Shown here piece by piece: positions 1 to 32,368 of a DNA stretch of 32,368 bases (positions within the stretch are counted from its first letter, which is position 1; the number at the start of each line of letters is the position of its first letter). The stretch covers positions 1 through 32,368 of the forward strand of contig RECR01000051.1 in the NCBI GenBank assembly GCA_007693955.1. The letters run 5' to 3'. The translations under genes were made by a program, and so were the position numbers. This DNA comes from Gloeocapsa sp. DLM2.Bin57 (GTDB lineage: Bacteria > Cyanobacteriota > Cyanobacteriia > Cyanobacteriales > Gloeocapsaceae). The notes under the pieces were generated by a model that did no database searches, had not been told where the DNA came from, and saw only the letters and a program-made list of their open reading frames with translations.

Positions 1-847
1 CATTCGAGTTGCCTATCGGACTGGTGTTCTGACCTGTGCCGGGAGCAGGTGGCTCAGGCTCGGGTTCGGGAGCAGGTGGCTGAACTTGCCCATTACGTAC
101 TTCAAAGACGTAACGACCATCTAAATCGCTATTACGACTATTCCCAATCAAACGAGTATCCGCAGGACCGTTATCGAGGAAAGCACCGTTAACCGCAGAG
201 CCTGGTAACTCAAAGAAAGTGCCAGGAGCACCAGTACCATTAGCATAACCAACTCTAGCGGAACTACCACCTAGACCTCTTTCATTACTACCGCTAGCTT
301 CTCCTGATTCCCAGAGAATTTGGTCGTAGTTAAACTCAAAGTCAAAATCTCCAGCACCAACATCAGATCTATCGATCATCACCAGCTGAAATTTGTTGAG
401 GGGATTAGCTCTGTTATTAAAGAAACCAACCCCAGCTCCATTCCAGTTAACACCAAAAGCATTGCGTCCATCCACACTACCTTGACCATAGGTAACCTCA
501 GAAGAAGCAGGGTTACGGGTATCTACGTCAGCGAAAAAAGGAGCAATAATTTGTCTGCTGGTGGAATTTAAATCAAAAGGAGTATATGTACTTAAGGCTT
601 GGTCAAAAGTAACGTTACCATTATTATTAACGTAAACTTGGGTACGACTAACTCCAAAGAAATTAGCAGTAAAACCAATATTTACTAAACCTGTAGATAA
701 GTCATCATTTCTAGGTAAAGTATTACCAGTAAAGCCAGGCCTAAGTGCTGCAGCTTCTGCTTGATTAGGATTGTAATAAGCATCAAACAGCAGCACAGAG
801 GAGCTGATTAATACTAAAGACGATATTTTTGATAATTTATTATTCAT
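1..847 (-). CDS. Secreted nidogen-like (NIDO) domain protein, C-terminus cut by window edge
   Basis: An open frame runs from an ATG at 847-845 off the left edge without a stop, giving at least 282 residues. It begins with a short lysine-bearing N-terminus and a hydrophobic stretch (SSLVLISSSVLLF), which reads as a signal peptide. Residues of about 40-250 match the NIDO pattern: a 'VYVNNNGNVTF' strand, 'IIAPFFADVDT', 'NKFQLVMIDRSD', 'GDFDFEFNYDQILWE' and 'FFELPGSAV', ending in 'GRYVFEVRNGQ'. A Pro/Glu-rich linker (PPAPEPEPEPPAP) follows near the edge. NIDO proteins in cyanobacteria are usually extracellular and often end in a PEP-CTERM anchor, but that part lies outside the window. The gene stands alone, tail-on to nothing visible, with its start about 140 bp from the end of the DUF3318 gene. 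Secretion and family are well supported; its binding partner is unknown. Confidence 0.85.
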   Translation of the reverse strand, partial: MNNKLSKISSLVLISSSVLLFDAYYNPNQAEAAALRPGFTGNTLPRNDDLSTGLVNIGFTANFFGVSRTQVYVNNNGNVTFDQALSTYTPFDLNSTSRQIIAPFFADVDTRNPASSEVTYGQGSVDGRNAFGVNWNGAGVGFFNNRANPLNKFQLVMIDRSDVGAGDFDFEFNYDQILWESGEASGSNERGLGGSSARVGYANGTGAPGTFFELPGSAVNGAFLDNGPADTRLIGNSRNSDLDGRYVFEVRNGQVQPPAPEPEPEPPAPGTGQNTSPIGNSN

Positions 848-969
848 TGATAAAAATAATGTCAATCTCACTAACTTTCTAACATAAAATACTGTTGAGA
901 TCAATCATCTTTACCAAATCTTTAAAATACCAATGCTTAATCAGTAAATTTACGACCAATAATTTAAAA

Positions 970-991
970 GGGCGCTTTGCGCCCATTTTTT
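970..991. terminator. Bidirectional intrinsic terminator
   Basis: GGGCGC (970-975), a TTT loop and GCGCCC (979-984) form a perfect 6-bp GC stem. On the plus strand it is followed by ATTTTTT. On the minus strand it is followed by TTTT and overlaps the tail of the DUF3318 gene, whose stop codon is at 992-990. It most likely ends that gene's transcript. Confidence 0.75.
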
Positions 992-1643
992 AGTTAATTT
1001 CGCGGATAGTTTCTCCTTGAGACTCCATTTGCGCTTTAGCTTTATTAGCACTACGTCGCAGCGCTTGTAAACGCTCATCATAGATTTTGCGTTGACGACG
1101 ATTGGGGGTTTGTTCAATCAAAGTTTTTAAAGCGCTACCAAGACTTTTATAAGCATTGCGCAGAGAATAACCAAAACGAGTAGCTAAGGCGATCGCCTTT
1201 TCGTCAGCTTCGATCACCTCTCTGATTTGTTTTTCCCCATTATTTTTTTGCCAAAGTCGATAACCTGAAATACCACAGAGAGATAGAGCCAGTAATAATA
1301 ATAAACCATCCTGTACCCAAAGTTCTCCAACTGCACCTCCTAAACCAATAGCCAGGGCTGCCATTTCCCAACCCTCTCTAGGGATGGTATCATTTTGAAT
1401 ACGGGCTACTTCGTGCCAAAATAGTAAATTACGTTGGTCTATGGCTAAATTTTCCCATTTGCTTAAATCTACTTGTATTTCTACTTCGTCCTTACCGATT
1501 TCTTCGCAGCGAATTAAAGGAGGATTAACATCGGTACTCGCTTCTACCATTACCCAACTTTGCAATTCTGGGGGTAATAGTGTTTTCAAGCGACGTAATT
1601 CGCTCATTTCGGCTCGGGCGGAAGCTGTTGCATAAGATGTCAT
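990..1643 (-). CDS. DUF3318 family protein (cyanobacterial conserved unknown)
   Basis: This 217-residue protein starts MTSYATASARAEMSELRRLK. It contains a central segment 'LLFWHEVARIQND' followed by two hydrophobic helices (about residues 95-130, 'AALAIGLGGAVGELW' and 'LLLLLALSLCGISGY'), then a basic, coiled-coil-prone C-terminal half rich in Arg, Lys and Gln. This architecture matches the DUF3318 family, which is common in cyanobacteria and has no established function. The 'FWHEVA' motif recalls the HExxH helix of metalloproteases but lacks the second histidine, so no peptidase activity is claimed. It is divergent from the gene at 1704 with about 60 bp between starts, and ends on a clear hairpin terminator. 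The family call is from memory of sequence character, not a search. Confidence 0.7.
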   Translation of the reverse strand: MTSYATASARAEMSELRRLKTLLPPELQSWVMVEASTDVNPPLIRCEEIGKDEVEIQVDLSKWENLAIDQRNLLFWHEVARIQNDTIPREGWEMAALAIGLGGAVGELWVQDGLLLLLALSLCGISGYRLWQKNNGEKQIREVIEADEKAIALATRFGYSLRNAYKSLGSALKTLIEQTPNRRQRKIYDERLQALRRSANKAKAQMESQGETIREIN

Positions 1644-1678
1644 AATTAAAGCCTAGGTTACACTAATCACAAGTACTT

Positions 1679-1684
1679 TATAAT
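1679..1684 (+). promoter_or_regulatory. Candidate -10 box for the 1704 gene
   Basis: A perfect TATAAT lies 19 bp before the start codon at 1704, in the 60-bp divergent gap. The -35 position has only a weak match, so this is a suggestion. Confidence 0.3.
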
Positions 1685-1703
1685 TTCTATCATAACTATA
1701 ATT

Positions 1704-2093
1704 ATGGAACGTGGTTTATTCTGGTTACCCCTACTTTTATTATTTAGTTGGCTAGCTTGGGCAGGTTGGAACGAATATCAAAAAGTTGAAGCTTATCGAC
1801 TCTGGGCTGAGGAATTTGAGCGCAGTAAATATGATATTTATGCGGTTTTAGGAATTAAAAATGGTGAGTTAACCTGGGGAAAACCCACAAGATCAAGCCC
1901 TAAAGATATACAAACCTTCCCTTTAACTAAAGTTAGTGCAATTACTTTAATTGCTAATCTACCTAAAGGTGGTGCTAGTCTTGAGTTTAAGTTTCAAGAT
2001 AATGCTAACATAATTAAAATACCTTTTACTGAGCTATCTTTAGCTCAACAATGGGAGGAATATCTACAAAATCTTTTACCAATTCAATCTTGA
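1704..2093 (+). CDS. Small membrane-anchored protein of unknown function
   Basis: This 129-residue protein opens with a hydrophobic helix (residues 5-21, LFWLPLLLLFSWLAWAG). A soluble domain follows with predicted strands and Lys/Glu-rich segments ('AVLGIKNGELTWGKPT', 'FPLTKVSAITLIANLPKGGASLEFKFQDNA'). The pattern suggests one inner-membrane anchor with a small beta-rich domain, possibly PH-like or YcxB-like, on the cytoplasmic face; this is inference. It ends 47 bp before the protease gene on the same strand, so the two could be cotranscribed. I do not recognise the family. Confidence 0.6.
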   Translation: MERGLFWLPLLLLFSWLAWAGWNEYQKVEAYRLWAEEFERSKYDIYAVLGIKNGELTWGKPTRSSPKDIQTFPLTKVSAITLIANLPKGGASLEFKFQDNANIIKIPFTELSLAQQWEEYLQNLLPIQS

Positions 2094-2140
2094 TGTTAAG
2101 ATAATAGCCAACTTCATTTACCTGCTAAGTATAAATACTA

Positions 2141-3292
2141 ATGGCTAAACCTAATTTTACTCCTTTTTTACTGTGTTTTAGCGCTGTTTTGCTCTATACA
2201 CCTCAAGCTAAGTCTCAAGAAATTTTAAACAATGTCTCAGATGACACGATTATTAGTATAGAATCTGAGTTACCACCTGAGATGGATGATTCCTGGGTAA
2301 GGTTAATCTCTAGAGTAGAGAGACTCTACACTACCGCTGGAGACCCTTTTGAGCCAATTTATTTAGTTAATCCTGGACAAGGTTTTGATGGTGTCGGGAA
2401 TATCTTTTTTACAACTAATAACCAATTTCAAGATCGCTGTGGTGCTAGTTTACTATACAGCGGGAGACATTTACTAACCGCAGCTCATTGTCTTACCAAT
2501 AACTTAGGGGTAATTAGCGTTACAGATGTAGAGGCACGCTTTGATTTAGTATCGGGTACAGTTAGTTATAATATCCCTATAGATAATATCGCGATCGCTC
2601 CAGGTTGGGACGGTAATCTCGTCAACGGTAATGATTTAGCTATTCTCACCCTGGAAGAGATTGCTTCACCAGAAATCAATCGCTATGATCTCTATAATCA
2701 ATCAAACGAAATTGGTCAAATAGGGACAAAAGTAGGTTACGGTAGATCAGGTACTGGAAATCAAGGAGAAGTCCTCCCCGTAGGTACTAAACGTACTGGA
2801 CAAAATCTTTATGATGCTGATGGATCATTAAGAAGTGCTCTTTTTGGTGGAGCTACTACCACAATTTTGGGTTATGATTTTGATAATGGACTACCAGAAA
2901 ATGACGCCTTTGGTTTCTTTTTTGATATTAATAATCTTGGTTTAGGTGAATTAGAAGTAGCAGCAGCTAGAGGAGACTCTGGGAGTCCTTCTTTTATTAA
3001 TGGTCAAATTGCGGGTGTAACTTCTTTTCGTGAGACCATCTTTGCTGTAGATGAAAGCGGATCTCTGGTAACTCCTGATGTTAATTTTGCTCTTGATTCT
3101 TCTTTTGGAGAATTTATCTATGAGACTCGTATTTCTGCACACACAGAGTGGATTGATCGCGAAATTACTAAAACACCCGAACCTAATATTATTATAGGCT
3201 TTTTAGGAGCGATCGCCTCTAGACAGATTTGGCTTCTCGGTAAAGGGTTTCTGTCAAAAGTGTTAAATCGTGCTGGGAAATCCCCCCATTAG
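2141..3292 (+). CDS. Exported S1 (chymotrypsin-like) serine protease with PEP-CTERM-type tail
   Basis: The 383-residue product begins with a signal peptide (FTPFLLCFSAVLLYTPQAKSQ). The catalytic triad of family S1 is visible: His116 in 'LLTAAHCL', Asp165 in 'NGNDLAILTL' and Ser280 in 'RGDSGSPSF'. The cysteine in 'DRCGASLLYSG' precedes the His motif as in many S1 enzymes. The C-terminus has 'PEP' at residues 346-348, then a hydrophobic stretch (IIIGFLGAIAS) and basic residues, which resembles a PEP-CTERM sorting signal read by exosortase. The tail is about 35 residues after PEP, longer than the usual 20-25 or so. Its last 74 bp overlap the 3' end of the convergent ABC ATPase gene. The likely role is extracellular or surface proteolysis. 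Protease identity is firm; the sorting signal is probable. Confidence 0.88.
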   Translation: MAKPNFTPFLLCFSAVLLYTPQAKSQEILNNVSDDTIISIESELPPEMDDSWVRLISRVERLYTTAGDPFEPIYLVNPGQGFDGVGNIFFTTNNQFQDRCGASLLYSGRHLLTAAHCLTNNLGVISVTDVEARFDLVSGTVSYNIPIDNIAIAPGWDGNLVNGNDLAILTLEEIASPEINRYDLYNQSNEIGQIGTKVGYGRSGTGNQGEVLPVGTKRTGQNLYDADGSLRSALFGGATTTILGYDFDNGLPENDAFGFFFDINNLGLGELEVAAARGDSGSPSFINGQIAGVTSFRETIFAVDESGSLVTPDVNFALDSSFGEFIYETRISAHTEWIDREITKTPEPNIIIGFLGAIASRQIWLLGKGFLSKVLNRAGKSPH

Positions 3293-4058
3293 AGTCAATA
3301 AATTGCTTAATAGTTTCTAATAAATTTATCACCAGAGGAACTCCTAAACCGATATTCTCTAAAACCTGATGGTTATTAAATACTGCTTGGGGTGTTCCTT
3401 CTAAAATAACGCTTCCTTGATCCATAACTATAATCCAATCAGCCCAAACATAAGCCAAGTTAAGATCATGGGTAGCTATTACTATAGTTGTTCCTTTTTG
3501 TTCAATTTTCCTTAACAGTAATAATAAATTACGAATTTGGGCTGAATCTAGATAAGCTGTGGGTTCATCTAATAATAATAATTCAGGTTCGAGTATCATT
3601 ACATTAGCTAAGGATACTCGTTTTTTTTGTCCTAAACTTAAATAATGAATCGGTGTATAAGCTAAATCTTCTAAACTAAATTCTGCTAAAGTTTGTTGGA
3701 CACGACTAGCAATTTCTGTCTCTGGTAATTCTAGATTACATAAACCATAGGATATATCAGCTGCTACTGTTGGCGCTACTAATTGTTGTTCAGGATTTTG
3801 GAAAACTAACCCAACCTTTTGACGCAATTTTTGTAAAGCTATTTGTTGATAATTCAAAGGTTTACCCAAAAAACGAATTATACCCCGATTAGGACGATAT
3901 AAACCATTAGCTAGACAAAAAAGAGTACTTTTCCCACAACCATTACGTCCAATGATTACACAACGTTGATGCTGTTTTATTCCTAAATTAAGGTTCAATA
4001 AAGCAGGATAATGACTACAGGGATAACTATAACTAACTTGGTCAAATTCTATCAACAT
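3219..4058 (-). CDS. ABC transporter ATPase, ECF/CbiO type
   Basis: All nucleotide-binding motifs are present in this 279-residue protein: Walker A 'GRNGCGKST' (residues 37-45), Q-loop 'VFQNPEQQL', signature 'LSLGQKKR', Walker B 'LLLLDEPTAYLD' and H-loop 'ATHDL'. The N-terminus 'MLIEFDQVSYSYP' and the 'FQNPEQQL' Q-loop are typical of CbiO/EcfA subunits of energy-coupling-factor importers for metals and vitamins. No transmembrane T or S component is next to it, so the substrate cannot be inferred. The start overlaps the end of the upstream glycosyltransferase gene by 17 bp, which implies translational coupling. The stop lies inside the convergent protease gene. It is not an obvious GldA-type partner for the permease two genes upstream, though that cannot be excluded. 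Confidence 0.9.
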   Translation of the reverse strand: MLIEFDQVSYSYPCSHYPALLNLNLGIKQHQRCVIIGRNGCGKSTLFCLANGLYRPNRGIIRFLGKPLNYQQIALQKLRQKVGLVFQNPEQQLVAPTVAADISYGLCNLELPETEIASRVQQTLAEFSLEDLAYTPIHYLSLGQKKRVSLANVMILEPELLLLDEPTAYLDSAQIRNLLLLLRKIEQKGTTIVIATHDLNLAYVWADWIIVMDQGSVILEGTPQAVFNNHQVLENIGLGVPLVINLLETIKQFIDSNGGISQHDLTLLTETLYREAKSV

Positions 4059-4983
4059 ATAAACCCTTAAAATTTTGGATTATTCTGGATGGTAGAGAGG
4101 GTTTTTCAATATCAAATAATTTCGTTTTTGGTTGCTGACTTAACAGAGAAGCTACTAAACCAAAAGAAGAAAGAGAGGAAAAAATTAGACGATCGCATTC
4201 TGCTAATAAATATAAATCGATTAATGCTTCTTGACCATTTTCTAAACGATTAGGACATTCTGACCAATTTTGATGTAATCTTGTATTTGAAGTAGGAAAC
4301 CATTTATTAGTTGTCACTACTTTAGGAAACCTTCTCTGGAAATCTTCCCTGATTTGTTGTGAATCTGTGGCTAAAAAAATCTGGTGATTGCTAAATTTTT
4401 CTACTTGTCGATAAACTTTAGCTAAATCAATTTTTAGATCGGTATAACGGATATGTACTCCTAGGGTTGATTCTGTCCAATATTTAGCTTTAAATTCAGC
4501 TACTCGCTGTTTAATCTCATCTTTTAATGATAATTCTTCTTGGAGAATAGAACTAATAATTTTTTGAGTTGGTAATTTAGCTAAATAAGTATAATCTCCC
4601 GTAAATATATTTCTTAAAGCAGCAGTTTTATGAGTATAAGCACAAAAAACAATGACCTCTTCAGGATAATCTAACCTTGATAAATCTACAGACATAGCTG
4701 TATCATTTAAAGCCAATTTTTCTCTTAATCCTCCAAAAGATTGATCAAGACAATTTCGCCAAATCTGGGGATAAATAGACTGAGTATCGGGTAAACTATC
4801 TATATTTAAAGCGGAAGGACAATCAAAATAAGCAAAGAAAGCATTGATGTTATCCCCACTATAAGTACCATCACACCAATCTACAATCAGTTTTCTGCCA
4901 CTGATACGAGAATACCATAAAGCTGTACTCAGAGCTAAAATTCGATTACCTAATCCCGACGAACCCTTAACTAGAATATACAT
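4042..4983 (-). CDS. GT23/NodZ-like fucosyltransferase homologue
   Basis: The 313-residue protein has an N-terminal 'GSSGLGNRILALSTAL' loop, as found in GDP-fucose glycosyltransferases. Near residue 175 it has 'LGVHIRYTD', the counterpart of the GxHxRRxD motif of alpha-1,6-fucosyltransferases (GT23, NodZ/FUT8) and O-fucosyltransferases. A further 'IFLATDSQQIREDF' and a C-terminal 'LIDLYLLAECDRLIFSSLSSFGLVASLL' segment fit the donor-binding half of the same GT-B fold. The second arginine of the HIRR motif is Tyr here. There is no signal peptide, so it should act in the cytoplasm on a glycan or lipid-linked acceptor. It sits between an ABC permease (3-bp gap) and an ABC ATPase (17-bp overlap). 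The exact donor and acceptor are unknown. Confidence 0.7.
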   Translation of the reverse strand: MYILVKGSSGLGNRILALSTALWYSRISGRKLIVDWCDGTYSGDNINAFFAYFDCPSALNIDSLPDTQSIYPQIWRNCLDQSFGGLREKLALNDTAMSVDLSRLDYPEEVIVFCAYTHKTAALRNIFTGDYTYLAKLPTQKIISSILQEELSLKDEIKQRVAEFKAKYWTESTLGVHIRYTDLKIDLAKVYRQVEKFSNHQIFLATDSQQIREDFQRRFPKVVTTNKWFPTSNTRLHQNWSECPNRLENGQEALIDLYLLAECDRLIFSSLSSFGLVASLLSQQPKTKLFDIEKPSLPSRIIQNFKGLYVDRI

Positions 4984-4986
4984 TAG

Positions 4987-5760
4987 TTACTTAAATTGTG
5001 TGGTTAAAAATATGCCTAAAATAACATAACTAAGCAATAAAAAAACACTACTAGTACTAAAAATACCCTGAATCAAATTATCATAATGTTCTAACAAAGA
5101 AAGATGACCAATAATTTCTACCCAAAAACCCTGAAGATTATCAGCGATCAAATCTATAACCCAGAGAAATAAAACTACGGCAAAAGTTAATAAAGCAGCG
5201 ATTAAATTAGATTCAGTTAAAGAAGAGATAAACATTCCTAGAGACAAAACCGCACTAGCTAATAAAATTAAAGCTAAATGAGCTAAAAGAGGTACGATTG
5301 GGGTTACAGGAGGATTAGCAGCACTAAAAATAATGATTTGATAGATAACCAGAGGTATTAATAAAGTTATAAAAAAAGTTAAGACACCTAAAAACTTACC
5401 CACAGCTATAGCTAAATGACTAAGAGGAGAAGTAATCAAAAGTTCGAGAGTTCCTAATTTTTTTTCTTCGGTGTATAACCCCATAGAAAGAAGTGGCAAA
5501 ATAAATAAAACGATTGTACCCATTAAACTAAAAAAGTCTCGTAAAAAGATATAAGCTACATCAATTGGAGGTAAAATTTCTCCCATTTGTTCTCGTCTAG
5601 CTACTTCTTGAATGATACTACCTTGGTCAAATAATAGTACGATAAAAAAATAACCAGAAATTAACCAAAAAATTCCAGCAACAGTATAAGCTAAAGGAGA
5701 AGCAAAATAGCTATGTAACTCTTTACGAAAAATAGCCATGATGTTAATTAATAGGGTCAT
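4987..5760 (-). CDS. ABC-2 type permease, GldF-like
   Basis: This 257-residue protein has about six hydrophobic helices. The N-terminus 'MAIFRKELHSYFASPLAYTVAGIFWLISGYFF' is the hallmark of GldF/ABC-2 permeases, and 'TEEKKLGTLELLITSPLSHLAIAVGKFLG' is the conserved coupling region. Two starts are possible, residue 1 or Met8 (5739), which begins directly at the family motif. GldF usually works with a GldA ATPase and a GldG auxiliary protein. A GldG-like gene lies at 9225 on the other strand, and no GldA-type ATPase is adjacent. It follows the CNNM-family gene by 2 bp in a tight minus-strand operon. Confidence 0.85.
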   Translation of the reverse strand: MTLLINIMAIFRKELHSYFASPLAYTVAGIFWLISGYFFIVLLFDQGSIIQEVARREQMGEILPPIDVAYIFLRDFFSLMGTIVLFILPLLSMGLYTEEKKLGTLELLITSPLSHLAIAVGKFLGVLTFFITLLIPLVIYQIIIFSAANPPVTPIVPLLAHLALILLASAVLSLGMFISSLTESNLIAALLTFAVVLFLWVIDLIADNLQGFWVEIIGHLSLLEHYDNLIQGIFSTSSVFLLLSYVILGIFLTTQFK

Positions 5761-5762
5761 AT

Positions 5763-7124
5763 TTATTGATGTTCAACTATATCCAGATGTTGAGTCACAG
5801 AAGACTGACGCTCAATACGAATAAGATGTAAACGTGGTCCTGAGGAGTCTTCTATAGTTAACTCTAAATTATCATAGTGCAGAGTTTCTCCTTTTACAGG
5901 AATTTTTTGCCAATGATAAAGGATAAAACCTCCTAGAGTTTGATATTCATCGGTGAGAGGAAAATCTAAAGCCAAAAACTCGTTAAGATCTTCTAGATTC
6001 ATTTGTGCTTTTACTAAAAAAGTATGTTCATCGATGGTTTGAACTTCTGATTCTTCATTTGGGTTATTCTCATGATGATCGCCGATGATTTCAGCGATTA
6101 AATCAGTTAGGGTAACTAATCCAGATGTTCCCCCAAATTCATCTACTAACATTACCATTTTTAGATTAGAACGCTGCATCAGCTTTAATAATTCACTTAG
6201 TGAGATAGATTCACTAACAAAGCGAACTGGTTTAACCCAAGCTTCTATGGGAGTTTCTAGAGTAAGTTGACTTTCTACTAAGGATGAAGCGAAATCTTTA
6301 ATATCGATAATTCCTTGGATATCGTCGAGAGAATCTCCCTTAACAGGATAATGAGAATGTCCAGAGTTAGCTACTTCCTGGAGTAGAGTTTCCCAAGTAG
6401 CGGTAGAAGCAATAGCTTTTAATTCTGTGCGGGGAATCATAATATCGTTCGCCTGTAACTCTCCAAAAGCGATGACATTATCTAATAATTCTCTTTCTGC
6501 TACTTGTAAACCTGTAGATTCTCTAACGGTATTAATGATTAATCTTAATTCTTCAGGGGTAACTTGATTATGCCAAATTTGACCCGTATATTCAATACCT
6601 GCTAAACGTAGTAAACAACGAGTAGATTGATTTAAAATCCAAATCAGGGGGTTAAATAAACGAGCGATCGCCAAACTAGGTGCTCCCAAGATACGAGCTA
6701 TTTTTTCTGCGTTGATTAGCGCTACAGATTTAGGGCATAATTCCCCTAAGACTATTTGTAGATAAGCCATCAGTAGAAAAGCAACGGGAATCGCGAAAGA
6801 ATGGGCTAGAGTTTCTTTGACTATTGCTGATAGGGGTAAATTTTCAATCGCACTTTTGACCAATAATCCCATTGTGCCTTCTCCAATCCATCCCAACGCT
6901 AGACTAGAGAGAGTTATACCTAATTGTGTAGTTGACAATAATTTATCAATACTTCTCTGTAGAGATTGAACCGTTTGAGCTTGAAGATCACCGGCTTCCA
7001 CTAATTGAGTAATCCGCGATCGCCTTACCGAAACTATCGAAAACTCAGCAGTAACAAAAAAAGCATTGATTGCTATCAGTAAGAAAACCGAAAGCAATCT
7101 CAAGACTGCATCAGGTGTATTCAT
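5763..7124 (-). CDS. CNNM/CorC-family membrane protein (hemolysin family: DUF21, paired CBS, CorC_HlyC domain)
   Basis: The 453-residue product has the standard three-part layout. An N-terminal DUF21 transmembrane domain (about residues 1-195) starts with 'LLIAINAFFVTAEFSIVSVRRSRI' and contains 'TQLGITLSSLALGWIGEGTMG'. A CBS pair follows (about 205-335), opening with 'VIAFGELQANDIMIPRTELKAI' and including 'MVDEFGGTSGLVTLTDLIAEIIGD'. The C-terminal CorC_HlyC domain (about 350-440) contains 'YQTLGGFILYHWQKIPVKGE'. Proteins of this type are linked to magnesium, cobalt or sodium transport, and the old name hemolysin is misleading. The start overlaps the upstream small gene by 4 bp (ATGA), which indicates translational coupling. 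Confidence 0.93.
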   Translation of the reverse strand: MNTPDAVLRLLSVFLLIAINAFFVTAEFSIVSVRRSRITQLVEAGDLQAQTVQSLQRSIDKLLSTTQLGITLSSLALGWIGEGTMGLLVKSAIENLPLSAIVKETLAHSFAIPVAFLLMAYLQIVLGELCPKSVALINAEKIARILGAPSLAIARLFNPLIWILNQSTRCLLRLAGIEYTGQIWHNQVTPEELRLIINTVRESTGLQVAERELLDNVIAFGELQANDIMIPRTELKAIASTATWETLLQEVANSGHSHYPVKGDSLDDIQGIIDIKDFASSLVESQLTLETPIEAWVKPVRFVSESISLSELLKLMQRSNLKMVMLVDEFGGTSGLVTLTDLIAEIIGDHHENNPNEESEVQTIDEHTFLVKAQMNLEDLNEFLALDFPLTDEYQTLGGFILYHWQKIPVKGETLHYDNLELTIEDSSGPRLHLIRIERQSSVTQHLDIVEHQ

Positions 7125-7384
7125 TGCTCTTGGCTTAAAATTTCCTGCTGTATATTAAGATAATGATTAACTTTCCGTAAAATCTCTCCTTCAGACATGA
7201 TTTTTGGATGATTACCATCTGCTACTTGACCTGAAGATTGACGCTCCATAATATCCGTATTTACCGTAGCTAGAGATTTAGTAGCTAATCCCATGGCTAC
7301 CCAAGCACTAATAGTACCTGCACCCAAGATTAAAGCTAACCAACTCAACAGTAAAATTAAACTTGATTTAAATTTTATTTTCAT
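7121..7384 (-). CDS. Small single-pass membrane protein, unknown function
   Basis: The 87-residue protein has a lysine-rich start (MKIKFKSS) and one hydrophobic segment (residues 9-32). A polar tail follows with 'DIMERQSSGQVADGNHPKIMSEGEILRKVNHYLNIQQEILSQEQ'. It would anchor in the inner membrane or be processed as a lipid-free signal-peptide protein. It is the first gene of the minus-strand operon running to 3219 and overlaps the next gene by 4 bp. Its upstream region is shared with the divergent tRNA gene. No known family is recognised. Confidence 0.6.
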   Translation of the reverse strand: MKIKFKSSLILLLSWLALILGAGTISAWVAMGLATKSLATVNTDIMERQSSGQVADGNHPKIMSEGEILRKVNHYLNIQQEILSQEQ

Positions 7385-7402
7385 CTATTATTAAATTTGT
7401 GC

Positions 7403-7408
7403 TATAAT
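7403..7408 (+). promoter_or_regulatory. Candidate -10 box of the tRNA-Ile2 gene
   Basis: A perfect TATAAT lies 30 bp upstream of the mature tRNA 5' end, consistent with a leader of about 20 nt removed by RNase P. No good -35 is visible. A 5-bp inverted repeat (GTCTA 7416-7420, TAGAC 7427-7431) lies in the leader. The same AT-rich 53 bp must also hold the promoter of the divergent operon starting at 7384. Confidence 0.4.
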
Positions 7409-7437
7409 AACAAAAGTCTAAAAATATAGACCACCTT

Positions 7438-7510
7438 CCAGGGTTGGCCGAGCGGTTGAGGCAACGAACTCATAATTCGTGCAAGGCAGGTTCAACTCCT
7501 GCACCCTGGA
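7438..7510 (+). tRNA. trnI-CAU: tRNA-Ile2 (anticodon CAU, lysidine type)
   Basis: A 73-nt cloverleaf can be drawn by eye. The acceptor stem CCAGGGT pairs with ACCCTGG and the discriminator base is A. The D stem is GCC/GGC with a GAGCGGTTGA loop. The anticodon stem ACGAA/TTCGT carries loop CTCATAA, so the anticodon is CAT. The variable loop is five bases, and the T stem GCAGG/CCTGC carries loop TTCAACT. CCA is not encoded. The D arm (GGCCGAGCGGTTGA) and the AACTCATAATT anticodon arm resemble plastid trnI-CAU rather than elongator or initiator tRNA-Met, whose D arms carry GTAGAGCAG and whose anticodon stems are GGGCTCATAACCC-like. It should therefore read AUA after lysidine modification of C34 by TilS. 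Confidence 0.9.
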
Positions 7511-7522
7511 TTGATTAACCCT

Positions 7523-7924
7523 TTAAGGAGTAAATGGGGTATAATAGGAAGGTTGTTGCAGTAGAGAACTTTGATAAGGATTAGCTAAATCTCTAGTTCT
7601 CAAAGGTACTTGATTAGCCTGTTGTCTCATTAAATCTTGACTAAAAATACTGGTAAGTTCTGCGTCTCTAGTAATTTGATTCTCGGGAAACTCGTTAAAC
7701 CCAAAAATCAAGTTAAACTGGCCTTCGTAGGAAACACTAGTAAAAAAATTACCACTATTTTGGGTAAAAGCACGCAAAAACAGATCGGGAATCGTTTCTG
7801 GTTGCGCAGTAGTCACGAAATCTTCTACTACTACTGGTTCAGCTTGAGCAGTCAGAGTCAAAGTACCTAGACTTAACAGGGCTATTACTGATAATAAGGC
7901 GGTGGATCGTTTCTTATTCATCAT
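7523..7924 (-). CDS. Small secreted protein of unknown function
   Basis: The 133-residue protein starts MMNKKRSTALLSVIALLSLGTLTLTAQA|EP, a textbook signal peptide with an AQA cleavage site after residue 28. The mature part is about 105 residues, rich in Gln, Asn, Phe and Tyr, and ends 'QSSLLQQPSYYTPFTP'. It contains no cysteines and no motif I recognise. It converges on the tRNA gene (12 bp apart) and is divergent from pyrE, with 46 bp between the chosen starts. Export to periplasm or outside is likely; the function is unknown. Confidence 0.7.
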   Translation of the reverse strand: MMNKKRSTALLSVIALLSLGTLTLTAQAEPVVVEDFVTTAQPETIPDLFLRAFTQNSGNFFTSVSYEGQFNLIFGFNEFPENQITRDAELTSIFSQDLMRQQANQVPLRTRDLANPYQSSLLQQPSYYTPFTP

Positions 7925-7970
7925 TCACTCCAAAAATTGTCTTGACCTAATTTTAACTGAAATATATCTC

Positions 7971-8570
7971 ATGGAAACCAAAAATTGTCTGTTTATAGCG
8001 CAAGCATCACCTACCCAATTGCGCGAAATTCTTCTAGAATTATTGTGCGAATACGCCTATACCGAGGGAGATTTTGTACTATCTTCGGGAAAATCTAGCT
8101 CCTACTATATTAACGGTAAAGAAGTCAGTCTCAGAGCAGAAGGTGCTTTAGTGATTGGTCGTTTACTCTTCTCTATGCTAGCTGAAGATACTGCAGCGGT
8201 AGCAGGATTAACCCTAGGAGCTGATCCACTCGTAACCTCAGTTAGTCTAGTTTCTGCTTTAGAAAATCGACCGATACCAGGTTTAATTATTCGTAAACAA
8301 GCAAAAGGACACGGAACACAAGCTTATATAGAAGGTCCAAAATTAGCAGCTAACGCCCAAGTAGTGGTTTTAGAGGACGTAGTTACTACAGGGGCTTCGG
8401 CGATGCAAGCGGTGGAACGTCTGCGCAATGTAGGATATACAGTTACAGAAATTATTGCCCTAGTGGATCGTCAACAGGGTGGAGCAGAATTCTATCAAAG
8501 CCAAGGTTTAGATTTCCGCTGGGTTTTTTCTATTAGCGATTTACAAACTAGAGCTAATAACAAACCGTAA
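7971..8570 (+). CDS. pyrE: Orotate phosphoribosyltransferase
   Basis: PyrE joins orotate and PRPP to give OMP in de novo pyrimidine synthesis in the cytoplasm. The 199-residue form starting at METKNCLF (7971) has the family length. The frame is open back to an ATG at 7902, but that version adds 23 residues and would overlap the divergent secreted-protein gene. Visible motifs are 'FVLSSGKSSSYYINGKEVSL' near the N-terminus, the catalytic flexible loop 'RKQAKGHGTQAYIEG', and the PRPP-binding loop 'VVVLEDVVTTGAS' (residues 131-143). A TTGACC at 7942-7947 with a weak TATCTC 17 bp later could be a promoter, but it would give an almost leaderless mRNA. There is no clear Shine-Dalgarno sequence. Confidence 0.92.
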   Translation: METKNCLFIAQASPTQLREILLELLCEYAYTEGDFVLSSGKSSSYYINGKEVSLRAEGALVIGRLLFSMLAEDTAAVAGLTLGADPLVTSVSLVSALENRPIPGLIIRKQAKGHGTQAYIEGPKLAANAQVVVLEDVVTTGASAMQAVERLRNVGYTVTEIIALVDRQQGGAEFYQSQGLDFRWVFSISDLQTRANNKP

Positions 8571-8610
8571 GATTTCTTTACATTTTTTGAGATTATCTGG
8601 GCAAGAAATC
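8571..8610 (+). terminator. Possible weak hairpin after pyrE
   Basis: GATTTCTT (8571-8578) directly follows the pyrE stop and is repeated in inverted form as AAGAAATC (8603-8610). The arms pair perfectly over 8 bp, but the loop is 24 nt and no U tract follows. It could be a terminator, an mRNA end stabiliser or chance. Confidence 0.3.
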
Positions 8611-8649
8611 AGTTAAGCTAGAAATTAAGAACAGAAACCGAGGTGGTTT

Positions 8650-9150
8650 ATGGGTACTATTTCTCAGCGGAATTATAATGTTATTAATTGGTCAGCAGTA
8701 GTGATGATTACTATTGCATTTTGGTTGAGTGCAATCACTGTTTTAGACTTAGTGATTATACCTACCTTATCATCAGTAGGCATGATGAGTGATACTAGTT
8801 TTGCTAGTGCGGGTTATGTACTTTTTGGAGTCTTTAATCATTTAGAGATCGTCTGTGCAGCAATTATCCTGACAGGAGTATTGAGTTATCACCACTTAAT
8901 TCACCAGTATAATTATCGCTCCATATTTTTAGCGATCGCTCTGTTATTAATTACTCTGATTGATACCTATTTACTAACACCACAAATGAGTGGTTTAGGT
9001 CTATCCCTTAACTTTTTTGAAACCGAATCGATCATGTCAGCACCAATGATGTACTTACATCAAAGTTATTGGATTTTAGATGTAGTTAAGTTATTTTGTT
9101 GTCTTTTTATTCTCCGCCATTGTTACCAAGAAGAACACAGAACCAATTAA
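8650..9150 (+). CDS. Four-helix membrane protein, unknown function
   Basis: The 166-residue protein has four clear hydrophobic helices (about residues 14-37, 53-78, 90-110 and 137-156). The first two are linked by 'LDLVIIPTLSSVGMMSDTSFASAGYVLFGVFNHLEIV'. The conserved-looking 'LLTPQMSGLGLSLNFFE' loop and the final 'YLHQSYWILDVVKLFCC' helix recall small four-helix families such as DUF4149/TMEM205-like proteins, but I cannot confirm that. The start is well supported by a Shine-Dalgarno sequence GAGGTGG at 8640-8646. A hairpin terminator follows at 9172. The gene is 79 bp from pyrE and independent of the GldG-like gene downstream. Confidence 0.7.
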   Translation: MGTISQRNYNVINWSAVVMITIAFWLSAITVLDLVIIPTLSSVGMMSDTSFASAGYVLFGVFNHLEIVCAAIILTGVLSYHHLIHQYNYRSIFLAIALLLITLIDTYLLTPQMSGLGLSLNFFETESIMSAPMMYLHQSYWILDVVKLFCCLFILRHCYQEEHRTN

Positions 9151-9171
9151 CCAATCAACCATTAAAATTAA

Positions 9172-9210
9172 AAGAGCTGTAACTAGTATGGTTATGGCTC
9201 TTATTTTATC
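9172..9210 (+). terminator. Intrinsic terminator after the four-helix membrane protein gene
   Basis: AAGAGC (9172-9177) pairs with GCTCTT (9197-9202). The stem continues inward through TGTAAC against GGTTATG-side bases with two G-U pairs, giving roughly 12 bp. ATTTTATCTT follows on the plus strand. Confidence 0.7.
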
Positions 9211-9224
9211 TTGATTAAAAACTG

Positions 9225-10703
9225 ATGAAATATAATAAATATTTATATCTCCTAGGAATATTAATAGCTATTGTTGGATTAATTATAGGTCTTATTTCCC
9301 AACAATGGTTACCTATTCCTGTGAGTTTATTAGCTTTAGGATTGATAGTCACCATAGCATTAATGGGGTTATCTTCACCAACAATGGCTATAACCAGTAA
9401 CGGAATTCTCGCTAGTCTAGCTTTTATAATCATTTTAGGTTTACTAAACTATTTAATAGTAAGTAACGAAGTAAGAATTGATTTCACCGAAAATCAGGTA
9501 TTTACCCTTTCTTCCCAATCTCAAACAATCCTCAGAAATCTAAATCAACCCGTAAAAGTGTGGGTATTTCAAACTCAAGTCAATCCTAGAGATTTAGCAT
9601 TATTAAGAAACTATCAGCGCCATAATGAGCAATTTAGCTTTGAATTCGTCGATCCAGAAATTCAAATTGAACTAGCTAGAGAGTTTGAGATTCAAAACCA
9701 AGGAGAAGTTTATCTAGAATATCAGGATAAAAGACTCTTAATTCAAACCATCAGCGAAGTTGAACCCTTATTAGAAGCAATATTAACTAGTGGAATACAA
9801 GCAATTCAACGCGATCGCCCTGCAGCCACCCTGTATTTTTTACAAGGACATGGAGAAACCGAATTAAACGCCACAGAAGATGGATTATCCCAAGCAGTAG
9901 AAAGCTTAACCAGTCAAGGATATCAAGTAGAAACCCTTAATCTAGCTACAGTTGATCGCATACCAGAAGATACCAGGGTTATAATTATTATTAGTCCCAA
10001 AAGAAGATTATTAGATGGTGAAATAGAAGTTCTCCAAAACTATCTCAGCAACGGGGGTAAATTATTATTAATGCTTGACCCCCAAACCAACCTAGGATTT
10101 ACAGAACTTCTCGCCGATTGGGGGATAGAATTAGACCAAAGAATGGTTATCGACGTTTCAGGTGCGGGTACTCTTATCGGTTTTGGTCCTGCTACAGTAA
10201 TTATCACCAACTATGGCGATCATCCCATTACTCAAACTTTTGGAGAAGAAATATCTCTTTATCATCTCGCTAGACCAATTAGTACTACTCCCAAACCAGA
10301 CATAGATTCAGTCGCATTACTAATTACAAATGAACAAACCTGGGCAGAAAGTAGATTAGATGGTCAAGAGATAGAATTTGACCCAGAAGAAGATATACCA
10401 GGACCTTTAGATATAGGAGTAGCTTTAAGTCGTGACAACTCACGTTTAGTAGTCATTGGCAACACTACTTTTGCTACTAATGGTTGGTTTAAACAACAAC
10501 TCAACGAAGATATGTTTCTCAATACGATAGAATGGCTTGTAGGAGAATCAGAAGAAATCCTCTCTATTCGTCCCAAAGAACCCAAAAATAGACGCCTGAA
10601 TCTAACAACAGAACAAGCTAATATTTTAGGTTGGCTTGCTTTAGTTTTAGTCCCCTTAGCGGGTTTTTTAGTAGCGATTATTACCTGGTGGCGTCGCCGA
10701 TAG
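9225..10703 (+). CDS. GldG-family ABC system auxiliary protein
   Basis: The 492-residue protein has three N-terminal hydrophobic helices (about residues 7-27, 32-50 and 61-82). An extracytoplasmic region follows, opening with 'RIDFTENQVFTLSSQSQTILRNLNQPVKVWVF', the conserved entry of the GldG/ABC_transp_aux domain. Further family landmarks are 'LYFLQGHGETEL', 'RVIIIISPKRRLLDGEIEVLQNYLSNGGKLLLMLDP', 'RLVVIGNTTFATNGWF' and 'NEDMFLNTIEWL'. A C-terminal helix near residues 468-488 ends in WWRRR. GldG proteins work with GldA and GldF; the GldF-like gene here is 3.5 kb away on the opposite strand. The DUF4350 and MoxR genes that often accompany such systems lie just beyond the inverted aldo/keto reductase. 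Confidence 0.88.
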   Translation: MKYNKYLYLLGILIAIVGLIIGLISQQWLPIPVSLLALGLIVTIALMGLSSPTMAITSNGILASLAFIIILGLLNYLIVSNEVRIDFTENQVFTLSSQSQTILRNLNQPVKVWVFQTQVNPRDLALLRNYQRHNEQFSFEFVDPEIQIELAREFEIQNQGEVYLEYQDKRLLIQTISEVEPLLEAILTSGIQAIQRDRPAATLYFLQGHGETELNATEDGLSQAVESLTSQGYQVETLNLATVDRIPEDTRVIIIISPKRRLLDGEIEVLQNYLSNGGKLLLMLDPQTNLGFTELLADWGIELDQRMVIDVSGAGTLIGFGPATVIITNYGDHPITQTFGEEISLYHLARPISTTPKPDIDSVALLITNEQTWAESRLDGQEIEFDPEEDIPGPLDIGVALSRDNSRLVVIGNTTFATNGWFKQQLNEDMFLNTIEWLVGESEEILSIRPKEPKNRRLNLTTEQANILGWLALVLVPLAGFLVAIITWWRRR

Positions 10704-10740
10704 GGTGGCTAAAAAGCTTGTGGAGACATGATTGCGAGAT

Positions 10741-10782
10741 CGGTGACATACTCCTACACCGAATCAAAGATTACGCTGTAGG
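10741..10782. repeat. Paired short hairpins, possible IS200/IS605-type remnant
   Basis: The 180-bp gap between the GldG gene and the reductase holds two overlapping inverted repeats: CGGTG (10741-10745) with CACCG (10757-10761), and CCTACA (10753-10758) with TGTAGG (10777-10782). They can form alternative hairpins, but not both at once. The string GGTGACATACTCCTACACC is one I associate with the ends of cyanobacterial IS200/IS605 (TnpB) elements, from memory only. No transposase reading frame survives nearby. The rest of the gap shows nothing definite. Confidence 0.35.
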
Positions 10783-10883
10783 CTTCTTGTCTTTCACCTT
10801 CAGAGATGATTGACCGTTTTTGACTAAAACTGAAACCGCAGACAAAAGCTAATATCTCATTAATAAATTATCCTACGGCTAAA

Positions 10884-11828
10884 TCATGAGCAGCTTTGAC
10901 GAGAAACTCTTTCTAATTCGTTAATATCTTCACTACTGAGTCTCCACATCGCAGCCCCTGCATTTTCTTTAGCTTGTTGGGCATTTTTAGCACCGGGAAT
11001 GGGTATGACATTACCCTGACAAATTAACCAATTTAAGGCTATTTGTCCAGGGGTTTTTTGATATTTTGCAGCTAGATTAAATAAAACATCTAATAGTGGT
11101 TTAATCTTGGTTAGTCCTTGATTATTAAAACGAGAGTCTAATTTACGCGCTCCATCGGGTTTATTTTCTGCTGTATATTTACCTGTGAGTAATCCTTGGG
11201 CTAAAGGACTATAAGCTAGAATAGTTACTCCTAATTCGTCGGCTTTTTGTTTAATACCTTTACTCTCTATCTGACGATAAAGTAGGGAGTATTGTACTTG
11301 ATTCACTGCTAATGGTATATCTCGCTTACTAAGAATGTTATAGGCTTGTTCCATTTGCTCTGCCGAATAGTTACTTACCCCTACACTTTTGATTTTACCA
11401 GCTTGTACAGCATCGGCTAAAGTATTCAGTAGGGTTTCTTGATTCATAATAAAGTTAAATGGCCAATGTATTTGGTACAGTGTAACTGTGTCTAGTTGCA
11501 GCCTGCTTAAACTAGCGTTGATAGCGTCGGTTACCGCTTGAGGAGAAAAACGCCAGGGTAAGGGTGCGTATTTGGTGGCTATATCTATTGCTTGTGTTGT
11601 TTGCTTGCTAAAATTGCCTAAGAATTTCTCTGATTCTCCTAGTCCATAAACTTCTGCTGTGTCAAAAAAGGTGATACCAGCTTCGATAGAGGCGTTAAAT
11701 GCTTCTTGAACTTGGGATGCTCCATATTGTTTACCATAGTTCCAGAATAGTTTATCTCCCCAAGCCCATGTTCCTATTCCGATGATGGTTACTTCTAGAT
11801 CTGTTTTCCCTAATTTGATTAATTCCAT
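10884..11828 (-). CDS. Aldo/keto reductase
   Basis: The 314-residue protein is a full-length AKR (TIM barrel, NADPH-dependent carbonyl reduction, cytoplasm). The catalytic tetrad is visible: Asp56 and Tyr61 in 'FFDTAEVYG', Lys86 in 'IATKYAP' and His121 in 'YQIHWPF'. The cofactor-binding end shows 'LAYSPLAQGLLTGKY' and 'IPIPGAKNAQQAKENAGA'. The start 'MELIKLGKTDLEVTIIGIGTWAWGD' is canonical. The substrate cannot be deduced. The gene is inverted between the GldG and DUF4350 genes, and its start is only 29 bp from the divergent DUF4350 start, so the two share a very small regulatory gap. Confidence 0.93.
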   Translation of the reverse strand: MELIKLGKTDLEVTIIGIGTWAWGDKLFWNYGKQYGASQVQEAFNASIEAGITFFDTAEVYGLGESEKFLGNFSKQTTQAIDIATKYAPLPWRFSPQAVTDAINASLSRLQLDTVTLYQIHWPFNFIMNQETLLNTLADAVQAGKIKSVGVSNYSAEQMEQAYNILSKRDIPLAVNQVQYSLLYRQIESKGIKQKADELGVTILAYSPLAQGLLTGKYTAENKPDGARKLDSRFNNQGLTKIKPLLDVLFNLAAKYQKTPGQIALNWLICQGNVIPIPGAKNAQQAKENAGAAMWRLSSEDINELERVSRQSCS

Positions 11829-11857
11829 GTTGTTTTTATGAATAAGTTTATTTAACT

Positions 11858-12727
11858 ATGATAAAAAAAAGACTCTGGTTATGGATAACGATCGCTTCTA
11901 TTCTCATTTTACTGTTGATTATTATGCCTACTCAGTCTCAATCTCAAGCAGGATCTAGTTATGATCGTGGTCCTAGTGGTTATAGTGCTTGGTATGATTG
12001 GTTAGCAACCGAAAATATCTCTATTAAACGTTCTTTACAACCTTATCAAGATTTAACCTCTGATTCTCCTCTTACTTTAATTCAAGTTTACCCTCAAACT
12101 ATTGATTCTGTTTCTACTGATTGGGTAAGTACGGGTCATACTTTAGTAATTTTAGGGTTTACTGCACCTGCTTCAGGAGCTAGTTTTAGCACTCTACAAC
12201 CTACTAATGTTGGGGAAGTAAGGATAGATAGTCGCAGACGTTCTCAAGGAGATCAAACTAAGATATTATTAGGTGATGACTATGGGGCGATCGCTTGGGA
12301 AAGGATTATAGGTAAGGGTAAGGTAGTTTATGTAACTACCCCTTTTTTAGCTGCTAACGCTTATCAGAATTATCTCCCTAATTACGAATTTCTCGCCCAA
12401 ATCGTCACGGAAGGAAATAAACCTATTTGGTTTGATGAATATATTCACGGTTATCGAGATTCAGATTCTACCGTGATTCAATCAGAAAAGACTCTCTTTA
12501 CTTATCTACAATCTACCTGGTTATTCCCTTTATTTGTACAATTAATTATCCTATCTTTATTAGCCGTTTGGACAGGTTTACATCCTTTGGGATTACCTGT
12601 TAGTCTAATTAAACCTAAACCTAATAACACTCTAACTTATCTACAAGCTATGGCAAAAGTTCTTGAAAAAGCTAACAAACCAGAATATCTTAGAGAAGCT
12701 ACTTCAAAAAAAAACTTAGATAAATAA
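11858..12727 (+). CDS. DUF4350 domain membrane protein
   Basis: The 289-residue protein has an N-terminal hydrophobic helix (residues 6-24) followed by 'SQAGSSYDRGPSGYSAWYDWL', the signature entry of DUF4350. A periplasmic GATase-like domain extends to about residue 205, including 'HTLVILGFTAP' and 'GKGKVVYVTTPFLAANAYQN'. A second helix follows (about 220-242, 'FPLFVQLIILSLLAVWTGL'). The cytoplasmic tail is basic, with 'LTYLQAMAKVLEKANKPEYLREA'. DUF4350 proteins are commonly encoded beside MoxR AAA ATPases and DUF58 proteins. Here the MoxR gene follows after 2 bp, so they are surely cotranscribed. Function is unknown, probably assembly or remodelling of an envelope complex. Confidence 0.82.
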   Translation: MIKKRLWLWITIASILILLLIIMPTQSQSQAGSSYDRGPSGYSAWYDWLATENISIKRSLQPYQDLTSDSPLTLIQVYPQTIDSVSTDWVSTGHTLVILGFTAPASGASFSTLQPTNVGEVRIDSRRRSQGDQTKILLGDDYGAIAWERIIGKGKVVYVTTPFLAANAYQNYLPNYEFLAQIVTEGNKPIWFDEYIHGYRDSDSTVIQSEKTLFTYLQSTWLFPLFVQLIILSLLAVWTGLHPLGLPVSLIKPKPNNTLTYLQAMAKVLEKANKPEYLREATSKKNLDK

Positions 12728-12729
12728 TT

Positions 12730-13662
12730 ATGTTGACTAAATTTAAACAAAGTATTGAAACAATTATCCTCGGACAATCTTTTCTGATTGAACAGTTATT
12801 AATAGCTTTACTAACTGGTGGTCATGTGATTATTGAAGGAGTACCAGGAACGGGTAAAACCCTATTAGTCAAAGTAATCGCCCGTTTGATTCAAGCTGAT
12901 TTTCGCAGAATACAACTGACTCCAGATATTTTACCCGCTGATATCCTCGGTACAAATATTTTTGATTTTAATAGTCGTAGTTTTAGTTTAAAAAAAGGAC
13001 CCGTTTTTACCCAAATTCTTCTCGCTGACGAAATCAATCGTACTCCCCCGAAAACCCAATCCGCATTATTAGAAGCAATGGAGGAACAACAGGTAACCTT
13101 GGATGGAGAAAGTTTACCTTTAGGTGAGTTGTTTTGGGTAATCGCTACTCAGAATCCCCTAGAGTTTGAGGGTACTTATCCTCTCCCTGAAGCTCAATTA
13201 GACCGCTTTTTATTTAAATTAGTGGTAGATTATCCACCACTAGAAGCAGAAAAACAAATACTCTTAAATGCTAATCAAAATAAATCAGTTAAAAGAATTG
13301 ATTTAGATAGTCTGACGGCGATCGCTGATGTCTCACAAATTATACAAGCCCGTCAACGAGTTAAACAAGTTAACCTGCAAGATTCGATTATTGATTACTT
13401 ATTAAATATTGTACACAAAACCCGTCAACATCCTGACCTTTTATTAGGAGCTTCGCCACGAGCAGCCGTGCTATGGTTGGAAGCGAGTAAAGCTCAAGCA
13501 TGGCTTTGCGGTAGAGATTTTGTGACACCCGACGATCTCAAAGCGATCGCCCAACCCATTCTCCGTCATCGTTTAATTCTCAAAGCGATCGCACAACTAG
13601 ACGGTTTAGACACAGAAACAGTCATTAACTCTATTTTAGACAAAGTTCCTGTACCTAGATAA
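12730..13662 (+). CDS. MoxR-family AAA+ ATPase
   Basis: The 310-residue protein has Walker A 'GVPGTGKT' (residues 37-44) and Walker B 'LLADEINRTPPKTQSALLEAMEEQQVTL' starting near residue 97. It also has sensor-1 'WVIATQNPLEFEGTYPLPEAQLDRFLFKL' and a sensor-2 region 'LLLGASPRAAVLWLEASKAQA'. These are diagnostic of MoxR AAA+ chaperones, which remodel or load cofactors into partner proteins that often contain a von Willebrand A domain. It follows DUF4350 by 2 bp. The usual DUF58 partner is missing: the next gene converges from the other strand only 6 bp away. Confidence 0.93.
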   Translation: MLTKFKQSIETIILGQSFLIEQLLIALLTGGHVIIEGVPGTGKTLLVKVIARLIQADFRRIQLTPDILPADILGTNIFDFNSRSFSLKKGPVFTQILLADEINRTPPKTQSALLEAMEEQQVTLDGESLPLGELFWVIATQNPLEFEGTYPLPEAQLDRFLFKLVVDYPPLEAEKQILLNANQNKSVKRIDLDSLTAIADVSQIIQARQRVKQVNLQDSIIDYLLNIVHKTRQHPDLLLGASPRAAVLWLEASKAQAWLCGRDFVTPDDLKAIAQPILRHRLILKAIAQLDGLDTETVINSILDKVPVPR

Positions 13663-13668
13663 TAAAAC

Positions 13669-14010
13669 CTATTCCTTATTCTTTCCCTGACTTGGTGTAA
13701 GAAGTACGGTCTTTTCTTGTTGATGAGATCGCCAAATCCACCACCCTGCTGCTAAAAGAGTCAAGTTGCCAATTACAGTAGTAGCAGCTTGTATCAATAC
13801 TAGCCATTCTAAAGAGGGGAGGTTATCAAAAAAATGCCAAGTACAAGCACACATAGCGCTAACTAAAGCGGGAAGCATCCCCCAAGAGAGACTCTTCCAA
13901 TAATGTTTACCAGTTACTTCAGCGTAAGTCCAAATTAACCAAATAGCACTCATCCATTCGATGACGCTGGTTATATGAATAATCCAAGTTGGGATAGATA
14001 AAGAGTGCAT
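13669..14010 (-). CDS. ycf49: Ycf49-like (DUF2499) membrane protein
   Basis: The 113-residue protein has three hydrophobic segments and the pattern 'MHSLSIPTWIIHITSVIEWMSAIWLIWTYAEVTG' then 'WGMLPALVSAMCACTWHFFDN' and 'LVLIQAATTVIGNLTLLAAGWWIW'. This matches DUF2499, which is the Ycf49 family found in cyanobacteria and some plastid genomes. The function is not established; a thylakoid or plasma membrane location is likely. It begins 3 bp after the GH57 gene and is probably the last gene of the trpE operon. Confidence 0.8.
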   Translation of the reverse strand: MHSLSIPTWIIHITSVIEWMSAIWLIWTYAEVTGKHYWKSLSWGMLPALVSAMCACTWHFFDNLPSLEWLVLIQAATTVIGNLTLLAAGWWIWRSHQQEKTVLLTPSQGKNKE

Positions 14011-14013
14011 AGG

Positions 14014-15453
14014 TTATAATTCTAGAGCTTGTTTACCTTGACTTATAAGGGTACGTGCGTAATCAGTCCAAGCACCTTGTCCCCAATAGCGAAAACAACT
14101 AGTTTGAGAGAGAAGGTTATAGAGTAAAGCTTGTTGGTAAGCTGGTGTTTGTGTAATAGAGGGATTTTCCCTGACTAGGGGATCGTATTTTTGGTGAAAG
14201 AGAAAACTAAGTTCTTGCATCGGTGCGAGGACATTTTCATAACCTTGTACCCAGCTTAAATCATTAGTCCAGGAAGCGCCATCCATGTGAAAGCTACCAT
14301 CTTCTTTTTTAACTGCGGCGATCGCTTCTTCTACTGCTTGGGTAGTCACTTGTTCAAGGTTAACTCGTTGCCAAATTTTATGTTGATTAACTGCTTGACA
14401 TTGGGGATAATCTTCGGGTTTAACTCCCTTAGCGGTGAGTAATTCTAGGTATTCTGTACCGTTGATACCTGCTACTTCTCCTTGATTATTACCAATTTCT
14501 CGCCACACTCTGAGAAAATCTCTCGGGAATTCATTCATCATAACGCCCCCATTTTCCCCATCAGCGATTTGGGCTACGATAGAAGGCACATCTAAGTTAG
14601 CTATAGTTTGTTTAGGGAGTCCTTTAGCTTCAAAATAGGGTTGCATCTGACCGACTAATTTAGTGTCAGATCCTTGAGTTTTAATTAAAGCGGTGATAGT
14701 GATGGTTTCTCCTTGGGAATTACGGGCGATGAGGAGATTAGGGATATATTTCTGATGATGTTCTAGGGGTGTACCGTCTAAATGTTCTACAGAATGTTCT
14801 TGTACGAGTAACCAACGATAACCACAGTCTTTGAGGGCTTTGATATATTCATAGAGGGTATCGGGGTGGTTAGGTAGGTGCATTTCTGGTGGAGAAAAAC
14901 CGCGAACACGTCTTAAAGCGTCGTAACCGAATATACTAGCAAAATGATGTTGCCAAGCTTGTATGTGTAATTTGAGGTCTGGTATGGGGGTAGAGGGAGC
15001 GACAGCGTGACTCCACATTGTCCCTAGCCATTCTACATAGGGTTGATATTCTGGTTCACAGGTTATTTTTCTGAGGTTATTGAGGATATCTTCTCTACCC
15101 ATTTGTTCTAATCCCCAGAGTAAGTTACCCGAATAGTCGAGCATGATTCTTGGTTGACAACCTGAGGCTACTAACTCAGGGATAAATTCCCCCATCCTTC
15201 CATAACACCAAGCAAAGGTAGAGGCGTTATGATTGTCTCCTTGTTGGGAATGTTCAAACATATATTGGAGATTATTGATTAAGCCACCATCTTTACCCGC
15301 GGGAACTGTAGGCTGGTGCATATGTAGTGCGCAAGCGAAGGTTGCTGTTATTTTCTCCAGAGATAACTTAGTTTGGGGTAAAAAGATAGGTTGATCGTCT
15401 TGTCTGATGGCGTTAATTTTTGTTTCTTGACCAGAAATATTGGGGTAGTTCAT
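14014..15453 (-). CDS. GH57 family glycoside hydrolase / glucanotransferase
   Basis: The 479-residue protein shows GH57 landmarks: 'LHMHQPTVPAG' near residue 44, the nucleophile-region motif 'GFSPPEMHLP' with Glu, and 'DGENGGVMMNEFPRD' carrying the probable acid Asp. GH57 members are alpha-amylases, amylopullulanases, branching enzymes or 4-alpha-glucanotransferases that act on starch or glycogen. The exact activity here is uncertain because the N-terminal region and the length fit a separate cyanobacterial subgroup. There is no signal peptide, so it is probably cytoplasmic and acts on glycogen. It lies 18 bp behind trpE and 3 bp ahead of ycf49, in one likely operon. Confidence 0.85.
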   Translation of the reverse strand: MNYPNISGQETKINAIRQDDQPIFLPQTKLSLEKITATFACALHMHQPTVPAGKDGGLINNLQYMFEHSQQGDNHNASTFAWCYGRMGEFIPELVASGCQPRIMLDYSGNLLWGLEQMGREDILNNLRKITCEPEYQPYVEWLGTMWSHAVAPSTPIPDLKLHIQAWQHHFASIFGYDALRRVRGFSPPEMHLPNHPDTLYEYIKALKDCGYRWLLVQEHSVEHLDGTPLEHHQKYIPNLLIARNSQGETITITALIKTQGSDTKLVGQMQPYFEAKGLPKQTIANLDVPSIVAQIADGENGGVMMNEFPRDFLRVWREIGNNQGEVAGINGTEYLELLTAKGVKPEDYPQCQAVNQHKIWQRVNLEQVTTQAVEEAIAAVKKEDGSFHMDGASWTNDLSWVQGYENVLAPMQELSFLFHQKYDPLVRENPSITQTPAYQQALLYNLLSQTSCFRYWGQGAWTDYARTLISQGKQALEL

Positions 15454-15471
15454 TTTTTGCTCTTATTTTAT

Positions 15472-17007
15472 TTAACCTAGACAACGGATGGCTTCAAGTA
15501 ATCCTCTAGCTTTATTTAGTGTTTCTTCGTATTCTTGACTAGGTTCAGAATCGGCAACGATTCCTGCACCTGCTTGTACACAAACTAGGTGTTGATTCCC
15601 TGTTAAAGGACGAACTACCATAGTGCGAATGGCGATCGCTGTGTTTAATTGACCTTCAAAATCATAATAACCGTAAACTCCTGAATAGACTCCTCTTCTT
15701 TCCTGTTCTAATTCGTGGATAATTTCCATGGCTCTAATTTTGGGTGCACCGCTAACTGTTCCTGCCGGGAAACAGGCTTTTAGTAAGTCCCAAGCGTTCT
15801 GTTCTGGTTGTAATTCTCCTATTACATTACTTACTATGTGCATAACATGAGAGTAACGTTCAATAACCATTAATTCATCGACTTTGACGCTTCCTGATTG
15901 ACAGACTCTTCCTAAATCATTGCGTCCTAAATCTACTAACATGATATGTTCGGCTATCTCTTTAGGATCTTGTAATAACTCTTGGGCTAATGCTTCGTCT
16001 TCTGCTGGCATTTTACCACGTTTGCGCGTTCCTGCAATTGGTCTGAGGGTTGCTTGCAGACTTTTATCAGAGACTCGTTCAGCTTTGACCATAACTTCTG
16101 GACTAGATCCGATAATTTGCCAATCACCAAAATGATAATAAGCCATATAGGGTGATGGATTAATTAAGCGTAGGGAACGATACAGAGCGAATGGTTCACC
16201 TGCGTATTCTGTAGAGATACGTTGAGAGATGACGACTTGGAAGATATCCCCTGCGTGTATGTATTCTTGGGCTTTGACTACTGCTTGACAAAAATCCTCT
16301 TCTGTAGTGTTGGATTGATAAACTAGGTTAGTATGGGAAAATTTAGCGACGGTATCTGGTGCTACCCATTCTAAGGGTTGCGCTTCTACTGGTATATCTA
16401 ATTTAAGTTTGGTAACTAGTTTAGTAACGCGATCGCAAGCTTCATCATAAGCGGAGCGTAAATCTTTATTTTCCCCGCGTAAATCTGCGTAAGCTACTAC
16501 CCAAATTTTACGTTTAACTTGGTCAAAAATCAACAGATTATCTACCTGCATCCACATCCCATCGGGGAGATTTCCTGGTTGATAGGGGTAAACTTTGACT
16601 TTAGGTTCAATCCAGGAGATTAACTCATAACCCCAAAAACCGAATAACCCCCCGATTCCTGCCGGTAGTTGGGGTAATTTTACTGGTTGAATTGGTTTTA
16701 AACAATTAGCTAAAATTTCAAATGGGTTACCTTGATGAATTTTTTCTGTTCCATCGCGATAAATCTGAGTGGTGGTATTTCCCCTAGCTTCTAAAACCCA
16801 GACTGGATCTGCACCTAATAAGCTATAGCGTCCTAAGTTTTCTCCTCCTTCTACCGATTCAAGGAGAAAATTATATTTTTGACCTGCACAAACTTTATAC
16901 CATGCTGAGACTGGGGTTTCTAAATCAGCGATCCATTCTTGATATACAGGAATAAAGTTACCCTGTAGCGCTAAATTAGTAAATTCAGAATAATCGGGGA
17001 AAATCAT
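15472..17007 (-). CDS. trpE: Anthranilate synthase component I
   Basis: TrpE makes anthranilate from chorismate with a TrpG glutaminase partner, the first committed step of tryptophan synthesis. The 511-residue length is typical. The tryptophan feedback site is intact: 'FLLESVEGGENLGRYSLLG' in the N-terminal domain. The chorismate-binding half shows 'GDIFQVVISQR', 'PIAGTRKRG', 'DLGRNDLGRVC', 'GTVSGAPKIRAMEIIHELE' and 'VQAGAGIVADSEPSQEYEET'. The LLES element argues for TrpE over PabB or isochorismate synthase. No trpG or other trp gene is adjacent, as is usual for the scattered trp genes of cyanobacteria. A candidate promoter with a dyad lies about 65 bp upstream. Confidence 0.93.
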   Translation of the reverse strand: MIFPDYSEFTNLALQGNFIPVYQEWIADLETPVSAWYKVCAGQKYNFLLESVEGGENLGRYSLLGADPVWVLEARGNTTTQIYRDGTEKIHQGNPFEILANCLKPIQPVKLPQLPAGIGGLFGFWGYELISWIEPKVKVYPYQPGNLPDGMWMQVDNLLIFDQVKRKIWVVAYADLRGENKDLRSAYDEACDRVTKLVTKLKLDIPVEAQPLEWVAPDTVAKFSHTNLVYQSNTTEEDFCQAVVKAQEYIHAGDIFQVVISQRISTEYAGEPFALYRSLRLINPSPYMAYYHFGDWQIIGSSPEVMVKAERVSDKSLQATLRPIAGTRKRGKMPAEDEALAQELLQDPKEIAEHIMLVDLGRNDLGRVCQSGSVKVDELMVIERYSHVMHIVSNVIGELQPEQNAWDLLKACFPAGTVSGAPKIRAMEIIHELEQERRGVYSGVYGYYDFEGQLNTAIAIRTMVVRPLTGNQHLVCVQAGAGIVADSEPSQEYEETLNKARGLLEAIRCLG

Positions 17008-17069
17008 CGGCAGTTATTTGGTTTGGTTCTTTATACTCTCTATTTTAAGGGTCATTGGACTCTAACAGG

Positions 17070-17085
17070 ACGCAGTATAATGCGT
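17070..17085 (-). promoter_or_regulatory. Candidate trpE promoter -10 with overlapping inverted repeat
   Basis: On the minus strand TATACT (17079-17074) fits a -10 box, with TTTGAT about 16 bp upstream as a weak -35. The box is enclosed by a perfect 5-bp dyad, ACGCA (17070-17074) and TGCGT (17081-17085). A protein bound to the dyad would block the promoter. The plus strand reads TATAAT at 17076-17081, so an opposing promoter is also possible. Confidence 0.4.
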
Positions 17086-17142
17086 TATATTTGAAATCAA
17101 ACCATTGATATTGGCATTATTGGGCAGCAGATTTTCGGATTA

Positions 17143-17399
17143 TTATGAAATTACCCAGAAACCAGATCTACGCCATTGTTGTTCTTTTAAAGCTTGTTGT
17201 AATTGTTCTTCACCAATCCAACCCAACTGAATCAGCATTTCCCCCAATCTTAGATTAGTATGCACTGAATCAGCATTTCCCCCAATCTTAGATTAGTATG
17301 CTCAGATAGAGATAGAGCATAGTCTAATTGATCTGTAGAAATCCAGCGCTTGTCAAGCATAATTTCACCGATTTTTAACATTTGCTTTAGCCCTCTCAT
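17143..17399 (-). pseudogene. Disrupted small MshEN/GspE-N-like protein gene
   Basis: From ATG 17399 the minus strand encodes MRGLKQMLKIGEIMLDKRWISTDQLDYALSL..., then stops after 49 residues because of an exact 38-bp tandem duplication (17226-17301). Removing one copy restores a single 72-residue frame that continues 'RLGEMLIQLGWIGEEQLQQALKEQQ' and ends at TAA 17145-17143. The pattern 'LKIGEIML...STDQLDYAL...RLGEMLIQLGWIGEEQLQQAL' is the doubled helical motif of the MshEN/GspE-N domain, which in PilB/MshE ATPases binds cyclic-di-GMP; here it stands alone. Translation may instead start at Met7 (17381). It is either a recent pseudogene, a reversible switch or an assembly artefact. Confidence 0.75.
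17226..17301. repeat. Exact 38-bp tandem duplication
   Basis: Two identical 38-bp copies lie back to back, 17226-17263 and 17264-17301, each beginning ACTGAATCAGCATTTCCCCC. The unit length is not a multiple of three, so it shifts the frame of the small minus-strand gene that contains it. No difference between copies is visible, which suggests it is recent. Confidence 0.97.
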
Positions 17400-17676
17400 A
17401 GTTTTTATGGTTTAAATATACATGATTTTAACTACAGGTTTAAGGGGCTGGATTTCGGAAAAATTTTTCCCAAAATCCAGAAAATTGTTTAAAGGATAAT
17501 ACCATGAGGTAAAATAATGCGTTACGCGGTAAGCACAAGTACTGTTATTGCACTCTTTATTTATATGGTTGTATCCTTAATTCTTTTCTACCACTGATGA
17601 AATGTCCTCAACCAGCATAAAATCATTTAGAATAAATGTACTGCTACTATTCTTGACATTTTAACTGTTTACTGCT
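17400..17676. other. Intergenic region between the broken gene and the STAND ATPase gene
   Basis: No credible gene is seen. The region holds a strong inverted repeat at 17448-17480 (listed separately). A candidate plus-strand promoter, TTGCAC (17548-17553) and TATCCT (17572-17577) with an 18-bp spacer, would give a leader of roughly 90 nt for the STAND gene. A perfect TTGACA at 17653-17658 is only 18 bp before the ATG and so is too close to serve as its -35. Confidence 0.4.
17448..17480. repeat. 33-bp inverted repeat
   Basis: CTGGATTT (17448-17455) pairs with AAATCCAG (17473-17480), and the centre is itself a palindrome, GGAAAAATTTTTCC. The whole could fold into one long hairpin or serve as a dimeric binding site. 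No U tract follows on either strand, so a simple terminator is not favoured. Confidence 0.7.
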
Positions 17677-20600
17677 ATGGAGACTTGCAAACCTTCTCTT
17701 CAGGGATTGAAAAAAATTAAAGAAGCTATCCATAAACTCCAACAAGAGAGAGGGTGGGCATTAGATGACGAAGGGTGGCTAGAAGAAGCTAGTAAATTTC
17801 TGCCACAACAAAATATCCATGGTAAGCTTATACAACAATCTGTATCACTTGGACCATGGAAAAGTTTTAGATCGGGCAAAAAAGGGATAAAAATTCGTTA
17901 TTTTAATGCTTTTTGCCGAATCTTAAATTTAGATCCCCAGGAGATTATTAACCAAGAAGAATCTAGTTGTTTATCTTCTCATCAAGATTGGGCTGACTCA
18001 CCTGATATCTTAACTTTTTTTGGACGAGAAAAAGAATTAACTACTCTGCAAAATTGGATTATTAATGATAATTGCCAACTAGTAGGAATTTTAGGAATTG
18101 GTGGTATTGGCAAAACTACACTATCAATGAAATTAATCAAGGGTAATCAAGAGATTCAATCAAGATTTAAATATATTGTTTGGCGATCACTTTTTAATGC
18201 TCCTCCCTTGACTGATCTTCTCAATGATTTAATTACCTTTCTTTCAGGACAACAAAAAAGTAATTTACCAGCTTCTATAGAACAACAAATCTTATTATTA
18301 TTACAATACCTGAAAAACGAACGTTGTTTATTAATTTTAGATAATTTTGATACCTTACTTGAGCATGATAATTACTCAAGAACCTATAAATCAGGATATG
18401 AAAATTATGATTATTTATTGCAAAAATTTGCTACAGTATCTCATCAAAGTTGTTTACTAGTTACTAGTAGAGAAAGATTACCTTATCTAGAACAATTCTC
18501 AGGATGTTTTCTACAACTAGAAGGTTTAGAATATATTCAAGCCAAGAAAATTTTACAGAAAATGGGTAATTTTGAGGGGTTAGAGGAAGATTGGCAAAGT
18601 CTGGTTAAATTATATAACGGTCATCCCCTAGCCTTACAATTAGCAGCTAGACATATTTTAGATGTTTTTAATGGCGATATTACATATTTTTTACATGAAG
18701 GTCAAACTATTTTTTATAGTATTAATTATTTATTAAATCAACATTTTAAGCGTCTATTACCTGAAGAAAAAGAGATTTTATATTGGTTAGCCATAAATAG
18801 AGAGCCAATCTCATTAGCAGAATTAAAGTCTCAAATAGTTTTAGTAAAAAATAAAAATAATTTATTTAATAATATTAATTCTTTGTATAATAAATTGTTG
18901 CTTAAAAACGTCGGTGATAAGCTGGAAATTGAACCTGTAATAATTGAATTTTTAACAGAGAAATTAATTGAAGAAATAGTAGAAGAGATTATTCAGCAAA
19001 AACTAGAAATTTTCAATACTCATGCTTTAGTGATAGTTCAAAGTAAAGAATATCTAGTCGATAGTCAAATTAGAATGATTCTTGAACCGATCAAACAAAT
19101 GCTAATTGACTATTTAGGTTCAATAAAACTTATAAATTATCTCAAGGAAATTTTAGCCAATGAACAAGAAAATTATCCTCTTAAACCAGGATATCTAGGG
19201 GGAAATATTTTTAACCTGTTACGTCAACTAAATGTAGATTGGAGAGGTTTTGATTTTTCTTATTTAACGATCAAACAAGCATATTTAGCGGATCAGAACT
19301 TATATAATATCAATTTTACTCATTGTGATCTATCAGATTCATTACTAAAACAAACTTTTAGTGGAGTTCATGCAGTAACATTTAGTCCTGATGGAAATAT
19401 TTTAGCAGTAGGAGATTCTCATGGTACAATTCGTTTAATCAGAATCGAAGACGGACAACAAATTAGTATTTTTCCGAAACAACATCAATGGTGGGTAGTA
19501 GCTTTAAGCTTTAGTCCCGATGGTGAAAGATTGGTCAGTGGTAGTTTAGACACGACAATTAAAGTTTGGGATCTTAAAACAGGTCAATGTCTTTACAAAT
19601 TAAATGATCATACTCAATGGATTTGGACAGTGACTTTTGGTCCTGACGGTAAAACCATAGCTAGTGGTAGTGATGATCAAACTATTAGACTTTGGGATGC
19701 TTCTACAGGAAAATGTAAGCAAATTTTACGAGGACATCAAGGTTGGGTTTTAGCGGTTGCTTTTAGTCGGGATGGTAAAACAATTGCTAGTGGAAGTTAT
19801 GATAAAACCATCAAAATTTGGGATCTTAAAACTGGTAAATGTCTGAAAACCTTATCAGGACATCAAGACGGCGTTTGGTCTGTTGTGTGGAGTCCTGATG
19901 GTGAAACAATCGCTAGTTGTGGTGGAGGTGAAACCACGATTCGCTTATGGTCTGTTAAAACAGAAAAATGTTACCGAATCTTAACAGGACACAATCAAGG
20001 GATTAAAGTTATAGGGATTACCCCAGACGGTAAAACCTTAGTTAGTGGTTGTCTTGAAGCAATTGTCAAGTTTTGGGATTTAGCAACAGGAGAATGTCGG
20101 GGGACTCTAAAAGGACATATTACGGGAATAAGAACCCTTGCTATTAGTCCTGATGGTAAAATCGCAGCAACAGGAGATAATGACCAGATCCTCAAGCTAT
20201 GGGATATTGACAAGAGAAAATGTCTCAAAACCTGGCAAGGATATATTAACTGGATTTGGTCAATGGCGATTAGTCCTGATGGTCAGACAATTGTTAGTAG
20301 TCATTTAGATCATAATATTAGGTTGTGGAATCATCCTACGGGAGAATATTTAACAACTTTAAAAGGACATACCGCTTGGATTTGGTCAGTAGCTTTTAGT
20401 ACAGATGGCAAAATAATTGCTAGTACTGGAGATGATCAAACTGTTAAACTGTGGGATAGCCAAACACATCAATTACTTAAGTCTTTAAAATATAATACTC
20501 AAGAATATCAAGGCGGGATTTGGGCGATCGCTTTTAGTCGAGATAATCTATATTTAGCTAGTGGAGGTCCTGAGACAACAATCAAGATTTGGGATGTTGC

Positions 20601-21231
20601 AACAGGAAATATACGGAGTTTCCCTGGACATCAAGGTTGGATTTTGGCAATTGCTTTTAGTCCTCAACAAAATATACTAGCTAGTGGGGGTGATGACCAA
20701 AGGGTCAAAATTTGGGATATTGTTAGTGAAGAATGTATCATGACTTTAGAGGGACACACCAATAAAGTGCGTTGTCTGAGTTTTAGTCCTGATGGCGATT
20801 TTCTAGTTAGTGGTGGTGAAGATAATACTATTAAAATTTGGGATCTTAGACAAGGAAGTTGTGTTGGGACTCTGATTGGACATCAAGATTGGGTTTACTC
20901 AGTCAGATTTAGTCCTGACAGTAAAATGATTCTCAGTAGTTCCAATGATGGTACTATTAAGCTTTGGGATATTAGTACTCAAGAATGTATCAAAACTTTA
21001 TCAGAACATTCTGGCGGGGTTGCTGCTGCTTTATTTACTCCTGAAGGTAAAACTATTATTAGTGGGAGTCATGATGGCACAATTAAATTTTGGGATGTAG
21101 ATAAGAAGGAATCTTTAAGAACTATCAGAGTACCAAGACCTTACGAGGGTATGAATATTACTGGGGTTCAGGGATTAACCGATAGTCAAAAAGAGTCCCT
21201 CAAAGCTTTAGGCGCAATTGATTATAAATAA
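17677..21231 (+). CDS. STAND ATPase: N-terminal helical domain, NB-ARC, pentapeptide-like stretch, 14 WD40 repeats
   Basis: The 1184-residue protein starts with a helical domain (about 1-95, 'LQGLKKIKEAIHKLQQERGW...PWKSFRSGKKGIKIRYFNAFCRILNLDPQEI') that resembles the HTH-like domain seen on other cyanobacterial NB-ARC proteins. The NB-ARC ATPase follows (about 110-370): 'FFGREKEL', Walker A 'GIGGIGKTT' near 140-148, Walker B 'CLLILDNFDTLL', 'LVTSRERLPYL' and the GLPL-like 'NGHPLALQLAA'. Residues of about 520-560 are pentapeptide-like (FDFSYLTIKQAYLADQNLYNINF). From about 562 to 1150 there are 14 WD40 repeats, enough for two seven-bladed propellers. The tail 'RPYEGMNITGVQGLTDSQKESLKALGA' is typical of this group. 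STAND proteins sense a ligand through the repeats and oligomerise; some act in defence or cell death. The trigger here is unknown. The 3' end overlaps treH by 10 bp. Confidence 0.93.
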   Translation: METCKPSLQGLKKIKEAIHKLQQERGWALDDEGWLEEASKFLPQQNIHGKLIQQSVSLGPWKSFRSGKKGIKIRYFNAFCRILNLDPQEIINQEESSCLSSHQDWADSPDILTFFGREKELTTLQNWIINDNCQLVGILGIGGIGKTTLSMKLIKGNQEIQSRFKYIVWRSLFNAPPLTDLLNDLITFLSGQQKSNLPASIEQQILLLLQYLKNERCLLILDNFDTLLEHDNYSRTYKSGYENYDYLLQKFATVSHQSCLLVTSRERLPYLEQFSGCFLQLEGLEYIQAKKILQKMGNFEGLEEDWQSLVKLYNGHPLALQLAARHILDVFNGDITYFLHEGQTIFYSINYLLNQHFKRLLPEEKEILYWLAINREPISLAELKSQIVLVKNKNNLFNNINSLYNKLLLKNVGDKLEIEPVIIEFLTEKLIEEIVEEIIQQKLEIFNTHALVIVQSKEYLVDSQIRMILEPIKQMLIDYLGSIKLINYLKEILANEQENYPLKPGYLGGNIFNLLRQLNVDWRGFDFSYLTIKQAYLADQNLYNINFTHCDLSDSLLKQTFSGVHAVTFSPDGNILAVGDSHGTIRLIRIEDGQQISIFPKQHQWWVVALSFSPDGERLVSGSLDTTIKVWDLKTGQCLYKLNDHTQWIWTVTFGPDGKTIASGSDDQTIRLWDASTGKCKQILRGHQGWVLAVAFSRDGKTIASGSYDKTIKIWDLKTGKCLKTLSGHQDGVWSVVWSPDGETIASCGGGETTIRLWSVKTEKCYRILTGHNQGIKVIGITPDGKTLVSGCLEAIVKFWDLATGECRGTLKGHITGIRTLAISPDGKIAATGDNDQILKLWDIDKRKCLKTWQGYINWIWSMAISPDGQTIVSSHLDHNIRLWNHPTGEYLTTLKGHTAWIWSVAFSTDGKIIASTGDDQTVKLWDSQTHQLLKSLKYNTQEYQGGIWAIAFSRDNLYLASGGPETTIKIWDVATGNIRSFPGHQGWILAIAFSPQQNILASGGDDQRVKIWDIVSEECIMTLEGHTNKVRCLSFSPDGDFLVSGGEDNTIKIWDLRQGSCVGTLIGHQDWVYSVRFSPDSKMILSSSNDGTIKLWDISTQECIKTLSEHSGGVAAALFTPEGKTIISGSHDGTIKFWDVDKKESLRTIRVPRPYEGMNITGVQGLTDSQKESLKALGAIDYK

Positions 21232-22745
21232 TCAAATAAAGCTAATAATTCCAAGAATACACCATTAGTCCAACCGAAGCCAATCTCATTAGTATTGTAG
21301 CCATAATAAATAGCTTCGGAGACGTCAGAAGAACAACGGGAAACGTCGTATTTTTCTAAGATAACTCCCGTTTTCTCAAATTCTTGTCTAACTAGATTAA
21401 GAAACTTATTAGCTAGACGTTGGGCATCTTCATGATAACCGTAGTTACGTAAACCTTCGATCGCGAATAATTGTAACGGGGCCCAACCAAAAGGGGCATC
21501 CCATTGATTCCCAGAAACGTAGTTACTAGTTAGTAAACCCCCATTAGCTTCTAATCTACATAAATTTTCTCTCAAGCGTTTAGCTTGTTCATCAGAAGCT
21601 ACATTAGCCCATAGAGGCATAAAAGTAGTAGCAAATTCGTAACAACGTCTTCTCCCTGTACGGAAATTATAGTCAAAGTACATCCCTTTTTCTTCATCCC
21701 AGAGAAACTCGTCGATAAGTTTTTGACGATGTTGAGAATTACTTAACCAATATTCGGCGATATCTTCATGTCCTAAAATTTGGTGGATCAAGGCGATATC
21801 TTTTTCCATTTGGTAGAGTAAGACATTGAGACAAACAGGGGCGTAGTGGATAATATCGACGCTAAATGGACCAAAACGATTACTAATATCGAAACCTGAC
21901 TCACGCATAGAGCGATCGCCTTGATAGAATAAGTCTGTGAGGGTATCTTCTTCGCGATTATAGTATAGGTCTAGGTCGTAGTCTTCTACCTCAGCAACTC
22001 CTTGATAATATCGTAAGACTCTATCATAGTGAGTCAAACCCTGTTCGTCTTTTTCAGAGTCAACTACTTCAGGGGCAGGTCCTGTACCCAAGGCGTTATA
22101 ATGTGATAATCCCGTAGTAGGGTTAAGATGGGGGGGAACAGTCCAATAAAAGTAATAAGCTTCGATAGTTGGTAATAGAGACCTTAGCCAATCTAAATCT
22201 GAATTAGACTCAAATACTCGTAAAACTGTACGACTAAACAAGGGAGGATGGGAACGATTGAGCATATAACTCCGATTCCCATTGAGTATAGTACCATAAT
22301 GCTTGACTTGATAACCCAACAGATCTGCCATATTTTGGGCTAGGGTATATTCATGATCTCTGAGTAAACCCAAGACGATAAAATAGCTATCCCAACCGTA
22401 CATTTCATTAAATCTTCCTCCTGGTACAACATAATCTAGGGGAAGATAGAGTAACCCATGTTCTCTGATTTGGTCAATCTCAGGAGGTAGGGTACGTATT
22501 TCTATGTGGCTAAATTTTTCTGGGGTGACTATTTCCTTGATTTTATATTTAATCTCATCGAGGTTTTCTTGACCTGAAACATAGACTATCCAGGGTTCAC
22601 CTGGTAATTTTTCTATTTTAGGGTCTTTGGCTGCTTGGATGATGTATTCTGGAGTACGAGTTAGGGTTTTCCATGTCTGCTTGATATATTCTCTAACTGC
22701 TAGGATTTCTTGGGAATTGATATCTATGGTAGGCTGAGTGAGCAT
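21222..22745 (-). CDS. treH: Trehalase (GH37)
   Basis: TreH splits trehalose into two glucoses. The 507-residue protein carries both GH37 signatures: 'PGGRFNEMYGWDSYF' from residue 108 and 'QWDAPFGWAPLQ' near 415. The probable catalytic acid is the Asp in 'RESGFDISNRF' and the base is the Glu in 'ILEKYDVSR'. No signal peptide is visible, so it should act in the cytoplasm. The ATG abuts the treY stop with no gap, so translation is coupled. The gene order treZ-treY-treH matches the cluster known in Nostoc/Anabaena. Placing the degrading enzyme last may keep its level low relative to synthesis. Confidence 0.92.
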   Translation of the reverse strand: MLTQPTIDINSQEILAVREYIKQTWKTLTRTPEYIIQAAKDPKIEKLPGEPWIVYVSGQENLDEIKYKIKEIVTPEKFSHIEIRTLPPEIDQIREHGLLYLPLDYVVPGGRFNEMYGWDSYFIVLGLLRDHEYTLAQNMADLLGYQVKHYGTILNGNRSYMLNRSHPPLFSRTVLRVFESNSDLDWLRSLLPTIEAYYFYWTVPPHLNPTTGLSHYNALGTGPAPEVVDSEKDEQGLTHYDRVLRYYQGVAEVEDYDLDLYYNREEDTLTDLFYQGDRSMRESGFDISNRFGPFSVDIIHYAPVCLNVLLYQMEKDIALIHQILGHEDIAEYWLSNSQHRQKLIDEFLWDEEKGMYFDYNFRTGRRRCYEFATTFMPLWANVASDEQAKRLRENLCRLEANGGLLTSNYVSGNQWDAPFGWAPLQLFAIEGLRNYGYHEDAQRLANKFLNLVRQEFEKTGVILEKYDVSRCSSDVSEAIYYGYNTNEIGFGWTNGVFLELLALFDYL

Positions 22746-25520
22746 CTAACGACTTATAAGTAAGGCTACAGGGAATTGGGTTAGGATTTTTCCTAGTTGC
22801 AGTTTACTGCTATGGGGTAGCGATCGCTTAGTTAAAACATCTAGCCATTCGCTAACATTGTTATTAGTTAATTCTAAAATAGTATCTTGCCAAACTGCTG
22901 TACCTAGAGGTATTTTTCCTGGTTCTACCAAGGTAGCGTAAAATCTGGGTACAACGATCAAAGCGTTGGTTTTTCCTGACTTTCTTTGAAAAGCGATGAC
23001 ATTGTCTGAATATGTTCCTGAAACATTAACGGGTGTATAATCCCCTTGTTGAAAGATTTCTTGATATTCTGCTAACGCTGTTAAGGTTTGATGAATCAGA
23101 TATAATTTTACTCTGCCATCTGTGCTATATTCGAGCAGATTGTCGAGTAAATTAGCTATATCTTCTTCTTTTGCTTGTTGTAATTGTTCTAACTCGTGGA
23201 GACGCTGATTATAATCTACCGGACGACGGTTATCAGGATCTACTAAACTGAGATCCCACATTTCCGTACCTTGATAGATATCGGGTACACCAGGACAAGT
23301 TAACTTTAACAGAGTTTGAGATAGAGAGTTTAAGATACCATAATGGGCTATTTTCTCCCCAAAAGTGCGTAAACTAGCTAAAAACTTATTATCTGGTTCA
23401 TCGGTTAATAATTTCTCGACAAAGGTTACGAAATTGTTCTCATATTCTGTGTCGGGATGTAACCAACCTGTATGGACTTTAGCTTCTCTGACTGCTTTAA
23501 TGACGTATTCTTTAATTCTCGTGATCAACTCTTGATGGTTATATGGTTCAAAAGGTAAGGAACCTACTAGATTCTGATAGAGAAAATATTCGTCATTGCT
23601 ATCTAAGGTAATGGGATTATCGAGATCTTGTTTATATTGTTCATTCATTTTTTGCCAAGTAATGACTTGAGTTTGCCATTCTTGGGGTATTTCTGAGAGA
23701 ACATTGATTCTTGCTCTGACATCTTCACTTCTTTTGGTATCATGAGTAGATGAGGTATTGAGAGAATGGGGCCAATAATTAACTTGTTGTTGGTTAAAAC
23801 TATGAAATTCTGATACTGTTACTCCAAAGTTATGAGGCGCTCCTCCTACCTCGTTGAGAGATACTAAAGGATTATAGATATAGAATAAGGTATCTTCTAC
23901 ACCTTTTGCCATTAAAGGTCCAGAGAATTGCTGCATCTTCATCACCCAATGCAATCTCTGTTCTTTTTCTGTCTCGGTAAGATCTTCTATCCCTCTTAAT
24001 AAGAATAACTCTTCAATAAAGTTTAGTTCGTTAATTAGTTGGGGGTTATTACGTTTGGCTGTTTGAATGACTCTGATGACATAGGTACGATAACGTTCGT
24101 TTACTCCTTCGCTGGTAATATAAGTACGATAGATGGGAAATAGTACTAAGATTTCTACGATCGCTCTACGTATCCCACTCAGGGTAAAATCACGAGTAGA
24201 ACGATATCCACTAGCTATTTCTTTAAGCATATTAGCGAGGTTTTCTACGTCTCCTGCTAAATTGCGATCGGCGATTAAGCGTTTACAGGCTATTTCTTTA
24301 TTTTCGTAACTTTCCCATTGTCCTGTAAAGTGGCGATAGATTTGTAAAAATTCGTTTTCGTTGGCTTTTTGACAGAATAACCCATTGAGATAATAGAGGA
24401 ATTCGTAACCTGATGTTCCTTGTACTGGCCAATCTTCCGGTAAGGTTTCTCCGTGTTGGAGGATCTTCTCCACTATTACATATGTACGACCTATATACTT
24501 ACGCAGTCTTTCTAGGTATTCTTTGGGGTTATAGAGTCCATCGATGTGATCAATCCGCAAACCTGTAAATTGATTAGTTTCTACTAATTGTTGGATGAGT
24601 TGATGAGTTTGTTCAAATACTGCTAATTTCTCGATACTAACGCAAATAAGCTCATTTACGGTAAAAAAGCGCCGATAATTTAGTTCTTCTGCGCCAACTT
24701 TCCAAAAGGAGAGGCGAAAGTATTGTAAGGAGAGTAAATTATCTAAAAGTTCGTAATTTTGATTAAATAATTCGATATTCTCACTAATAAACTCGTTAAT
24801 TACTGAGTTAGACTCAAATAATTCCCAGAGTAAAGTCTTACTAAAAGCGATCTGAGTTTTATATTGTTGGGGATTTTCAATATTACTAGCATTTTTGAGG
24901 AGATAAACGATCCCCAAAAATTTAATATATTCGGGGTGTTTTGCTTCTAGTTTTGTTGCTAATCTTTCTAAATCATAGGTAACTACTTCTAGATATGATT
25001 CTATTCTTAAGGGAAAATTAAGGTCATAATAACTGACAAACATTCCTTGGTCAAAATATTTTAACTTCAGTTCCCCTCTTTCTAAACAGTTACCGTAGAA
25101 ATCTCCTAATAAGGGGGCTAAGACTTTGCCCTGGAGATCACGATAGGGGTGTTCCCATTGAATATCAAAAAACTCATAGTATTCTGATTTAGGACCATAG
25201 GCTAGTACATCCATAAGTAGGTTATTTTCGGTATGATAAGCCATATGATTGGGGACAATGTCTTGTAACCACCCCATATCCTGTTCTTGTAAAATCTGAT
25301 TGAGATATTCAAATTCTGCTTGAGTACCGATTTCGGGGTTCAGTTGATTATAATCGACTACGTTATAACCGTGAGTACTTCCTGTACAAGCTTTAAAAAT
25401 AGGAGAAGCGTATATATCTGATATCCCTAATTTTTGTAGGTAGGGTATGATATTTTGGGCATCTTGGAATTGAAAGCTAGCGTTAAATTGCAGACGATAG
25501 GTAGCAGTTGGAATACGCAT
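22746..25520 (-). CDS. treY: Malto-oligosyltrehalose synthase
   Basis: TreY converts the reducing end of a maltodextrin into a trehalose unit by intramolecular transglycosylation. The 924-residue length is normal for this GH13 subfamily. It begins 'MRIPTATYRLQFNASFQFQDAQNIIPYLQKLGISDIYASPIF', the standard TreY start. It shows 'DIVPNHMAYH', the nucleophile Asp in 'GLRIDHIDGLYNP' (near residue 323), the acid Glu in 'YVIVEKILQHGE' and 'TSSTHDTKRSEDVRAR'. 'GVPDIYQGTEMWDLSLVDPDNRRPVD' completes the C-terminal signature. It lies 13 bp behind treZ and abuts treH. Confidence 0.96.
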   Translation of the reverse strand: MRIPTATYRLQFNASFQFQDAQNIIPYLQKLGISDIYASPIFKACTGSTHGYNVVDYNQLNPEIGTQAEFEYLNQILQEQDMGWLQDIVPNHMAYHTENNLLMDVLAYGPKSEYYEFFDIQWEHPYRDLQGKVLAPLLGDFYGNCLERGELKLKYFDQGMFVSYYDLNFPLRIESYLEVVTYDLERLATKLEAKHPEYIKFLGIVYLLKNASNIENPQQYKTQIAFSKTLLWELFESNSVINEFISENIELFNQNYELLDNLLSLQYFRLSFWKVGAEELNYRRFFTVNELICVSIEKLAVFEQTHQLIQQLVETNQFTGLRIDHIDGLYNPKEYLERLRKYIGRTYVIVEKILQHGETLPEDWPVQGTSGYEFLYYLNGLFCQKANENEFLQIYRHFTGQWESYENKEIACKRLIADRNLAGDVENLANMLKEIASGYRSTRDFTLSGIRRAIVEILVLFPIYRTYITSEGVNERYRTYVIRVIQTAKRNNPQLINELNFIEELFLLRGIEDLTETEKEQRLHWVMKMQQFSGPLMAKGVEDTLFYIYNPLVSLNEVGGAPHNFGVTVSEFHSFNQQQVNYWPHSLNTSSTHDTKRSEDVRARINVLSEIPQEWQTQVITWQKMNEQYKQDLDNPITLDSNDEYFLYQNLVGSLPFEPYNHQELITRIKEYVIKAVREAKVHTGWLHPDTEYENNFVTFVEKLLTDEPDNKFLASLRTFGEKIAHYGILNSLSQTLLKLTCPGVPDIYQGTEMWDLSLVDPDNRRPVDYNQRLHELEQLQQAKEEDIANLLDNLLEYSTDGRVKLYLIHQTLTALAEYQEIFQQGDYTPVNVSGTYSDNVIAFQRKSGKTNALIVVPRFYATLVEPGKIPLGTAVWQDTILELTNNNVSEWLDVLTKRSLPHSSKLQLGKILTQFPVALLISR

Positions 25521-25533
25521 TAGTTATTTTTAT

Positions 25534-27357
25534 TTATTTTTGTTTAGAATAGACAGCGACGGTTAAACCTGTTATGTTCACTTCAAGGTTATTAATGCTG
25601 TCGGGAAGGGTTGAACCTGGACCTAAATAAGCTTTTATTGACGAATCTAACTGTTTTTGCCAGTTTCCTGGGGGAAGTTGCGGAATTTTTACCCCTTGTT
25701 GATTAAAGTTTAGCAAGATTAGTACAGATTCTGTGTCTTGATTCCGCGTGAAATAAAACCAGCGTTCCTGTTCGTCATACTCTACTTTAACACTATCTCT
25801 AGCGTAGTTACGCAAGGGTGTCAACTTTTTCCGCAATTCTAGGAGTTTTTGGTAAAATTTGAGTAAAACAGCGTGATTTCCTGTTTCTCTAAGTTTCCAA
25901 TTCAAACGCGATCGCTGCAAAGTTTCTACACTAGCGGGATCTGGAGGCTCTCCCAACCATTTAAATGAGGCGAATTCTCGTTTACGTCCTGCTTGTACGG
26001 CTTTAACTAGGTCGGGATCACCGTGACTGATAAAGTAGTAAAATGGGGCTGTTTCGCCGTATTCTTCCCCCATAAATAACATGGGTATTCCAGGACCTGT
26101 AAGGGTTAAAGCGGCGGCTAATTTAAGACCATCAAAGGAAATTAAGCTACTAAGACGATCGCCTAACATTCTATTTCCTACTTGGTCATGATTTTGACTA
26201 TAGATTAAAAATTGACTAAAAGGGCGATCGCCTATTTTATTGCCGTGATACCGTTGACGATAGGGGGAATAATCCCAAGTATAAGTAAAACTCTCGGTGA
26301 AAGCCTTAGCTAAATCTGCACATTTGCCATAATCTTGATAATAGCCTTGGTTTTCTCCTGTCAAGAGAGTATGAATACAGTGGTGAACATCATCACACCA
26401 TTGCGCTGCTAAACCGTATCCTCCTTGAGTGGTTGGGTTAATGATCCTCGCGTCGTTTAAGTCACTTTCAGCGATTAAATAGACTGGTTTTCCTGTTTCC
26501 TTGGTAAATTCGTTTACTCGCTCTTGCATTTCGGCTAAGATATGTTTAGCGCCAAAATCGTAGATAGCGTGAATCGCGTCTAAGCGCAAACCATCTAGAT
26601 GATATTCTTTGAACCAGTACAAGACGTTTTCAATGAAGAAATTACGCACCCCATAACTATAAGCGTCGTCAAAGTTGAGAGCTTTACCCCAAGGGGTGTT
26701 ATATCTATCGGTAAAATAGGGGGCGAAATCTTGAGTATAGTTTCCTTCAGGTCCTAAATGATTATAAACTACATCGAGAATGACAGCTATTCCCTGTTGG
26801 TGACAAGCGTCTATTAATTGTTTGAATCCTTCTACTCCTCCATAGGAATGTTGCACAGCGAAGGGATACACTCCATCGTAACCCCAATTTCTACTCCCAG
26901 GAAACTGAGCTACAGGCATAATTTCTAGACAGTTAATCCCTAATGCTTTTAACTCCTCTAAATGGGGGATAATCCCTGTAAATGTACCCTCAGCACTAAA
27001 TGCCCCTACATGTAATTCATAGATAATTAACTCTTCTAGGGGGAGATTTTGCCAACTGCTATCGTTCCACTCAAAAGCTGTATGATCGATAACCTGGGAT
27101 GGTCCGTGTACATCAAGAGGTTGACTATGGGATACGGGATCTGGTCTAGTTTTTTCGCCACCATTTAGCTGATACTGGTACAAAGTTCCTGGGGGTATCT
27201 CTGTAGCAGTAATTCGCCAGTAGCCTAACTCGTCTTGTGTCAGTGGTATGACCCGTTCTGAATCTCCCAGGATTTTAACTTCTATTTGTTTAAGGTTTGG
27301 GGCCCAAACGGTAAATTCACAATGGTTATTCTTGAGATAATTTGCTCCAATTCGCAT
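25534..27357 (-). CDS. treZ: Malto-oligosyltrehalose trehalohydrolase
   Basis: TreZ releases free trehalose from the TreY product. The 607-residue protein has an N-terminal CBM48-like beta domain (about 1-90, 'CEFTVWAPNLKQIEVKI'). The GH13 barrel shows 'YELHVGAFSAEGTF', 'VVYNHLGPEGNY', the nucleophile Asp in 'GLRLDAIHAI' (near residue 260), the acid Glu in 'LIAESDLNDARI' and the 'SQNHDQVGNR' His-Asp pair. 'GPGIPMLFMGEEYGE' follows. It is the first gene of the tre unit, 50 bp downstream of the glutaredoxin gene, with a GC-rich hairpin in the gap. The cluster points to trehalose as a drought or salt protectant. Confidence 0.96.
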   Translation of the reverse strand: MRIGANYLKNNHCEFTVWAPNLKQIEVKILGDSERVIPLTQDELGYWRITATEIPPGTLYQYQLNGGEKTRPDPVSHSQPLDVHGPSQVIDHTAFEWNDSSWQNLPLEELIIYELHVGAFSAEGTFTGIIPHLEELKALGINCLEIMPVAQFPGSRNWGYDGVYPFAVQHSYGGVEGFKQLIDACHQQGIAVILDVVYNHLGPEGNYTQDFAPYFTDRYNTPWGKALNFDDAYSYGVRNFFIENVLYWFKEYHLDGLRLDAIHAIYDFGAKHILAEMQERVNEFTKETGKPVYLIAESDLNDARIINPTTQGGYGLAAQWCDDVHHCIHTLLTGENQGYYQDYGKCADLAKAFTESFTYTWDYSPYRQRYHGNKIGDRPFSQFLIYSQNHDQVGNRMLGDRLSSLISFDGLKLAAALTLTGPGIPMLFMGEEYGETAPFYYFISHGDPDLVKAVQAGRKREFASFKWLGEPPDPASVETLQRSRLNWKLRETGNHAVLLKFYQKLLELRKKLTPLRNYARDSVKVEYDEQERWFYFTRNQDTESVLILLNFNQQGVKIPQLPPGNWQKQLDSSIKAYLGPGSTLPDSINNLEVNITGLTVAVYSKQK

Positions 27358-27381
27358 TTAAATTACTAAATAAACAACTTT

Positions 27382-27399
27382 CCCCCCAGAAGCGGGGGG
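27382..27399 (-). terminator. GC-rich hairpin between grx and treZ
   Basis: CCCCCC (27382-27387) pairs with GGGGGG (27394-27399) around a 6-nt loop. No U tract follows directly on the minus strand, so it may be a partial terminator or an mRNA processing site that separates grx from the tre genes. Confidence 0.5.
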
Positions 27400-27407
27400 T
27401 TAATTAA

Positions 27408-27731
27408 CTAGGAAGCTAAAGCAACTTCTAGCATTTCTTGTAATTCTCCACTTTGGTAGAGTTCTATCATGATATCTGAGCCACCAATAAACTCACCGTT
27501 AACATAAACTTGGGGAATGGTGGGCCAATTGGAATACTCTTTGATTCCTTCACGAATGTCGTAGTTTTCTAAGATATCTACGGTTTCATAGGGTACACCT
27601 AGACTATTGAGGATTTGTACCACATTATTAGAAAAACCGCACTGGGGCATTAATTTAGACCCCTTCATAAAGACCATGATTTTATTATTTTTAACCAAGG
27701 CTTCTATTTTTTGCTGCAACTCTGGTGTCAT
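27408..27731 (-). CDS. grxD: Monothiol glutaredoxin, Grx4/CGFS type
   Basis: The 107-residue protein carries the CGFS active site with Cys31, a cis-Pro motif 'WPTIPQVYVNGEFIGGSDI' and the upstream lysine in 'MVFMKGSKLMPQCGFS'. CGFS glutaredoxins bind and transfer [2Fe-2S] clusters with glutathione rather than reduce disulfides. The bolA gene lies immediately upstream (41-bp gap). Grx4 and BolA form a known heterocomplex, so the pair is functionally coherent. The cyanobacterial homologue is often called Grx3 and is single-domain as here. Confidence 0.95.
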   Translation of the reverse strand: MTPELQQKIEALVKNNKIMVFMKGSKLMPQCGFSNNVVQILNSLGVPYETVDILENYDIREGIKEYSNWPTIPQVYVNGEFIGGSDIMIELYQSGELQEMLEVALAS

Positions 27732-27772
27732 ATGCTCTCTTGACTTTGCTGTTATTTTCTTTGTTTATTAGT

Positions 27773-28033
27773 TTACAGTGTTTCTTCCATTCCTTTCCAG
27801 GCTTCGGGAGTATATGTTTTTAAGGCTAAAGCGTGAATAGCTTCTGAAGACAAAGCTTCTTGTAAAGCACCATACACTAATTGATGTTGTTTTACTCTAG
27901 TTTGACCTGCAAAACTCGCTGAGATAACTGTTGCTTCGAGATGATCTCCACCTCCTGTTAAATCTCTGACCATGACTTGTGCGTCTGGTAATTTAGCTTG
28001 AATCATCGTTTGAACTTGTTTAAGGTCAACCAT
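27773..28033 (-). CDS. BolA family protein
   Basis: The 86-residue protein has the BolA fold pattern: '[32 protein letters not shown]', then '[17 protein letters not shown]' with His50 as the invariant cluster-binding histidine, and His31 in the variable loop of BolA_H-type members. It ends '[20 protein letters not shown]', close to IbaG/YrbA-like members. It should pair with the CGFS glutaredoxin downstream to bind or relay a [2Fe-2S] cluster. The gap to that gene is 41 bp and to the upstream secreted protein 32 bp. Confidence 0.93.
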
Positions 28034-28065
28034 ATATACTCTCTTGTGAACAATATTATCTATTT

Positions 28066-28671
28066 TTACTGATTTGAAGTGGAAAAGGGTGTATCTACGA
28101 AACCAATTTCATAAAGTTGCTGATAGGATTTTTTGCCTAATTCGCTGGTAGGATTTTGAGACCTAATTACCTGTATTAGTAATGGTACGGCTAATTCGGG
28201 TTGATTTTGTGCTCTATGTACCAAAGCTAATTGATAGGTTGCTTCGTCTCTCATTTGTCCTGTTTGAGCTGCATTGTTTCTTTGTCCTTCAGCGATGCGA
28301 TTATCAATACCTGCAAAACTACTATTTAATTGTAAATAAAAGTTGGTCAATTGGTTAAATACTTGACGAGCTTGTTGTAACTTAATAGTAGCTAAATTAT
28401 AATCTTCGGCGTTAATCGCTTCGTTAGCTTCTAACATTAGTCTTTGACCACCTTCCATACTCAAGACGCTATCTGCTTGGGTTAGAGGTCTGGTATTACC
28501 TGGATTAGTCAGATCTTCTCCTTCTAATTCTACTTCTGTTTCAGGTGCAGTTGGTGTCTCTTGACTGTACACGGGTAAAACCTGTACTAAACTTAATGAT
28601 ATCATTATTGCTAATAAACTCTGACCAAGGCTATTTCTGCTGATTTTTGTTTTCTTTATAGTTAAAATCAT
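28066..28671 (-). CDS. Secreted TPR-like protein of unknown function
   Basis: The 201-residue protein has a basic N-terminus and a hydrophobic segment (residues 17-34, '[22 protein letters not shown]') that reads as a signal peptide. A low-complexity acidic linker ([16 protein letters not shown]) follows. The rest is helical: '[43 protein letters not shown]' resembles a TPR-type repeat, and 'ALVHRAQN' and '[18 protein letters not shown]'-like segments support helical pairs. It is probably periplasmic. It is divergent from the 1177-residue gene with only 21 bp between start codons. I do not recognise the family. Confidence 0.65.
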
Positions 28672-28692
28672 TTAAGGATTATTCTAAACTTT

Positions 28693-31600
28693 ATGCCTAA
28701 TCAAGACTTAATTTTCAATATCTTAGCACTTAGGGTGAACAGCTTTATCTCTTTAGTCAATTCTGAAGAGGGATGGTTGATTAGTTTAATCGTAGTCTTA
28801 TTAGCGGGAATATCCCTAGGTTTGGGACAGGGAATCATTCTTTTTGTCAGTCGGGTTAAACCTTGGCGCTTTGTTTTTAGTATCTTAGTCAACGCGATTT
28901 TATTTACTTTTGGCTTTTTATTCCTGGTTTTTAGCGTTTGGCTTAATTGTCAAATCCCCTGGTGGTCATTATCTATCCCCTTTGCTAGTTTAGTACAGGT
29001 ATTGGGTGTAAGTTATGCTCCCCAATTGTTTAGTTTTACCGGTGCTTTACCTTATCTAGGTGTACCGATTCTGTCGTTGTTATCGGTATGGCGACTGTTA
29101 GCTATGGTTGTGGGTTTTAGTGCTGTAGCAGGAGTTGATCTAGCTGAATCTTTTCGTTATGTAATTATCGGTTGGCTAATTTTACAACTGTTAGAAAATA
29201 CCCTAGGTAAACCCATTACTAGCTTTGGGAGAAAAGTCTCTAATCATGTGGCTGGTACAGAATTACCCAGAAATAGAAAACAAGTCAAACGAGCCATTCG
29301 TAACGAAATAGACTCTATAGTTAACTCAGATCAGCACAACTCAGACCTATCTTTAAATCAAGCTAGAATCAATAATTCTCATCAACAGCTAAAAGTAATT
29401 AAACAACAAGATACCAGACTAGATGCAAAAATCCTAAGTTTATTAGGTATGTTGCTGTTGTTAATAGTAATTACACTAGCTTTAAGTCCTTTATATCGAG
29501 GGTTTTTAGCTTGGCAAGATAATTTACCTGACTTATTCAAACTAATATTTGACCTGGGTTGGATTGGTTTAATTGCTACGGTATTCGCGGGATTTTTAGC
29601 ACCTTTAGAAACCCTGGGTTGGTGGGCTGGTTGGTATGGAGATGATTTAGAAGTACAAGCTCAAACTGAAGAGATAACCGAAGAGAATAACTATGATGGC
29701 TATGTTATCTATTTAGATGGTATTGGTCAATCGGGATCTCAATATACTCCTGATGTAGAAAACTTTTTAGAAGAATTAAAAACAGCTATTCCGAGAAATT
29801 ATAAACTGATCAAGGGTTTAATGATGTATTCAGTACTCAATAAACCCCTAGATGAAGATCGCCCTTTAGCTTTTTTCTGGAAAATAGTAGATAACATGCG
29901 TATCGCTAATCCTCAAGCTATTTTGGGGATAATTTTAAACCTACGCAATGTGTTTATTGTAGCTGTTTCTGCCGACCAACGCTATGGACCAATTTATAAT
30001 CTTGGTATAGCGCAAACATTATATAACGGGTTAGTTAAAGAAGGATATCAAAGGGGGACACCAATTACTCTGATTGGTTATAGTGGGGGAGGTCAAATGT
30101 CTGTAGCGGTTGCTCCCTATCTGAAAAAGGCTATGAGTGCTCCTGTAGATGTGATTTCCCTTGGGGGTGTAATGAGTGCTAACAACAACTTGTTGGATTT
30201 AGAACAGTTATATCATCTGGTGGGTGATAAAGATTCTGTAGAAAGAATTGGACCTGTGATGTTTCCTGGTCGTTGGCGCATTTTTCCCTTATCTTATTGG
30301 AATCGTGCTAAACGTAGAGGTAATATCAGTATTCTATCTCTAGGACCTGTGGGACATCAAGTACCTGGGGGAATGATGGATGATCAAGCTTATTTAGAAG
30401 ATGGAAGAAGTTATTTAACACAAACGATTGAGATTATTATTAAGATTCTGGAAGGGGTAGCTTTACCTGGAGAAAATTTACCCATTCGTACTGTCAGTAA
30501 TTATGAACGCTATCAACAAGCTAGTTGGATACAACCTGATAGTTATCCACTGATTCAACAAGTAGATACTAATCTTTATCATCCTGTGGGAGATTGGGTA
30601 GGTCGTTTGATCTTACCAAGTTTATCAGAACGTAAACAGGTTCAGGGTGCTTGGTTTGAGATCTATTCTGCTCCTAGTGAATATCAGCATTTAATCGGTA
30701 CAAGGGTAAAGTTACGGGAAAGTGATGACCCTTTTATACAAACATGGGTTAAAACTGTGACTAGAGATGTCCATTTTAGCGGTGAGGCTGAATATACGGC
30801 TAAATATGGCGGTTTAATTCATCCTCTCCGTCTCAATCATTGGCTTAGGGTTAATCCCATTGAATCTTTAGCTGGATCTCGTCCTTATGATGACGTCGTG
30901 GTTACTATCTCTGCTGATGATCTAGAAGTCAGGGGGGATTGTTTATATATTTCCCAAGAATTGATTCAAGTTACGGGACGTTTTTACGCTTTGGTGCGTT
31001 TTTTAGCTCCTTTGGGGGATAATCTCTGGAAAGTACAACATTTTGACCCTAATTCTCGCAGTTTTACAGGCTCTGTAGAAGTGGTGAGTCTTCCTGAAGT
31101 TATTCCCGATGGTAATGATTGTTATCCCTCTACTAGTAAAGGGTTAGAAAAGTCTCCTCTTAATGAGCAGGGATGGTATATCTATGGGAGCAAAAATGCT
31201 CAAAATGTCTTTGTGGTGATGTCTTTCATTCCTCGGGTTTTGCTAAAACTTGAACCACAGTCTCTGATTAATGATGTTAAACAGGGTTATCGTTTTATTC
31301 GAGAACAATCTTGGCAAAATGAGATCGCACCTAAAGGTAAAATTGGCTCGGTTTTGATTAGTGGTGAGGGACAAAATTGGCAAGAAGGCGATCGCGCTTT
31401 GGTGATTCACGTCTATGGGGGAATTGGTGGTAATAAACGTGAACCAGCTGCTGCTACACCAATATTTTTTGGTCATTTTGCTTATGGTTTAGCCACGGTA
31501 ATCAAAGAACCTCTCACGGGTGAGTTACGCTTTGATATAGTTTATGATCAGGTCTATACTCACAATACTGATGGTTTAATTGCGGGTCAATTACACTGGT

Positions 31601-32226
31601 CTAGATATATGGGCGATCGCCAGTTTGGTTGGATGGGAACTCGTCCTGTTTGTGATTTGTTGATTAAGTTTGAACCCTTTACTGGTTACTATAATCTAGA
31701 TGGACAGTTGGTGTCTCCTTTAGACTATATGTTACTGCAATTAAACGTGATGACGGCTCGTTATCGCATCGGAGATGGTACGGGAGGAACTTATGTAGGA
31801 CCTGCTAATAATTGTGCTCAAGACTCTAATCAGGCTTTATTTGCTAGTATTGAGTATATTTATCGCCTTATGGGCCAAAATCCTGAGATTGAAAAGGCTT
31901 TAATCCGCGATAATCCCCAACAAGCTTTCGCTTTAACACAATTACAAGAACTTAAAAAAGACTTAAAAAATATCCTCGAGCCTTTCGGAAGACCTCGATC
32001 TGACTGGGAAAATAATCAGTTTAATCTCGGAAGTACTCTGGAAGATAGACCTCTAGCTAATCTCTGGTATGGTTTGAGAAGTTGGCGTACGATGTTTCCC
32101 CGTTATGCTAGTGATAGTATCGTCCGTGTCTTCTTAAAATATGGTGCTCAAGTGTGGGTATTGCGCACTAATCAGATTGGTGGTAATGACCCCGATATTG
32201 AGGCGATCGCTCCGATTACTTTTTAA
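28693..32226 (+). CDS. Large membrane protein with alpha/beta-hydrolase-like domain and C-terminal His/Cys domain
   Basis: The 1177-residue protein has an N-terminal membrane region (about 1-180, five hydrophobic segments) and two more helices near 250-310. The next region has an alpha/beta-hydrolase pattern: 'YVIYLDGIGQSG', the nucleophile elbow 'GYSGGGQ' with Ser464, Asp512/Asp514 in 'VGDKDSV' and His555 in 'VGHQVPGG'. The C-terminal part contains 'FFGHFAYGLATV' (His928) and 'YVGPANNCAQDSNQALF' (Cys1041). The His-before-Cys order with Asn-Cys is like permuted papain-fold enzymes (LRAT, YiiX, DUF4105). I recall a cyanobacterial family of this length sometimes labelled Abi/CAAX protease, but no CPBP motif is evident. 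The function is unknown, plausibly lipid or peptide hydrolysis at a membrane. Confidence 0.75.
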   Translation: MPNQDLIFNILALRVNSFISLVNSEEGWLISLIVVLLAGISLGLGQGIILFVSRVKPWRFVFSILVNAILFTFGFLFLVFSVWLNCQIPWWSLSIPFASLVQVLGVSYAPQLFSFTGALPYLGVPILSLLSVWRLLAMVVGFSAVAGVDLAESFRYVIIGWLILQLLENTLGKPITSFGRKVSNHVAGTELPRNRKQVKRAIRNEIDSIVNSDQHNSDLSLNQARINNSHQQLKVIKQQDTRLDAKILSLLGMLLLLIVITLALSPLYRGFLAWQDNLPDLFKLIFDLGWIGLIATVFAGFLAPLETLGWWAGWYGDDLEVQAQTEEITEENNYDGYVIYLDGIGQSGSQYTPDVENFLEELKTAIPRNYKLIKGLMMYSVLNKPLDEDRPLAFFWKIVDNMRIANPQAILGIILNLRNVFIVAVSADQRYGPIYNLGIAQTLYNGLVKEGYQRGTPITLIGYSGGGQMSVAVAPYLKKAMSAPVDVISLGGVMSANNNLLDLEQLYHLVGDKDSVERIGPVMFPGRWRIFPLSYWNRAKRRGNISILSLGPVGHQVPGGMMDDQAYLEDGRSYLTQTIEIIIKILEGVALPGENLPIRTVSNYERYQQASWIQPDSYPLIQQVDTNLYHPVGDWVGRLILPSLSERKQVQGAWFEIYSAPSEYQHLIGTRVKLRESDDPFIQTWVKTVTRDVHFSGEAEYTAKYGGLIHPLRLNHWLRVNPIESLAGSRPYDDVVVTISADDLEVRGDCLYISQELIQVTGRFYALVRFLAPLGDNLWKVQHFDPNSRSFTGSVEVVSLPEVIPDGNDCYPSTSKGLEKSPLNEQGWYIYGSKNAQNVFVVMSFIPRVLLKLEPQSLINDVKQGYRFIREQSWQNEIAPKGKIGSVLISGEGQNWQEGDRALVIHVYGGIGGNKREPAAATPIFFGHFAYGLATVIKEPLTGELRFDIVYDQVYTHNTDGLIAGQLHWSRYMGDRQFGWMGTRPVCDLLIKFEPFTGYYNLDGQLVSPLDYMLLQLNVMTARYRIGDGTGGTYVGPANNCAQDSNQALFASIEYIYRLMGQNPEIEKALIRDNPQQAFALTQLQELKKDLKNILEPFGRPRSDWENNQFNLGSTLEDRPLANLWYGLRSWRTMFPRYASDSIVRVFLKYGAQVWVLRTNQIGGNDPDIEAIAPITF

Positions 32227-32265
32227 TATAGTAGGTTTTAGGTGTTATTATTCCTAGACAACATA

Positions 32266-32287
32266 CTCCCCGTCTCCCCGTCTCCCC
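32266..32287. repeat. Short 8-bp tandem repeat (CTCCCCGT)
   Basis: Two full copies of CTCCCCGT and a third partial copy occur back to back, followed by CACTCCCCC. Such C-rich microrepeats are common in intergenic DNA of cyanobacteria. Confidence 0.85.
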
Positions 32288-32308
32288 ACACTCCCCCTTT
32301 AGCTTAAC

Positions 32309-32359
32309 CGCGAGAAGCCTCAAGCTTTATTTTCTCAAATAAGCGTGAGATGAATCGCG
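32309..32359. repeat. Nested inverted repeat at the right edge, possible IS200/IS605 end
   Basis: An outer stem CGCGA (32309-32313) / TCGCG (32355-32359) encloses CTCA (32319-32322) / TGAG (32346-32349). Inside that, GCTTTATTT (32324-32332) pairs with AAATAAGC (32337-32344), with one bulged base. This stepwise subterminal hairpin is the form of IS200/IS605 ends or of the omega-RNA region behind tnpB. On the minus strand a tnpB gene would lie to the right of the window. No reading frame is available to confirm this. Confidence 0.4.
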
Positions 32360-32368
32360 TCCTTATTT

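What the first reader, a model, noticed from the sequence alone, without database searches (positions are those of the whole stretch)
17677..21231. Large NB-ARC/WD40 STAND sensor with an unassigned N-terminal domain
The protein has an intact ATPase, 14 WD repeats and a conserved C-terminal tail, but its N-terminal effector or HTH-like domain is uncharacterised. STAND ATPases of this plan in bacteria include antiphage and cell-death sensors. It stands alone without a linked toxin or nuclease.
Basis: partly seen in the sequence, partly recalled or inferred. Interest (0 to 1): 0.6.

Follow-up and report, generated by a model that had tools for sequence, protein, structure and literature searches.

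The report
Apaf-1-like cyanobacterial switch with DNA-binding head
A large cyanobacterial protein built like the animal death-switch Apaf-1 carries, where the death domain would be, what looks like a DNA-binding head, so it is more likely a signal-controlled gene regulator than a phage-killing toxin.

Summary
ORF 17677-21231 encodes 1184 aa with an intact NB-ARC ATPase, a winged helix, 14 WD repeats modelled as two 7-bladed propellers, and a conserved tail. The "unassigned" N-terminus is a cyanobacterial family with no Pfam match; its model resembles Cro/C1 (lambda-repressor-like) helix-turn-helix domains (Z 6.5, moderate). In 60 sampled relatives of the NB-ARC, the N-terminal slot is helix-turn-helix-like in 59 (several classes, sorted by eye with Pfam support for many) and EAD4 in one. 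Genes with the window-type domain carry GATCAG-type half-sites upstream, often 11 bp apart: CAAGATC in 27 of 60 upstreams against 20 of 454 controls. A 22-base box searched in 388 genomes hit 8 places, 6 upstream of a gene with this domain. The window keeps only a degenerate box (16 of 23 identical to its closest sampled homologue's; 1 of 542 controls as good). No defence neighbours or toxic effector were found. Best reading: an AfsR/MalT-type STAND regulator with Apaf-1-like architecture that binds DNA, probably at its own promoter. DNA binding, ligand and regulon are untested; antiphage function is unsupported, not excluded. The NB-ARC type is common (99 of 146 class genomes).

The parts
17677..21231 (+). 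STAND protein, 1184 aa: HTH - NB-ARC - winged helix - helical arm - 14 WD repeats - conserved tail
17695..17970 (+). N-terminal Cro/C1 (lambda-repressor-like) HTH, aa 7-98, with a beta-hairpin (about 44-53) between helices 2 and 3
   Evidence: AlphaFold model pLDDT 86.6; VIA Z 6.5 to lambda cI, 5.8 to SinR; weak profile hits to HTH regulators E 0.46-1.3
18028..18642 (+). NB-ARC ATPase, aa 118-322
   Evidence: Pfam PF00931 E 1.1e-13
18094..18117 (+). P-loop GIGGIGKT, aa 140-147
   Evidence: the G, K and T positions are invariant or nearly so in 29 proteins
18328..18345 (+). Walker B LLILDN, aa 218-223
18679..18927 (+). winged-helix region, about aa 335-417 (assigned from predicted secondary structure and position)
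19351..20205 (+). first 7-bladed WD40 propeller, aa 559-843
20245..21102 (+). second 7-bladed WD40 propeller, aa 857-1142
21136..21228 (+). conserved C-terminal tail RPYEGMNITG...LKALGA, aa 1154-1184
17636..17658 (+). degenerate operator-like box ATGTACTGCTACTATTCTTGACA, 18 nt before the ATG
   Evidence: 16 of 23 identical to the box of homologue L198/L201 (24 nt before its ATG); 1 of 542 control upstreams reaches 16; aligned together by MAFFT. GATC cores lost
17448..17480 (.). 33-bp near-palindrome CTGGATTTCGGAAAAATTTTTCCCAAAATCCAG in the upstream intergenic stretch; candidate operator or hairpin, weak
   Evidence: one place in own genome, none in G001 and G002; 11 of 200 shuffles as good

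Best explanation
A STAND-class, signal-controlled DNA-binding regulator. The two WD40 propellers hold the NB-ARC closed. An unknown ligand or protein bound by the propellers, with ADP-to-ATP exchange, opens it and makes it multimerise. Multimerisation brings several N-terminal Cro/C1-type HTH heads together, and the cluster binds an array of half-sites spaced by about one DNA turn near its own start codon, so the switch state is read out as gene expression. Shown here: architecture, motifs, HTH-like fold prediction, the upstream motif in relatives and its degenerate trace here. Inferred: DNA binding itself, ATP-driven multimerisation (from MalT and AfsR), sign of regulation, ligand, other targets.
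For: (1) N-domain model looks Cro/C1-like: Foldseek top lambda cI and SinR (E 0.38-0.40), VIA Z 6.5 and 5.8, most listed rows being HTH repressors; profile search independently lists SinR, 3tyr and PezA (E 0.46-1.3). (2) The slot holds HTH-like modules: of 60 N-termini sampled I sort 36 as sigma-r4/vMAP-like, 6 window-type, 15 in two other Cro/C1-like classes, 2 LuxR and 1 EAD4; Pfam on these plus the window at E<=0.1 gives HTH_26 in 16, HTH_31 in 15, Sigma70_r4_2 in 12, HTH_3 in 10, GerE in 3, EAD4 in 1 of 61. (3) Upstream motif: CAAGATC 27/60 vs 20/454 controls; GATC 2.08 vs 0.74 per 250 bp, 11-bp spacing in 20 of 73, 34-bp in 12 of 73. It also precedes short NB-ARC versions, so it follows the N-domain. 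(4) Pattern test in 388 genomes: 6 of 8 hits precede an N-domain gene. (5) Window box 16/23 at the matching place. (6) Upstream gene divergent in 30 of 33 fused relatives vs 312 of 798 controls.
Against: Fold scores are below the tool's caution line (Z under 8) and Foldseek E is not significant; lambda-repressor-like folds also serve as protein-binding modules (RodZ and Mbf1/EDF1 appear). Median net charge of the first 95 residues is only +1, window +3. The window lacks GATC in its 250 bp upstream and departs from near-invariant T60 and R63 of the predicted recognition helix. Across relatives, recognition-helix type does not predict motif presence (p 0.40). The motif is absent from about half of relatives (55 of 105 have it). 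Class C upstreams have GATCAG in 3 of 10, so specificity against other HTH classes is shown only for class A (2 of 31). One of 60 slots is EAD4, an adaptor, not an HTH. The motif could serve RNA rather than DNA, though no Rfam family matches. The 8-hit pattern set overlaps genomes and homologues already used.
Confidence: 0.66

Rival explanations
1. The N-terminal domain is an HTH-derived adaptor (EAD-like) that recruits a separate effector protein on activation, as CARD does in Apaf-1; the protein is a cell-death or antiphage sensor whose effector is encoded elsewhere.
For: Architecture closest to full-length Apaf-1 after a Nostoc propeller. One of 60 N-terminal slots is EAD4, E 5.9e-36. The N-domain also precedes TRADD-like_N/HEAT/DUF1822 in L053, and L103 has a CHAT gene downstream. 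Short versions sit before Ser/Thr-kinase and/or WD40 genes in 19 of 47 loci.
Against: EADs should recur in the genome on effectors; the window genome has a single copy. No TIR, caspase or nuclease domain fused to the N-domain in the members scanned by Pfam. Upstream DNA motif follows the N-domain. No defence neighbourhood.
Confidence: 0.2
2. Antiphage STAND (Avs-like): the propellers sense a phage protein, and the protein kills or arrests the cell.
For: General plan of bacterial STAND defence proteins (passages of PMC10907252); patchy presence (36 of 60 relatives, many by linker-only matches); three plasmid records.
Against: No effector enzyme; PADLOC only hits WD40 repeats through a HEAT-ARM model; no defence genes nearby; the NB-ARC type is in 99 of 146 class genomes, with up to 16 copies, which fits a regulator repertoire as well.
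Confidence: 0.08
3. Diverged or decaying copy: the gene is intact but its operator and recognition helix have drifted, so it is no longer a working regulator.
For: GATC cores gone; T60P, R63S and a 4-residue insertion in helix 1; absent next to the trehalase in two congeners.
Against: Full ORF without a stop, all ATPase motifs, 14 repeats and tail intact; the closest sampled homologue shares the helix-1 insertion and keeps the operator.
Confidence: 0.06

Closest known systems
AfsR (Streptomyces coelicolor), STAND transcription activator
   Same: N-terminal DNA-binding module, NOD ATPase, C-terminal sensor repeats; AfsR binds two 11-bp direct repeats overlapping the -35 element, NOD/TPR inhibition is relieved by ATP, and a Ser/Thr kinase acts on it (passages of PMC10936776). 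Relatives here show 11-bp spaced half-sites and kinase genes downstream of short versions.
   Different: AfsR has an OmpR-type HTH plus BTA and TPRs; here a Cro/C1-like HTH and 14 WD repeats. NCBIfam AfsR model: E 0.26, 9.1 bits against a cut-off of 1430. DNA binding untested here.
MalT (E. coli), STAND archetype regulator
   Same: STAND switch read out as transcription (abstract of PMC6468293).
   Different: MalT has a TPR sensor and, as recalled, a C-terminal LuxR HTH.
Apaf-1 (animal apoptosome)
   Same: NB-ARC, winged helix and two WD40 propellers in one chain; full-length Apaf-1 is the next Foldseek match after 2ymu (E 1.8e-51).
   Different: CARD in Apaf-1 replaced by an HTH-like domain; 7+7 blades against 7+8 (recalled).
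Npun_R6612 (WRAP) STAND of Nostoc punctiforme
   Same: STAND with 14-blade double propeller (passages of PMC9218822); propeller structure 2ymu, by recall this protein, is the top match, 40% identity.
   Different: Its gene is coupled to a TIR-STAND gene; not seen here. Its N-terminus was not compared.
Cyanobacterial sigma70 proteins with NB-ARC, WD40 or AAA_35 accessory domains
   Same: Transcription modules joined to the same accessory domains (passages of PMC11119718).
   Different: Sigma domains instead of a Cro/C1-like HTH.

Membership tests
STAND / NB-ARC (AP-ATPase) | P-loop, Walker B, sensor-1 arginine, GxP, followed by winged helix | tested here: met
   Pfam E 1.1e-13; motifs; winged helix from model
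STAND transcription regulators (AfsR/MalT kind) | DNA-binding domain in the same chain as the NOD | tested here: inconclusive
   HTH-like fold, Z 6.5, HTH-type slot in relatives; binding not tested
STAND transcription regulators (AfsR/MalT kind) | Repeated operator sites at target promoters | tested here: inconclusive
   Met in relatives by statistics; window only a degenerate box
STAND transcription regulators (AfsR/MalT kind) | ATP-dependent multimerisation and transcription effect | not testable with these tools
   needs biochemistry
AfsR/SARP family proper | Matches the curated AfsR model (OmpR-type DNA-binding domain plus BTA) | tested here: not met
   NF053617 9.1 bits vs cut-off 1430; no Pfam match in residues 1-128
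Apaf-1 / apoptosome | NB-ARC with two WD40 propellers | tested here: met
Apaf-1 / apoptosome | N-terminal CARD | tested here: inconclusive
   No Pfam match; model resembles Cro/C1 HTH; CARD not compared directly
Effector-associated domain (EAD) recruiter | Same domain repeated in the genome, also on effectors | tested here: not met
   one copy at E<=1 in own genome
Known antiphage STAND systems | Match to a PADLOC model through the NTPase or effector | tested here: not met
   only PDLC02919 through the WD40 region
Known antiphage STAND systems | Protection against phage | not tested

The most novel reading that the evidence does not exclude
Cyanobacteria hold a large, unrecognised repertoire of Apaf-1-shaped transcription switches: one NB-ARC/WD40 chassis whose N-terminal slot is swapped among several HTH classes, each class with its own operator, and which exists fused or split into HTH-NTPase plus a WD40/kinase partner gene (an AfsR/AfsK-like pair). 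The apoptosome-type machine would here be a gene regulator with a half-site code (GATCAG, 11-bp steps) that can be read from sequence.
Probability: 0.4. Interest if true: 0.66.

Novelty: new variant of a known kind. Interest (0 to 1): 0.5.

Why it matters
NB-ARC/WD40 proteins of this type occur in 99 of 146 sampled genomes of the class, with up to 16 copies, and are easily taken for immune sensors by analogy. If the head is a DNA-binding HTH with a recognisable operator, their output becomes testable by binding and reporter assays even before the ligand is known. It would also place an Apaf-1-like architecture in transcription control, as MalT and AfsR do for other STAND plans. Ten searches of the held open-access library showed no description of this N-domain or its motif; only listings, abstracts and passages were seen, and subscription papers are not covered.

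Tried and rejected
Antiphage island: window neighbours (ten proteins) and relatives' neighbours (82 proteins from 22 of 33 fused loci, the other 11 near-duplicates left out) gave no defence cluster. Of 46 matching PADLOC families only 25 were shown, none with more than 2 members; those shown are mostly kinase-type models (my reading). Phage or viral origin: no phage record for the N-domain; for the whole protein two weak WD40-region hits; IMG/VR scan 6 pattern stretches, none confirmed. Known RNA element: none in the window except a tRNA, none at 13 element-bearing loci. Recognition-helix residues versus motif presence: not significant, p 0.40. Transfer of the Nostocales inverted repeat (CCAAGATCAGTT, arms 34 bp apart, one place per genome in 10 of 18 genomes) to the window: single arms with up to 3 mismatches are scattered over the window, none as a pair upstream of the gene. 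PWM scan of the window upstream with 23 boxes: 31 of 540 controls score as well; only the CTTGACA part is kept. The 33-bp near-palindrome is weak (11 of 200 shuffles). Profile-profile comparison of the window-type N-domain with class C gave probability 14% and with class A no alignment, so the HTH classes are not shown to be homologous. PDB profile searches of class A and C alignments gave no significant match; their HTH assignment rests and on reading the sequences. VIA of the full-length model is dominated by propellers; CARD-like folds do not appear in the N-domain lists, which excludes nothing. Controls for motif counts are upstreams of other ORFs in the same loci, found mechanically, so some starts are wrong; deduplication was by shared 12-mers.
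Full report
WHAT IS THERE. The window is contig C51 of a 3.45 Mb genome; I take it as cyanobacterial because the named relatives are. ORF 17677-21231 (+) encodes 1184 residues. Pfam gives NB-ARC at aa 118-322, E 1.1e-13, and WD40 repeats. All core ATPase motifs are present. AlphaFold with a 29-row alignment gives mean pLDDT 81.7: N-terminal helical domain, NB-ARC, winged helix, helical arm, two 7-bladed propellers, short tail helix. The best Foldseek matches are the double propeller 2ymu and then full-length Apaf-1.

THE N-TERMINAL DOMAIN. No Pfam family matches residues 1-128. The domain family is real: 21 rows (the window and 20 of the loci) align with invariant G26, S57, W61, F64, G67, C80 and L83, and a scan of the GTDB-based collection of 84,980 species genomes confirmed 126 relatives, 80 kept, all from records titled as cyanobacteria (the seed was cyanobacterial). 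Its model (65 rows, pLDDT 86.6) has the helix order of Cro/C1 domains with an extra hairpin before the recognition helix. Lambda cI gives Z 6.5 over 78 residues at 3.0 A and SinR 5.8; Foldseek ranks the same two first, with E 0.38 and 0.40. Profile search of the PDB lists HTH regulators among the weak top hits. Each score is modest; together they point to Cro/C1-type HTH.

THE SLOT. To see what this NB-ARC type carries at its N-terminus I took every second listed match among the first 120 or so (99 of 146 genomes matched; one pick was replaced because it lay at a contig edge) and fetched 60 N-termini. By sequence I sort them into a sigma-region-4/vMAP-like class (36), the window type (6, one of them a looser relative), two further Cro/C1-like classes (12 and 3, one of the 3 with a guanylate cyclase behind the HTH), LuxR type (2) and EAD4 (1). 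Pfam at E<=0.1 on these 60 plus the window finds HTH families in many of them and EAD4 once; it returns counts per family, not the union, so the 59 of 60 HTH-like figure rests partly on my reading. What XRE, LuxR and sigma region 4 share is DNA binding, which is why I read the slot as DNA-binding. The EAD4 case shows that the slot can also take an adaptor. Cyanobacterial sigma factors with NB-ARC, WD40 and AAA_35 accessory domains are in print (PMC11119718, passages).

THE UPSTREAM MOTIF. Aligning intergenic regions of fused relatives showed an inverted repeat, CCAAGATCAGTT / AACTGATCTTGG, arms 34 bp apart. In 18 genomes searched (19 loci named, one not held), 10 had it, exactly one place each. 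Without choosing the word beforehand, the top 7-mer over 250-bp upstreams is CAAGATC: 27 of 60 deduplicated relatives against 20 of 454 controls. GATC sites are 2.08 against 0.74 per upstream; 11-bp spacing occurs in 20 of 73 and 34-bp in 12 of 73, while the most frequent control spacing occurs in 5 of 481. The motif precedes both fused and short NB-ARC genes, so it follows the N-domain. Genes with the class A head have GATCAG in 2 of 31, class C in 3 of 10. CTTGAC lies 20-40 nt before the start in 29 of 100 relatives and 4 of 540 controls. As a test, the 22-base box was searched with up to 2 mismatches in 388 genomes: 8 places, 6 of them 22-133 nt upstream of an ORF that begins with this N-domain, 2 not (L196, L199). 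Some of those genomes had been seen before, so the test is not fully independent.

THE WINDOW'S OWN PROMOTER. There is no GATC in its 250 bp upstream. Its closest sampled homologue (L198/L201, 41.7% identical over residues 1-1181, sharing the helix-1 insertion) has TGATCTGAAAATGATCTTGACA 24 nt before its start. The window has ATGTACTGCTACTATTCTTGACA 18 nt before its own: 16 of 23 identical, reached by 1 of 542 control upstreams. Both GATC cores are changed, and the window also departs at T60 and R63 of the predicted recognition helix; I read this as drift of site and head together, which is inference from one case and not supported by the family-wide test. A 33-bp near-palindrome at 17448-17480 is unique in the genome but weak against shuffles.

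NEIGHBOURHOOD AND DISTRIBUTION. The gene is single in its genome. In two congeners the trehalase is kept but its neighbour is different: PsaA/PsaB in one and a DUF4915/glycosyltransferase/TPR protein in the other. One congener has an N-domain on a protein without a STAND domain that I can see. In the 80 loci, 33 are fused to WD40; none of these is followed by a WD40 or kinase gene, whereas 19 of the other 47 are. In one search, 18, 17 and 15 of 32 fused loci have an HTH-AAA_35, a ParA/MinD-like and a PNPOx-like gene nearby, usually as a divergent operon; phylogenetically these are not independent. The upstream gene is divergent in 30 of 33 fused loci, 28 of 39 short ones and 312 of 798 control genes.

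MECHANISM. STAND proteins with WD40 or TPR sensors are held closed by sensor-NOD contacts and multimerise with ATP (abstract of PMC6468293). In AfsR, NOD and TPR inhibit transcription activation, ATP binding relieves this, and DNA recognition is through two 11-bp direct repeats overlapping the -35 element (passages of PMC10936776). The same logic fits here: propellers sense, NB-ARC switches, clustered HTH heads read half-sites one helical turn apart. The steps shown are anatomy and motif statistics; the rest is inference. Whether the box activates, represses or acts in RNA is open; in several relatives TTGACA lies so close to the ATG that it can hardly be the -35 of a promoter for the annotated start.

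RIVALS AND VERDICT. An adaptor reading (CARD-like recruitment) remains at about 0.2 because of Apaf-1 likeness, the EAD4 case and kinase or CHAT neighbours of some short relatives. Direct antiphage function has no positive evidence here. The finding is a new variant of a known kind: a STAND regulator plan with an HTH family for which I found no description, and a predicted operator.

Noticed in passing
window 17100-17399 (- strand): Small frame (MLKIGEIMLDKRWISTDQLDYALSLSEHTNLRLGEMLIQ...), resembling by recall the N-terminus of PilB/GspE-type ATPases, broken by a perfect 38-bp tandem duplication at 17226-17301.
   Followed up: partly
window 28693-32226 (+): 1177-aa ORF without any Pfam, NCBIfam or PADLOC match.
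   Followed up: no
window 21222-27357 (-): Trehalase followed by two alpha-amylase-fold proteins, by recall a treH-treY-treZ cluster, converging on the STAND gene with a 10-base overlap.
   Followed up: partly
window 14014-15453 (-): 479-aa ORF between a DUF2499 gene and the TrpE-like gene with no Pfam match.
   Followed up: no
L063, L068, L069, L070 and other fused Nostocales loci, upstream of the STAND gene: Divergent conserved operon of a PNPOx-like, a coiled-coil-looking, a ParA/MinD-like and an HTH-AAA_35 gene shares the intergenic region with the single-copy inverted repeat; a candidate regulon.
   Followed up: partly
L181 and L136: One relative has a Cro/C1-like HTH plus guanylate cyclase before NB-ARC; another has EAD4 in the slot (assignment of EAD4 to L136 is my reading).
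   Followed up: no
L122, L123 and L167 upstream regions: Direct repeats at about one or two helical turns (GGTTCAGTTTT every 11 bp; GGTTATGCCTT about every 21 bp) instead of GATC sites, seen by eye in the output.
   Followed up: no
L053, L103 and L202: The N-domain on non-STAND proteins: with TRADD-like_N, HEAT and DUF1822 (L053), before a CHAT gene (L103), and with an unassigned C-terminus in a congener (L202).
   Followed up: partly
AP018278.1, AP017376.1, NZ_CP091914.1: Plasmid copies of proteins with this N-domain in Calothrix, Stanieria and Nostoc.
   Followed up: no

Follow-up and report, generated by a model that had tools for sequence, protein, structure and literature searches.

A three-module cyanobacterial membrane protein combining a predicted serine hydrolase with a candidate permuted papain-like domain

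A single gene for a fusion of three modules

The stretch of DNA analyzed here (the window) comprises positions 1 to 32,368 of contig RECR01000051.1 from Gloeocapsa sp. DLM2.Bin57. It contains a complete, uninterrupted open reading frame encoding a membrane protein of 1,177 amino acids (Table 1), present as one copy in the 3.45-Mb genome of its cyanobacterial host. Searches with the whole protein against Pfam, NCBIfam, PADLOC, and PDB sequences returned no match above cutoff. A scan of one genome per species recovered 78 loci with relatives that were 40 to 86% identical, mostly in Cyanobacteria, with a few in Eremiobacterota and Chloroflexota. Plasmid homologs with annotation records are either listed as "hypothetical protein" or left without annotation. 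Neighboring genes (DUF3611, BrkB, a PHP protein, and DUF6629) vary by clade and provide no functional hint.

Judged by sequence comparison, three modules (A, B, and C) that occur as separate genes elsewhere are fused in this protein. The full-length structure model had a pLDDT of 83 and a pTM of 0.70.

Table 1. Features of the fusion gene, with window coordinates
Feature	Position	Strand	Basis or context
Entire A-B-C fusion gene	28693..32226	+	1,177 aa plus stop; single copy
Module A, residues about 5-215; tentative Yip1-type polytopic membrane domain	28705..29337	+	Homology to stand-alone A proteins
Pair of hydrophobic helices (residues 245-275, 280-312) running into module B	29425..29628	+	Model
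Predicted hydrolase core of module B, residues about 333-590 (whole module about 275-598)	29689..30462	+	Fold match
S464, predicted nucleophile in GYSGG	30082..30084 (codon)	+	Between strand 458-463 and helix 465-481
D514, predicted catalytic acid	30232..30234 (codon)	+	After strand 505-510
H555, predicted catalytic base	30355..30357 (codon)	+	After last strand, 545-549
Beta-rich N-terminal half of module C (about 600-880)	30490..31332	+	pLDDT >90 over most of its length
C-terminal half of module C (about 885-1177), a candidate Cys/His domain of permuted papain-like type	31345..32223	+	Model and conservation
H928, first residue of strand 928-938	31474..31476 (codon)	+	92/92
Q953, candidate third polar residue, end of strand 945-953	31549..31551 (codon)	+	92/92
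Y1024, candidate for the NlpC/P60-type tyrosine, close to where the helix preceding C1041 ends	31762..31764 (codon)	+	92/92
C1041, candidate nucleophile, first residue of helix 1041-1062	31813..31815 (codon)	+	91/92

Membrane-spanning modules

The helices of module A lie at residues 27 to 45, 57 to 87, 97 to 118, 123 to 146, and 150 to 187 of the model, and the module is tentatively assigned to the Yip1 type. One stand-alone A homolog passed the Pfam Yip1 model (PF04893) with 31.3 bits against a cutoff of 28.6 (E value of 2.3e-7), while the same model found no match in the window protein itself or in another stand-alone A homolog (L143). The likeness to the Yip1 family is that of a relative scoring above the Pfam cutoff, and the difference is that the domain is fused or linked here to modules not paired with Yip1 in the papers found. 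The pair of hydrophobic helices leading into module B ends in an invariant motif, PLE.LGWWAGWYG, in which P304, E306, W310, A312, G313, and W314 are invariant in the homolog alignment. With several hydrophobic helices before the hydrolase, the membrane anchor proposed in a preliminary description of this DNA was borne out.

The linker at residues 188 to 244 carries 10 Lys or Arg residues, which suggests a cytoplasmic linker and, two helices further on, a cytoplasmic position for modules B and C as well. This placement of B and C is only a tendency because the stretch following the last helix is acidic.

Module B as a predicted serine hydrolase

Residues 306 to 590 of the model have an alpha/beta-hydrolase fold. 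Foldseek matched this region to dienelactone-hydrolase-like enzymes with a probability of 1.0 (best E value of 3.8e-3), and dienelactone hydrolase, TesA, and acyl-protein thioesterase were all matched at a Z of 12 to 13, as in the VIA comparisons with 2o2g (Z of 13.4 over 188 residues, rmsd 3.9) and TesA 6fw5 (Z of 13.2). The thioesterase family PF00975 was a weak match in 32 of 76 members.

The preliminary description had proposed a lipase/esterase-like domain with a complete Ser-Asp-His set, leaving the acid as D512 or D514, followed by His928 and an Asn-Cys pair. All of the residues it named (S464, D512, D514, H555, H928, N1040, and C1041) are where it had placed them, with H928 and C1041 lying 373 and 486 residues beyond H555, respectively. 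Conservation was assessed in an alignment of homologs from the one-genome-per-species scan, with 73 to 79 sequences per column. S464 (79/79) and H555 (78/78) were invariant, as was D514 (79/79), while Asp at position 512 was found in just 41 of 79 sequences; D514 is therefore taken as the catalytic acid, which settles the choice between the two. Because the placement of this triad is textbook for an alpha/beta-hydrolase fold, module B is almost certainly a serine hydrolase, as predicted from the model, and the lipase/esterase-like part of the earlier proposal stands.

Module B shares with hydrolases of the dienelactone hydrolase/TesA/APT1 type the fold, the G-x-S-x-G elbow, and the order and placement of Ser, Asp, and His. 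It differs from them in its identity of only about 9 to 18%, in the extended helical segment that separates S464 from the first strands, in the two membrane helices that come before it and bear an invariant W-rich motif, and in lacking a Pfam match above cutoff.

Conservation and predicted structure of module C

Module C comprises about 580 residues (residues about 600 to 1177) and, when modeled alone, reached a pLDDT of 89 and a pTM of 0.91. Its N-terminal half is weakly OB-fold-like; the best VIA matches (Z of 4.8 to 5.2) were mostly OB-fold proteins and lie below the level of trust. Elements of the C-terminal half (C-cat) follow each other in the model as beta (901-908), beta (928-938, beginning with the His), beta (945-953, with the Gln), two further beta strands, helix (1009-1026, with the Tyr), helix (1041-1062, beginning with the Cys), helices, and beta.

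A wider set of 92 C proteins was obtained by including 22 more distant ones. H928 was invariant in both the first alignment and the wider set (74/74 and 92/92). Position 1041 was Cys in 71 of 73 homologs and Ser in the other 2, and in the wider set it was Cys in 91 of 92, the single Ser being from Stenomitos. Among five alignable cysteines, only C1041 was conserved. The four residues whose conservation the preliminary description had proposed to check (S464, H555, H928, and C1041) were conserved. In the Asn-Cys pair, residue 1040 is Asn in 64 and Ser in 28 of the 92 proteins. Q953 and Y1024 were each invariant (92/92), as were R1025 and D1044, and H906 was nearly so; the C-cat alignment contained more than 20 invariant columns in all. 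Because other residues of C are invariant too, invariance of the His and Cys is by itself no demonstration of catalysis. The residue pattern as a whole goes beyond chance, given that C1041 is the sole conserved cysteine and that S464, D514, and H555 follow the expected hydrolase strands.

A (nearly) invariant His-polar-Tyr-Cys series, H928, Q953, Y1024, and C1041, is present in module C. In crystal structures of permuted NlpC/P60 enzymes, five strands carrying the His and a polar residue are followed by a helix, a signature Tyr, and a Cys-bearing helix (PMC3142127); the residues are H49, E64, Y127, and C154 in BcPPNE and H49, E64, Y115, and C128 in YiiX (PMC3142127). Successive spacings between the four residues are 25, 71, and 17 in module C, compared to 15, 63, and 27 in BcPPNE and 15, 51, and 13 in YiiX.

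Fold and profile searches with module C gave no corresponding match. Foldseek searches of the confidently modeled module against PDB and BFVD returned nothing at an E value of <0.001, the rows obtained being unrelated and low scoring. No NlpC/P60 structure was among the Foldseek and VIA matches listed, the VIA list being filled by matches to module B and to the N-terminal half of C. Module C matched no Pfam, NCBIfam, or PDB family, and Pfam, NCBIfam, and PDB-profile searches with its C-terminal subdomain found no NlpC/P60, YiiX, or LRAT family. An hhalign comparison of C with Peptidase_C92 sequences aligned from elsewhere in the phylum ranked best among five module alignments tried but was not significant (probability of 1 to 2%, P of 0.03 to 0.06); apart from a GD motif ahead of the first strand, nothing aligned. 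Lnb_N (PF13387) was not found in module C at E values up to 1, nor in any of the 117 genomes of the phylum that were sampled.

The permuted-papain reading is retained because the order and rough spacing of the residues agree with those of permuted NlpC/P60 enzymes, and we regard it as somewhat more likely than not that C-cat is a permuted papain-like catalytic domain. Of the cysteine acyltransferase or peptidase in permuted-papain order put forward in the preliminary description, the residue order and secondary-structure context were upheld, while the fold expected of such an enzyme, NlpC- or LRAT-like, had no significant counterpart in Foldseek, Pfam, NCBIfam, PDB-profile, or hhalign searches; the alpha/beta-hydrolase fold expected for B was found. 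Module C resembles permuted NlpC/P60 enzymes (YiiX/BcPPNE, LRAT/HRASLS, Lnb/DUF4105, and Tox-Act1) in its His-polar-Tyr-Cys order, its similar spacings, and the location of the His at a strand start and the Cys at a helix start. It differs in having no significant profile or fold-search match to them, in having Gln as the third residue, and in carrying an extensive beta-rich portion at the N terminus and an extended helical portion at the C terminus.

Shuffling and co-occurrence of modules

In several heterocystous and other cyanobacteria, A is encoded on its own immediately upstream of a B+C gene, and elsewhere it is a separate gene adjoining a B-only gene in divergent or codirectional orientation. 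Module B occurs alone, as A+B, and as B+C, and is also encoded on Sinorhizobium, Microvirga, and Nonomuraea replicons. Module C can likewise be a gene of its own, and in the two Chloroflexota loci it adjoins a separate B gene.

Of the 92 C proteins compared, 17 continue beyond C into an Rce1-like (CPBP) membrane domain at the C terminus. Each of the four tails scanned scored above the Pfam cutoff for this family (PF02517), and nearly all copies retain the EExxxR and HW motifs. As with Yip1, the likeness to the family is that of relatives scoring above the cutoff, and the difference lies in fusion to modules not paired with CPBP in the papers found. The Pfam scan found no CPBP domain in the window protein, and such a domain is present only in the C-CPBP relatives. 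In a tree of module C, the CPBP fusions fall on one side of a branch (SH-aLRT of 99), apart from the ABC and BC proteins. C-CPBP proteins begin with a positively charged segment followed by a single helix, a charge pattern that would place C outside, in contrast to the tendency seen in the fusion.

Among 386 sampled genomes of the phylum, B was present in 46, C in 47, and both in 25. With fusion genomes excluded, B was present in 29, C in 30, and both in 8, an overlap above expectation (P of about 0.001, uncorrected for kinship). These counts indicate that B and C tend to travel together without either requiring the other. A match to the N-terminal domain of Lnt, of interest below, was found in the genome of the window and in 43 of the 47 C-bearing genomes.

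A possible two-site acyl-handling enzyme

The reading we favor, tentatively and at somewhat less than even confidence, is an enzyme held at the membrane whose two active sites, one serine and one cysteine based, both handle acyl groups. The Yip1-type module A and the two further helices would hold the protein in the membrane. Module B would form an acyl-enzyme on S464 and cleave ester or thioester bonds of what we infer to be a lipid or acylated molecule. In module C, H928, C1041, and probably Q953 and Y1024 could form a site like that of permuted NlpC/P60 enzymes, producing an acyl-thioester on C1041 and then hydrolyzing it or passing on the acyl chain. The two sites may work in sequence on one lipid pool, in the manner of deacylation-reacylation. 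The co-occurrence of B and C outside fusions (uncorrected for kinship) speaks for this reading; the lack of a significant fold or profile match for C and the occurrence of B and C each without the other speak against it.

The proposal that both sites handle acyl groups draws on two parallels, namely, the action of permuted NlpC/P60 enzymes on acyl lipids and the resemblance of the partner swap to LnsA/LnsB. Permuted NlpC/P60 enzymes reported as phospholipases or acyltransferases include Tox-Act1, LRAT/HRASLS, and Lnb (PMC12994826). In Staphylococcus aureus, the NlpC/P60 enzyme LnsA N-acylates lipoproteins together with the CPBP-like membrane protein LnsB (PMC7387801), whose CPBP motifs have diverged (PMC7387801). 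The C-CPBP relatives show a similar pairing, in which a CPBP/Rce1-like membrane protein accompanies a candidate permuted NlpC/P60 enzyme. Unlike LnsA-LnsB, the window protein carries Yip1 and a hydrolase in place of CPBP, the cyanobacterial CPBP domain retains the EExxxR motif that LnsB does not, and most C-bearing hosts possess Lnt. Because C is found elsewhere alone or with an Rce1-like domain, it would be an enzyme module in need of a membrane partner, not of B specifically.

An alternative that we consider unlikely is that only B is enzymatic and that C has a regulatory role, binding a lipid or a partner, its conserved residues (H928 and C1041 among them) being needed for structure or for binding a metal or ligand. 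Such a role would fit the lack of a match between C and any known enzyme fold or family, the weak resemblance of its N-terminal half to a binding (OB) barrel, and the spread of invariance in C-cat to many columns besides those of the His and Cys, but it leaves aside that the only conserved cysteine is positioned at a helix N terminus with H928 at a strand start, and that the rare replacements of C1041 are by Ser, also a nucleophile.

Somewhat less likely still, C could be a cysteine peptidase or amidase acting on membrane-proximal peptides or proteins, with B stripping these substrates of a lipid or acyl group and proteolysis as the common theme. Canonical NlpC/P60 enzymes are peptidases (PMC3142127), and the Rce1-like domain fused to some C modules keeps EExxxR and HW, unlike LnsB. 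However, the permuted subgroup that shares the residue order of C is reported to act mainly on acyl lipids (PMC12994826), and no protease signature is present in A or B of the window protein.

Replacement of Lnt by C as a lipoprotein N-acyltransferase like LnsA or Lnb is very improbable and was not supported, given the co-occurrence of C with Lnt, to which can be added the lack of detectable similarity to Lnb_N and the predicted cytoplasmic location of B and C under the positive-inside rule, the wrong side for lipoproteins, even though the C-CPBP architecture parallels LnsA plus LnsB and a related family, DUF4105, provides lipoprotein N-acyltransferase activity in Bacteroides (PMC12994826).

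Significance of the module C family

The hydrolase, Yip1, and CPBP domains are known kinds, and the permuted Cys/His arrangement of C resembles a known kind. The family formed by module C and its two fusions (A-B-C and C-CPBP) appear undescribed in the papers searched, among which none joined Yip1, hydrolase, and cyanobacteria. With homologs hypothetical or unannotated and no paper found on the combination, the remark in the preliminary description that this was not a known combination seems right.

A broader proposal, for which we would claim only a minority chance, is that C founds a new family of cyanobacterial acyltransferases of permuted papain-like type, for which Yip1 plus hydrolase and CPBP are interchangeable membrane partners. 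Under this proposal, NlpC/P60 with CPBP would be a recurring acyl-transfer machine, and the fusion a two-site version of it in which the serine hydrolase loads or clears acyl chains for the cysteine acyltransferase.

Roughly one in eight genomes sampled from the phylum encodes module C, yet half of the window protein matches no known family and its relatives are annotated as hypothetical. Should C prove to be a cysteine enzyme that handles acyl groups, cyanobacteria would possess an unrecognized membrane acyl-modification route. Recurrence of a cysteine enzyme with CPBP would connect C to lipoprotein acylation systems so far known from other phyla and would provide a single-chain model of how cysteine enzyme/CPBP pairs cooperate.

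Architecture and gene order among relatives of the fusion protein

Among relatives of module C, the unclassified module that carries H928 and C1041 in the three-module (ABC) fusion protein, a Rce1-like (CPBP) membrane domain forms the C-terminal end at loci L117 to L127, L129 to L132, L134, and L154, an architecture absent from the preliminary description. Both fusions, ABC (L080) and module C with the CPBP domain (L124), are present in one genome of the same genus (G115). Stanieria sp. NIES-3757 has a conjugative plasmid that encodes a module C protein with the length of the CPBP fusions, annotated as hypothetical (L170:4911-7412). In the Stenomitos frigidus copy (L005:7903-9708), the candidate nucleophile Cys is replaced by Ser (NNSSQDSNQAL).

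A DUF6629 membrane protein gene is followed by the Yip1-type (A) and alpha/beta-hydrolase (B) modules in constant order in three loci of small-genome cyanobacteria (L141, L148, and L149), and in L141 and L149 a lipase-like gene precedes it.

Genes near the fusion gene

The start of the adjacent 201-residue protein gene lies only 21 bp from the fusion gene's start codon. This protein had no Pfam match, and its N terminus resembles a signal peptide.

Features in the window; all but the first are from sequence reading only
Feature	Position	Strand or orientation
201-residue protein gene	28066-28692	divergent from fusion gene
Monothiol-glutaredoxin-like ORF adjoining BolA-like ORF	27408-28033	minus
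Trehalase-like, TreY-like, and TreZ-like ORFs	21222-27357	minus
1184-residue ORF, STAND-type ATPase-like with WD40 repeats	17677-21231	

The three ORFs at 21222-27357, whose apparent products are a trehalase-like protein, a TreY-like malto-oligosyltrehalose synthase, and a TreZ-like malto-oligosyltrehalose trehalohydrolase, read like a cluster for trehalose synthesis and breakdown.
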